Source of the DNA: Sorex araneus
Lineage: Eukaryota > Chordata > Mammalia > Eulipotyphla > Soricidae
Length of the DNA: 64,000 nt
Direction: 5' to 3'
Assembly: GCF_027595985.1 (NCBI RefSeq)
Contig: NC_073304.1
Span: 44,823,637 to 44,887,636 of the forward strand
Part shown: positions 1-64,000 of the stretch, in pieces
Position numbering within the stretch: position 1 is the first letter of the stretch
Layout of the letters: each line of letters begins with the position of its first letter
Notes under the pieces: generated by a model
The model's database searches: none
Told to the model about the DNA's origin: nothing
What the model saw: the letters and a program-made list of their open reading frames with translations, nothing else
Translations under genes and position numbers: made by a program

Positions 1-100
1 CATGCATGGTCCTCTGAGCACCAACAGGAGTGATCCCTGAGCACAAAGCTAAGAAGAAGCCCTGAACACTTCCAGGTAGGCCCCCCTCCCACCCCCCAAA
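1..100 (+). repeat. SINE-A fragment, 3' part
   Basis: The window opens inside a plus-strand SINE-A body (TGGTCCTCTGAGCACCAACAG, AGGAGTGATCCCTGAGCACA) that fades into a C-rich/A-rich tail. The head lies outside the window. Confidence 0.6.
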
Positions 101-712
101 AAAATTAGGTTCTTCTTCAGCCCAGACTTTTCCTTATCATCTCGGCCCTTTCTTGTCTCAAACCTGACCTGAGGTCTGTCTCCCACATTAGCTCCCACAC
201 AAATCCATGATTTGACCATGGTCACCTTCCCAGGTCCAGTGGGCATGTGCCACACCCATTAGGCCCTCACACCAGCTCTTGTTGCTGACAGAGCCCGTGC
301 AGAGTGCCGCTATTCCATACAGCCTCTCCGAGGAGCCCTAGGGCAAGCGAGAGGGACAGAGCAGCAACCCAGCTGCGCCACTGTCACAAAGCACCTCAAT
401 CTAGGCTAAACAACATACATTTACCTTTATTTTAACTGACTGGGGAGTGTGGGGGGAGGCAGAAGGATGGACCCCAAGATCTCAGGCACGTGCTACATAG
501 ATATGTACACCTGTACTTGTGGACCCAGGTAGGGTCCTGAGGGCATGGGGTCACAGACTCTGCTTCCTCCAAGGCTCTGATTGATGGGGTTCCCCTCATG
601 GAATCTCAGCGTGATCTTCCCCTGGGGTCTGCTAGGCTCTGAATTTCCTCTTCTTCTAAGACCAGTGTCTTACTGGATTTGGGCCACTCTAAAGAGTTCA
701 TTTTAACTTATT
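101..712. other. Unique intergenic sequence
   Basis: No open frame with coding character, no repeat I can name and no RNA gene. The sequence is moderately GC-rich and ends at a long CT tract. Confidence 0.5.
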
Positions 713-713
713 G

Positions 714-778
<65 letters not shown>

Positions 779-782
779 TCTC
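713..782 (+). repeat. (CT)n microsatellite
   Basis: About 30 nearly perfect CT units with one CA interruption near the end. It lies directly upstream of the T-rich end of a minus-strand SINE-A. The poly-Ser/Leu reading frame through it is an artefact. Confidence 0.95.
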
Positions 783-790
783 ATTTTTAA

Positions 791-953
791 TTTTTTGGCT
801 TTTTGGTCACACCAAAAAATCCAGGGTTGTTTTTGGTTCCGCACTCAGGAGTTACTCCTGGCAGTGCTCAGAGGACCATATGGGATGCAGGGATCAAGCC
901 TGGCTTGGCTACATGGAAGGCAAATGCCCTACCTGCTGTACTATAACTCTGGC
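791..953 (-). repeat. SINE-A
   Basis: Read on the plus strand it runs from T-rich tail through GGTCACACC and CACTCAGGAGTTACTCCTGG to the B-box complement and ends at the head. It is moderately diverged from the young copies elsewhere. Confidence 0.8.
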
Positions 954-1576
954 TTCCTTACTAAGCTCTTTAAGGCCCCATGAGCACTTGCTGAAGTATT
1001 CGTGGTGAGGGCATGGATAGAAGGACTTGCAGGGGTGTAATACAGCTCAGAGCAGAGAGGGTTGAGGAGTTATTTAGCGAATCTTGACAGGAAAGATTTC
1101 TCCCAGGAGGTGAGAGCTGAATACCTCGTTCTGATGAAATGCTAATGAGAAGGGGGAGCATGGGTAGGTTTGAGATTGGAAGGAAAGAGGGAACAATGAG
1201 AAGCTCCGGGAGGGCCATGGAAACCAGTGTCCAGAGAGGCATGGTTCGCTGTCCTCACTATATCCTCCCAGGGGGCACTCCACAGCCAGGAGAGCCCTCC
1301 ACCACCTCCACCCCGCCGGAGCAGCAGAGTCTTGAGAGGAAACTCTTAAGATAAACTGAGCACGTGGGAACCTTCTCAGGATCTTGTGGCTCAGCCCAGA
1401 GAGGCCCAGGCGGTCAGCTGTGCCTGTCTCTGTCCACGTGGGAACCATATGGAACAGGTTCTGTCATATGAATAAAACTGAAAAAGTTAGCCTGCAGAGA
1501 AGAAAAAAAGGCGCGTCATGAATTCTGGAAAGATTTATTTAAATTCCCACTTTCAGACCTTTTAGGGCCCTAGTCA

Positions 1577-1578
<2 letters not shown>
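954..1578. other. Unique intergenic sequence
   Basis: Overlapping open frames of 70-124 codons occur on both strands here, but none has a recognisable domain or a conserved partner. I see no gene. Confidence 0.45.

Positions 1579-1634
<56 letters not shown>
1579..1634 (+). repeat. (GT)n microsatellite
   Basis: An uninterrupted GT run of about 27 units. Confidence 0.95.
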
Positions 1635-1635
<1 letters not shown>

Positions 1636-2399
1636 GCCAGGAAGAGAAACTAGGGCATCACACATAATGACAATTATTACTACAGTTGAGCTGCCTGCCC
1701 AGCCTCTACTTGGATTTCGAATGCTAGTCTGTGCTCTACCCCTTAAATCCTTTCTCTGTGAGCTTGCTAATACTGGTCTCAGTCATTTGCCACCGAGGCA
1801 CTCCAATATACAACAGAAGTCCCTGATGCCTCCCTGCAAAGGCTCCGTGCCTCATGGCCACTGGCTCTGGTGTGTGCGCTGGGGAGACGCAGACCAGAGA
1901 CAAGTTGCTTTCAGTGTTGTCGCCACAGCTACTACTTGACTCATGTGCGGGCATTTCTCCACCAATTCCCACACTACCCAGCTGTGACTCAGGGGCCCTG
2001 GGGACACCCAGGTCCCTGGGAAGACTTTTCTGGGAACTTGGTGCCAAGCTGCACTTTCTCTGTGCCCAGTCAGCTCGGGCTTGCTGAGATCTTCTGCAGT
2101 CTGTGCCCCTTCAGATGCTCAAGGTTCCACCAGCACCATCCTCCAGGACCGTTGCTCTCCTTTAGTTCTACTCCTCTGCAGATTCTCTTTTCTCCCCTCC
2201 CAAAACATGCTCCCCGGGTGCACCACCCCAATGCCACACAAGTTTGCTTCTTTAGATCCTCATAGCAGGGGATGGAACCGGTCCTTCTCCTCCTCCACCA
2301 CCCCGCCCCCCCCCCCAGGAGACCCTGAGATGCCGCCCACAAACGGTCACTCTGGTTACTTATTAAACTCCTTAACAGTCATGATCCCAGACACACACA
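1635..2399. other. Unique intergenic sequence
   Basis: GC-rich single-copy-looking sequence with a short C-run near 2307. The open frames on both strands (up to 131 codons) overlap one another and show no domain. Confidence 0.45.
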
Positions 2400-2750
2400 C
2401 ATGGCTCTCGGCTGTGCAACATCATATGCTATTCATAATCAGCAATAGAAAACAAATTATCTAATGTTGCCTTTTCGGCAGGTCTGAGTGTTGGGGGGAA
2501 ATTCCAAAGAATAATGTGGGTCTGGTGTCAAAATACTGAATGTAATCAAAGTAGAGAGAGAGTAATGTGGAAATTATCTGCCAACAGGTAGGGGGTAGGG
2601 GGTATACTGGGGATTTTGGTGGTGGAAAATGCACTGGTGAAGGGATGGGTGTTTGATCATTGTATTACCGAGACTTAAACACGAAAGTTTTGTAACTGCT
2701 CTCATGGTGATTCGATAAATAAATTTATAAAAAATAAAAATGAAAATAAA
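2400..2750 (+). mobile_element. L1-tailed retroposon, 5'-truncated 3' end
   Basis: It shares with 4734-5372 and 21522-22533 the blocks CAGCAAT..AAAACAAATTATC, GAATGTAATCAAAGTA, the G-rich segment, GCACTGGTGAAGGGATGGGT and the terminal GTGATTC-ATAAATAAA, followed by A-rich sequence. Only the last third of the family is present. Confidence 0.8.
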
Positions 2751-3340
2751 AATAAATAGATCCTCTTAACAGGTTTATTTCTGAAGCAGGACCAGCCCAA
2801 AGACTCCCTGGGTGCAGCTTCTCCGACCATATAGTCTGTAGGTGAGGGGAGCTGGGGAGGAGGCCCCTGAAGCGTGCCTACTGCTAGTGGGGAGCTTCAC
2901 CTCTGCTTCTTTGGATCTCTCTAGGTGACCAGCATTGGGAGCGTTGCCAGGGCTGTGGTGGGAGGGGTGGAACAGGACTGACAGGCTCTTGTGGGAGGGC
3001 CTTCCAGATCTGCACATTGGCAGCCCGCTGTGCTTCTTTCCAATGCGTCTGATAACCATCAATCAGACACCACTCTGGAGCAAACTGGGGAGATCTGGGT
3101 TATGCAGAGAACAGAAGTTTGTGGGGAAGGATTTCCTCCTCTCTGCATTCTTGAAAGTCATGCCGCATGCCCTAAACCCACAAGGGCAAAACCAAGGTCA
3201 GAAGTCTTGCAGAGAATCAACCAGGCATGTCGGTACCTGGTTGTTTACTATTAACCATGTAAGACCAGAACATTTCAATCATACTAGGAGGATAGGGCAG
3301 TAAATGATGGCAGCTATTTTTCAGATGGGAGCTCATTATT
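2751..3340. other. Unique intergenic sequence
   Basis: A-rich start left by the retroposon tail, then single-copy-looking sequence with no gene that I can recognise. Confidence 0.45.
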
Positions 3341-3529
3341 ATTTTTTTTTGGTGGGGGGAGAGCACCAGCAATGGTCAGGGATTATTCCCAAGCATTTGT
3401 ACTTCTGGCTTTGTACTCAGGAATTATTACCTAGGGGTGCTCAGAGACTATATGGGATGCTGCAGATTGAACCTCAGTCGGCCACTTGGAAGGCAAATGC
3501 CCTACCTGCTGTTTTATAGCTCCAGCCCA
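3341..3529 (-). repeat. SINE-A, older copy
   Basis: Diverged minus-strand copy starting in a T-run and ending TAGCTCCAGCCC. It lies about 10 bases from a second, younger copy in the same orientation. Confidence 0.75.
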
Positions 3530-3540
3530 GAAGGGCTTAG

Positions 3541-3710
3541 TTTTTTTTTTTTTTTGGGTTACACCCAGCGATGCACAGGGGTTACTCCTGGCTCTGCACT
3601 CAGGAATTACTCCTGGCGGTGCTCGGGGAAAATATGGGATGCTGGGAATTGAATCCAGGTTGGCCATGTACAAGGCAAATGCCCTACCCGCTATGCTATT
3701 GCTCCAGCCC
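3541..3710 (-). repeat. SINE-A, young copy
   Basis: Begins with a 15-T tract and GGGTTACACCCAGCGATGCA and ends CTATTGCTCCAGCCC, with few differences from the family consensus seen in this window. Confidence 0.9.
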
Positions 3711-3949
3711 TGATATTTGAATATTTCATCCAGAAAAAGTCAGCCTACTACCTGCATAGAATTTCAGGAAATAAATTATCACTTACATTCTCCTTATAGA
3801 TAAACAACAGTTCCAATGATTTTGTCATTTTCACTATCCAGCGCTCATGCTGTCTCAATTGCCAATTCATGCATTCCTTTGTTCATCATTCAGATAGGAC
3901 CATGATTATTATTTTCTGTACAATGGAAAATATGTTCTTTACCCTTAAG

Positions 3950-3951
<2 letters not shown>

Positions 3952-3994
<43 letters not shown>

Positions 3995-4045
3995 CTCGCT
4001 CTCTCTTGCTCTCGCTCTCACTCTTGCTCTCGCTCTCTCTCCTCA
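3952..4045 (+). repeat. (CT)n microsatellite with CGCT/TGCT interruptions
   Basis: Pure CT units at the left, then a decayed right part in which GCTCTCGCTCTC units recur, suggesting a derived higher-order unit. Confidence 0.95.
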
Positions 4046-4149
4046 CATTAAGTATTGGGCAAAGCTAGCTTGACTAAAATCTGTGAGAGTAAATGTGCCA
4101 GGCATGGCAGCAGTGACAGGAGTAAATATTTCACTTTGTTTATTACACC

Positions 4150-4360
4150 CCACAGGCTTCTCTAAGCATTTTTATCATTTAACTCATTTAATTCTCAGAA
4201 TAAACTTATGAATCTGCTATAATTATTCTCTTCACTTGTGCAGAAAGCAGCCATAGAGACTCAATTAACTTGCTCAGAGTTACACAGCCGGTCATTGGTA
4301 GGATTAGGGTTTGAAACTGGGCAGAAAGTCATCTGCTCTGTGCCGTGAATGCTGGGAACA
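4150..4360 (+). repeat. MIR (ancient mammal-wide SINE)
   Basis: Recognisable MIR core and tail: CATTTAACTCATTTAATTCTC, a degraded 'bring down to baseline' segment, then TTACACAGCCGGTCATTGG and TTTGAAACTGGGCAG. About 25-30% diverged, as expected for this age. Confidence 0.75.
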
Positions 4361-4438
4361 ACAGTGTTGATGCTGGGCCAGATGACCTGGAGCACGTGGG
4401 AGAATACTGCAGATAGTCGAGGTATGGATGTCAGATTC

Positions 4439-4452
4439 TAAAATGGCCTTTA
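4439..4452 (+). repeat. Target-site duplication, left copy (TRA2A retrocopy)
   Basis: TAAAATGGCCTTTA here is repeated exactly at 7499-7512, immediately after the A-run that ends the TRA2A retrocopy. This pair sets both ends of the insertion. Confidence 0.92.
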
Positions 4453-4654
4453 GGTAGGCACCGTTTTGTTAGAGACCGAGATCCAGTGGGAGTGGAGGAA
4501 CAGGGCCATAGCTGCCGGCTCTTCCCTCCTCCCCACAGTCCAGTCAGTGGTTGATTAGGCTGTGGGCCCTCATGCCAAGACTGGTCTCTTATTGAGTTCT
4601 GGGGAATGCCTGGCCAACATGAGTGATCTCGAGGAGAACAACATCAAGGGTAGA

Positions 4655-5599
4655 GTTAATGATCGAGAAGAAATTGAAGTTTTTTTTTTCCCAAGAATGT
4701 GGAAGATAAATCAAGATAAAAGAAGGCTAATGAGGGCCCCTCCATTCCTGAATGCCCATGATCCTGGAGGCCAGCTAACTACTTTTGGCACCCAGTGGCT
4801 TCTTGCAGAAATGCCTCTAGACTGTGAACTAAGCTACAGCCCCATGCCGCTCCAGGAGAGGAAAGGTTTTTCTCTTGGCCTTTTTTTTTTCACTGGCAGC
4901 GGTGTGGCAACCACCACCTTATAAGGCCCACTAAACAGAGGTACGAGCTTGCAATGATGCGATTTCTGGCAGAAATTTCTCTGGACTTAATTACTAAAAT
5001 ACCAGAAATCCAAAACCACACGGCCGCGCAACTTCATATGCTCTTCATTCTCAGCAATGTAAAACAAATTATCAAATGATGCTTTTCGGCATGTCTGATT
5101 GTTGGGGGAAAATTCCAAATAATAATAGTGAGTTTTCTGTTGAAATATTGAATGTAATCAAAGTAAAGAGAAAGTAAAGTGAAAATTATCAGCTACACAG
5201 CCGGGGGGTGGAAGTGGGAGGGGGAGGTATACTGGGGTTCTTGGTGGTGGAACATGTGCACTGGTGAAGGAATGGGTTTTTGATCATTGTATGACTGAGA
5301 CTTAAGCCTGAAAGCTTTATAACTTTTCACTCGGTGATTCAATAAAAAGTTAAAAAAAAATTTTTAAATAATAGGCTAATGAAAAGTATTAAAGATCAGA
5401 AAATTATAATTGAATGGGGGAAAAATGGAACAGAAGATTGGTCAGAAAGAAGCACTTGAATATTTTTAAGGCTATTTTCAATTGTTTGAATTCGGGAAGA
5501 ATACAAGAAGTATGAAAAATGAAAAAAATAAAGAATGAGGAGAACAAGAAAGCAAGAATGAAGTAGAATTGAAAGAATCTGGAAGAATGAATGGGTCCT
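4655..5599 (+). other. Probable TRA2A poison exon inside the retrocopy, interrupted by a retroposon
   Basis: Sequence at 4655-4733 and 5383-5599 (about 296 nt once the insertion is removed) sits exactly at the junction between TRA2A codons 12 and 13, a known exon boundary from family knowledge. It is purine-rich with many GAA/AGAA units, has several in-frame stops and ends GGGTCCTAG. TRA2 genes carry a stop-containing, GAA-rich exon at this place that TRA2 protein itself activates. I infer that the copied mRNA included that exon; I could not align it to a reference. Confidence 0.6.
4734..5372 (+). mobile_element. L1-tailed retroposon inserted in the TRA2A retrocopy
   Basis: Flanked by the 10-bp duplication AGGCTAATGA at 4724-4733 and 5373-5382. 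It contains one diverged copy of the GC-rich 5' module (GACTGTGAACTAAGC near 4825) found twice in the element at 21522-22533, then the shared body and the tail ...GTGATTCAATAAAAAG plus A-run. No open frame of note. It inserted after the TRA2A retrocopy. Confidence 0.85.
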
Positions 5600-6808
5600 A
5601 GGAGTCTCGCTCTCAGTCAAAATCTCCACCTAGAACACCTTCTCGTGTAAAATTGGAGAGCAGGTCAGGATCTCATAGTTCTTCGATGGTTTTCAAACAC
5701 TCTGAATCCCATTCTCAATCAAGATCAAAATCCAGGTCAAGGTCAAGGAGTCATTCTCATAGACGTGACACTGGATCCAGATTCCATTCTCATTGTCATA
5801 GAAGACAATCTCCAAGTAAGTCATATACACCAGAATACTGGTATCAAAGGAGCTGAAGTCATTCTCTGATGTCTAACTGGAGGAGACATACAGGCAGCAG
5901 GGCAAACCCAGATCCTCACACCTGTCTTGGAGTATTTGGCCTCAGTTTATATACCACAGAGAAAGATCTTCGGGAAACATTTTCTCGATATGTACCATTG
6001 AGTGGGGTCAATGTGGTTTATGATCATTGAACTGGATGATCACGAGGATTTGCTTTTGTTTATTTTGAGAGGATTGATGACTCAATCCTATGGAAAGGCT
6101 ATGGAAGGCTATGGAAAGGGCCAATGGAATGGAGCTGGATGACAGAATTTGTGTCAATTATTCTATCTCCAAAAGAGCACACACACCTACACCAGGCATT
6201 TACATGGGCAGACCAACTCAGAGTGATGGTGAAGGTAGTGGATGCAGTAGTGGAGGTGGAGGAGGTTGTAGGCATTGAGAATCATACTATGTTAGTGGAT
6301 ATGATCATGAATATGACAGATACAAAGATTATGACTACCAGTACAGAAGATCACTTTCTCCTTATGGTAGTTGATATAGATCATGATCAAGATCTTGTTC
6401 CTAAAGCCCAAGATGGTATTGATAAACAGAATGGTTGCAGTTGAGGACATCCTTTACTCTTGATTTTCTTTACTTTTAATTCTGGATTTCCCCAAGCTTT
6501 TAGTCATTCCTGTTCCTCAAAAAAGAACTCTTGGAAAAATGTTGGTTTATTTAGCATCTACACTTTGTTTGTTGTACTGGTGTTTTCCACCCCTTTTATT
6601 GCACTCTTAAAGATGTAATTGTTATCATTTTGAGTGATTAAACATCTCAAGTAAAAAAGAAACTCCTAGTGTTATGTTTTGCGAAAATTTTTTTTCTTTG
6701 CTTTTTCAGAAAATTAACTCCTGGCTAATCAGATGAAGAAAGAAATGATCTTTTTAAAGCTTCTGTTATGTTAAATATTGTAATAGGCATTGTATTCGAG
6801 ATATGCAT

Positions 6809-7019
6809 TTAAGCATTCCTTTTTTTTTTTTTTTTTTTGCTTTTTATGGGTCACACCTGGCGATGCACAGGGGTTATTCCTGGCTCTGCACTCAGGAATT
6901 GCTCCTGGCTGTGCTCAGGGGACTATATGGGATGCTGGGAATCGAACCCGGGTCGGCCGCGTGCAAGGCAAACGCCCTACCCGCTGTGCTATTGCTCCAG
7001 CCCCTTAAGCATTCCTTTT
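6809..7019 (-). repeat. SINE-A with target-site duplications, inside the TRA2A retrocopy 3' UTR
   Basis: Young minus-strand copy (about 6824-7004) with an 18-T tract, flanked by TTAAGCATTCCTTTT at 6809-6823 and 7005-7019. The B box complement GGAATCGAACCC is perfect. Confidence 0.95.
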
Positions 7020-7498
7020 ATAACTTTCTTTTGAGAAAGTTAGTAACACATATAGTAGTTCAGTCAGGTCAACTTTGTCTGGAGTGGTACAGAGCAGTGA
7101 GATAGTTGAGTATAAAAAGTTTGAAGCTATAGAAGAAAAGGCTTCATTTCTTTTGATGAATGGAATTTTTTAGCCCTACAAATCAAGCTGTTTTTTTAGA
7201 GATGAAAAGTGTGTGGACTCCTACAAACATTTTGTATTTAAAATACATCTGTTAAAACTTACAAACTTAAAGTGTGATTTTTGTGTTGGCTTTTTTGAAG
7301 TATTTAAGCATTCCTTTAATCGGTGAAGGACAACCCTTATTTATTACCTATCATAATTACATACTTTGCTGCTTGAAATTTTGGTTTAGGGGACAGTGGT
7401 TTAAGTTTAAGCAGGCTGTTGTATAATATGAATCCTTGGAAATATGTATGGGAAAAGTAGTCTCTTTTTAAATAAAAGTTAATTTCTTTGAAAAAAAA

Positions 7499-7512
7499 TA
7501 AAATGGCCTTTA
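7499..7512 (+). repeat. Target-site duplication, right copy (TRA2A retrocopy)
   Basis: Exact partner of 4439-4452, directly following the retrocopy's A-run. Confidence 0.92.
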
Positions 7513-7558
7513 ATGACTTATGCTTTATCCTTAGTATGAGGATGACTTTTGTTTTGTT

Positions 7559-7700
7559 TCATTTTCGGGGCTTACTCCTAGCTCTGTGCTCAGAGGTCAC
7601 TCCTGGTGGTGCTCAGAGGACCATATGCAGTGCCAGGGATCAAACCCAGGTCAGCCATGTGCAAAACAAGCTCCATCCCACTCTACTATCTCTCTAGCCC
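7559..7700 (-). repeat. SINE-A, old copy
   Basis: Diverged, lacking the poly(T) end. The regions CTCAGAGGTCACTCCTGG and CTATCTCTCTAGCCC identify it. Confidence 0.75.
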
Positions 7701-7713
7701 TGGAAGTCTTTTT

Positions 7714-8430
7714 AAGAAGGTGTGATTAACGCAGCACTGTTTACAATAGTCAGACTCTGGAAAAAACCTGAGTGCCCTAGAACAGATGACTGGCTGAAGA
7801 AACTTTGGTGCATCTATACAATGGAATACTATGCAGCTGTTAGAAAAAATGAGGTCATGAAGTTTGCATATAAGTGGATCAGCATGGAAAGTATCATGCT
7901 AAGTGAAATGAGTCAGAAAGAGAGAGACAGACATAGAAAGATTGCGCTCATCTGTGGAATATAGAATAATAGACTAGGAGACTAACACCCAAGAATAGTA
8001 GAAATAAGTACCAGGAGGCTGTCTCCATGGCTTGGAGGCTGGTCTCTCATTCTGGGCAACTCAGAGAAGGGAACACCAAGTAATCTGTGGTCGGAGGTCA
8101 TACGGGGGAAGGGTGACGCGTGCCGAATGTAGACTAGAGACTGAACACAATGGCCACTCAACACCTTTATTGCAAACCACAACACCTAATTAGAGAGAGA
8201 GAACAAAAGGGAATACCCTGACATAGTGGCAGTGTGGGGTGGGGGGAGACGGGACTGGGAAGGGTGGGAGGGTTGCTGAGTTTTACGGGTGGTGGAGAAT
8301 GGGCACTGGTGAAGGGATGGGTTCTCAAACTTTGTATGGGGGAAACATGAGCAAAAAAATGTATAAATCTGTAACTGTACCCTCACAGTGATTCACTAAT
8401 AAAAAATTTTTTTAAAAAAGAAGGTGTGAT
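7714..8430 (+). mobile_element. 5'-truncated L1 with 13-bp target-site duplications
   Basis: The element (7727-8417) is bounded by AAGAAGGTGTGAT at 7714-7726 and 8418-8430. It starts inside ORF2 and encodes the last 78 or so residues of the ORF2 protein (NAALFTI.RLWKKPECP, IYTMEYYAAVRKNE, IMLSEMSQKERDRHRKI) up to a stop at 7962-7964. A 450-bp 3' UTR follows with a G-rich stretch, GCACTGGTGAAGGGATGGGT and GTGATTCACTAATAAAAAA. It is non-autonomous as it stands because the endonuclease and reverse transcriptase domains are missing. Confidence 0.95.
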
Positions 8431-8432
8431 AA

Positions 8433-8560
8433 AGGCCTGGGAGGCAGCTCAATGGGCTGAGTGCATGCTTTGCATGGGGGAGGCCTGGGCTTGAATCCTG
8501 GCATTTTGTGGTCCCCAACGCACTCAGAATTTTGGCACAAAAGTAAGCAAACAAAAAGCA
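8433..8560 (+). repeat. SINE-A related fragment, old
   Basis: A tRNA-like head (GGAGGCAGCTCAATGGGCTG, B-box-like GGCTTGAATCCTGG) is followed by a short body and A-rich end. Confidence 0.6.
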
Positions 8561-8875
8561 CAGAAAACAAAAACTGAACCTGCATGACTAGCTGGATTGT
8601 TTCTTTAGCACAGTTTCTCAATTAGGAACACATGGTCCTTGTAGGCCCCCAGGATATTCCAAAGAGGCCATGGGTGAAAAATCACATGAATGGGGTGCCG
8701 CTGAATAAGAGTAGGGGGGGTGACTACATGAGGGGCACAAGAAAGAAAAGAGGCCAGAAGGGAAAAGGTTAAAAACACTGCAGCAGAGAAAGAAAGCAAG
8801 GGCTGAATAAATGAGGGGAGAAAAGAGAGAAAGTCTCCTATCCTATGAGGCTCACCCAAGAGGTCAAGGGGCAGG

Positions 8876-8966
8876 AGCTTGGGAAACCATATGAGATACC
8901 AAGATCAAACCCGAATAGGCCAATTGCAAGGCAAATGCCCTATCAGCTGTACTATCACTCCAGCAC
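8876..8966 (-). repeat. SINE-A fragment, head half
   Basis: GGGAAACCATATGAGATACC through CTATCACTCCAGCACC; the 3' body is missing. Confidence 0.75.
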
Positions 8967-9310
8967 CAAGAGTAGGTATTTCTCACAGACTCTAACTGAA
9001 TGTTTTTGCTGTGACTCTTACCACTCACTAGTCCAAGGCTCTGTCTTTATTTTGGTCACATTTTTAATCTACAGAACCTCACAAAATGCCAGGCACTTCT
9101 GAGTAAAGAGACTATGTGACCGAATACCATCCCTATTTCTCAGATGTGAATAAAGGAGTCATCATCACAAATCCAATGCTGAGGGATGAAGAAGGTAATT
9201 TTTTGCAGGTGATAAGGGGGCAGTGAAGTGTCTGTAGGTGTGAGCAAAGGAATAGATTTGGGGATTTAGTTAGGACCCAATTAATCAGAATTTATATAGC
9301 ACTGTACCAT

Positions 9311-9505
9311 AATTTTTACTCTTTTTTTTTTTCTTTTTGGGTCACACCCAGCGATACACAGGGTTACTCCTGGCTCTACACTCAGGAATCACTCTTGGCG
9401 GTGCTGGGGGATATGGGATGCTGGGAATCGAACCTGGGTCAGCTGCATGGAAGGCAAACGCCCCACCTGCTGTGCTATCACTCCAGCCCCAGAATTTTTA
9501 CTCTT
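9311..9505 (-). repeat. SINE-A with target-site duplications
   Basis: Copy at 9324-9491 with exact flanking duplications AATTTTTACTCTT at 9311-9323 and 9493-9505. Confidence 0.92.
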
Positions 9506-9774
9506 AAAGGCAAAAAAGGAAAGCAAAGGTCATTACTGCCTTTAGAAATACACACTAAAAATCACGGGACAAAGGATTTATGAAACTCAGTAATTAATGG
9601 CAGTTGTATCACCTATAATTTTCTCTCCTTTAATGAGCTAACAATACCAAAAGTAAACTCAGAGTGGCCACTCTGACTTATAGCATTTGTTATTGTTTTA
9701 GTTTGTATTTTGGTTTTGGTTTTTGTTCTTTTTGGGAGTCTAGCACTTCTTTGGTGAAAAGTATTTTTCAAAAA

Positions 9775-9935
9775 TGATGATGCTTACTGTGGTTCGCGGT
9801 GGTGTAATATGTGCACTGGTGAAGGATGGGTGTTCGAGCATTACATAACTGAGACTTAAGCCTGAAAGCTTTGTAACTTTCCATATGGTGATTCAATTAA
9901 AAAAATAATAAAAAATAAAATAAAATAAAAATAAA
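9775..9935 (+). mobile_element. L1-tailed retroposon, short 3' end
   Basis: Only the terminal 150 bp of the family: GTGCACTGGTGAAGGATGGG, GACTTAAGCCTGAAAGCTTT, GTGATTCAATTAAAAAA and an A-rich tail. Confidence 0.8.
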
Positions 9936-11016
9936 AAAGAAATACAATGATGACAATAATGTATTACAGAATTATATGCCTAAAATTCATACATTATTTT
10001 CAACACGTGTATGATGCATTCTACAGATACCAGAGAGAACCTTTTTATATATTATGTTGTTTTCCCATGACTATTTAAATCCTTGCTGTATAATGTAAAT
10101 TTGAGTAATATTATCCCTATTTGAGATTCTAGATACTGCATTTAGCAAAGTTAAATCAACTTTCTTAATTGGCACTAATGTTATTAAGCATATGACTTTA
10201 GACTTTATTATGGGTGTTGTGTAATTTCCAAGTTGTGTTATAGCTTATTTTTTGATACATGTACTTTATCATATTTAAGTATTCCTTTTTATCATATAAA
10301 ACCATGTAAAATTTTTACCATATGAAATCATATAAAATTTTATCATATATTTTTATCATATAAAATTTATTATATAAAATTGAGCTATACATATGTATAA
10401 ATAACCCAGAATTCTGTAGGTTTATGCAATTTTCATAATACATCTTCTTTTTTCCAGAATGGGAAAAAAATAATGATGTTTAGAGGTACACTACTTTTGC
10501 AAATATTATTGTGCTCAGGTAGAGCTAAAGTGTTCCTTTCACCTGTGCCCTTCCCCTGCTCCCCACCCTGGGGATGAAAAAATGCTTTTCAAATGTTTTC
10601 CCTTTGCAGAGACATCAATTTATTTTTATCTCTCTATAATTAAGATGAGATGGATATGGAAAAATAATTATATGCAACATTGTGAGTTGATGTTATTTCT
10701 TCTTTCCTCGCTTATCTGCTTATTTGCTTTTCTAAAGGCGGAGGTACATTTACACATCAGCCATTTCCAGATTCCGAGTCTTTAGACAATGCTCTCTAAT
10801 TGTGACATGACTGTTTCTCACCTCCTCTTCATATTCTCAGCTATCAGTGAGTCTTGGGGCAGCCCCACGCTGAAGGCCACAGGACAGGCCAAGGACTTCA
10901 CATTTCACTTCGAGAAGTAACAGAATCCTGTTCCTCCTAGGGAATGTAAGGATTCAGTGCTAATGACTGACTTCTCTTGAAACACATTTGAAATTCTTGT
11001 TTCGTTTGTTTTTTTG
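9936..11016. other. Unique AT-rich intergenic sequence
   Basis: No gene seen. At 10255-10385 a short unit resembling TATCATATAAAATTTTA is repeated several times imperfectly, giving a local AT-rich tandem tract. Confidence 0.5.
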
Positions 11017-11125
11017 TTGAGGGTCACATCCAGTGTTGCCTAGAGGACCATGTGGTAAGGGAGGGAACACCAGACACTTGCATACAAAGCAGAAGCTCAG
11101 TTCTTTGAACTATCTCTTTGGTGAC
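11017..11125 (-). repeat. SINE-A fragment with internal deletion
   Basis: GGGTCACATCCAGTG joins directly to AGAGGACCATGTGG, so the middle of the body has been lost; it ends near CTATCTCTTTGGTG. Confidence 0.65.
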
Positions 11126-11988
11126 ATATTTGAAATTCTTAAAGAGAAGTTCTAAGAAAAGAGAACCCAGCATGGTTTTGACTCAGAGCTCAGTTGGTTT
11201 TATAGGAGCCTCTAGCTAGGGTCCCCTCAAAGCTAGGAAAAAAAGCAGATTCCAAAGCAAAGGGTCCCTGGGACACTGTCCCTGAAAGCCAACCCCTGGC
11301 AGAGCAAATATATTAGTGTTTGGTTTGTTTTTTCTAGTTTCTTTTGAAAGACGGATGCTGTCAGTCCCTTGCACTATCTAAGTGGAAATCAAACCATGTG
11401 CTTCTGTGTTTGAACATCAATCTCCTGCTCCTGGCTCTGTGAGTTTAGAGACGTTTGTCAGCTCTCCAAGTCAGAGTCTCTTCAAATTCCTTCTTTTCCT
11501 GTTGCTACAGGTGAACATGTTGAAGCATTTCAAAAGAGGGTGTTTTCACCGTGTTGGTGCATATGGGGAAATCAGAGCTAGGACTCCAGCCAACAAGCCT
11601 AATTATGGACTGAGTTGGCAGCAAAGTCTCTCACAATCCTAGAGACTTGTTTCAAACCAGGTCAGAATCTCACATCTGGGTGTCGCCCCTCAGGGCCAAT
11701 CAAAGCTCCAGACTCCATGTGAAGTCAAAGAGCGCCTATGTGGCTCAATGGAGTCTGGCTTGAGTCAGAACATAAGGAGCTGCCATCATTTGGTCACCGT
11801 ATATCCTGGTGGGCAGCAGACCACGGTGGATCCTGAGTGGGACTGTGTCTGTGAGATCCAGCTCCCCGATTCATTATGAGCTTTGGATTTGGACCTTATA
11901 TCGGCTGCGCTTGAGCTTCTGAATTCTGACACAAAGTTGTACTTATAGGAGGGAAAGAAATCAAACTTTATTTATTTGTTTGCTTTTA
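11126..11988. other. Unique intergenic sequence
   Basis: No gene. The 86-codon frame at 11382-11642 has no recognisable domain. Confidence 0.45.
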
Positions 11989-12153
11989 TTTTTGCAGAGT
12001 GCTGGGGGACACACCCAGCAATGCTCAGGGGTTACTGCTGGCTCTGCACGGAGGAATTACTCTTGGTGGTGCTGGGGGGACCATATGGGAAGCCTGGGTT
12101 CGAATCCAGGTCAGGTATGCACAAGGCATGCACTATACTATCTCTCCAACCCC
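11989..12153 (-). repeat. SINE-A
   Basis: Minus-strand copy from GGGGGACACACCCAGCAATG to CTATCTCTCCAACCCC, with its T-rich end interrupted. Confidence 0.85.
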
Positions 12154-13312
12154 TTGTGACACAATTTTAATTTTAAAAACAAACACAAACTGTGGGTTCT
12201 GAATTATTCACATTTCTGGAAAATTTCTCAAGAGAAACAGTTCCACACCCTCTTTCTGACAGTCGAAACATCCCCTGCTATCATAGGGAGTGCAGTTGTA
12301 AAGGACCGTGATCAGCTACTCCCACCCATGCTGGGGTCCCAGATTGTGCAAGGTTCAGCCTTCTCCTTTCGTTAGGGGCAAAGCTGGCAGTGCTCTGAGG
12401 CTACTTTCAGGCAGTGCTGGTGAGATACAGTCGAGATAAGGATGGAACCTGGGCCCCCTGCGGGACCCACAACTTCCTCTAGCTCAGCTCATCTGGGCGG
12501 ATGGGGAGCACAGGCCGTTCCTCAGCTCTCTGGAAGATAGATGAAAAGAGCAGTAATGAGAGGGTTGGCATCTCACTCTCAGCAGACACAAAGCTCATGG
12601 CAGTTTGTGGTTCGTGTTTTATTATGGAGCTGAACGTCAGTAACACTCATTTCACCCTGGCTGAGAACACAACCTTGGCAAAAGCGGCACCTCTAGCCTC
12701 TCCTCTAATAGAGTTCAGCTTGACAGATGCTGACTACTTGCTAGGAGTCATCAGCCTCAGAGCTGTGGCATTCAGGCTCTTTTGATTAAAGAGTCACACC
12801 CAGGACACCAAGAATCACCAAGTGGACAAGATGCGATGTCTATGGGTGATGGGACTGAGAACCCCCTTTTAACCACCCTAGCCATTGTCTATCTCAATTT
12901 GCTCTCTACGGACATGTGCTAGGTCCCATGAGAGGAGAGTTGCTTCTCCTCTTTAGACACTCCGTGGCGGTTTAGGGCTTGGCAGAGAACCTGTCACACA
13001 TGAAACAGTAAAGTTTCTTTCCTTCCAGAAACTTTGCTTTCCAGGTCCTGCCTCCTGTTCCCAAGACCCACTCATCTGTCCCTGATACTTAGAGACTACA
13101 TTCCTTTCTCTAAAATGCTCATCTGTGACCAAAGCTGAACCTTCCAGACATGCCTGCCTGAGTTTCTAGAGCCATCTCTGGTCTAGTCTGTCCTAAGTCC
13201 AACTCCATCCAGGCTATGTCAGTCTCCTTACACCTCTCCGCAGAACATAATCACACCTGCTCAAAAACTATCAATGACACCCATGGCCTCTAAACTGAAA
13301 TGAAATTTCAAG
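12154..13312. other. Unique intergenic sequence
   Basis: Possibly a very old SINE-A remnant near 12380-12480 (GGCAGTGCTCTGAGGCTAC). The 94-codon frame at 12501-12785 has no similarity that I recognise, and I do not call it a gene. Confidence 0.4.
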
Positions 13313-13372
13313 AGATTCAGTTGTTGCTCCGTGGCAGAGTACATGCCTTGCACATGTAAGGTGTTGGATTTT

Positions 13373-13412
<40 letters not shown>
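13313..13412 (+). repeat. tRNA-like SINE head running into (CT)n
   Basis: An old tRNA-derived head (GCTCCGTGGCAGAGTACATG) breaks off into a CT tract at 13376-13412. Confidence 0.5.
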
Positions 13413-13415
<3 letters not shown>

Positions 13416-13424
13416 GGCTTAATG

Positions 13425-13705
13425 GTTCCTGGGTGGTGAAATACAACAATCTTCACACACTTTTCTCTAAGAAATCTTTTTTTTTGGATCATGTTTAGCA
13501 GATTATTCATAACAAGCAATACAAAAAATACAAAATAAGTTATTTCGGTTCTGCTTTGGGGGCAGGGTTTGGGGTTCGGGAAGGAAGCCTCTGAAATATG
13601 GTGGTGGGAGGTGTAATGATAGTGGAATTGGTGTTTGAATATGAAATGTAATCAAATAATGTGAACAACTTTATAAAAAATAAAATAACATTTAAAAATA
13701 AAAAA
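13425..13705 (+). mobile_element. L1 3'-end fragment, copy 1
   Basis: The same sequence occurs at 17418-17925: TTAATGG.TCCTGGGTG, ATACAAAATA, GGTTCTG..TTGGGGGCAGG, TATGGTGGTGGGA and ACTTTATAAAA-TAAAA. The order and A-rich end fit an L1 3' UTR. Confidence 0.7.
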
Positions 13706-13712
13706 GCTACCT

Positions 13713-13841
13713 TTGGGGCTGGAGAGATAGTGGAGTGGGGAGGATGCTTGCCTTGCATCCTTGGCATCCTAGATGTGAGCCCGCCAAAAGTGATTCCTGG
13801 GTGCAGAGCCAGGAGTAACTCCTGAGTACTTCTGGGTGTGG

Positions 13842-13893
<52 letters not shown>
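13713..13893 (+). repeat. SINE-A whose tail has become (CG)n(AC)n
   Basis: Head at 13713 (GGGGCTGGAGAGATAG), body to GTGTGGCGCGCGCGC, then about 20 AC units to 13893. The microsatellite starts exactly where the family normally has its A-tail. Confidence 0.85.
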
Positions 13894-13895
<2 letters not shown>

Positions 13896-14158
13896 GACCT
13901 TCGTTGTTTCATCTCCTTCTTTTTACTTGTGTGTAATAAATATCCTTGGCGACTCCACCCTTAATGGATTCATCGCATTTTATGAGTATGTTCTGGCTAT
14001 GTCCTTTGCTCTTGCTAGACTTTGAATGGATTTCAACATAGAAAGGTAGAAAGGAGTTAAATAGAATTAACCTCAACAAAGACAGTGATGTTGGGGTTTT
14101 TTGAAACCTGAGAAGAGTAGGTTTAGTACTAGCTACTAGGTCTAGAATAATACTCTTT

Positions 14159-14489
14159 ATGTGTGTGTGGGGGGCCCACCCTCTCAGTGCTCAGGGATCA
14201 CCTCTCGAAGTGCTCAGGGGACCATATGGGATGCCACAAATCAATCCTGAGTTGGCTACATGCAAAGCAAGCACCCTACACACTGTCCAATCATATTATA
14301 CATTTTTTTCCCCTTTTGAGTCACACCTAGCAATGCTTAGGAGTTAGTCCTGACTCTGCACTTAGGAATTACTCCTGGCGGTACTTGGGGAACCATATGG
14401 GATGACGGGGATTGAACCCTGGTCGGCCACGTACGAGGCAAATGCCCCACCCGCTGTACTATCACTCCAGCCCCTAGAATTATACATTT
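14159..14489 (-). repeat. Two SINE-A copies, the second with target-site duplications
   Basis: An older minus copy (14159-14293) is followed by a younger one (14306-14475) flanked by ATTATACATTT at 14295-14305 and 14479-14489. The younger copy landed at the head end of the older one. Confidence 0.85.
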
Positions 14490-15210
14490 ATGGCGGAAAC
14501 AGGAAGTCTTGCTTGCCTTTCAGATTGGAAAAATACTTCTATTCCTTTTGACTATGAAGGCCCAGAGAGATTAGATGATGTAAATGGAGATAGGGAGAGA
14601 AAAATGTTTAGACAGGCAGATTTGGGTCATCCCATAAAATCTTTTAATGCCACTGGCAGCAAATCCAGTCAGTGATGGGAACAACTGAAAGCTTTCACTG
14701 GGATAGAGACAGAACTAGAGCTCTGTGAGGGCTCTGCTTCAAGTGCAGGGAAGGACCCATTAGTGGGTCACCAAGTCAATTTCTTGGGTCATGAATCAAA
14801 GCAACATCAGAGTGCATTATCGCCTTGTGAGTTTTGTGAGTGTGTGCTGAGTGGTGAAGTGAAATACATTTCTTATTGTGAACTCAAGGTCAAAGAGTTG
14901 GAATGCCCCTTCTTCCAATGGTCAACCATGGGCTGAGTTAGGAGCTAGAAGCTGCAGGTCCAGTTAGGAGGCTTACCACAGCCCAAGTGGATAACAGGGA
15001 GGGAGAAGCCATGGGAAGGGAAAGGAAGGAGCAGACAGGAGGGATTATTCTGTGGGCTCAGAGTCTCAAGATATAAGAACTTGTTGGAGGTGTGGGGGTA
15101 GCAGAGCTCAGGAAGAGGAAATTCCCGTCAAGGATGACTCAGAGTCATGTTAGGAACTGGGGAAATGCTAGGGCCACTGTCCCAGGAGGACACAGAGAAA
15201 GGGCTGCTTC
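14490..15210. other. Unique intergenic sequence
   Basis: No gene. Short purine-rich stretches near 15000-15040; no domain in any frame. Confidence 0.45.
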
Positions 15211-15438
15211 AAAGACTGGTAGAAAGATGCAGATTTTCCATGGGGTACTGGATCAGTCGGGGTCCCCAGAGGAAACAGAATTCACTGGGATGGTTCCAAT
15301 GCAGAGGCCTGGAGTTCTAGATCTGCCTGGGGGTGAAGGCTGCTGAAGAGAACCAGCCTGGGGTTATGACACACCCAGAGGTTAACCACCATCGGAAGCG
15401 TTTCCTCCCAGGCTACTCTGGGTCCCAGCAGTCCAGGA
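15211..15438 (+). repeat. Source copy of a non-tandem duplication
   Basis: This 228-bp segment recurs in the same orientation at 16293-16518. Over 198 ungapped bases I count 21 differences (about 89% identity). Here it sits in otherwise unique sequence, so this copy looks ancestral. Confidence 0.85.
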
Positions 15439-15544
15439 CACCTTTCCCCAACTTCTCCCTACCTTATCACAAAGACAAGCACACAACTGCTGTTGACTTG
15501 CCATTGTCCTTACTTCTCCCACTCCTCCTCCTCTTCCGCCCATA

Positions 15545-15745
15545 GGCAAACATTTTTTGAACCCCAACCCTGTGCCCAGCCCTTCACCTGAGGGACCCCA
15601 AGTCCTCGGTTACCTTGTGACTCGGCCCTATCATTACTCCAGCTTTACACATCAGGAAATAGATAAAGGGGCATTTTAAAAGTCGACCAAGTTCACACGG
15701 TGAGTAAATAGAAAATCTGGCCAGAAACAAGTTAGAAGCCCGATT
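15545..15745 (+). repeat. MIR
   Basis: CTTTACACATCAGGAAATAG, then AAGTTCACACGGTGAGTAAA and a tail near AAATCTGGCCAG match the MIR core and 3' part at high divergence. Confidence 0.6.
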
Positions 15746-16194
15746 TTGTTTAATTTCCCTTGTATGTATGTGTCTCCTCCCCTTCCTTTGCTGTGGTGAT
15801 GACCAAGTCTCACGCACACTTGGTTGCAGGTGTGGCCAGGGCTCACACACTTGGTGGTGGTCACACACGTTTGAGGCCCAGGGATCCCAGAAGCGGTGAC
15901 ACTGGGCTGTGACACTCATTGTGTGACAGCTCCTGACCTCACACCTATAAGGCAGGAGCTCTGTCACGGAACATGCCCTGGACTGCTCCTAAGCCCTGGA
16001 ATGTACTAGTGGCAGAGAAATAGGAGAGAACAATGGTGGTAAGTGGCCAGGCAGCTGTTCACAGCGAAGCTTCAAAGAACCCACAGATGTCTCATACTTT
16101 GATACAAATACAACCAGGCCTTGAAAGGTGCTTCTTCTCTAATCCCTTCTTAGAAGTGCTGGGAACTTATTGGTCTAGGTGATTTGCTTGTTTG
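15746..16194. other. Unique intergenic sequence
   Basis: No gene and no repeat that I can name. Confidence 0.4.
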
Positions 16195-16204
16195 CTTGTT
16201 TCTT

Positions 16205-16589
16205 TATATATCTTTGGGGTCACACCCAGGAGGACTCAGGGCTTACTTCTGACTCTGCATTCAAGGGATCACTTAGCAGGGCTCAGGGAACCAAAGACTG
16301 ATAAAGACACAGACACTCCATGGGGTACTGGATCAGTCAGGGTCCCCACAGAAAACAGAATCTACTGGGATGGTTCCAATGTAGAGGCCTGGCCTTCTAG
16401 ATCTGTCTGGGGGTGACGGCTGATGAAAAGAACCAGCCTGGGGTGATCACACACCCAGAGGTTAGCCACAGTCGGAAGTGTTTCCTCTCAGGCTACTCTG
16501 GGTCCCAGTTGTCCAGGATGCTGGGGATCCAACCTGGGTCACCCACATGTGAGGCAAATGCCTTAACCCTGTGTAATCTTTCCAGTCCT
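16205..16589 (-). repeat. SINE-A split by the 226-bp duplicated segment
   Basis: The SINE runs from GGGGTCACACCCAGG to GCTCAGGGAACCA (16292), is interrupted by the duplicate at 16293-16518, and resumes at TGCTGGGGATCCAACC through TCTTTCCAGTCC. Only about seven SINE bases are missing at the junction. Confidence 0.88.
16293..16518 (+). repeat. Derived copy of the duplication, inside a SINE
   Basis: Matches 15211-15438 from AAAGACTG to GTCCAGGA. SINE sequence on both sides shows that this copy arrived after the SINE. Confidence 0.88.
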
Positions 16590-17327
16590 TGCCTAGATTT
16601 TATCTAGAAAATCCTCTTCTGAGTCATCCACCTACAGAGTTGGGTGTTGCAGTCATGGGTTCCATCTCTCGGTAATGGGGCAGAGCCGAATTGTCCGCTC
16701 TCCTCCCAGTCTGTGGCTGCGCAGCCTCCTTCAGAGCCTCCTCCTCAGTTTTCACTCTCATCAGGCCTCTTGATGGTGAGTCCAGTCCAGGTCCTTAGGG
16801 TCCCCCCCTGCTCCCACACTCTGCTTCCACTTCCCACCTGGGAATCCTGCTTTTTCCACCACCCAGTTTCTGTCCCCAGTGTGTCAGAGTGTGTTACCTA
16901 ATCAGGTGTAAAGGTTGGTTTCATCCTGAACAATCCAACTTCAAACAGCCCAAGCAACTTTCTGGATCTCATTTTCCAGACTCTGAGCGGGCCCCAGCAG
17001 ATCCCCGCCCCCCTCCCCTGCCTTCCACCCATGTCTCCAGCGGCACCCCACCAACCTCCTCCCTGCACTCCGGGCCCTCTGCGTCTCTCAGGAGGTCTCT
17101 GCTCACGCCAGGATTTCCTAGCTGCTGTGCTGGACATCTGGGTCCTGTGGAGGATGAAGCAAGCAGGCTCCCTCATCACGCTGGTGGCCCCGTGCTCTCC
17201 TAAGCTGTGTCTGATGACTCACTGCCCTCTCTCTCAAGTCTTCCTTCCCTCAGCTTTATTTCAGGAAATAACTTTTCATTAAAAATTAAAGATGCTTTTC
17301 CTAGTTTTATTTTACAGATACATATGC

Positions 17328-17330
<3 letters not shown>
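16590..17330. other. Unique GC-rich intergenic sequence
   Basis: C-rich plus strand with overlapping open frames on both strands (up to 104 codons) and no domain. I see no gene. Confidence 0.45.

Positions 17331-17364
<34 letters not shown>
17331..17364 (+). repeat. (GT)n microsatellite
   Basis: About 15 GT units. Confidence 0.9.
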
Positions 17365-17365
<1 letters not shown>

Positions 17366-17417
17366 AAGCACACAAGGCTTGACCTCTAACAACATGTTAG
17401 TGATCTCCTATAGAAGG

Positions 17418-17925
17418 GCTTAATGGCTCCTGGGTGAAAGACAATAACCTCCACCCTCTTTCCTCTAAGGATTTTTTTTGGTAGCATTTCCAGCAATTTT
17501 TCATAAGAAATAATACAAAATATATTATTTTGGTTCTGTTTGGGGGCAGGAATTGTGGTTCAGGGTGGAAACATCCAAATTATGGTGGTGGGAAAGTGTA
17601 GTGGTGGTGAGATTGGTGTTTGGATATTAATTGTAATGAAATATTGAGCGATAGCACAGCAGGTAGAGCGTTTGCCTTGCATGCAGCAGACAAGGGTTTG
17701 ATTCCTCCGTCCCTCTCGGAGAGCCTGGTAAGCTACCAAGAGTATCCCACCCACACGGCAGAGCCTGGCAAGCTACCCCTGGCATATTCGATATGCCAAA
17801 ACCAGTAAAACAAGTCTCACAATGGAAACATTACTGGTGCCTGCTCAAGCAAATCAATGAGCAATGGGATGACAGTGACAGTGACTTTATAAAATAAAAA
17901 CTATAGAAAAATTAAAAATAAAAAT
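17418..17925 (+). mobile_element. L1 3'-end fragment, copy 2, split by a SINE-B
   Basis: Same family as 13425-13705. The block ending TAATTGTAATGAAATAT stops at 17643, and the end block CTTTATAAAATAAAAAC resumes after 17885. Confidence 0.7.
17644..17885 (+). repeat. SINE-B, full length
   Basis: Best complete copy of the second class: A-box-like TAGCACAGCAGGTAGAGCG, B-box-like GGTTTGATTCC, then CCCTCTCGGAGAGCCTGG, CATATTCGATATGCCAAAAC, GGAAACATTACTGG and an end in GACAGTGACAGTGAC rather than poly(A). Confidence 0.9.
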
Positions 17926-17984
17926 GGCTTTTCCCCACAAGGAATAAGAAACAACCATCCCCAATCTCTCTCTCTCCTCGCCCC

Positions 17985-17986
17985 GC

Positions 17987-18034
<48 letters not shown>
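17985..18034 (+). repeat. (AC)n microsatellite
   Basis: CGCACACGCACACAC start, then pure AC units. Confidence 0.93.
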
Positions 18035-18035
<1 letters not shown>

Positions 18036-18072
18036 GTGCAAATTCTAAAAGAGATACTTTTTAAAACCAGTC

Positions 18073-18235
18073 TTGGGTAGTGGTTGTGTCTTATTGGTAG
18101 AGGACTTGCCTTGTGTGTGTGTGTGAGACCCTGGAACCAATGCTTGGCTGTGCATGGTCGCCTGAGTATCACAGGGAGCAACCTCAACCTCTGAGCTGGA
18201 AGCAGTCCCAGAGCACTGCAGGGTCAAATGAGCAA
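18073..18235 (+). repeat. Old tRNA-headed SINE
   Basis: Head TTGGTAGAGGACTTGCCTTG with an expanded GTGTGTGTGTG where the anticodon arm would be; body degraded. Confidence 0.5.
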
Positions 18236-18399
18236 ACTAAGACACAGAAAGCCTGGTGCAAGGAAGAGACCAGGGCCGCTCCCCTGGTGACGGTGGTGGA
18301 GTGCCAGCTACTTTGTTTCCTTTGCTTCCACATGTAGGGGAAGTGCTTCAAACTAGATAGGAAATGAAAAGACACTCATATCTAGAAGAAAATGCTGAG

Positions 18400-18657
18400 A
18401 GTCCGAGGAGATAACTTAGATTACTGGAATACTCGCTTTGCATGTGGAGGCCACAGGTTTGATCCTGACTGTGTGGTCCACCAGCACAGCTGAGGATGAC
18501 CCAAGCATGATGATAAATCCAGTTACTCTGGGACTGGAAAGATAGTACAGCAGGAAGGCTGATTGTCTTGCACACGACCTATTGAATTCCACCTCAATCC
18601 CTGATGTCCCATATGGTCCTCCAAGCCATAGCAGGGTTTGGCCCAAAAATAAAAAGA
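18400..18657 (+). repeat. Two SINE-A copies in a row
   Basis: Old copy at about 18400-18510 (TTTGCATGTGGAGGCCACAG) and a shortened one at 18532-18657 that has lost much of the body. Its A-tail leads straight into a GGAA tract. Confidence 0.65.
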
Positions 18658-18871
18658 AGGAAGGAAGGAAAGAAGGAAGGGAAGGGAGGTGGGGAGGAGG
18701 AGAATAAAGAATAGAGGGAAGAATGAAGGAAAAAAGCAAGGAAGAAAGGAGGGAAGGAAAGAAGGAAGGAAGGAAGGAAGGAAGGAAGGAAGGAAGGAAG
18801 GAAGGAAGGAAGGAAGGAAGGAAGGAAGGAAGGAAGAAAGGAAGGAAAGAAAGAAGGAAGGAAAAAAGAGA
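18652..18871 (+). repeat. (GGAA)n microsatellite
   Basis: About 220 bp of GGAA/GAAG units, with some 18 uninterrupted repeats at the core (18763-18833) and decayed edges. It has grown from the tail of the SINE to its left. Poly-Lys/Glu/Arg or Phe/Leu/Pro/Ser frames across it are artefacts. Confidence 0.95.
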
Positions 18872-20114
18872 AAGGCTGACCAAATCCAGTTACTTTAAGG
18901 ACCACCAAGTCTCCCTGCCCTGGGTCCAAGGAGTGGGGACATAGAACAGTCAAGGTCACAAGTTCAACCCCTGTCACACACATACCAATACTGTGTTCAC
19001 ATGCCCTGGGCTGGAGCCTGGCAGCTCTGCTGTCTGCAGTTCCTACAGAGGGTTGTAATCTCACCTCAAATACCCCACAAGCACTGCAACTAAAAGATGC
19101 ATCACTCAGGAAGGGGAGCCTCAACAAGTAGGGCTATGCGGACCAGAGGGTTCAGTCCTTGAGGGTGGTGCCAAAATTCTGCCTGAGCCCAGCAGTTTTT
19201 AAGTCACCAGAGGCTACCCAGTGGAGTTAGGACCTTTGGGGTTCACCCCTTGAAGTACCTGAGGGCCACACAGAGCAGGGGATCTGACTCAGAGCATGCC
19301 AGGCCTGTGTTCCAATCCTTTGAGCGATCTCCCTGCCCCATTAAATTTACTTTTTACAAAATATCTGAGGTAACATTACTATTTTAAATACCAAAATTAA
19401 GAATGACGAATGGAGGTATAATCACTGTAATCTGATAATCAAGTTCAGCATTTGATTTACTTCTATGTATTATTTTAGTTGCAAAGAATTAAGAAATATT
19501 TATTTTTTACTTTGCTTGATTGTCTTTCTGATGTTTAAACGGATCCAGAAGATGAACAAGGGAGGGCATAACATTAGAAAAAAATCCAAATAGAATCCTT
19601 AAGGCAATCGAATATCTTGTCCTAGATACAGAAGCCAGATATGAACCCCCTGTGCTTTATGAAAGCAGCAGAGTCACACTGAGAGCTACATAGTCTCCTG
19701 GGGAAGCCATGGGCCGGAGCAGAGCCTGGGGTTGATGGATGCTTCCAAGCCTTGGGTGGCAGTTGGCTGAGCACCCAGTTCTTGAGAGCACTGATATAGG
19801 AACAGATTTTTACAGGTCAGGTCAGACCCACAAATTGTCAAATCGATGGCACAGAACAGAAAGGGTCAGCATAGTGATGGGTGAGGAGTGCTGGTGACCT
19901 GGAAGGGACACAAGGGAACTTTCTGGAGTGCTGGACACTGTGTATGCAGATAAGGAAAGTTAAGACGGGCTCATTCTGCACCCTGGACACGATACTGGCC
20001 TGCATCGCCACCTGAGGTGGGTCCTCTGGCTTTTTTCTCTCTGGAGAAGTCAGTGTTCTCCTTTGAACTTGGATCTCTCTTTCTCTCCCTTCACATTTCT
20101 TTAAGTAAATATAT
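18872..20114. other. Unique intergenic sequence
   Basis: An old SINE-like remnant is possible near 19125-19345 (CTTGAAGTACCTGAGGGCC); the rest is unique with no gene. Confidence 0.4.
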
Positions 20115-20320
20115 TGAAATAAAGCTCTTTTTTTTTTTTTGGTTTTTGGGTCACACCCAGCGATGCACAGGGGTTACTCCTGGCTCTTCACTCAGGAATT
20201 ACCCCTGGCGTTGCTCAGGGGACCATATGGGATGCTGGGATTAGAACCCGGGTCGGCCGTGTGCAAGGCAAACGCCCTACCCGCTGTGCTATCACTCCAG
20301 CCCCTGAAATAAAGCTCTTT
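20115..20320 (-). repeat. SINE-A, young, with 16-bp target-site duplications
   Basis: Exact duplications TGAAATAAAGCTCTTT at 20115-20130 and 20305-20320 bound a near-consensus copy. Confidence 0.97.
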
Positions 20321-20397
20321 AACTTCCCGTGCCCCCTCTCAAAAGATAGTGATGACATGGCATTTCTCGGTGAAAATGCACAGCTGAGTTGCGGAGA

Positions 20398-20545
20398 TCT
20401 CAAGAGGGTGAGTGCAAGCTGTGCAAGCTGGAGGCTCAGGTTTGAGCTCCAGCACCTCATGGTCTTCTGAGCACCACCAGATGACTCCCAAGCACAGAGC
20501 TGGGAGCAGCACCTGAGCACGACTGGGTGTGGCCTCAAAATCAAG
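20398..20545 (+). repeat. SINE-A, old copy
   Basis: TCTTCTGAGCACCACCAGAT, CAAGCACAGAGCTGGGAGCA and a GGGTGTGGCCTCAAAA end; the head is degraded. Confidence 0.65.
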
Positions 20546-20577
20546 AAAGGGAAACAAAATGCATGCATTGTGCACTT

Positions 20578-21132
20578 AAGAAATACGTGTCTTGGGGGCT
20601 GGAGCGATAGCACAGCGGGTAGGGCATTTGCCTTGCACGCGGCCGACCTGGGTTCAATCCCCGGCATCCCATATGGTCCCCCAAGCACCGCCAGGAGTAA
20701 TTCCTGAGTGCAAAGCCAGGAGTAACCCCTGAGCATCGCTGGGTGTGACCCAAAAATAAAAAAAATAATAATAATAAAAAAGAAATATGTGTCTTGGGGC
20801 TGGACCAATAGCACAGTCGGTAGGGCATTTGCCTTGCATGCGGCCAACCCGGGTTCGATTCCCAGCATCCCCCGAGCACCGCCAGGAGTAATTCCTGAGA
20901 TGCAGAGCCAGGAGTAACCCCTGAGCATCGCTGGGTGTGACCCAAAAAGAAAAAAAATGAAGTACGTGTCTTGAGGCTAAGGGATAGTACAGGTGGGTAG
21001 GGTACTTGCTTTGCACATGGACAATCTGGGTTCCATCCCCAGTACCCCACATGGGGACCCCTGAGCACAGAGTCAGGAATAAACCCTGAACACAGGCCCC
21101 AAAAGCAAAACAAAACAAAACATATGTGTCTT
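20578..21132 (+). repeat. Three SINE-A copies separated by one recurring target motif
   Basis: Copies at about 20594-20760, 20796-20955 and 20973-21110, all plus strand. The junction sequences AAGAAATACGTGTCTT (20578-20593), AAGAAATATGTGTCTT (20780-20795), GAAGTACGTGTCTT (20959-20972) and ACATATGTGTCTT (21120-21132) are variants of the same motif, as expected for insertions that each re-used a duplicated target. The middle copy has a deletion; the third is the most diverged. Confidence 0.9.
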
Positions 21133-21508
21133 TTCTATTTCTATTTTGGCAGAGAGTCTCTTGCCCCATGCCTGGCTGTCTTCCACAGGGCCTTTTGGAG
21201 GGGGTGGGCTTCAGTTTCCCTCCCTGCCCTGAACAGAGCTCCCGGGGCCAAAGATTTCTGGAGCCTAGCTACAGCCATGGTCAAGGCCCCTCTCCACATG
21301 TTCAGATGAGCTTCACGCATGAAGGAACCAACAAAGGAACCCAGGTGTGTGGGACCTGGGACTGAGACCTCCAAGCCTGCTTGGATTGGGACTGGGCCTT
21401 ATCCGCCCAGATTCCCCATTTTCCGGTAGCTAGGTGGTCACACCTAGGGACTGTCCCGGTGCCCTGTAATCCCACCAATGGCTAACATCCAGAGACTATA
21501 AAACCAAG
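21133..21508. other. Unique intergenic sequence
   Basis: No gene or named repeat; short open frames only. Confidence 0.45.
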
Positions 21509-22546
21509 CTCCCGACATCTTTTTTTTTTAATTTATTTTATTGAATCACCATGTGGAAAGTTACAAAGTTCTCAGGCTTATGTCTCAGTTATACAATGCT
21601 CAAACACCCGTCCTTTCACCAGTGCCCATATTCCACTACCAAAAAAAGGAAAAAAAAAACAGTATACCTCCCACCCCCCCACCCCCCAACCCCCACCCCC
21701 CCTGCATAACTGATACATTTCACTTCCTTTTCTCTTTACCTTGATTACATTCCATATTTCAACACAAAACTCACTATTGTTGTTGGAGTTTCAACACAGA
21801 ACTCACTATTCTTGTTGGAATTTATCCCCCAAGAATACAGCCCTATTGACAAGAAAACATTTGATAATTAGTTTTCCACTGATGAAAATGAAGAGATATA
21901 AAGTCGCGCGGCCACAGTAGCGGCCATGCGGTTTAGGATTTCTGTATTTAAGTAATTAAGTCCAGGGAGATTTAAGTTGGAAATTGCATAATTTCCCTTC
22001 CTGGGGCAGCATGGAGCAAAAGCTTAGTTCACAGTCTGGAGACATGGCTGCAAGCACTCGCTAGGACCCCAAGTAATATAGCTGGCTCTGGATCCTGGTC
22101 GTTCAGCAGCAAAGTGGCTGTGCAAAGGCATGGCCACCCAGGTCGAATCTTGGCAGAGCTCAAGCTGGCACTGGCCCCGGCCCGAGACTGCCCAAGCGTC
22201 CCGCTGTTTCAAGTTCAAACCACATTTTTTTTTCTTTTTCCCCACACCACCAAGTTCATACCTCTTTAAAAGTTCCATAATATGGCAGACACCACACCAC
22301 TTCCTCCCAGGGGGGAGAAAAACCAAGGAAGAAGGATATTTCCCCCCTTAGCCGGCATGGGGCAAAAGCTTAGTTCACAGTCTGGAGACATGGCTGTAAG
22401 CACTCGCTTGGACCCCAAGTAATATAGCTGGCTCTGGATCCAGGTTGTTCAGCAGCAAAGCGGCTGTGCAAAGGCATGGCCACCCTGGTCGAATCTCGGC
22501 GGAGCTCGAGCTGGCACCGGCCCCGGCCCAAGACTCCCGACATCTT
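21509..22546 (-). mobile_element. L1-tailed retroposon with two GC-rich 5' modules, target-site duplications
   Basis: The element occupies 21522-22533 and is bounded by CTCCCGACATCTT at 21509-21521 and 22534-22546. Read on the minus strand it starts with a GC-rich 346-bp module (CCGGGGCCGGTGCCAGCTCG..), repeats about 187 bp of it (22355-22541 versus 22009-22195), and continues through AATTACTTAAATACAGAAATC, GGCCGCGCGACTTTATATC, a duplicated AACTCACTATT.TTGTTGGA block, a C-run (G-rich on the element strand), GGGCACTGGTGAAAGGACGG and GGTGATTCAATAAAATAAA. It has no reverse transcriptase frame, so it would depend on L1 machinery. Confidence 0.8.
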
Positions 22547-22550
22547 ATAG

Positions 22551-22815
22551 CCTAGTTCTCCCTCTCGGAAAACCTGGCAAGCTACTGAGAGTTTCCTGCC
22601 CACATGGGAGAGCCTTGCAACTCCCCATGGTGTATTCATATGCCAAAACCAGTAACAATGATGGGTCTCATTCTCTTGAACCCGAAAGAACCTCCAATGC
22701 GGCACCATTGGAAAGGACGAGTAAAGAGAGGCTTCTAAAATCTCAGGGCTAGGACAAATGGAGACATTACTAAGACTGCTCGAGAAACTTGACGATCAAC
22801 GGGATGATGATGGTG
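22551..22815 (+). repeat. SINE-B, head-truncated, long version
   Basis: CCCTCTCGGAAAACCTGGC, CATATGCCAAAACCAGTAAC, then an extra segment (GAACCCGAAAGAACCTCCAAT .. AAAGAGAGGCTTCTAAAATC) absent from 17644-17885 but present in the minus copies at 30235 and 48928, and the shared end GGAGACATTACT..GCTCGAG. Confidence 0.8.
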
Positions 22816-22829
22816 ATGATGATGATTTC

Positions 22830-23355
22830 TATTTTAGGTTTTTAGGTTATACTCAGTTCTGCACTCAGGGATCAGTCCTAGCAGGACTTGGGAGACTTAT
22901 ATGGAGCCAGGGATCGAACGAACCAAGTCAGCCTGTGCAAGGTAAGTGTCCTACCCACTGTACTATCTCTCTGACCCTAGGAATATGTGTCTTTGCTTGC
23001 TTGAGGCCACACTTGGCATTGATCTGGGCTTACTCCTGGCTCTGCACTCAGAGGTCATTCCTGGTGTGTGCTTGAGGAACTGTATGGGTTGATGGGGATC
23101 AAACTCAGGGTTCACCTTTATTTGTCCGGTACAAGGCAAGTATCCTATTCTCTGTGCTATTGCTCTGTCTCAATAGGAAAAGAGGTTTTGTTTGTTTGGT
23201 TTTGAGAACACGCCTGCTGGTGCTCAAAGTTTCCTCCTAGCTCTATATTCAGGGATTATTTCTGGAAGGGCCAGGGGACCATATGTAGTACTGGGGATTG
23301 AACCCAGGTCAGCCGGGTACAAGGCAAGTACCCTACCTACTGTACTATCTCTTCG
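22830..23355 (-). repeat. Three SINE-A copies in a row
   Basis: Minus-strand copies at about 22830-22978, 22994-23172 and 23195-23353, all moderately old, each ending with a CTATCTCT/CTATTGCTCT-type A-box complement. Confidence 0.75.
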
Positions 23356-23467
23356 ATATTGACAGTTTGTCTTAACTGGAGGTAAGTTATGGTGCAAAGT
23401 TATGTTACTTGAAGAGAGAAAAGAAAGAAATTTGGGAAACTCCACAAATTTTATCCCAGAATTTGCT

Positions 23468-23600
23468 CAAAATCTGTCAGGGACCGGAGCACATACCTTG
23501 CACGCACAAGACCCCAGGTTTGATGCCAGCATTGCAGGGTCCCCTGAGTACTTCCAGGGAGCTCTGCTGGCCCCCAGCACTGCAGGATCTGAGTGCCTGA
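23468..23600 (+). repeat. SINE-A related fragment
   Basis: CGGAGCACATACCTTGCACG, a B-box-like CAGGTTTGATGCCAG and GTCCCCTGAGTACTTCCAGG. Confidence 0.6.
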
Positions 23601-23689
23601 AGACAGATCAGTTAGATGCAGCTGCCAGGATGAGGCCCAAGGGCATGGTCCTGAGCACAGATGAGGAGGTCCCAGTCTGGAAAAGTAGC

Positions 23690-23922
23690 ACTGTAGCACT
23701 GTTGTCCCGTTGTTTATCAATTTGCTCAAGTGGGCACCAGTAACATCTCCATTGTGAGACTTGTTACTGTTTTTAGCATATCGAATACACCACGGGTAGC
23801 TTGCCAGGCTCTGCTGTGCAGGTGGGATACTCTCGGTAGCTTTCTGGGCTCTCTGAGAGGGGTGGAGGAATTGAACCCTGGTTGGCTGTGTGCAAGGCAA
23901 ATGCCCACCCACTGTGCTATGT
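23690..23922 (-). repeat. SINE-B
   Basis: Minus copy from CACTGTAGCACTGTTGTCCC through GCATATCGAATACACC and CTCTGAGAGGGGTGGAGGA to a tRNA head in GTGCTATG. Confidence 0.85.
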
Positions 23923-23931
23923 ATGTGCCAG

Positions 23932-24095
23932 GGCTGGAGCAATAATACAAGAGGTAGGGTGATTGTCTTGCAAGCAGCCAACCCAGGTTCAATCCCCAGC
24001 ATCCCATATGGCGTCCCAAGCACCACCAGGAGTAATTCCTGAGCACAGAGGAAGGAGTAACCCCTGAGCATCGCTGGGTGTGACCCAAAAACAAA
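23932..24095 (+). repeat. SINE-A
   Basis: Near-complete plus copy from AGGGCTGGAGCAATAATACA to GGGTGTGACCCAAAAACAAA, ten bases after the minus-strand SINE-B head. Confidence 0.88.
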
Positions 24096-25482
24096 CAAGC
24101 AAAAAAGGTAGATGCCAGAGGCCTTTATTGTGTTATTGCCTCTGTAGTTGATGTAATTGTGTATTTGTGTTTTTAATTATAGTATTTAAAAATAGTCTTA
24201 AATATACTTTTAAAATGAAATCCAAATATAGTCATTCTTCTTGACATAGTGGTTCAAAGCAAGTGGGTGCGAATGTGATGCTGTTCAGGGCCTGCAGAAC
24301 TGGGGTCCCCTGGGCCACCTCAGAGGTGGTAGGACCACCAAGGCTGCACCATATGATTCTCAGGGGACCATATCATATTGTGAATTGAATCAGATTGAGT
24401 CCATGCTAGATATGCCCCCTAACCACTGTACTATCTACTATACTGTACTATATGATACTACATTGTAGTAAGATACAATATAGTGTATAGTATATACAAT
24501 TTGGTACATATGCCCTTCATGTATACTTGAAAAATATATGTGGAGTATATAATATATACACTCCATGAATATTTGAGACATAAAATTTAAACCAGATCTA
24601 CTTGAAAAATGAAATTTAAGTCACAAATGACTTCACAATCACTCCTGGCAATCTTAAAAAAGGTAACCTCGAACTGTGGGTGGAAAATGGCTCAAAGGGC
24701 TGCAGTGCTCTTCCTGGGGCTGCCTGGGTTCCATCCCCAGTTCTGCAAGGCACTCAACCCTCCACACCCTACCACCCCACCACCCCTGGCTGTACTGCTG
24801 AGAGCAACCCCTGGAGCATGGATCTGGGGTAGCCTCTAGAGGATCAGGTCTAGCATCACTTTGAAAATGGAACAGAAATTTGTCTTTCCCGCCTTTGCCC
24901 TGCCTTCACGTGTCTGGACCACCACCCCAGGGTTCAGCACAGAAACAGGGAGAATAAGAATCAAAGGGGCAGGAAGCATCCCCTAGAACCTGATCTCCCA
25001 CGAGCGTGCACGTAAGGTCTCCTAGCTTACTGCACGTCAGGTTGAAGCCAGCTGATGGGGACAGAGTGTCTCCATCACAGGTGGGTGCGGTCACCTCACT
25101 GCCACGTTAGACTCTGCTTTCTTGCTTCCCTGAGCTCCACCATGTCCTCTCTCAGAAGCATTGACTTTGTTCTCAGAAGCAGGTTCCACCCACCAGGGCA
25201 ACCCCACCTCTCCCCCCACCACTTACCCCCCCATCACCCCCTTATTGCCTAAGGTTTTGGGTTACAAGAAAACAAGTTAGACCAGCCCTGTCTCTGGTCT
25301 GTGCGAACCTTCAAGTTCCAGCAAATTTGCCTCTCTACGCCTATTGATCCCTAACAAAATGGATTTTCATCTTTTCTGTCCAGAGAGCTGCACCCACTGG
25401 GCCCTAAGAACAAATTTGTTCCAAAGTGCTGCTGTAAAGGGTTGTGTTTGAACCTATAAATTCTGTCCAGAAAAGAGAATAA
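24096..25482. other. Intergenic sequence with old SINE remnants
   Basis: Degraded SINE-A pieces near 24340-24460 (minus) and 24690-24835 (plus), and an AT-rich stretch at 24440-24560 with recurring TATA-type words. No gene. Confidence 0.4.
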
Positions 25483-25650
25483 GGGGCCAGCGTGATTGGA
25501 TTGCATGGCCTTGCATGTGGCCGACCTGTGTTCATCGCCGGCATCTCATATAGTCCCCAGAGCAATGCCAGGTGTAATTCCCTAGTGCAGAGCCACGAGT
25601 AACCCCTGAGCATTACTGGGTGTGACCCCAAAAGCCAAAAAAATAAAAAA
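25483..25650 (+). repeat. SINE-A
   Basis: GGGGCCAGCGTGATTGGATT head, body from TCCCCAGAGCAATGCCAGG, end GGGTGTGACCCCAAAAGCC. Confidence 0.82.
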
Positions 25651-26709
25651 GAAGGAGAGAATGAGTCAGAGGCTTGTTTCTAATCACTCTCCCCAGATCG
25701 TCAGTCTTTCCCCTAAATACTGGTTCCTGTGTGTGCCTTCTCTCTGAGGAAGACTTTGCCCTCCTTGCCTTTTGCCCCTTTGCTCTCTTTTCCCCCTCTT
25801 CCCCGCCCCTTGCTTCCCCAACCTGAGTGTGTGGTTGTCAGGAGCCGGGCTCTGCTGGCCTTACATTTTTACATACTCATCGTGTAAGCTGGGGGATACC
25901 TCTGGGAACTGGCCTCGAAAATGTTTTACCCACAATTTCGCCTTTCTCTGCCTGTACTCTGTGTGCTTGCTTGTTAAGTTGCAAGAATGTGATCCGGCAG
26001 CCTCCACGCCCTGATGACTCAGCCTCACGCTTCTGAGCTGTGTTTTCCAGGCCTTCCTGAGGCAGCGCCTACTAATGTGGGCCAGGTGCTGTCCGGGCGT
26101 GGTCCTATCCAGCCTGTCCGGGGGTGGGATCCAGGCATTCTCCCCACAGGCTGGCAGAGGGAAGGAGAATTCTGGCTAATTCCGTGGCCTCGCAGCTGGG
26201 CACCGTGGAGCCTTCTCAAACACAGCCTCAGTAGTGTGTGTTTGGCATGTGGAAAAACTGACATAGTGGATCCATCATCCATCCTAAAGTGACTGGCAGA
26301 ATGACTTCTTCTTCCTCAGAGAAAAAGGCAGTTGATATCCACCTGGAGGCTGAGGGTGTGTGGGCCCAGCCTGGTTAACCTGTTAGCTAGCAGCTCTTTG
26401 ATTTGTTGGCTGAAGGGGGAAAATGTTTGGCTTCTGGGAACAAAATAGAAGGAATTTTAAAATTAGCAATTCAAAGTGGTGAGGGGGGTGGGACGGCAGA
26501 GGAATTCACTCTGAGATGAACACAGAGCCGGTCCAGGGGCCAAACACTGGAAAATGGTCATGGAAAAGACATTGTTGAATAATGTCTCTATCTCCTCTTG
26601 GCAAAGAAATTGCTTAGGGAAAGTATATGCCTTAAGTTGTATCATACTAAACAGAAAAATCTTAATTGATTCTACTTTATTTTATCCTATTCTATTCCAT
26701 TCTATTTAT
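25651..26709. other. Unique intergenic sequence
   Basis: GC-moderate, no repeat and no gene; frames of 70-92 codons on both strands lack domains. Confidence 0.45.
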
Positions 26710-26878
26710 TTATTGCTTTTTGGGTCACACCCAGCTATGCTCAGGGGTTCCTCCTGGCACTGCACTCAGGAATTACTCCTGGCAGTGCTCGGAGGGACCA
26801 TATGAGATGCTCGGGATCAAACCCCAGTTGCCTGCATGCAAGGCAAATGCCCCACCCGCTGTACTATTGCTCTGGGCT
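26710..26878 (-). repeat. SINE-A
   Basis: TTTTTGGGTCACACCCAGCT to CTATTGCTCTGGGCTC; moderately diverged. Confidence 0.85.
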
Positions 26879-26884
26879 CTACTT

Positions 26885-27075
26885 ATTTTTTTTTATAATT
26901 TAAAAAATTTTATTTTCATAAAGTTGTTCACAGTAATTGATTACATTCAATATTTCAACATCAATTCCACCACCATTACACCTTCCCATCACCATTATTA
27001 TTTTGTATTGTATAGTATGAGATGTCTGTAAGGGTCTATCTCACAGTGGTTCAACAAAAAAAAAATTTTAAAAAA
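26885..27075 (-). mobile_element. L1 3'-end fragment
   Basis: T-rich start, AAAGTTGTTCACAGTAATTG, TTACATTCAATATTTCAAC and a TTCCACCACCATTACACC block are the reverse of the 3' end at 13600-13690. Confidence 0.65.
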
Positions 27076-27359
27076 AGTATGTGATGATGCTTCAACTGCT
27101 CCTGGAATTGTAAAATTTTAAATAATTGGGGTTCGGAGACATCTCTGCAGTGAGCTGCTTTGTTCCAGGATTCATTTGTGAGTCTCTGAATCATGACTGT
27201 TAATGCACTTTAATGGCACCCAGAGGCAGTTTGTGGGTGTGACAGTCAGGACCCCGGAAGAGTGGGGAGATGGGAAGAGGCGGCCCATTCTACTTTTGAT
27301 TCTACACTTGATTCTACATTTGATTCTACTTTAATCATTTTTCACCTTACACTCATTCT

Positions 27360-27540
27360 TTTTTTGTTTGTGTATGGGCCACATGTGGCTGTGCTAGGGC
27401 TTATTCATGACTCTGTTCTCAGGACTCACTCCAGAAGGGGCTCAGGAGACCATTTGGGGTGGGGATTGAACTCAGGTTGGCTGCACGCAAGGCAAGCACC
27501 CTGTTGTTCTATCCCGCTGCACTGTTGTTCCAAGCCCCAA
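27360..27540 (-). repeat. SINE-A, old
   Basis: GGGCCACATGTGGCTGTGCT to CACTGTTGTTCCAAGCCCC. Confidence 0.7.
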
Positions 27541-28644
27541 TAGTGAGATTTTTGAAAAGCAACACAACACGAGCACAGCTTCCACATTTACTTGTGACTT
27601 ATTTGCTGCATGTTACCTATCAATTAGCTGCCACTGAACACTTATTAAGGCCTCACTGCATTGAGGACAAGATGGGCCCTGGTAGGAACTGAAACCCAGT
27701 TTGTAGTTAAGTTGAGAGCAGAATTTGCCTGCTACATGTTTCACAGCTAGAGCCTACTCTCGACCTAGGGTGCTTCTCTCCTGCAGGCCTGGGATGGCCA
27801 TGCTTTTGAGCTGGCTCCAGTTTCCTAAGGAAGTTCCGGCCTCCCAGCAGCTAGCTCAAACCACACCCATCAGCTTGTTTGCTCTATTTCACTGTGGGGA
27901 GGATCTTTTCATTCTAGTGGTTTTAAAATTTATAGAAGAAAAAAAAGATTGAACAGTACAAGGAAGTCCTACAACCTTCAATCCTTTGATTCATTTGTTT
28001 GCATTTTGCCTTGTTTGCTTATTCTGCCTTTCAATATCTGAGTAAGTTAGAGATATAGTGCCCAGAAGCCCTCAATACTCTGGTGTGCCTTTCTCTTATA
28101 TAACTACTGGAGAGTTGCAGTAGCCGGAACTAAGCATGGATGCTGTATTACTATTTATTTCATCAACTGCCTTCAGAATACCCTCACTCTTTTCCTTCTT
28201 CTGAGTCCAAATCCAAGATCATACCTGGTATTTAATTGCCAAGTCTATTTATTTTCCTTTAGTCCAAAGCGTTTTTCTCAGCCTTTCTTCATATTTCTAA
28301 ACTCTGACTTTTAAAAACCTACAGGCCAGTTACTTTAAAAATATCTTTCATTTGGTTTTGCCTCATGTTTTCCTCATAAATATTTTCAGCTTGTGTATTT
28401 TGGGCAGGATTCTCATGGAATCAATGGTGTGTTTCCAAATATCTGAATTGGAGGCACTCGATAGTAAATATTCATTTACAGCAATAGTGTGATGTTAGAT
28501 CTAATGACTTAATTAAGTGGAGTCTACCAATGTGAATTTATTGCTTTTTCCTTAGCAATTATGGAACAATATATGTGAACATATTTTGCAACTATGTAAT
28601 TATCTTAGCTTTTACCAAATTCACTTACTAGCTTTAGTATTCTT
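27541..28644. other. Unique AT-rich intergenic sequence
   Basis: No repeat or gene that I can identify in 1.1 kb. Confidence 0.45.
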
Positions 28645-28826
28645 TGATGACTTTCTTTTTCTATTTTTGTTTGTTGGTTTGTTGTTCTTTGGCCACACCC
28701 AGCAGTATTCAGGATTTACTCTTGGATTTGTGCTCAGAAATTACTTCTGTTGGTATGGGGTGCCGCATGGAAGGCAAATGCCCTACCCACTGTACTATTG
28801 CTCCAGTCCTCCACTGATGACTTTCT
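28645..28826 (-). repeat. SINE-A with target-site duplications
   Basis: Copy at 28657-28808 with TGATGACTTTCT at 28645-28656 and 28815-28826. The segment between the body and the head (CCATATGGGATGCTGG..) is deleted. Confidence 0.85.
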
Positions 28827-29064
28827 GCCCCTGTCATTCCTTTCATATTTACTTGACATTCAACTGAAGCAATTTCTCCTTCACCACTATTGAATTGTTG
28901 TGATATCAATATTTTAATTCAAAAGTTATAACCCATTGCATTTATGATTTATTCTGACGTTAAAATATTGTCCAGGTTTGGTCAGTAGGAACCCCCTTGA
29001 ACTGAATCTTTTTTTTTAGCATATTTACATGATTCTTTGAACATGTCTTCGCAAAAAAGATGTT

Positions 29065-29222
29065 CCAGGGGATTGAAGAGGTAGATAGTACAGGGGTTAA
29101 GATGCTTTCCTTGCATTCCTTTCCTTGACCCCAGTTCAATCTGTGGCACTACATGGTCCCCCAGCTCTACTGGAATGGTGAGGAGCCCCCAACATAGTGA
29201 GTGTGGCCCCAAAGCCAATCCC
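29065..29222 (+). repeat. SINE-A, old
   Basis: AGGGGATTGAAGAGGTAGAT head, ACATGGTCCCCCAGCTCTAC, end GAGTGTGGCCCCAAAGCC. Confidence 0.7.
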
Positions 29223-29486
29223 TGTCCTCCCCCACCCACCTCAGAGTCTTCTACTTTCTCTGCCCCAGTTCTATAAATAAACCAGTTCTCAAGAGACCCT
29301 GATTTCATTAGTGGGAAATGATATTTACAAAGATCTGGTATCTAAATATCCTCATTCCTACTGGTGTGTAAATCTTTTCCAGACCCTTTTATCAGACAAT
29401 TTTAGGTAATACTATACACTATACACATACAAAGAAAAATATATATATATATGTTTATATATATATGAAATGTAGAAATAAGTTAG

Positions 29487-29655
29487 GGACTGGAATAATA
29501 ATACTACAGTGGGTAGGGCATTTGCCTTGCCCATGACAGCTGATCCAGGTTCAATCTTCAGCATTCCATATGGTTTCCTGAGAACCACCAGGAGTAATCC
29601 TTGAGTGCAGAGCCAGGGGTAACCCTTGAGCACTGCTGGGTATGACCTGAAAAGG
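29487..29655 (+). repeat. SINE-A
   Basis: AGGGACTGGAATAATAATAC head to GCTGGGTATGACCTGAAAAGG; adjacent to a TA/TG tract. Confidence 0.82.
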
Positions 29656-29681
29656 AAAAAAAGGAAAAAAAGAGAAAGAAG

Positions 29682-29684
<3 letters not shown>

Positions 29685-29759
<75 letters not shown>

Positions 29760-29785
29760 GTACGTGTACATATGTGTGTGTGTGT
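29685..29785 (+). repeat. Compound (AT)n(GT)n microsatellite
   Basis: About 17 AT units, 12 GT units, further AT units, then a second GT run at 29773-29787. Confidence 0.95.
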
Positions 29786-29903
29786 GTAGAAAAGTGTTTG
29801 GTGCATCATAACTGGAACTTTCAGTATAGTTGTTTTATAGTCAAAAATATACAACTATATTGAAAGTTCCAGTTATAAAGGATGAATCAAACACGCTTTC
29901 TAC
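29786..29903 (+). other. Long imperfect palindrome (hairpin)
   Basis: The arms 29808-29833 and 29851-29876 (26 bp) are reverse complements with one difference that becomes a G.U pair in plus-strand RNA; the loop is 17 nt. The stem continues outward (29786-29807 with 29881-29903) after a 4-nt bulge (AAAG, 29877-29880), with two or three mismatches. Total 118 bp. It could be a hairpin RNA precursor or the remnant of a palindromic transposon; no second copy was noticed in the window. Confidence 0.75.
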
Positions 29904-30234
29904 ATTTATGTCTTCCTTTTCCAACAGTGAGACTTCTGGATTCCAGTGTCCTCAAACTCAGAATACATGCATTATAGTTTCAGAATTACTCTTGACTAGC
30001 ATTGCTGAAAGTAAACCTAAGCAGAATCCAATACATTGACAATTTAGGGGTGGGCCTCCCAACTGGTGCTCAGGAGGCCTAGGGTGCTCAGGAGGCCAAT
30101 ACTTGGCTGACTGGATGAAGGTCAGTGTGAGGGTGTGAGGACGCGGTGCCGCTCAGATCCTGCAGTGCTCAGGATTACCCAGACACTCTGGCCATGTTCA
30201 GGGCAGGGTCACCAGGGCAATTTTCAGGTAAATT
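29904..30234. other. Unique intergenic sequence
   Basis: No gene or named repeat; contains a short direct duplication (AGGAGGCC, near 30071 and 30088). Confidence 0.4.
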
Positions 30235-30465
30235 CACACTGTATCACTGTATCACTGTCATCCTGTTGTTCATCGATTTGCTCGAGCAGGTACCAGTAAT
30301 GTCTCCATTCATCCTAGCCCTGAGATTTTACCAGCTTCTCTTTACTCGTCCTTCCCAATGGTGCCATATTCGAGGCTCTTTCAGGGTCAGGGGAATGAGA
30401 TCCATCATTGTTACTGTTTTTGGCATATCGAAGACACCACGGGGAGCTTGCCAGGCTCTCGTAAA
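30235..30465 (-). repeat. SINE-B, head-truncated, long version
   Basis: TGTCATCCTGTTGTTCATCG, GTACCAGTAATGTCTCCATTC, then TTTTACCAGCTTCTCTTTACT and GGCATATCGAAGACACCACG. Carries the extra middle segment. Confidence 0.82.
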
Positions 30466-30983
30466 TTCACATGCACTGAAATTCAACAACGTTGGGCAAA
30501 TGATCCATATTTCTTTCTGCAACCAGGACTCATCCTTTTCTGCCCAGCAGCAGAGGCTCCAGTGTTTGCCTAGACTGTGGGCAGCCAGCAGCTCCCTGGC
30601 TTTGAATCTCCATCTCCTGTCTGCGCCCCAGTCTGCATGTGCTCTCCGAGGCTCATACTGACTCAGTGCCTCACCCGAGGCTGAGTTTGCCTGTTCTTAG
30701 ATTTCTCAGACTTGGTTGTCAGTTCTGTCTCTGGTCTTTCTCATCACTGTGTCCACAAGATTCTACCCCTGGTGTGTGGGCTGGGCATAAACTGATTCCC
30801 TGGCAGGCCAGTACTCCTTGGTCTCCCTGGGATTTCCCCCTTTCTCTTCCCTTTGCCATGACTGGGGTTGCACTCACTGGGGGTGTCACACACATGCTTT
30901 CTTGTGGTATCACTGTGGGGGTCACACTCTGTATTAAGGTGCTTACCCACATTCTGTTTGCTGTGCCCCGCCAGGGGACCCTG
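30466..30983. other. Unique intergenic sequence
   Basis: No gene. It leads into the minisatellite, and the long plus frame through this join (30639-31424) is discussed under rejected items. Confidence 0.4.
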
Positions 30984-31310
30984 AGGTGCTCACATGTGCT
31001 AAGAGGGTGCTGGGGTGCTCATGTGTTCTGGAGGGCATTAGGGTACTCATATATGCCAGGAGGGCCCTGGGGTGCTCCCATATATTGGGGTTGCTGGGGT
31101 CCTCATATGTGCTGGGGGGCACTGGAGTACTCATATGTACTAGGGGGCACTGGAATGTTCATGTGTGCTGGGAGAATACAGGAGTGTTCACATATGTTGG
31201 GGGGCACTAGGGTGTTCACATATGTTGGGGAGTTGGGGACCCACATATGTTGGGGGAGGATAGATACTAGGGTGCTCAAGTGTTGTGGGGCACTGGGGTC
31301 CCCACACAGG
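30984..31310 (+). repeat. Minisatellite, roughly 28-bp unit, about 11 copies
   Basis: Unit of the form GGTGCTCATATGTGCTGGGG followed by GGCACTGG, with units of 25-35 bp and a core GCTCATATGT / GTTCACATAT alternating. Divergence between units is uneven, with the most similar ones in the middle (31100-31230). Confidence 0.9.
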
Positions 31311-31561
31311 TTCACTAGGGTTGTGGGGATCATGTCTGTGGCTTCTGTGCTCCCACACCTGACACTAGGACTCTGGAGATCACAAACTGTTGTGGCACAG
31401 GGGGTGGTGAAGGTTTCCAGATAGACCTGCCAGGACCGTGCTCAGAACCTGTAGGGGCAGCACCCCGATAGTGTTTGCAGTCTTCCATTTGCAAGATGGA
31501 GGCAATCATCCTCCAGGATCCCCTTCTGAGCCTTTGGCTTTGCATTTTGTTTGTTTGTTCA

Positions 31562-31720
31562 TTTGATTGGTTGGTTTTGGGCCACACCTGGCTGTGCTCA
31601 GGCCTTATTCCTGGCCCTATGCTCAGGGACCATTCCTGATGGTGCGCGGGTGCCAGAGTTAGAACCTGGGTCAGCTGTGTGAAAGGCAATTTGCCTTTTC
31701 TGTACTATTTCTCCGGCTCT
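31562..31720 (-). repeat. SINE-A, old
   Basis: GGGCCACACCTGGCTGTGCT to CTATTTCTCCGGCTCTG. Confidence 0.78.
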
Positions 31721-32706
31721 GAGCTTTTGATTGAGTCCCAAGGGATGACACAATTCACCAATGGCAGTTTCAAAAAAGGATTTGGCAACATCTCCGTGTC
31801 AGGCCGTGCTGGAGGCCTGGGGTGTGAGTCACGCCCACCCTTCCATTCCTTGCCTCCCCGCTGTAGTGGGGCAACTGCCACCATCCACCCTTCCCGGTGA
31901 CAGCGCTGCTTCCCTCTCCTAGGCAGCCCCGTGAGCATGAGCTCTAGGGACAGCAGCTGTGGGTCTTGTGGGCATTTAGCAAATGCGATACCACCCAGCT
32001 ACCAGGACATGGCAAGTGGGTAAAGCCGGAGACCCAGGCAGAGAAGGTGGGGCCCTGCCACGCTGCAGGCTTTCTGAATCACTCTTTTAGAGGTGCTGGA
32101 GAAAGTCAGGGGAGCCTCGGAGCCAGGAGGCCACACCCTCAGTTCTGTTCTGAGAGCTCGCGGCCAGGTTGGGCTGACTTTTCAGGCTCCCTCATGAAAG
32201 CGGCAGTGTGGCTCCATCGGGAGCCTCTGAAAAGGGTCTTTGACCTGGGGCTCATTACTCCATGCTTCGTCTTGGCTCTTGATCTCACCAGCAGTTAATA
32301 AGCAGTTGCTTGTCTGCTCTTCTGTGAGCCTGGAGCTTGGCGTTCCCCCAGACGGGATTAGCGTTCTGTGAGGGGGCGACTATACTGGGAAGTTTATTTT
32401 CCTTCTCTCGGGACTGGCTCAGGGGTCAGTGGACACTTCCACACTGAACTGAGGTTTTATTTATTTATTTATTTATTTATTTTATTTGGAATTTTTAAAA
32501 ATCCCCTTTGTACTGTTGTTCCTGTCACAGAAAGTCATACACTTGGGACCATAAGCCACACCTAGGGACCACACTCCGTGGCACTGAGGGTTCTACCCAT
32601 GGTCCAAATGCTCAGACAGTCATTGTCAGACAGTCCTGTGTGCCTCCCACCCAGCCCGCCTGGTCCCGGAAAGGCGTCTTCTGTTGCTCTGATAAAGGGT
32701 TTGGGG
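31721..32706. other. Unique intergenic sequence with (TTTA)n
   Basis: No gene. A (TTTA)n tract lies at 32454-32483. The 110-codon frame at 31966-32298 has no domain. Confidence 0.45.
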
Positions 32707-33080
32707 TTTCGGTAGTTTTGGGGTGCTGAGCATGTGCTCTACCACAGAGCTACACCCAAACGCTTTACCTTGATGAGGCCTTTGCTTGTTTGGGGCGGCT
32801 GCACCTAGCAGTGCTCAGGGGTTCCTCTGGCTTGCTGCTTGCAACTTGCTTCGGGAGGTGCTTGGGAGAGGACGCAGTGCCGGGGACTGAACTTAGGCCT
32901 CCTGGAGGCAAGGCATGTGTTTGGCCTTTTGTGCCATTTCTGTGGCCCTTGATGAAGTTTTCTTTCCATTTGCATCCCAGTGTCTTCTGGATGTAGCTCA
33001 GTGGCAGAGCACTTGTTTGGCATATGTGAAGCCCCGGGTTTGATGGGCCCTCCAGGAAGTGGGCCGTGTGCTGTGGGCCC
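32707..33080. repeat. Cluster of old tRNA-derived SINEs
   Basis: A minus-strand head at 32707-32752 (reverse complement reads GGTGTAGCTCTGTGGTAGAG), a minus SINE-A-like body at 32785-32949, and a plus head at 32986-33080 (GGATGTAGCTCAGTGGCAGAG, CCCGGGTTTGATGG). The heads look like tRNA-Ala but have no folding 3' half and no paired acceptor stem, so they are not tRNA genes. Confidence 0.6.
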
Positions 33081-33442
33081 ATTCCTCATACCTAGGACAC
33101 CCTGCAAAGATATCAGTGCAACTAGGTCCCAACCATACTCCCTGGGCTTCCTGAGGGAGGGGGCCTCCCCCTTGGCCTGTCTAAGGCTGCGGGTGACCAG
33201 AGGGGGTAGACCCGTGTCACTTACAGCTTGCAACTCAGAGCCCTTGACAGGCTCCTGAGAGTTGTCTACTTCCAGCCCTCAATCCTGATTTCCAGGAGTC
33301 TCAGGCTGTGCCCACCACGCCCTACTCCGCCTCCCTCTCTTTCCTATTCCATCTCCATAACCTCCAAAATTAAAAACAATAAAAAGCTTGTAAAAGTGCC
33401 TTTTATTGTTTTTTAATTTTGTTAGCTTTGCTCATTTTATTG
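33081..33442. other. Unique intergenic sequence
   Basis: No gene or named repeat. Confidence 0.4.
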
Positions 33443-33852
33443 AGGTCACACCCAGCCATGGGAAGGGGTTCACCCTTGGCAAAGTTCTGATGTGGGCTTA
33501 ATGGCTCACGGGGTATGGGGACAGAGAGCCACACCTGGCAGTGCCTGGTGGGCCTTCTGGTGCCAAGGGTAAAACTGAGTCTTGCATATGCCAGAGATGT
33601 GGTCTTGCCATTGGAGCAATTTCCCTGGCCCCTAAAATTGTTTTGTAGGTTATAAAGAAGGGCCGGACAGGTAAGGTATAGCAGGTATAGCAGGTAAGCT
33701 ATTTGCCTTGCACATGGTCAATCCAGATTTAATCCCCTGGATATGGACCTACATATGGTTCCCTAAACCCCACCCAAGTTATTCTCAAGCTCAGAGCCAG
33801 GAATAAACCCTGAGCACAGCTGGGTGTGGCCCCCAAACCCAAACCCAAAAAC
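33443..33852. repeat. Two old SINE-A copies, tail-outward inverted pair
   Basis: A minus copy (33443-33633) with an extra GGCTTAATGGCTCACGGGG-type segment is followed by a plus copy (33661-33852) that has a duplicated GTATAGCAGGTATAGCAGG in its head. Confidence 0.7.
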
Positions 33853-34276
33853 CAAAAAAAGACAAAGAAAGGAACTATGTGACATAAATACACAAATAAT
33901 ATGGAAATGAATACAGCAAACCCAGAAAGTTTCCCCTTACCTCTCTACTTCCATTCCTTCCTTTAGAGATGATCTGATCATAATTTAGTGCACATCCTTC
34001 TAGATCTTTCTCTGCTCATTGGCCAATGCTAGGGAAAGTATGATTGGGTATACATGCATATAGAATTTTTAAAATATATGAATGGAACCTTGCTCTCTGT
34101 AGTTTTCTCCAAATTATCTTTATCATTTAACTTTACAGTATACACCACATTCTGTGCTCATTGACATAGGGCTGCCTTTTCACAGCTGTTTATCACCTAA
34201 ATCATGTAGTTTAATACTTCTTTTTTTGCTGGACCTTTCTGTTTCACTTTGTATTTCTCTATAGAAACAATATTGC
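33853..34276. other. Intergenic sequence, possibly old L1
   Basis: AT-rich. Wording such as TATATGAATGGAACCTTGCTC suggests the reverse of an old L1 3' region, too diverged to be sure. Confidence 0.3.
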
Positions 34277-34626
34277 GGGGGCTGGAGTGACAGTATGGTG
34301 GGTAAGGTGTTTGTCTTGTACGCAGCTGACCTGGGTTTGATCCCTGGCATCCCATGTAGTCTCCCAAGCAATGCCAGGAGTAATTCCTGAGTGAAGAGCC
34401 AGGAGTAATCCCTGACATCACCAGGTGTGACCCCCAAAGCCAATAAATGGATAAAATTTTTAAAAAATATTGTGAGGGACTGGAATGACATACAGCAGAT
34501 AGGACACTTGCCTTGCATGTGGCCTACTGGGCTTCGATCCCTGGCATCCCATAAAGACCCCCAAACATGGTGAGGAGTGATTTCTAAGTGCAGAGACAGG
34601 AATGGCCCCAAACAAACACAAAACCT
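34277..34626 (+). repeat. Two SINE-A copies in tandem
   Basis: Copies at 34277-34447 and 34478-34626. The repeated join ACAATATTGCGGGGG / AAATATTGTGAGGG suggests the second used the target duplicated by the first. Confidence 0.8.
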
Positions 34627-35232
34627 GATTTCCAGGAATTTCCCGCTTTCCCCAGTGGGATTGAAATAGCAAATCAATGACAGAAGGTTCTGGAGCGGGG
34701 AGATGCTGTAGGAGCTGGGCAAAGCAGCAGGGGGAGCAAAGGAGCGGTGCTGAGCACGTGCAAGTGTGCGTGCCGTGTATATTTAGCCCTGCACCAAATG
34801 TCCTTGGCCCTGGCTTGGAGCTAACCAGCCCTGATCTAATGTTTTGTTGGGCTTGGTCCTCTGAGACTTGTAAGCACCCTGGGCCTGCAAGAGGCAATAA
34901 GGGCTAATGAGAAGCAGGCTGTGCTCTGGGAGGCAGGAAATCTGCTTCCACTTATGACTGCCCGGAAGGTCTGCCCAGGGGTTTTGAACAGCTTTGATTC
35001 ACGGCTCCCAGCTTCCCGTCTCTTGCCTGGAGATGCCCCCTGCAGCTTCAGGATATAAGGGTTGGTGTTTTGTTGTTGTCTGTCCTAGTGTCAGTTTTTT
35101 TAATGCTTGGGGTTGGGAAGTTAAGTCAGAGGGGGCTACAGTGCAGGATTGTGGGGTAGGAGCCTATGGAGTCCCCTGAGCACTCGTGGGGGTTCCCACA
35201 CCAAAAAGGGAGGGGAACATAGGGAGTTTAGG
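34627..35232. other. Unique intergenic sequence
   Basis: No gene or named repeat. Confidence 0.4.
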
Positions 35233-35398
35233 TTTGTTTTGGGGTGCCACACTGGCAGTGTTCAGGGCTTACTCCTGGCTCTGTGCTCAGGGATCACTCC
35301 AAGATGGGCTCGGAGGACCATTGGGAAATCTTGGGGATCAAACTCAGGTCTGCCACATGCAAAACAAGTGCCTTATCCACTGTACTGTCTCTCAGGCC
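35233..35398 (-). repeat. SINE-A, old
   Basis: TTTGGGGTGCCACACTGGCA to GTACTGTCTCTCAGGCCCC. Confidence 0.75.
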
Positions 35399-35737
35399 CC
35401 CAGAGTTTAGACATTATTTAGATGAGTGTTTGCTGTGTTTGCTTACCCAGCTTAGCTGTTTCCAATGTTACCTTCTGGACACCTAGAAAGAACCTACATT
35501 TGCAGTGTTGGAAGCAGTGATGAAGTTCCTCTGTGGCAGCCCTCCTCACATGGACTCTGGTCCTCCTAGATGTGAAGGCCCATGTGGACCTGCTCTCTGG
35601 CCCGCTCATGTTCTCTGGGGTTGCTGTGGGAGCAGCAACAATCAGCCTGCTTTCCTTAGGAACCAGCTACATTGGGGCAGTACTCAAGTTTGCTCATGAA
35701 AATGTCAGCTAGTAGGGAAATCAAGATTTGTTTGTTT
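35399..35737. other. Unique intergenic sequence
   Basis: No gene or named repeat. Confidence 0.4.
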
Positions 35738-36188
35738 TTTGTTTCAGGACACACCTGTCAGTGTTTAGGGGCTACTTCCAACTCAGGGCTGGCACGAGGT
35801 CATCCAGCTGGTGCCCAGAGGACCACACGGTGTCAGGTATCAAATCCAGGGCTTCAGGCATGATTTCCAGCCTTTTGAGCCGTCTCCACAATCCATGCAT
35901 GCATTTCTACTGCTTATGATGTTGCAAGTAGAACTGCTAGGTGAATGGGTTTGAATATATTCCATTTTAATGGACATTGAAAACAATAGCATATCAAGAT
36001 AAGCATTCAGTTTTGTGTTCTACTTTGTTTTGAGCCAAACCTGGCAATACTCAGGGCTTATTCCTGCCTCTGAGCTCAGTAATCACTCCTGGCTGTGCTC
36101 AGGGGACTACAATGTGTAGCGAGGGATCAAACCCGGGTCATCTGCATGGGAGGCAAGCTCCCTACTCACTGTACTATTGTTTTGGCCC
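35738..36188 (-). repeat. Two old SINE-A copies
   Basis: 35738-35895 is strongly diverged; 36030-36188 is better preserved (GGGATCAAACCCGGGTCATC). About 130 bp of unique sequence separates them. Confidence 0.65.
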
Positions 36189-37041
36189 CTAAGTATGCAT
36201 TTTTGATAAAGGACAGAGCACAGAACTAAGACCAGGTCCCAGATTTCAGGTCCCCTCCCAGGTTTAGATTACAGGAAAGTCAAAGCAAAGCACTTACCCA
36301 TACTGCTTCCTTAACTCTAAATTAGAAATAATGAATACCTTTTGGGTTAGTTGCCACTGGGAAAGCCCTCTGCAAATCTCAAGCTGTGCAAATGTAAACT
36401 GTCATTAAGATAGAGTGTGTGTGTGGGGGGGAATTTTTAATGACTAATGTGAACTGAGGAATAACTATACTTATGTAAATTTCCATTTCCAATTAAGAAC
36501 CCAGAGATTAGAGTAACTGCTTTGCTAGACAGAGTTGTATTGCCAAAGAGACCTGCTGTGTTATTTTCAAACTCAAACACCGTGAACATCCTCTGAGTCT
36601 CACCAGACTGAAACACCCTCTGTTGGTCATCCCACCTCTCTTGGCCCAGAATCTGTGTTCCCTCTGCATCAGCCTGCTTTGCCACGTTCTGGAAAAACTT
36701 CTGATTGGGCTTAGCCTGATGGCACCAATAATAACACATCAGACAAGTCCAAATAAGGACACTTATGCCTTCTTAAATAAGCGAGGAACTGAAATTTAAC
36801 AGGAATTTTATTCCTCCAACAGTTGTACTAAATTAACTAAGGGCAGTAAAATATTACCAAAAGTAGTATCAAAATCTCTTCTGTTCGGCTGAGCAGTTAC
36901 CCAAATAGGAGACACTGCCCTCTTCTGGCCAATGTCACACTTACATGGCTGCAGCTAAAACTCCCTGGACTGGTTTTCATTCAGAAGCAGTCTTATCTTG
37001 GGGAGAATCTTGAGCAAATAGTCTAAACACATCTGTGGACA
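36189..37041. other. Unique sequence with a possible MIR
   Basis: 36200-36340 has MIR-like order (CTGCTTCCTTAACTCTAAAT). The minus frame at 36437-36739 (100 codons) matches no family that I recognise, has no splice context and is left unassigned. Confidence 0.35.
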
Positions 37042-37110
37042 GACATACAGACACACATACACACGAACACACAGACACACACACAGACACAGACACACAC
37101 ACACATACAC
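37042..37110 (+). repeat. (AC)n microsatellite, interrupted
   Basis: AC units broken by CAGACA steps, forming a CACACACAGA-type higher-order unit. Confidence 0.85.
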
Positions 37111-37136
37111 CTTTTTCTCTTCAAATAAGAAAATCG

Positions 37137-37300
37137 GGACCAGACAGATAGTCCAGAGCTTAAGCCTTGCTTTGTCAAATCCTGGTTTGACCCCTAGCAC
37201 CTCGTCTCTCTGAGTACCACTAGAAGTGATCTCTTAGCATAAAGCCAGGAGTAGCCCCTAAGCAACACCAGGTGTGAAACGCCATCCCCCTTCCCCCCAA
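37137..37300 (+). repeat. SINE-A, old
   Basis: GGGACCAGACAGATAGTCCA head; body ends CACCAGGTGTGAAACG. Confidence 0.68.
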
Positions 37301-37414
37301 CCATCACAACACACATGCAAATCAAACCTGTGAGTTAATTTCACATGTTGATGATATGACATTATAACATATTTAAGTCATGTTTTAAATATAACGGGCA
37401 TTTAGATAGGTACA

Positions 37415-37587
37415 CTTTTTTTTTTCTTTTTGGTTCACACCTGGCGATGCTCAGGGGTTACTCCTGGTTCATGCACTCAGGAATTACTCCTGGTGGTGCT
37501 AGGAAGACCATATGGGATGCTGGGAATCGAACCCGGGTCAGCTGCGTGCAAGGCAAACACCCTACCCACTGTACTATCATTCCAGCC
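37415..37587 (-). repeat. SINE-A, young
   Basis: T9 plus CTTTTTGGTTCACACCTGGC to CTATCATTCCAGCCC. The flank pair ATAGGTACACTTT / ATTGGTACACTAT looks like a decayed target duplication. Confidence 0.9.
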
Positions 37588-37679
37588 CACAGATTGGTAC
37601 ACTATTTTATCTTCCAATGATGAGTGGACTTTGCACTGAAGATAGAAGACTGAAGTTTCCCCAAGAATAAATGTGGTAC

Positions 37680-37806
<127 letters not shown>

Positions 37807-37995
37807 AGAAAAGTGCCTAAGTGTCTGCCATAGACGGGGGATGGTGGGAAGGAAACAGGACATTAGTGGTGGTAAATGTACACTGGGGAAGGGCGGGTGG
37901 GTGTTGGAACATTATATGATTGAAACCCAATCGTGAACAACTTTGTAATTGTGTATCTCACTGTGATTCAATTTTAAAAAATTAGAGATATAAAC
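37807..37995 (+). mobile_element. L1 3' UTR fragment, older subfamily
   Basis: GGGATGGTGGGAAGGAAACA, GGTGGTAAATGTACACTGGG, GTTGGAACATTATATGATTG, AACAACTTTGTAATTGTGTA and CTCACTGTGATTCAATTT are the standard end of a laurasiatherian-type L1. Confidence 0.8.
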
Positions 37996-38285
37996 TTGAA
38001 AAAAAGGAATGTGGCTTTCAAGACAGTCTAAAAATCCTGCCTCATGGTGATAGGCATGGTGCTGGAGTGATGTGATATAACACGAAACTGTCATTAACTG
38101 TACTGTTAATCGAATGCCTGAAAAAAGCCTTTAAAAAAAAAACAAAAAGAAAAATAAATCAGTCCCAAATTCCAGTCTGTAGATTTCAAGCTTTCCTTGG
38201 TGTGTATAGCCTGATGGCCTTCTCTGCAGGGTCCATACTGGCTAACCCACCATGCTGAGAGCCAGTCCTTTAAAATAAATCGGTA

Positions 38286-38640
38286 TGGGGCCAAGGAGAG
38301 GGCATGCCTGGTCCCCTGGGGTTCTGGGCTCCATCTCCAGCAATGTATAACATCTTGAAGACCATGGGGTCTACTCCTGGTTTTTCAAGCCCTGGGGAGG
38401 ACCCCAAAAATCAATGTATGTATTGTTTCTCTGGGAACCCTAACATAAAACCTAACTAAAAAAACCCCAATGTATGAGGGCCAGAGAAAACAGAGCAAGT
38501 AGGGTTCTTGCCTTGCACACGCCCCAGTCTCAAGTTCAGTCCCTGGAACCACATAGGCTTCCCCAAGCCCCACCATGAATGATCCTTGAGCACAGAGCCT
38601 GGAGTATGCCCTGAGCACAGTTGTGTGTGACGCAAACAAC
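38286..38640 (+). repeat. Two SINE-A copies
   Basis: A weak old copy at about 38286-38400 and a clearer one at 38479-38640 (GGTTCTTGCCTTGCACACGC, GCACAGTTGTGTGTGACGC). Confidence 0.65.
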
Positions 38641-38779
38641 AACAGCAATAAAAACTTATGCCAGGTGCTGGGAGTGGTCCTGAGTCCTAGCCCTGTTGGG
38701 TGGAGTCTCTATAAAACATTTTATATCAGCGACATCACACTTGAGCAAACATAGAGGGATGTGAAGTAAAGCATTCACC

Positions 38780-38880
38780 TTCTGAGTTCAAGGCTAAATT
38801 CCAGTCCTGCCTCACCTATTAGCTTCCCGGACCAATCACTGAAAGCAGCCTTAATTTCCTCATTACTATAGGGAGAAAGC
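38780..38880 (+). repeat. MIR fragment
   Basis: CCTCACCTATTAGCTTCCCG through TTTCCTCATTACTATAGGG follows the MIR core (CTTACTAGCTGTGTGACC..TTTCCTCATCTGTAAAATG). Confidence 0.6.
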
Positions 38881-38889
38881 AGGGGCTGA

Positions 38890-39235
38890 GTTTTCAGGAC
38901 ACTTACCTTGCATATGACCACCAAGTTCAATTCTCACATCCCATATGGTTCCCCGAGCATCGCCAGAAGTGATCCATGAGCACATAGCCAAGAGTAAGCC
39001 CTGAGTACCATCAGGGATTATAAAAAATAAAATTGAAACAATTTTTTAAATAATAAAGCTAAGAACTATAGAGATAATACAGTGGGTAGAACACTTGCCT
39101 TGCATGCAGCCAACCCAGGTTCCATTGCCAGCAATACACATAGTCCCCTGAGCCCCAACAGGAGTAATCCCTGAGCACAGAGCCTGGAGTAAGCCCTAAG
39201 CATTGCTGGGTGTGGCTCCAAACCCAAAATAATAA
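38890..39235 (+). repeat. Two SINE-A copies in tandem
   Basis: 38890-39020 and 39056-39235. The second runs into an (ATA)n-rich tract to about 39285 that includes GACAGCAGCAACAAC. Confidence 0.8.
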
Positions 39236-39285
39236 TAATAATGATAATAATAATAATAATGACAGCAGCAACAACAATAATAATA

Positions 39286-39639
39286 CAGAGCTTGTCAAAT
39301 GGTTATTTCTAGGAGGATGAATTTTGGTTTGTATACATATATGTGTGTGTGTATATATATGTATGTAGACAATTTATCTGCATTTCATTCAGTGTATCAC
39401 CAGAACTCCTGAGTCTCAGCAGCTGTTTGGATGTGCTTTGCACTGGCACCATGAAGGATGCAGAACCATAGCATTGGGAAAAGGCAGGAGGTCAGAGGGT
39501 CAAGAGAGAGGTTCAGCATAGACTTCTGGCACCCCCCATTGTCCACGGTCACGTGAGAAAACCTTCTCTTGTCATGAACTTGGGAAACAGGTCTGGAATT
39601 CTTCATCTATGGGCACCTGTGTTCAAATGGCCTCCAGAT
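39286..39639. other. Unique intergenic sequence
   Basis: Short TATATATGTGTGTG tract near 39335-39362; no gene. Confidence 0.4.
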
Positions 39640-39803
39640 CTAAGGCTTTTTTCTTTTTGGGTCATACATGGCATTGCACAGGGGTTAATCCTGGCTGTGC
39701 TCGGGGGACCATATGGGATGCTGGGGAATCGAACCCAGGTCATCCAGGTGCAAGGCAAATGCCCTACCCACTGTGCTATTGCTCCAGCCCCTAAGGCTTT
39801 TTT
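39640..39803 (-). repeat. SINE-A with target-site duplications
   Basis: CTAAGGCTTTTTT at 39640-39652 and 39791-39803. An internal deletion has removed the ACTCAGGAATTACTCCTGG part of the body. Confidence 0.9.
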
Positions 39804-39954
39804 TTTTTTTTAAATCTATGGCTTTTATGGGGAGCTGGTCACTGAGGTATACCTCGCTGTGCAACCAGCCACAGGAACCAAACCTCAGAACCCTAACAGT
39901 AAGACCAGGTGCACACTGCCAGATGAACTGTGTTTGCAAAGGAACCTGATGAGC

Positions 39955-40540
39955 AGGCAGGCCACAGTCATTTGCTGCAGGTGTGGACCAGCTCTGGGTG
40001 AACAGGCCTGAAGCAGGACACGAAGAGGAATAAGAAGAGACACAGGAGAGAAAAAGTAGAAGATTGGGGGCTCACGGCCTCATAGAACGAGAGCCTCGAC
40101 TATCCTCCATGTAACAATATTTATTGCTTAGGACCAGTAACCATCAGGAGAAGAACAATATTCTTTGGGCAAATGCCTAACTATCTTAATCTATTGGGAC
40201 TAAGCTTTTACACATCCAACGGCCTTATTTTCTCAGGACAAACATATTTGAAATGGGCTTTCTCAAGGAGAGATTCTTCCAGGAAAGGAAGAAAAGCTAT
40301 AACAGTTCGAGGAACCCTGCGAGGCAGCATTCCACCTCTGGTGCCAGCATCCTGGGTTGAAAGGTCCCGAAAGCTACTCAGCCTGTTCTTCTTTATCTAT
40401 CAGTCCTGGACAGAACACAGATCTGCCAGTCATCACAGAGGGACAGCCCCAGTGGGTGGTCGTGGCTTAATCACTATTAATTACTATTATAATCAGCAAA
40501 GTAGCCGATAATATAAAGCTATGACTCCCCCCACCCCGCC
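39955..40540 (-). mobile_element. Possible endogenous-retrovirus LTR fragment (class II-like)
   Basis: On the minus strand an AATAAA (about 40112) is followed at a suitable distance by GGATAGTCGAGGCTCTCG and a pyrimidine-rich run TTTTTCTCTCCTGTGTCTC, the layout of an R-U5 region. Upstream of it is 400 bp of sequence that is neither SINE nor L1. I see no flanking gag/pol and no clear TG..CA ends, so this is a weak call. Alternative: unique sequence. Confidence 0.3.
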
Positions 40541-40819
40541 ATCTCCCAGCTATTCAATGAAGTTTCATTGTGATTTTTGTGCCCATTCTCCATGGACAGC
40601 AGAGTGGAGGAAGATCAGATTCCTAGACCCTTCTCAGGTGCCCATTAGCACCTCAGGCCCTTTGGAAACCATAAAAATGGGCCAGAATGGAACACTGAGG
40701 ATTAAGGGGCCCAGACAACAACACCTAGTTCAGCTTCTTCATCTTAGAGACAGGGATGCGAGAATACAATCAGGGAAACGTTTCTAAATCTTTGTTCTTC
40801 CCATTAGAGAGCTTTCTCA
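40541..40819. other. Unique intergenic sequence
   Basis: No gene or named repeat. Confidence 0.4.
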
Positions 40820-40945
40820 GAGGGGCTATGGAGAGAGTACAGCACAGCATCCCATCTGCTTCAAACCTGGTTCCCCCAAACCCCAGTAGGAGCTACCCCC
40901 AGAGCTTGGATCCTGAGCACAGCTGGGATCAACAAACCAAACAAA
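40820..40945 (+). repeat. SINE-A, old
   Basis: GGGGCTATGGAGAGAGTACA head and TGAGCACAGCTGGGATC end. Confidence 0.65.
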
Positions 40946-41004
40946 AACCTCAGAACCATTGAAGCAGAACCCAAGGTGGCCTCTGCTGGTCTTTACTGAG
41001 CAGT

Positions 41005-41440
41005 AAAATGGTTTAAACCATTTTATTGACATATAGCACTCACTGTACACATTTAATGCACGCAGTGTCCTAAGTTTTGACAGGCATCCTTATGAAACCA
41101 TCCCCATAATCAAATTATTGGATGTATTCACAACCCTAAATGTTTTCTTATGTCCTTTTAAAATCTTTATTTCAATCAGTCCTTCAGCTCTGAGGGATTT
41201 GAAACTTGAAGTGCTGAGTATTCCTTTATTCAGCCTTTTCCCTCTTTTAAACTACCATTATCTACTCTCTGCCATCACAAATTAACTTGCATCTCCTATA
41301 AATGGAATCATAGTGCATACACTCTTGTGGTTTCTTTTACTCAACATTATTTTGATGTTTATCTATGAGTCAACATATCAATGGCATGCAGACATTTCAC
41401 TATTTATCCATTCATCTACTAATGAACAGTAGTAACTTAT
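41005..41440 (-). mobile_element. Old L1 (L1M type), 3' UTR and end of ORF2
   Basis: TTTTATTGACATATAGCACTC, CCCCATAATCAA, CCTATAAATGGAATCATAGTG and TTATCCATTCATCTACTAATG are, reversed, the well-known end of ancient mammalian L1s. Heavily mutated. Confidence 0.72.
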
Positions 41441-41504
41441 ACTTCTCTCCAAAGTAGAATAGGTGAATCATAGGTAGATTGTTGCTTACATTTTTTAAGA
41501 AACA

Positions 41505-41712
41505 GGACCTCAAAGACGTACAAAACATTAAGTCACTTGCCTTGCATATGGCTGATTTGGGTTTGATCCCTGGTACAACATATGGCCCCCTGAGCACTAT
41601 TAGGAGTAATCTCTGAGCACAGAATCAGGAGTAAGTCCTGAGCACTGTCAGGTGTGCCTTCTGCCCCCACACCAATAAATAAATAAATGAATGAATAAAT
41701 AAATAAATAAAA
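41505..41712 (+). repeat. SINE-A ending in (AAAT)n
   Basis: CTTGCCTTGCATATGGCTGA, GTTTGATCCCTGG, end GTCAGGTGTGCC, then AATAAATAAATGAATGAATA to 41712. Confidence 0.78.
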
Positions 41713-42396
41713 GGATAAGAAAAAAAAATGAGAAAGAATCTGCTCCAGTGTTTTCCAAGGAGTTGCATCACTGTGCACGCCTTTCTGTAGGGAGATAAGC
41801 AACTGCAGGTGGTCCTGCTCAGACACAGCTTCCCTGTCAATCAGACACAAGGAAAATACTGGGTTTCCTTACTGTAGTACCTATATAGCATAATATTTCT
41901 TGAACTAACTGACCCATGAAACTCTGATTTAATAAAGGTCCATCTAGCAACCAGAACACATCTAGGGAAATGCTGCCCTGGTGATTGCTTAGTGGGCTTA
42001 TAAATGTTTACTATAGCAGTCTTGGCTTAAACCATTGATCTGAAGTTCTCTTGTGTTCCTTAGGAGATAGGACTATTCTGCTATTTCTGATACTCATTAT
42101 AATGAATACTATGACAAGCAATAAAACAGGGACACTGAAGTGAATCAGATTGTGAGCTGGCTGAATCAAAGGTTTCTTAGATTGACTCAGAATAAATGCA
42201 GGTGCGATACTCTACTCCTCTTAGTAGACTGACACGGCACTACCTCCCCCACCAGTGGCCTTTCGACTGCTGCATAGTCTGGAGCTCAGAAATAATGAGA
42301 GGGTCAAGGAAAGATTTCCTTGACACCCAAATGGGAAGTATGCCCAGTTGGACTTCAGGGAGCCCTGGCATCTGGGGCCAAGTGTCCCCCTGAGAG
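41713..42396. other. Unique intergenic sequence
   Basis: No gene or named repeat. Confidence 0.4.
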
Positions 42397-42575
42397 ACTG
42401 GAGCCATAGTACAGTGGGAAGTGCACTTAATTGCACAAAGTCAATTTGGGTTCGATTCTTGGGCATCCCACATGGTTCCTGAAGCACTTAAGAGTAATTT
42501 CTGAGTGCAGAACCAGGTGTAAGGCCTGAGCATGCTAGGTGTGGCCCCAAAGCAAAAGAAAAACAAAATACAAAC
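42397..42575 (+). repeat. SINE-A
   Basis: GAGACTGGAGCCATAGTACA head to CTAGGTGTGGCCCCAAAGC. Confidence 0.82.
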
Positions 42576-43239
42576 AAGGGGGTGGGGAGAAAGACTGAGA
42601 CAGGGGGAGGGAAGAAGACTTCATCAAGTCCTCTATGTGCCCCCAAGCACATTCCTGTCCCAGACCTCCCTCTGGCAATTCGAATACACTTTTCATTACT
42701 AAATGGTACAAGATGTTTGCAAGCACTCATTTTTGGATGAATAAGTCAGGTACCTTTCCAGAATGCTTTGTTATGTAAGGTGCTAGCAGCAAATGGATTG
42801 CCAGCCTTGGGAACTTTTGATCTTCATCTCCCATTCAAGCAGATGTTTTCAGCGAGCTGTTTCCCATTCCAGTTCAGGACCACTGCTGCATAGCAGTAAG
42901 CTGAGAAACAGGTATGTTGGCAAGTTGTGGCTAACATGCAAAATGAATTAATCTTTGCTGCAGTGGGAGGCCATGTCCTGTGATGGCAATGGTTGTTGGA
43001 ACATTAAATTGAACAGGTGCTGTGGAGCTGATGTGTAGCATCCAAACTGCGGGCAGAAAGCAGGAAAGAAATTGTGGAGCCAGTTTGAACAAAAATGGTT
43101 CCCTGCAATGTGCAAGCACTTTGCCCTGGAATTGTGTGTGAGGGCCTGGTCACAGCAGGGAACATTCTCCTCTGATGTCTGCTGTAATAACTCCCGAAGC
43201 ACTTAATCCTCACAGGACAGCTGCAGGCATTAAAAATGT
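42576..43239. other. Unique intergenic sequence
   Basis: Includes a G-rich AGACAGGGGGAGGGAAG piece. No gene; minus frames of 60-84 codons overlap without domains. Confidence 0.42.
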
Positions 43240-43306
43240 GCCTCAGAGCCAAGGCTGTAGCTCCGTTGTAGAGTGCAGGCTTTTCATGTATGAATTATAT
43301 CCTTGA

Positions 43307-43352
<46 letters not shown>
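43240..43352 (+). repeat. tRNA-like SINE head running into (AC)n
   Basis: CTGTAGCTCCGTTGTAGAGTG, then AC units at 43309-43352. Confidence 0.6.
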
Positions 43353-43355
<3 letters not shown>

Positions 43356-43479
43356 CAAACAATAGTCTGTTACTGTGGAGAGAAGGAACTTGGGTACACA
43401 ACTGGTAAAGTAGTGCAACCTTTACATGGAAAACGGTATGGAACCAACTTCCATGCATACTGACAGATTATTGGATAAA

Positions 43480-43600
43480 GCCATGGCATAGTTAGGGAGA
43501 TGGACCAACGGGGTGAGGCCATGGGCCATTTGTGGGAGGCCCAAGCTTGATCCATCACATGGTCCCCCAGAATACCACCAGCGTGTTCCAGAACAAATTA
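43480..43600 (+). repeat. SINE fragment, old
   Basis: GCCATGGCATAGTTAGGGAG and CATGGTCCCCCAGAATACCAC keep the family order. Confidence 0.5.
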
Positions 43601-43905
43601 AAGAAACAAAGAATGCAACCATGCCTTTTACTACATTGACTGGAACTTGAGGTGATTATACAAAGTGAAATAAGAAGTGAAAGACTGACAAGCCAAACAG
43701 GTTTTACTCATTAGGGGGATAACCAAAGTATACAAAGCAAAACACAACAGAAATAACTCTTACATCCTAAAAATTATGGTGGTTAGTGAAGGGAGGCAGG
43801 AGGGGTTGTTTCAATAGTAAGATGGCACTAGAACCTTGGTGGTGGGGACAGTGACTGAGGTATGAAGCCAGTCTCAAATCAAAATTTGACTACAAGAAAA
43901 TTAAA
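43601..43905 (+). mobile_element. L1 3' end (ORF2 tail plus 3' UTR), old
   Basis: GACTGGAACTTGAGGTGATT and CAAAGTGAAATAAGAAGTGAAA correspond to the last ORF2 codons; G-rich 3' UTR and ACTGAGGTATGAAGCC follow. Confidence 0.65.
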
Positions 43906-43947
43906 GGTTTCCTGACTATTGACACCTCCCCCAAAATAGCCTGAGGT

Positions 43948-44312
43948 TGTCCAGAGAGATAGCTCAAGAAGTTGAGTGCAGGTTTGCAACGGAGGAAGCC
44001 CGAGATTCAGTACTCCACACTGCATGGTTCCCTGAGCAACGCCAGGAGTTACCACAAGCACAGAGCTAGGAATAGCTCTTGAGCGCCTCCAGGTTTGGTG
44101 TAAAATGTTCCCCAAAAAGAAGTGCCTCAGATACCAAAAAAACAGAGAACAGGGCCAAAGAGATAGTACTGGGGCTTAAGTACTTGCCTTGCACACGACT
44201 GATTCTGGTTTAATCCCTGGCACCCCATACGGTCCTCTGAGCTCCATCAGGAGTGATCCCTGAGCACAGAAACCAAGAGCATGTCCTGGTGTGGCCCAAA
44301 TAGCCAAAAAAA
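43948..44312 (+). repeat. Two SINE-A copies, old
   Basis: 43948-44125 (AGAGATAGCTCAAGAAGTTG) and 44150-44312 (AAGAGATAGTACTGGGGCTT), separated by a short unique join. Confidence 0.7.
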
Positions 44313-44894
44313 ACAAAACAACAAAAAGTGCTCTCTTCATTTTTGGAATTTGTTGAGGACCCTGTGGCTTCTTTAAATGGCTTTGATCTTTTTTCTCTGC
44401 CTTTATAAAATGCAGTATAGCACCCTAAATAATATTGTGAATGCTAAACCAGTTTTCTTTTTAGGAGCGGGGGTCTCCCAAGCAGTGCTCAGGAGGCTGG
44501 GGGCCCCACCAGTGATTTTCAGTCAAGGATGTTCAACGCAACAGCCTGAGGATGTGATGCTATCTGGGCTCTGAAAAAGAAGGAAGATCTTTCCATTTTA
44601 TCCCCTTCGTTGGAACATTTTTGTTTCACAGATTAAGTAAGCACAGGAAAGGGGATTAATTGCACTAAATCACGCTGTAGAGCTGATATCAAAGCTAAAA
44701 CTTCTGTCTCCTAAACACCCAGTAATTGTTTGGCTTGCTGAACCATGAAGAAGCTATCTTCTAGAATTTGATCAGAAATTTTGTAGTCTGCAAGAGGCTT
44801 TTTCTAGTTTCTGATAACCCCGTTAGCTCCTTTCAATAAACATATGAGCAGGACTTCTGTCTAAAGTCATGTAGTTAACCTATTTTTATTTTTG
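44313..44894. other. Intergenic sequence with a MIR-like end
   Basis: 44630-44720 resembles the 3' half of a MIR (AAATCACGCTGTAGAGCTGA); an old SINE-A body piece lies at 44462-44530. No gene. Confidence 0.4.
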
Positions 44895-45372
44895 TGGTCT
44901 GGGGTGGATCTCACCAGGCAGTGCTCAGAGCTCATTCCTGGCTCTGTGCTTAGGGGTCACTCCTGGAGGTGCTGGGGTGCTATGGGTAGGATCATATGTG
45001 GTGGTAGGGATTAAACCGGGGTTGAACATGTGCAAGGTAAACGTCCTGTCTGCCCGTACACTGTACTAATGTCTCTCACCTGACCTCTTGAACCTATTCT
45101 ATTTTTTCCCCCATTGGGGCACACCAGGCTGTGCTCTGGTCTTACTCCTGGCTCTGTAGTCATGGATCACTACTGGTCGGTTTGGAGAACTATACGGGGT
45201 GCCAGGAATGGAACCCTAGTCAATGTGTGCAAAGCAAGTGCCCTTACCTGCTGTCCTATCTTCTGGCCCTGCAACTTATTTTTTTGGAAGGGACACACCT
45301 GGCAAATGCAGGGAACCATATGGAATGCCAGGGATCAAACCCAGGTAGGTTTTGTTCGCTCTGGTCCCTGAA
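44895..45372 (-). repeat. Three SINE-A copies in a row
   Basis: 44895-45085, 45110-45270 and a short 45285-45372. All minus and all old; the first has an extra GGGTGCTATGGGTAGG insertion. Confidence 0.72.
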
Positions 45373-45502
45373 CCTATTCTTAACTCCTATCCCTTTGAAT
45401 ACTACTTGCCAGTGTTTAGGAAACATTAATTAAGATCTGTGCTTATTCACCAAGGTATACAGATTGGCATTTCAAACAGAAACACTAGCTTTTATAAGTA
45501 AA

Positions 45503-45645
45503 TATCCAGAGACTGCAGTGATAGTACTGTGCATAATGCACTTGCTTTGAGGCTGACCTGGATGGATTTCTTGAGCCCCACCAGGAATGAGCAAAGCCAG
45601 GAGTAGGCCCCCAAGCAAAAACAAAACAAAACAAAACAAAAAGTA
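45503..45645 (+). repeat. SINE-A with internal deletion
   Basis: AGAGACTGCAGTGATAGTAC head, GAGCCCCACCAGGAATGAGC body, and an (AACAAA)n-type tail. Confidence 0.72.
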
Positions 45646-46427
45646 AATATCCACTGGAACTCATGCAGTAATATAAAGTGTGGGAAATGTATGCTAGACA
45701 AGGTTTAAGATTACACTGATTCCAGGTTATGAATGTTTATGAATTTGGAAACCAAAGTGCAGTATTAGGGAAACTACCGAAAGACACGTGAAAGACGAAA
45801 ATAAAGCATGTATAATGTTTCTAAGTTACCATATGCTCCCAGGAATGACACTTGTGTAGGTTATGTGGTTAATTTAACTTGGGCTCTTCACTTAAAAATT
45901 TAACCAGTTGTATGTTAGTTTAGGGTAAAGTTTTTCTATAGCTTTGGCATGGTGTTACAGAATTCACACTGAAGCAGACCAGCGAAAAAAATTGAGTGAT
46001 GTGTCCTGAGAATTGAAGAACTTGGGTTTATTATGCTAGGAGATCCAGAAATGCTTGTGGCCCATAGGGAAGGTTGACGTCGCCACCCCCAAGACCTGTG
46101 GACCAGTTTTATGGGGTATCTGATGGCGGGTGTTGTGCATGCAGACAGTGGTGTGACAGTACAGAAGCATATTCTCAAGCGTGTTATTTGAAAAGCAAGG
46201 TCAAGGCTATCTCAAGGACACAGGCATATTCTGAGTATGTTCTGTAGTTACAAAGTGAGGTCAAGACTGTCCCAGAAACATTCTGAGCACACTCTGTCGC
46301 CATAGATCCTAGACCAGGCTTACCAGCCCCTGGCAGCTCCTGTCCCTCTGGTCATTCATTTATCTGATTTGAGGAAAAGGGGTCTATTTGCCTCCCCGTG
46401 TCTTGAAGACAAAAACACATCAATTTG
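45646..46427. other. Unique intergenic sequence
   Basis: No gene. Between 46180 and 46290 two related stretches (AGCAAGGTCAAGGCTATC / AAGTGAGGTCAAGACTGTC) form a diverged direct repeat about 65 bp apart. Confidence 0.42.
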
Positions 46428-46850
46428 TGGCTCGAGAGAGGACAGTAGGTAGAATGCTTGCCTTGCACGCAGGGGACTGGGGTTTGATCGCCGGCATCCC
46501 ACATTGGCCCCAAGGACTGCCAGGAGTAACCCCTGAGCATACTTTGGGTATGGTCCCAAACCCCCCACCAGGCAATGTTCAGGAGTGGTCCCTGGTGACC
46601 ATGGGAGAGGCCAGGGATTTGAACTGGAGTTAGTGGGATGCAAGGCAAGTACCTTAACTGCTGTACTGTATCTCCAAACAAAAGGGGGAGAGAGGGAGAG
46701 TGTTTGGGATATACTCAGCGATGCCCAGGGGTTACTGGAAGCTCTGTACTCAGGAATCACTCCTGGCAGTGCTCAGGGGACCATATCCAACCTGGTCAGC
46801 TTCATGTATGGCAAATACCCTACCTGTTGTACTATCACTCTGGCCCCCAT
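46428..46850. repeat. SINE-A trio: plus, minus, minus
   Basis: 46428-46560 plus, 46565-46680 minus (tail to tail), 46708-46850 minus. The first two form an inverted pair with almost no spacer. Confidence 0.75.
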
Positions 46851-47602
46851 AAGGTTATCTTGAAAAGAAAAAGCAAGGGACTAACAGGATGTCTAGAACA
46901 ATATCAAAAGGGAATGCCTGAACAAAGTATCTAGTTACAAATCCTAAATATTGACAGAAGGGTTGGATTCCTCGTAGACCATAGGATTTACTTTTTTTTT
47001 TTTTATCTCTAAAATAGACTTCCATTTAAATCTATCTTTAGGGAGTGCTATTATATCAAGGTTTCTAACTTTTACATCTGAAACTCACTGGTCTCTATCT
47101 AAATGATCACTTAAAACACTGTAAGGCCAAACAGACACCAAGCAAATAGACTAACAAAAAGTAAAATTGCATTTTGTTTTAACAACCAGCCCTACACCAA
47201 GGGATCACTCCAAGAGGGGTTCAGGGGAGTATATGACGATACTGGGATCAAATCCTGGTTAGCCTACCTGCTGTCGAATTCCTTAAGGACACTAACACTT
47301 TTTGACTTGGAATTCTTTGTGAATTTGTGATTAGGACTTTTGCAAACCTTAACAAGGGAACAGGTCTTCTACAAGTTTTGTATTTTGAGTCCTCCCCCGC
47401 CCCCAGTGCTCTGGGAACCAATCCCAGGCTCCCACCCTACAGCTACTGCCTCAGACCCTTCTACAATCCATTTTAAAGTTTCAAAGCAGCTCATCATTTT
47501 GTACTTCCCCAACAAAGAAATAAAAACTTGCTTGTTAAGGACTATGAAAAAAATTGTCCTCTCCCAAATTTCAAGGAGTCTTTTTTTGTTTGTTTTGTTT
47601 TT
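46851..47602. other. Unique sequence with an old SINE piece
   Basis: A minus SINE-A remnant lies at about 47185-47285; otherwise unique with no gene. The opposed frames at 47340-47864 and 47369-47860 are mutually exclusive and carry no domain. Confidence 0.4.
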
Positions 47603-47720
47603 GAGCCTCACCTGTCTGTGCTCAGGGGTTACTCTTGGCTTTGCCTTGGGGGAACCATATGGGATGCTGGTGACTGAATTTGAGCTGACCCTATCTGTAC
47701 TCTCTGCTCCACTCACACCC
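47603..47720 (-). repeat. SINE-A, truncated
   Basis: GAGCCTCACCTGTCTGTGCT to CTGAATTTGAGCTGACC; the head is missing. Confidence 0.65.
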
Positions 47721-47941
47721 TGGAATCTTAACCCCTGCTCTGTATTTAGAGACTTGAGTTTTGGGGAGGGAGGGAGGTTAGATGAGACAATGAGTTGGTG
47801 CTCCCATTCTGGGATTAGAGACTTTCTAAGGCACAAAGAGTTGCTTTCTCTCTCTACCAAGTGACGACTTTGTGAGATCTATAAGCAAGGATCAGACCTA
47901 ACTTGGGAACATTAACTGAACCTCAAAAAAGCCCCTCATCG

Positions 47942-48290
47942 GGCTAGAATACTAGCACAGTGGGTAGGGTGTTTGCCTTGCATGCGGCTGACCTGGGTTT
48001 GATTCCCAGCATCCCATAGGGTCCCCTGAGCACCACCAGGAGTAATTCCTGAGTGCATGAGCCAGGAGTAACCCTTGTGCATTGCCCGGTGTGGGCCCCC
48101 TGCCCCCCCCAAAAAAAGTCCCTCATCCTTTTGGGGGAAGGGGGCTCAAGCAGCAGTGCTAAGTGTTCACTCCTGGCTCTGTACTCAGGGATCACTTTTG
48201 ACGGGCTTCATATGGGGTGTTGGGGATTGACCCAGGCTGGGCACTTGCAAGGCAAACGCCTTATCCCCTGTAATTCTCTTCTGCTCCAAT
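47942..48290. repeat. Inverted pair of SINE-A copies, tail to tail
   Basis: 47942-48117 plus, then 48130-48290 minus, with only a CCCCCCAAAAAAAG-type spacer. In RNA the two could pair over more than 100 bases. Confidence 0.82.
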
Positions 48291-48927
48291 GTTAGGTTGC
48301 TTCTGAATCCTCGGGGTGGAATTGCTCTGTGAACATATGGGGAAGCCAACAAAGCTCTTTACCCAGTGGGTCCCCTCCTCAGTCCTAAACCCCCAAGTCA
48401 GTTCAAGTAATGAACTAGTTATTACAGTTACTACGTAATCAAAGTAGCTTACTACTTCAACATACAAAAGTGCTCCAATGAGAGTAACAAACAAGTATTA
48501 CTGCAACTAACTCTAAGTGACCCAAACTCTCCTCTGATGTTCCCTCAAAGAGCTCTGCAAGCTCTCAGTACAGAAGGCCTTGGTTCCTATCACGGCACCA
48601 CGTGTCCTGAGCACCAGGAGAAACCTTCCAGCACTAAGCTGGGTGTCCTCACTCCATCCACCAAAGTAACTCATCAGGATTCGATTTAGCATCACAAATC
48701 TTTAGCAATAGGATTGGTACAAAGTTTTAAAATGGTGGCTTAAAAAAAAAAATAGACCTGCTTGGATCAGGTACCATAAGAATGAAGTTTATTAAAGAAA
48801 TGCCATTTCATTAAAAAGGAAAAAAAAATTGCTCTGAACCAGAATGGTACCAAATTCACTATAAATGTACGTGGGAACTTTTAGGGAATATGAAGATGAG
48901 AATTACAGTTGAATTTCAATCAATATT
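48291..48927. other. Unique sequence near the far 3' flank of MAPK1IP1L
   Basis: Old plus SINE piece near 48545-48655. A minus-strand AATAAA at 48788-48793 is a distant alternative poly(A) signal for MAPK1IP1L, but SINE-B and unique sequence lie between. Confidence 0.35.
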
Positions 48928-49190
48928 ATCACTGTCACTGTCATCCCATTGTTCACTGATTTACTTGAGCGGGTGCCAGTAATGTCTCCATTCGCCCCAG
49001 CCTTGAGATTTTAGCAGTCTCTCCTTACTCGGTTTTCCCAATGATTGGACACTCTTTTTCAGGGTCAGGGGAATGAGACCTGTTACTGTTACTGTTTTTG
49101 GCATATAGAATATGCCGCGGGGACCTTGCCAGGCTCTGCTGTGCGGGTGAGATACTCTTGGTAGCTTGCTGGACTCTCTGAGAGGTATAT
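48928..49190 (-). repeat. SINE-B, long version, head-truncated
   Basis: CACTGTCATCCCATTGTTCA, GGGTGCCAGTAATGTCTCCA, TTTTAGCAGTCTCTCCTTAC, GGCATATAGAATATGCCGCG and CTGGACTCTCTGAGAGG. Confidence 0.85.
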
Positions 49191-49444
49191 ATTATATGGC
49201 TCCTCATCAGCCACCCTCCAGAACTCATGGCTGCTTTTCCCAGAGGGAGCATAAAATGAGGCCCCCATAACCATGCCACCGTACTCCACACCAGGGGTGC
49301 CCCAGAGGGTCTCAGGTGAGAGCCCTCCCTGCCCCAAGGGACCCAGACTTGGCAGCCGACCTCCACTACTCTACCACTGCCACACTCCAGGCCACTTTCC
49401 ACACATTCGGGCAGAGCCTCACACATGAGCGAACTGGGTTATTA
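49191..49444. other. Unique sequence
   Basis: GC-rich; minus frames here are continuous with SINE-B and have no domain. Confidence 0.4.
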
Positions 49445-49620
49445 TTATAGGCAAAAATTATACTAAATGCTTCCTATGAATTATCTAATACAAACTTGTC
49501 AGCTCTAAGAGATAAGTGCACTCTTTTACATCTGAAGAATTTAAAACTATAGACCCAACACAGCTGGTAAGTGACTTGAGCACTGATCTATTTACACTCC
49601 CAGAGCTATATTTCTAATTA
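49445..49620 (+). repeat. MIR
   Basis: AATTATCTAATACAAACTTG, then CTCTTTTACATCTGAAGAAT and CAACACAGCTGGTAAGTGAC follow the MIR core. Confidence 0.7.
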
Positions 49621-51029
49621 GGGGATATTCTTTTTCTGGAAGTTAACTTTTCTCCCATGAAAACTTCTGTAAATAAAAGGGGACGGATGAAAGCTCTGAG
49701 AGCTATAGTCAAGTTACAAACGCAAAGAGAATCAGTCAGATGTACAATATTATAAGGCAAAAAAAGCAGAAATTCAAGTTAAACTTCAAAAGTTTAAAAC
49801 TCAAGGGGGTTTCCATGAAAGGCTAGCAAATCCCCTGTGGCAAGGAAATGGTAAACAAAATAGTGACCCTCCTCCCTATTGAATAGCAGTTAAGGCTTGA
49901 CCTAACTCAGGAAAGAAAAGGACAGATGTCACTGCTAGGGTGGAGAGGTAAGGGGATCTAACTTTGTTTGGACAAACTGGTTACAAAGCATAGCTCAGCC
50001 TACAAGGGAGCAGAGCAAGGGCACCCAGTTCTGAGAGGCCTTCTGGAAGATGTATTATAATGTTTCCATGCAGATCACACCCCCCACAGAAGTGATCTTA
50101 AGTGGCTAAAGCTTGTCAGTCTCCCTTTTCTTTAGCATAATTATTTGTAGTTAATCAGTTTCTAAACTGGCTCAAGAAAGCCCCAAAGTAGGTTTAAAGT
50201 ATAAAATTAAAAAACAAAAACAAAAACAAGGATGCAACCATGAAAAAACAAGTTTAAAAAGTTTTCAGGTATAATACATAAAAGCAAACAAGTTTATCTT
50301 AAAAAATATCAAGTATCATATCCATAAACCATTTCTACTTATAATTACTTCTTAAAGCAACATTTGTCTTTGTTTTCAAATACAGCAGCAGGTGATAAAA
50401 CCTAACATCTCAGATTGCTTGTAGTTCACAATACAAACAAATGTATATGTCTCAAATCACATTTTAGGCAGTTTAACTTAAAATGCATAGACAATTACAT
50501 ACACTAAATTTGTCATTGTTTAGTCAATGAAAGAGTCACAACATCAAAAAAAAATTTAAAGTTTTTCTAGAACACACATATAAAAATTAGTTTACTAAAT
50601 GGCAACAAATCAGTATCTGCGAATCAGTGACAGGCAGTGAAAAGTGCCTTTCTCGGACGGGGGAGGGGGGAGGGGGGATGAAGATTAAAAAGATGCCACT
50701 ATTTCCCAGGATTGAAAAGTTGAAAAACATTTAGGTATACCAGACTTTGCTCCTTAAAATACACAAAAGGTGACCTCCAATTCCCAGCAGTTGCATTACT
50801 AAAATGTTTACCTAAGTAAAACTCCCAGCAGTTGCATTACTAAGATGTTTACCTAGGTAAACAATGGTGTACTAACAAATTCTGTAAATGCCATCGCCAG
50901 GATATGAGCCTTTAGGACATTCTCCTTTATCCTTCTCTCTCTGCCATCTAGCAAAGTAACCTGGATTTGCACACAAATGAGTTGGTTAAGTGCATTGCTA
51001 AGTTTTCTTTAGCCAGAAGCTTCCATGGC
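49621..51029. other. Repeat-poor sequence downstream of MAPK1IP1L
   Basis: No SINE. It may be distal 3' UTR or flank. It contains a 41-bp tandem duplication (50782-50863) and a G-run (50659-50680). Confidence 0.4.
50782..50863 (+). repeat. 41-bp tandem duplication
   Basis: 50782-50822 and 50823-50863 both begin TCCCAGCAGTTGCATTACTA and differ at only a few bases. Confidence 0.9.
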
Positions 51030-54000
51030 ACATTCTCAATACTGATTTTATTGGCAGCTGTTTTACTGGGCAGAATTCTGAAAACAAAAGGAACAGTGTC
51101 TTTAATTCCTTTAACTACTGCTTTATTATTGTCTTCCCTGAAAACAACCTACCACATTTTATGCATAGTGCAGTTTTATCAGCGTGATTCGTCTGGAATT
51201 TGGTTTTCAAGTTTCAATACTTGAAGGTTTGTGCTTAGGTTTAATTTCTAGGGCTTGTTACCCTGACATTTAATAAAAAGCTAGCACTAGATTATTCAGG
51301 GTCAATGAGGGAGACATTGGCACTAACTATACATAAGTGTAGGCAACTGACAGGCAAACTAGGCACAGTATTTTAATTGAAACGGAGTTCTATGTTCATA
51401 CCCAGAGCTTCAAAAGATGTACACTTGGGTACAACAGGTAGCACTAAGCATTTGTGAGGTAAAAGAAGATAGGCAAACTGACTTCTTTCCTAGAAAATAT
51501 TCCAACATTCCATCCTAGTAGTGTCACTAGTTAAGGTAAAAATCCATCTCTTTTTTTTTACCCGATTATTTGTCACTGAAAATAATAAAGAGAAAATTTG
51601 CCCAAAAACGCTTGTAGGTTATGACAATAAATGTGTTGTCTATACTTGATCAACGTGCTATTTTATACAAATTAGAGCTGTGGAATCAGAGCTTCACAGG
51701 GCCAACCCAAGTGTCATTATTTTAAGCACTTTTTTAAAGGAGCCCAAATTTTTGAGAACCATGATTGAGGATCTGATATATCCTGGCTATATTTAAAAAA
51801 TTTTTTCTTGGTGGGTGGGTGGCACACCTAACGGTACCCATTATTCCGGGGGCTGTGCCCAGGGGGTCCATGCATGGTGCTGGGGACTGACCTGAGGCTG
51901 GCTGCATGCAAACAAGCGCCTTAACTCTGTACTATCTAGTTAGCCCCTACATTTAAAAGTTTTTTTGGAAATCTTTTTCAGGTTCATATAAAAAAATATT
52001 ATTTTAACTTCAGCACATTTCAATGATCTCCATCAAAGATTTTAACTGAAAAGTTCAAACGCACATTCCAAAGTTTCTACTGCCAAAATATTTCCTACTA
52101 AACTGATCTTAAGATCTTTTACTCCAACATTATAGAAAAAAAAAAAACCAAACCCACAAATAACAGCTGAAATATCCTTCAGAGGAAAACACAAAAAGTT
52201 AAAAATGGTTGAGCAGGGCAGGTAATTACCAAAAATTGCTTATCAAAAGTAGTGATTTCAAATTTTGTGTTCATAGCTCTTTAGCAAGATTTTCTGTTAT
52301 CAATAGACTCCACAGTTAAGACTCCTTTTTAATTCTTTTTCTTTAATGAAACACATTATCCTTTCTAGTGTTAAACACAGCATCTAAAGTCAGAGCTGTT
52401 ACCTATTCCAATGTAACAATAAAAATAGGGATTTTTGCTGCTATCCTAATCTATGATCTTAACAAAATGAATTAGCTGACACCATGCTACCAATGGACAA
52501 TATACCCTATATCACTCTTTAAGAATACTTTGCCTTGTACAAAGAAGGCTGCTTTGACAAAAGATTCTGAGAGTTGACAGCTGCCGTTGTCCTTAACAAG
52601 GCAAAAGAAAAACACCAGTTGTGCCATTATGCTATGCTATGTAAGAGCTAACAGTATGTCTGGTCAGAGAATATCAACAAGTTAGTTTTATTTCTGAAAC
52701 TTGAACCTTCCATTCAGTTAAAAGAGATTAGGAAAAAAGTGAATGTTGTACTCCAAGGCAATCATTTTGTTCTTTCCTGAAAGGAGGTAGCTTTAACTCA
52801 TTAAACTGGCAGCATTTGGGATCCTTGACTTTAAATATTAAGAGGACTAATTACTAAATATTTTATTTCTAAGCAAAAACAAGAGCACTAAATCTCTACT
52901 AGCATAAATCTCTACTGGTCAAGAAATTCACAATAGAGTTTTAGTAATCCAGTGAACACAAAGTTTCAAAATAGTTAACTGACAAAGAACATGGTTGAGT
53001 TCTATTTCAAATCTAATAATATGGGTGGGGAATAATTAAAATACTTAAAGTTTACTTTGCATGTAGCAGGCCAGGGTTAGACGCCCCCAAACTGGCAAGG
53101 TAGCCATGCACAGAAGGGAACAACCTTCAAGCACTGCCAGGCATGGATCCCCAAACTAAAGAATGCAAATAGAAAAATCAAATCTAATCTAAGAGTCCAA
53201 AAAGCTTCCTGGGTTACTCCTAGGGTTATAAACAATACTCATTTTATTAACACAATCACTGCTTTAAACTCAGCTTTAAACTATATCTTACTATTTTCAG
53301 TGTTAAGAGAAATCTTTAAGGATGGCATCAATTCTACTTATTTGCCTGTCAACAAATACAGAACGGAACTATTGGCCACAAGCACTTTATAAACCAAGGA
53401 GGACATAACTAGACTCAAATACTTATTTTGATCAAACTTGTACAAAGAGAACAGTCATAGCTGTGTGGCACAAGTTCTCCAAACATAATTGCTATATGTG
53501 TTCATGTAGACCCCGAGATGTGCCAGTGTCCCTAGCAGGGAGAAGTAAGGGATGTACTTCTTCCAAAGTACCAGGAAGAGGGAGATGGGCTGCATGGAAT
53601 GCTCTGGGCAGATAAGTTTCGTGGGAATGCAAACTACCTGTCATCATGAAGCAATTTCCAGGGTTTCCTCTAGTTTGAAGTTCAAATGTAGAAAGACAAA
53701 GGAGCATGACTTCCTCCCTTGAGTCCTTCCCAAAGCAGTATCAATGTAATATATTCTGAATCATTCTCTAAGTACCAATTCCCTAAGAAAATAATTTATA
53801 CAAATATTGCCTGCATTAAAAAGTTAGCTTCCATAAACATCAAATTTTAGAATTGTATCACCCCTTTGGCTAAAAAGAAAACAAATTGGTAGAACTCAGA
53901 ATTGAGTTCTAAAAGCTCAATAAAAGTGGAACACTGCCTGGTTAGTGACTCAATATGTGACAATTATCACAAATAAAAAACATGTATATGCAAAATATAA

Positions 54001-54487
54001 CTCCCCCAGGGTCAGGTTTATTTATCCCATATCTAGAGGAGTTCAGAAAAGGTTGAGAGGCATAATTTGCTTAAATTATGACAATGTGATTATTTTCCTT
54101 TATTTTGGAGAATAGAAAAAAAAATTCCCAATGACGTTGTAAGTTCTTAATAGCTCACATCATTTTAGATATTTAAGTGTGCAATTCCATAATTTAAACA
54201 AATTGGAAAACTTGTATTGAACAAATTGTATCAAGGAACTATTCAATATATGCAATCACTTTGACTTTCCATAAAACCAAATAAAATCACATTTGAATGA
54301 TTTACATTTTTATCTGATTGTAGTCATCTGATGTACTATGCATCCAAGTACAAGAGGCAGATAATCTCTGAGAGGTGCAAGGGTTGTTCTTCATGAATGC
54401 CCTCTTAGTGAAACCATCAATTTTAATATATGCACAAATGTGCATATATGGACTTCATAAGCAAAACATCATCTCTTCTTCCATTGT
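51030..54487 (-). other. MAPK1IP1L: Probable 3' UTR of MAPK1IP1L
   Basis: Follows the stop codon on the minus strand. It is AT-rich and almost free of SINEs (one old copy at 51812-51945, a remnant at about 53060-53150), unlike flanking DNA. Candidate AATAAA signals on the minus strand are at 54099-54104, 54017-54022, 53243-53248, 52862-52867, 52687-52692, 51122-51127 and 51047-51052; the true end cannot be chosen from sequence. A long 3' UTR fits what I remember of the human mRNA. Confidence 0.5.
51812..51945 (-). repeat. SINE-A, old, in the putative 3' UTR
   Basis: GTGGCACACCTAACGGTACC to CTATCTAGTTAGCCCC; strongly diverged and shortened. Confidence 0.65.
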
Positions 54488-56883
<2,396 letters not shown>

Positions 56884-57238
56884 TTTCCTAAAAAAAAAAA
56901 AAAAAAAAGAGGAATCTTTTAAAGTCAGCATTTTCTAATACATTCTTAACATATAAATTCCCATGTACATATTATTTTGACATAAATGAAAAACTGAAAT
57001 TTAATTTTACTTAAAACAAGTCTATCACCCAGTGATATAAATCTACAACAATCTGTACTGTCCTTTTCTCTTAACTCTTCTACCATTGGATGCTATTAAA
57101 TCTACTAATTGTTTTAGTAGTAAAAGGTATGAAGGTACCCTGGATCCCTTGAGTACTGCTTGGGAGCCCCCCTTACCCCAATCAACTGTTTTGGCTTCTG
57201 AATTTTGTGATTTGACCTATGATAGAGTAAAACTAGGT

Positions 57239-57322
57239 ATCATATATATATATATATATGTATATGTATATGTATATACATATACATATATATGTATGTG
57301 TATATATATATGTATATATAAT
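57239..57322 (+). repeat. (AT)n with GTATAT interruptions
   Basis: Pure AT at 57240-57259, then TATGTATATGTATATACATA, which is itself partly palindromic. Confidence 0.93.
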
Positions 57323-57524
57323 AGGAGGGTAGGGACTGTGCAATTCCTGCACTATTTCTCTGACACCAATAACTTTTATTTCTTTTAAACAGAAATTATA
57401 CTCTTTTAAATTCCAGTTATGCTGTTTCCCACCCCTCTGAATTTGCTCATGTCCTGAACCACAATTAGTCCGATCAATTAAAAAAAACAACAAACTTCTA
57501 ACATTTCATATATCTTTTTTTTTT

Positions 57525-57693
57525 TTGTGGGGGGAGGGCGGGTCACACCTGGCAGTGCTCAGGGGTTACCCCTGGCTTGGCACTCAGAAACTACTCCTGT
57601 TGGTGCTCGGGGAACCATATGGGATGCTGGGGATTGAACCAGGGTGGCCATGTTTAAGGCAAACGACTACTCACTGTACTACTGCTCTGGCCC
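57525..57693 (-). repeat. SINE-A
   Basis: T9 start, GGGTCACACCTGGCAGTGCT to GTACTACTGCTCTGGCCC. Confidence 0.87.
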
Positions 57694-57861
57694 TTCTAAA
57701 TTTGACATATCCCTGTAACCTCCCAACATATAGACAGACCACTTCCTTCCCTCCAGGAGGCTTAGTTGTGAACCTTCCTTTCCAATTCACTTCCCTACTC
57801 CAACCCAGCCTCATTACTTTTTGCTTGCTCTCTGACTTCCTATTAAAAAACACAAGTGTAG

Positions 57862-58320
57862 TCTAGAGAGAGAGTACAATCTTGCATGGCCAGACTCAGA
57901 TTCCATCCCTAGCAGTCCCAAGAAATTACTACCATGAGTAATTTCTGAGTGTGAAGCCAGGAGTAACTCATGAGCATTGCTGGGTGTGACCCCCAAATAA
58001 AAAAAGATAAGGTGTATTTTACTGCTTTAAATTATTTTGCTACTTACAAGTACATTAAAAAAAAAACAACAGTATACAGACTGGAAAGAGCACAGCTGGT
58101 AAGGCACTTGTCTTACATGCAGGCAACAGAGTTTGATCACCAGCACCCTATATGGTCCCCTACCCTGCCAGGAGTACTCCCTGAGCATTGCAGGTTTGGT
58201 GCTTCACCCACCCTATCACAAAATAATTATAAACAGCCAAAAGACAGTACAGGGGTGAAGGCCTTGCATGTGGCTGACTTGAGTTGATCCCTGGCATACG
58301 GTTCCTTAAGCACTATTGCA
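57862..58320 (+). repeat. Three SINE-A copies, old
   Basis: 57862-58005 (ending GCTGGGTGTGACCCCCAAAT), 58078-58215 and a shortened 58235-58320. Confidence 0.68.
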
Positions 58321-58394
58321 TTGTCCTTGCTTCTCCACTAGGATAGAAATTTTATCATTTTTTTGGTCTCTTTTTTCTTTTAGTTGGTAATAGT

Positions 58395-58545
58395 TGGTAA
58401 GATAAGTAAGGCACATGCCCTCCATCCTGCTTGCCTGGCTTGATCCCTGGGAACACACGGCCCATTGAGTATTGTAGGTACAGCCCTGAAGACCCGCAGT
58501 GCAGCCAGAGTAGCTCAGGTAATTCTGAGCACTGTAGGACACTCT
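58395..58545 (+). repeat. SINE fragment, old
   Basis: GGCACATGCCCTCCATCCTG, GGCTTGATCCCTGGGAAC; family order only partly kept. Confidence 0.45.
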
Positions 58546-58549
58546 TTAA

Positions 58550-58850
58550 AAAACTGAATCACTGTGAGATAGTTACAAAGCTTTCATGACTGAGTTTCAG
58601 TCATACAATGATCAAATACCCATTCCCCCACCAGTGTACATTATCTACCACCAATGTCCCCAGTATCCCTCTTGCCACCCCATCCCACCCTACCCCTTGC
58701 CTCTATAGCAGACAATTTCCTTCCTACTCTCTACTTATATGGGCATTATGGTTTGCAATACAGATACTGAGAGGCCATCATGTTTGGTCCTTTGCCTACT
58801 TTCAGCACACATCTCCTATTCTAAGAGATCCATCCAACCATCACTGACTT
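58550..58850 (-). mobile_element. L1 3' UTR
   Basis: GAATCACTGTGAGATAGTTAC, CATACAATGATCAAATACCC, TTCCCCCACCAGTGTACATT and GGTTTGCAATACAGATACTG reverse the 3' UTR seen at 8160-8410. Confidence 0.82.
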
Positions 58851-59206
58851 AGTGAATGATTAAAGAATTTTATTTATGCTTATGTTGCTTTAGTTTTGCT
58901 ATTTTGCTAGTTTTAAAAAGTGAATTTTGTTAGAAGCTCTTTTGGCAGCTAATAAACTATAAACTTTTCACAATTTTTTCTTCTTTGACTGTCAATACTT
59001 TTTCGTGTTAATTATATGAACGTGACTTAGTACTGTGTCAAACTTGCTTCTTATGTGTGATTTAGTTAATCATAAGAAAAAGGAACATGAAACCTAAGAC
59101 ACAATTACTATATCCTTGGCTTTTATTCAAAATATCAAAATACCTTGAATGCATACAAAAATAATTACATGTAATTTCATGATAAAATTTATTTTATTTT
59201 TTGTTT

Positions 59207-59472
59207 TTGGACCACACCTGTAGCGCTCAGGGATCACATGGGGTGCTGGGGACAGAACTAAGACTGGCTGCAAGCAACTCGAATGCCCTACCCACTGTAC
59301 TATCGCTCCAGCCCTGTATTTTAGGACCAAGCAATAGTACTGAAGGCAGAGTGCTTGCTTTGCATGCAGCTGACCCATTCCTGGGACTACGTGTGGTCCC
59401 CCAAGCATGCTAGGAGTAAGCCCTGAGGGAATGGCCTCAAAGCATAACTACAACAACAACAACAACAACAGC
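59207..59472. repeat. SINE-A pair (minus, then plus) ending in (CAA)n
   Basis: 59207-59314 is minus with a deletion; 59325-59448 is plus, with a (CAA)n tail at 59449-59472. Confidence 0.75.
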
Positions 59473-59747
59473 AAGCCAAAACAAACAAACAAAAAGATTT
59501 ATATCAATCAAAGCATCACATCACACCTAAAGAAACTTTATCACTGTGCAAGTTTAAAGTTCACATAAGACTAACATGCTTTTCAAACAAGGGTGAGCCT
59601 TTTAAAAACTGAAAATGATTGTGTATCAAAGTTCACATTAATTCTAGAGCTGAGACTAACAAAGTAACCCATTCAATTTCACAAGCTCTTTCTGTTCAGG
59701 TCTTCAGAATTACTCTCTTCTCTCACTATTTTTGAAAAACACACCCA

Positions 59748-59905
59748 AAGGGCTGGCACTTGCCTTTCATGTGGCTGACCTGGGCTTGATCTCCAGCACC
59801 CCATAAGGTTCATCGAGCCCCACCAGGAGAGATTAATGAAGCCAGGACTAATCCCTAAGTACTGCCAGGTATGGCTCCCAAACCAACAAAACACACCAAC
59901 AAAAA
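59748..59905 (+). repeat. SINE-A, head-shortened
   Basis: AAGGGCTGGCACTTGCCTTTC joins the head directly to the anticodon-arm region; end TGCCAGGTATGGCTCCC. Confidence 0.75.
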
Positions 59906-60044
59906 CAGACACATAAATAATATGTAGTTTATAGGCCAAAATTAAAGTGTTAACCCTAAAATGTAACATTAAAAATACAGCAAGCAAGCTGGTTTTTATA
60001 AATGAAAAGTAAAATCCTGAAAGACAGAAACGGTACCAATTTTT

Positions 60045-60215
60045 TTTTTTTTTTGGTGGTGGTGGGGCACCTAGCAATGCTCAGAGCTTACTCCTGGCTC
60101 TGAACTCAGGTGAGGTTCTCCAAGTGGGGCTGAAGGGACTATATGGGGTGCTAGGATCGAAGCCAGGTTGGTCATGTGTAAGGCAAACTCCCTACTGTTG
60201 TACTCTCTTCCGCTC
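60045..60215 (-). repeat. SINE-A, old
   Basis: T13 start, GGGGCACCTAGCAATGCTCA to GTACTCTCTTCCGCTC. Confidence 0.75.
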
Positions 60216-60388
60216 AGGTATTAGAAGAGCATGATTAATGAAGATCTGACTAAAGGGATCAGAAATAGGTTCTACAGCACTGCATTCACATGACCTGCTC
60301 TTCAGCCCTAAAATAGTTCTCATGTCAACTAGTTTAACAGGGACACTTTCATCAAAAAGGTAAAAAACAGAATCAACCATCTGTGTTT

Positions 60389-60599
60389 AAATATGATGAG
60401 ATGGGGCTGGAGAGATAGCACAGCGGGTAGGGCATTTGCCTTGCACGCGGCCGACCCGGGTTCAAATCCCAGCATCCCATATGGTCCCCTGAGCATGGCC
60501 AGGGGTAATTCCTAAGTGCAGAGCCAGGAGTAACCCCTGTGCATCGCCAGGTGTGACCCAAAAAGCCAAAAAAAAAATAATAATAAATACGATGAGATG
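60389..60599 (+). repeat. SINE-A, very young, with target-site duplications
   Basis: Copy 60404-60584, near-consensus throughout, flanked by AAATATGATGAGATG (60389-60403) and AAATACGATGAGATG (60585-60599). Perfect GCGGCCGACCCGGGTTC with unmutated CpGs. Confidence 0.95.
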
Positions 60600-60801
60600 C
60601 AGAATATGAAATATTCAGATTTTCTAAAAAGTTATTCTGGAACAGGAGTTATTGCTAACTATTAAGATGAGGCCTAACTGTCACCTTAATGTGCCCGTTA
60701 AGCCCCTCTACCCCCAAAAGATAACAGTGGTGCCTGGGACCTCTCATATGCAATTTTCTGCTGGTTGAGCTCTGGTCCCAGAACACAATAATTTTAAAAC
60801 A

Positions 60802-61045
60802 AGACTGGAGCGATAGCAAAGCAGGTAGGGCATTTGCCTTGCATGTGGCTGACCCGGGTTTGATTCCTCTGTCCCTCTTGGAGAGCTTGGCAAGCTACCG
60901 AGAGTATCCTGTCCACACAGCAGAGACTGGCAAACTACCCATGGCATATTTGATAAGCCAAAAACAGTAACAAATCTTACAATGGAGACATTACTGGTGT
61001 CTGCTCAAGCAAATCGATGAACAATGGGATTACATTGCTACAAAA
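60802..61045 (+). repeat. SINE-B, short version, full length
   Basis: AGACTGGAGCGATAGCAAAG head, GGTTTGATTCCTCTGTCCC, TTGGAGAGCTTGGCAAGCT, GGAGACATTACTGGTGTC, end near CAATGGGATTACATTG. Confidence 0.92.
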
Positions 61046-61059
61046 TTTATTAATTATTA

Positions 61060-61203
61060 TTTTTGGTTTTTGGGTCACACCCAGAGGTGCTTTGGGCTTA
61101 CTTCTGGCTGGCTTTGGGGACCATATGGGCTGTCAGAGATCAAACCAATGTGGGTTGTACGCAAGGCATGCACCCTAGCCACTACACTACTGCTCTAGCT
61201 CCC
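61060..61203 (-). repeat. SINE-A with internal deletion
   Basis: TTTTGGGTCACACCCAGAGG to CTACTGCTCTAGCTCCC; the middle of the body is missing. Confidence 0.82.
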
Positions 61204-61232
61204 CAATTTAAAATTTATTTTAAAACACATTA

Positions 61233-61440
61233 GAAAAGTGAAACATGGGGCTGGAGTGATAGCACAGCGGGTAGGGCATTTGCCTCACACACGGCTAACC
61301 CGGGTTCGATTCCCAGCATCCCATATGGTCCCCTGAGCACCGCCAGGAGTAATTCCTGAGTGCAGAGCCAGGAGTAACCCCTGTGCAACGCCGGGTGTGA
61401 CTGAAAAAAGCAAAAAAAGAAAAAAAGAAAAGCGAAACAT
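61233..61440 (+). repeat. SINE-A, young, with target-site duplications
   Basis: Copy 61247-61426 between GAAAAGTGAAACAT (61233-61246) and GAAAAGCGAAACAT (61427-61440). Confidence 0.94.
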
Positions 61441-61592
61441 TTCTGTGATCCCTATGGTCTTTATCAGGAAAAATGTTAATTCAAAGAGGCTTAAGGAAAG
61501 TAAATTCAACAATTATGAGTGATTACTGGCCACAGGAGATTTCAGAGTCTCACCCAACTGTGGAGGAGTATGGGACTATGTGGTTATCAAAT

Positions 61593-61785
61593 CTGAATGT
61601 AAATTTTTTTTTTCTTTTTGGGTCACACCTGGCGATTCACAGGGGTTACTTCTGGCTCTGCACTCAGGAATCACCCCGGTGGTGCTCAGGGGACCATATG
61701 GAATGCTGGGAATCGAACCCGGGTCAGCTGTGTGCAAGGCAATCACTCTACCCGCCGTGCTATTTCTCCAGCCCCTGAATGTAAA
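61593..61785 (-). repeat. SINE-A, young, with target-site duplications
   Basis: Copy 61604-61774 between CTGAATGTAAA at 61593-61603 and 61775-61785. Opposite in orientation to the copy 180 bp away at 61247, so the intronic RNA could fold on itself. Confidence 0.93.
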
Positions 61786-61911
61786 GTTTTGATAAAGGCA
61801 AGTAACTACATGGAAAAGTAAAACACTACAGATATATAAGAAATCATGATTTTTCTGTTGTTAGTGGGGGGGGAAGGATGGTACCAAAAAATATATGTTC
61901 TATTTGATTTT

Positions 61912-62032
61912 TTGGGGGAGGGCACACCTTAATTATGCTTAGGAGATTGTGTACAGGATGCTGAGGATTAAATTTGGGTTGGCAGGAAGCAAGGCAAGCA
62001 CTTTTTCCACTGCATTGTCTCTTCAGTTCCAA
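61912..62032 (-). repeat. SINE-A, old, shortened
   Basis: GGGGGAGGGCACACCTTAAT to GCATTGTCTCTTCAGTTCC. Confidence 0.65.
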
Positions 62033-62047
62033 AAACAAATTTTTAAA

Positions 62048-62258
62048 TTAGAATTTTTTTTTTCTTTTTGGGTCACACCCGGCGCTGCACAGGGGTTACT
62101 CCTGGCTCATGCACTCAGGAATCACTCATGGCGGTGCTTGGGGGACCATATGGGATACTGGGAATCGAACCTGGGTCGCCCACATGCAAGGCAAACGCCC
62201 TACTGCTGTGCTGATAAACCAGTAGGGGCTATCGCCCCAGCCCCTATTGGTTTATCAG
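62048..62258 (-). repeat. SINE-A with a templated inverted insertion in its head
   Basis: Young copy (T10, GGGTCACACCCGGCGCTGCA). Between GCTGTGCT and ATCGCCCCAGCCCC it carries about 19 extra bases that are the reverse complement of the SINE edge plus its right flank (62239-62258). Confidence 0.9.
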
Positions 62259-62669
62259 GCATTTTATTGTGCATTAAGAAATTTGGTATTCGAAAGTTTC
62301 TGAACATTTAATATTTTTTTCATTTTTTTTTCAACAACCACATGTCACCTGGATTTTCTATATTTACCAGACATTTATCTGAACAAAATTGCTGGGTACT
62401 GTGTTGGGCTTTGAGGCAATTAATAGAATTACACGAAATATGTTCACAACAAAAAATCTAAAAGCTGAAGTTGGGGTAACTGTCCACAAGGTCATTTGTG
62501 GATACCCCAGAGCAACTTAAGGATCTCAAGGAAGGAGGTAGAGTCTTGAAAAGTGGTGCCTCTGTAGTGAGTAAACAGCTGGGAACAAGAGGATAGGGAC
62601 CCTAGAGAAAGTACAGCTTGTACAAAGGCTGAGGGGAGGAGGCACGAATCTGTGAGACATGGTAAACAG

Positions 62670-62832
62670 TTCAGGGGCTGGAGACATGGTAGTACAGTGG
62701 GAAGGCGCTTTCTGACCTGGGTTCAATCTGGGGCACCCCAATATGATCCGAACTATCATCAGGGACTATCCCGGCTATTCCTCAGTACAGCCAGGAGTTA
62801 AGCCCTGCACACAGTGAGATGTGACCAAAAAC
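62670..62832 (+). repeat. SINE-A, old
   Basis: AGGGGCTGGAGACATGGTAG head, B-box-like GGGTTCAATCTGG, end GTGAGATGTGACCAAAAAC. Confidence 0.78.
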
Positions 62833-63089
62833 ATTAAAAGTGTAAGCAGTTCAGATTGGTTGAAATTTAGAAAGCATGTGAAGTGTCAGTGTCACAATGC
62901 TCAGTTTTTCGTCTTCCGGCATTCAAGATTTTCAAAACAGAGGGCTGAACTCAGTAGAAGCTTTATTTGAGGAAGAGAAAGACAAAGCAAGGATGCTGGG
63001 GCTCAGGGTGTAAGTAAGAGGCCCAGGAATGTTCAAAAAAATCACTTCTTTGGTATTTTCTTTTTTAAGTACTCATTCTTCGAATCATT

Positions 63090-63500
63090 TTAATTTATTT
63101 ATTCATTTATTTATTTACTTATTTATTTCTTTTCTTTTTGGGTCGCATCCGGCGATGCACAGGGACTACTCCTGGCTCTTCACTCAGGAATTACTCCTGG
63201 CAATGCTCAGGGGACCATATGGGATGCTGGGAATAGAACCTGGGTTGGCCAAGTGCAAGGCAAATGCCCTACCGCTGTACTATCGCTCCAGCCCCAAAAG
63301 TAAATGACATGTTTTGCTTTTTTTTTGTTTTGTTTTGTTTTTTTGCTTTTTGGGTCACACCTGGCGATGCTCAGAGGTTCCTCCTGGCTCAGCACTCAGG
63401 AATCACTCCTGGTGGTGCTCAGGGGACCCTACGGGATGCTGGGAATCGAACTCGGGTTTGCCAGGCAAATGCCCTACCCGCTGTGCTACCACTCCAGACC
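63090..63500 (-). repeat. (TTTA)n tract and two SINE-A copies
   Basis: TTTA units at 63090-63130 form the tail of the first copy (63131-63296). A second, younger copy (63340-63500) follows after 45 bp and has lost a few bases between GGGTTTGCCA and GGCAAATGCC. Confidence 0.88.
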
Positions 63501-64000
63501 TCCTCCCCTTCTGTACTTTCTTAAGCAGGGAGCTTGGTGAGCACTTTTCCTTAGGTTTAAGACAGAGGGGTTGGGGAAGAGGAGAATGTCTGGATTAGCT
63601 CCTTCAATTCCTGGGCCTGAGCCCATTCTAACTTCCACTCAGGCAATTTTTCTCTGGTGCCATGTTTTACTAATTTCCCCTTTAACTATTTGCCCCCGTA
63701 TCATTAACAGAAAGTCTTCCCACCAAGACTTCCATCATCCCTGTCAGAGTCAGTTCATCTGAATAAACTTTCTTCAACTACGAGGGACAGATCAGCAATG
63801 TTAAGAGTAAATGGGCCTCAAGAACAGCGCGTGCCTGCGATACAAAGAGCGGACAATCGGATAATCTCGTCTTCCTTTGTATGTGGGCACAGTGGATAGC
63901 TTGGACACTAAAAGCGCAGTTCTCGGAATAAAACTATCTCTGCCCTGACCCTGGACAGAGTGAACTCTCCCAATCTCTGGGCAAAGAGAGAAACAATATC

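Follow-up and report, generated by a model that had tools for sequence, protein, structure and literature searches.

The TRA2A copy at 4453-7498

The window analysed here, a 64,000-nt stretch of contig C3 of the 2.4-Gb Sorex araneus genome, contains a processed copy of TRA2A at positions 4453-7498. The copy is bounded by an exact 14-nt target-site duplication (TAAAATGGCCTTTA) at 4439-4452 and 7499-7512. A CT-rich microsatellite at 3955-4041 precedes the copy by approximately 400 nt. The SINEs and other repeats of the window look typical of shrews.

The copy reads on the forward strand. A 5' UTR (4453-4618), which aligns to parental exon 1 on contig C1, is followed by an ATG at 4619 and the first 12 codons (MSDLEENNIKGR; 4619-4654), ending at the position where the parent has its GTGAGT donor. 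Exon 1 of the copy (4453-4654) aligns to the parental exon at ~83%. The remaining coding sequence (5602-6422) is intronless and can be aligned to the readable parental exons one block after another. Not counting the stops in the segment described below, it has three in-frame stops (all within 5602-6085), as well as an insertion of ~19 nt (17 + 2 nt) at 6086-6104 that shifts the frame. The 3' UTR (6423-7490), assigned by alignment to the parental last exon, is interrupted by a SINE and carries AATAAA at 7471. A run of eight A at 7491-7498 forms the A-tail. The parental last exon matches window positions 6409-7494 with 89% identity, with the alignment ending inside the A-tail at 7494.

Eight readable exon blocks that lie apart in the parent are consecutive in the copy once the poison exon and the two repeats that arrived later are set aside; the exon 3 joint is judged via a sister copy on contig C12. 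A target-site duplication, intron loss, a polyA signal with A-tail and a disabled frame thus identify the element as a retrocopy. An earlier note on this DNA had proposed a full-length TRA2A retrocopy; the duplications, AATAAA, A-tail and lack of readable parental introns confirm this.

A PDB search with the coding part of the copy returned the TRA2B RRM as top match. The assignment to TRA2A rather than TRA2B is based on the mouse primers printed in PMC3240583: the coding-exon primer Tra2aB matches 18/20 letters at 5692-5711, and the C12 copy contains the Tra2a exon-1/exon-3 junction primer exactly. The 5' UTR primer Tra2aF counts against the overall reading of the copy, as its best ungapped place in the window has 6 mismatches and is not at the expected position, while its local alignment within exon 1 of the copy spans only 12 letters.

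Parent gene and sister copies

A genome search with exon 1 and the first part of the adjoining segment found three places: the copy itself, C1 (83%, over query 2-204 only) and C12 (80%, over query 9-203 only). The coding part gave 11 matches, consisting of the copy, the C12 locus, five pieces on C1 spread over ~12 kb, two pieces on contig C2 near 270.06 Mb and two weak C2 pieces near 292.31 Mb. The latter (72-77%) probably represent TRA2B. The C1 locus is the intron-containing parent, with later exons showing splice-site-like flanks up to the 3' UTR.

The C12 locus (G000:C12:110389569-110390581, minus strand) is a second retrocopy of the same parent, likewise intronless from 5' UTR to 3' UTR. 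In contrast to the copy in the window, it lacks the poison exon: its exon 1 runs straight into exon 3, and its reading begins MSDL*ENNFEGRESRSQSKS.... Hence, both isoforms have been retroposed. The C12 frame is open except for two internal stops, and divergence from the parent is ~1% (CDS 1.0%, 7/702; 3' UTR 1.2%, 10/856), indicating a recent origin. An older C2 retrocopy (G000:C2 near 270059801-270060822) aligns only from the equivalent of window position 5771, beyond the poison exon, and has a ~390-nt interruption.

An extra segment between exon 1 and exon 3

The copy carries 298 nt of extra sequence (4655-4733 plus 5383-5601) that starts exactly at the end of exon 1 and ends with TCCTAG before GAGTCTC, where exon 3 (GAGTCTCGCTC) begins. 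Parental exon 1 ends GGCAGA/GTGAGT, placing the donor after codon 12. The earlier location of the segment between codons 12 and 13, at an exon boundary, is hence correct, and an intron splitting codon 13, considered at one stage, was dropped. The size put forward previously, ~296 nt ending at 5599, requires revision: the 5' part is as described, while the segment is 298 nt long and ends at 5601.

Reading on in frame from exon 1, a stop is first reached with the TGA at 5457-5459, which leaves 142 nt to the end of the exon. Stops located 50-55 nt or more upstream of an exon junction elicit NMD. As the distance found here exceeds this threshold, the template had a premature stop of the poison-exon type (>55 nt before the exon junction, in the frame of this copy) and would have been subject to NMD in the usual way. 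The description of the segment as GAA-rich and stop-containing likewise holds. It contains 32 GAA compared to 20.7 ± 2.6 in dinucleotide shuffles (0/500 reach 32) and 17 AGAA compared to 9.2 ± 2.3 (1/500 reach 17), while GAAGAA is unremarkable (3 versus 1.4, a count reached in 79/500). The best contiguous 298-nt stretch in the window has 14 AGAA, none having 17, and overlaps the extra segment itself.

Comparison with the mouse Tra2a poison exon

According to Grellscheid et al. (2011; PMC3240583), the exon is 306 nt long in mouse, with 48% of its nucleotides conserved in all vertebrates, and contains many Tra2-beta sites, the core of which is AGAA. As the corresponding stretch of the parental shrew locus reads N, the identity of the segment was determined against mouse letters rather than the shrew parent. 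The primers printed in PMC3240583 provide 92 distinct exon letters in three stretches, which stand in for a shrew or human alignment.

All three stretches match in order. In the 5' part (4655-4733, forward strand), primers match 22/26 letters at 4656-4681, 25/25 at 4691-4715 and 27/27 at 4707-4733, the latter two together covering 43/43 distinct letters. In the 3' part (5383-5601, forward strand), which contains the TGA at 5457-5459, an internal primer matches 22/23 at 5438-5460. Overall, 87/92 mouse letters agree (22/26 + 43/43 + 22/23, i.e. 5 mismatches). No decay rate can be derived from these five differences, as species divergence and decay are mixed. As controls, eleven primers for other genes, three of them for Tra2b/Sfrs10, all have at least 5 mismatches anywhere in the window, and the two flanking Tra2a intron primers have at least 7 at their best places across it.

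The length of the segment is close to that of the mouse exon (298 versus 306 nt). The distance from exon start to primer end is 61 nt here compared to 58 nt in mouse, as calculated from amplicon sizes; a T10 run at 4680-4689 is unlike mouse, and this region is 3 nt longer than its mouse counterpart. When the two exon ends of the copy are put together, the mouse exon-1/exon-3 junction primer differs from them at 3/20 letters, none of which is among its 7 exon 3 letters. Furthermore, the mouse Tra2b poison-isoform primer has GTTAATG directly after exon 1, the same start as the segment, so that the exon 1 joint agrees with that of the paralogue. For the other 206 of the 298 nt (including 5383-5437 and 5461-5601), support comes from position, composition, length and the exact exon 3 joint.

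Three 15-17-mers and their complements, taken from parts of the segment beyond the mouse primers, were not found in the open-licence PMC literature. An exact scan of viral and genome contig collections with a poison-exon 25-mer gave 0 matches, as expected for a mammalian exon. Comparison of the segment with readable parental flanks yielded five shared 14-mers (two overlapping), all short T-rich or purine-rich words.

The earlier proposal that the retrocopy derives from the poison-exon isoform is therefore upheld by the three ordered mouse stretches, the exact junction and a sister copy without the segment. On this comparison, the locus is almost certainly a full-length TRA2A retrocopy made from a poison-exon mRNA, pseudogenised and later split by a repeat.

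Later insertions and decay

The two parts of the segment are separated by a 649-nt dispersed repeat with an A-rich 3' end (4734-5382, forward strand). The 10-bp stretch AGGCTAATGA at 4724-4733 is repeated at 5373-5382, at the end of the insert. Further copies of the insert occur within the window, and its first 265 bases match at least 39 other genome places at 87-90%, with 40 of 6085 candidates scored. A fixed 5' end of the insert was considered, given that 35 of the 39 matches begin at query 278-284, and was rejected, since alignments must start where the insert starts, whatever the copies do beyond. The SINE in the 3' UTR (6824-7004) is probably on the minus strand, judging from its poly-T start, and is flanked by a 15-bp duplication (6809-6823 and 7005-7019). 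Numerous similar copies are present in the window, with identities of up to 91%.

Divergence from the readable parent (K2P) is 0.117 for the CDS (711 sites) and 0.091 for the 3' UTR (856 sites); non-CpG divergence is 0.085 (1507 sites), and 29/60 parental CpG positions are changed. Parental exon ends are off by one or two bases at some joins, which should affect divergence little, and the 1-2-nt gaps at 5732, 6219, 6342 and 6409 are either artefactual or uncertain. The stops, the frameshift and the 8.5% non-CpG divergence indicate that the copy is a pseudogene. Mammalian substitution rates are ~2-4e-9 per site per year. The non-CpG divergence of 0.085, part of which belongs to the parental branch, would very roughly place the insertion at ~20-40 My ago at most.

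Across the CDS and 3' UTR there are 30 sites where the C3 and C2 copies both differ from the parent and the C12 copy. At 22 of these (window 5693-7474) the two share the same letter, with 3/22 at parental CpG positions. A hand estimate from the 149 and 128 differing sites predicts ~12 coincident differences. The excess suggests the parent changed after copying, in which case the copies may have kept TRA2A letters of an older state in their coding part and 3' UTR. Part of the excess could also stem from an ancestry shared by the copies or from rates that vary among sites. The earlier suggestion that the copy may freeze an ancient state is hinted at for these parts and stays conjectural for the poison exon, whose parental counterpart reads N.

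Alternative readings of the segment and the copy

The segment could instead derive from unspliced intron 1, through partial retention or cryptic splice sites. The T10CCCAAG at 4680-4695 does resemble a 3' splice site; this assignment was dropped, as the sequences flanking the T-run match mouse poison-exon primers, and the second of these ends 58 nt past the exon 1 end in mouse mRNA according to amplicon sizes. An intronic origin is further contradicted by the start of the segment, which follows exon 1 without the parental GTGAGT donor sequence, and by the flanking-intron primers, which match no better than with 7 mismatches. We consider it extremely unlikely. An unrelated repeat or insertion that landed at the exon boundary by chance and happens to be GAA-rich has a certain precedent in the 649-nt insert, which did land inside the segment. 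However, the segment ends show no target duplication (the longest word repeated near them is 5 nt), neither its 5' nor its 3' part has another copy in the window, and a foreign sequence would hardly match 3/3 mouse poison-exon stretches, one of them 43/43. The likelihood of such an accident is negligible.

As a third alternative, the copy could be a functional retrogene or give rise to a putative regulatory RNA, such as a decoy for TRA2 acting via its 17 AGAA sites. The persistence of these 17 motifs, corresponding to the Tra2-beta core site in PMC3240583, is in keeping with such a role. The open reading frame is not intact, being disabled by in-frame stops and a frameshift; 29/60 parental CpG positions have changed, the CDS is more diverged than the 3' UTR (0.117 versus 0.091), and a 649-nt repeat sits within the poison exon. 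A functional role thus appears very improbable, although the copy might be transcribed, and the preferred reading remains that of a pseudogene of the poison-exon mRNA.

Proposed origin of the copy

In the template, the segment linked exon 1 to exon 3; the molecule was devoid of the readable downstream introns, ended in polyA and extended far into the 5' UTR. In the model we propose, TRA2A pre-mRNA in an ancestral germline would have been spliced with inclusion of the autoregulatory poison exon. The resulting polyadenylated NMD-type mRNA would then have been reverse-transcribed and inserted, yielding a processed pseudogene in which the poison exon is frozen between exons 1 and 3. Afterwards, a dispersed repeat entered the poison exon and a SINE the 3' UTR. 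LINE-1 was presumably the inserting machinery, as the duplication begins with TAAAA and the copy has an A-tail. We infer a germline origin, probably in testis.

The earlier note had regarded poison-exon mRNAs as normally scarce, which would make such a template unusual. This argument loses weight, because inclusion of the Tra2a poison exon is described as especially strong in mouse testis (PMC3240583), and a retrocopy is passed on only if it arises in the germline. Once inserted, the exon can no longer act as a switch: as stated in PMC8201931, processed pseudogenes lack introns and hence cannot trigger junction-dependent NMD, and the intronless copy would escape it even if transcribed.

Relation to known systems and implications

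The copy shares with LINE-1-mediated processed pseudogenes the target-site duplication, A-tail, polyA signal, lack of readable parental introns and decay. It differs from the usual examples in that its template was a poison-exon (NMD-type) isoform and not the coding isoform. In their 2006 'Genomic fossils' work, Shemesh et al. reportedly treated processed pseudogenes of alternative splice forms as transcript fossils. The present copy likewise preserves a non-canonical isoform, in this case one with the poison exon through which a splicing factor regulates itself. Retrocopies of alternative isoforms are a known kind; here the mechanism is ordinary and the template unusually informative.

With the mouse Tra2a poison exon (PMC3240583), the copy shares the position between exons 1 and 3, the sequence wherever mouse letters can be read, a high number of AGAA motifs and an in-frame stop. 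In contrast to the mouse exon, it is 298 nt long, has 3 additional nt around the T-run and is split by a later repeat; it also lacks flanking introns, and hence alternative splicing is lost. No precedent for a poison-exon retrocopy and no report of a TRA2A pseudogene or retrocopy was found in the open-licence PMC literature searched. In the available portion of PMC11288931, poison exon and retrocopy both occur, unconnected, while that of PMC5408686 makes no mention of poison exons.

Isoforms marked for decay are expected to leave little genomic trace. The full-length retrocopy indicates that the ancestral germline contained intact poison-exon TRA2A mRNA that was open to reverse transcription, which fits the high testis inclusion reported for mouse (PMC3240583). 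More speculatively, SR-type poison-exon isoforms abundant in testis might be a recurrent template for germline retroposition, with mammalian genomes holding a readable fossil record of them. This generalisation is doubtful at present; under it, the copy would be one entry, and its NMD-free exon could be used as a reference without constraint when studying ultraconserved exons, or act as a TRA2-binding decoy RNA if transcribed. The retrocopy also provides a version of this highly conserved regulatory exon that is apparently free of selection; given the parental exon sequence, its decay could be set against the decay seen in the coding exons.
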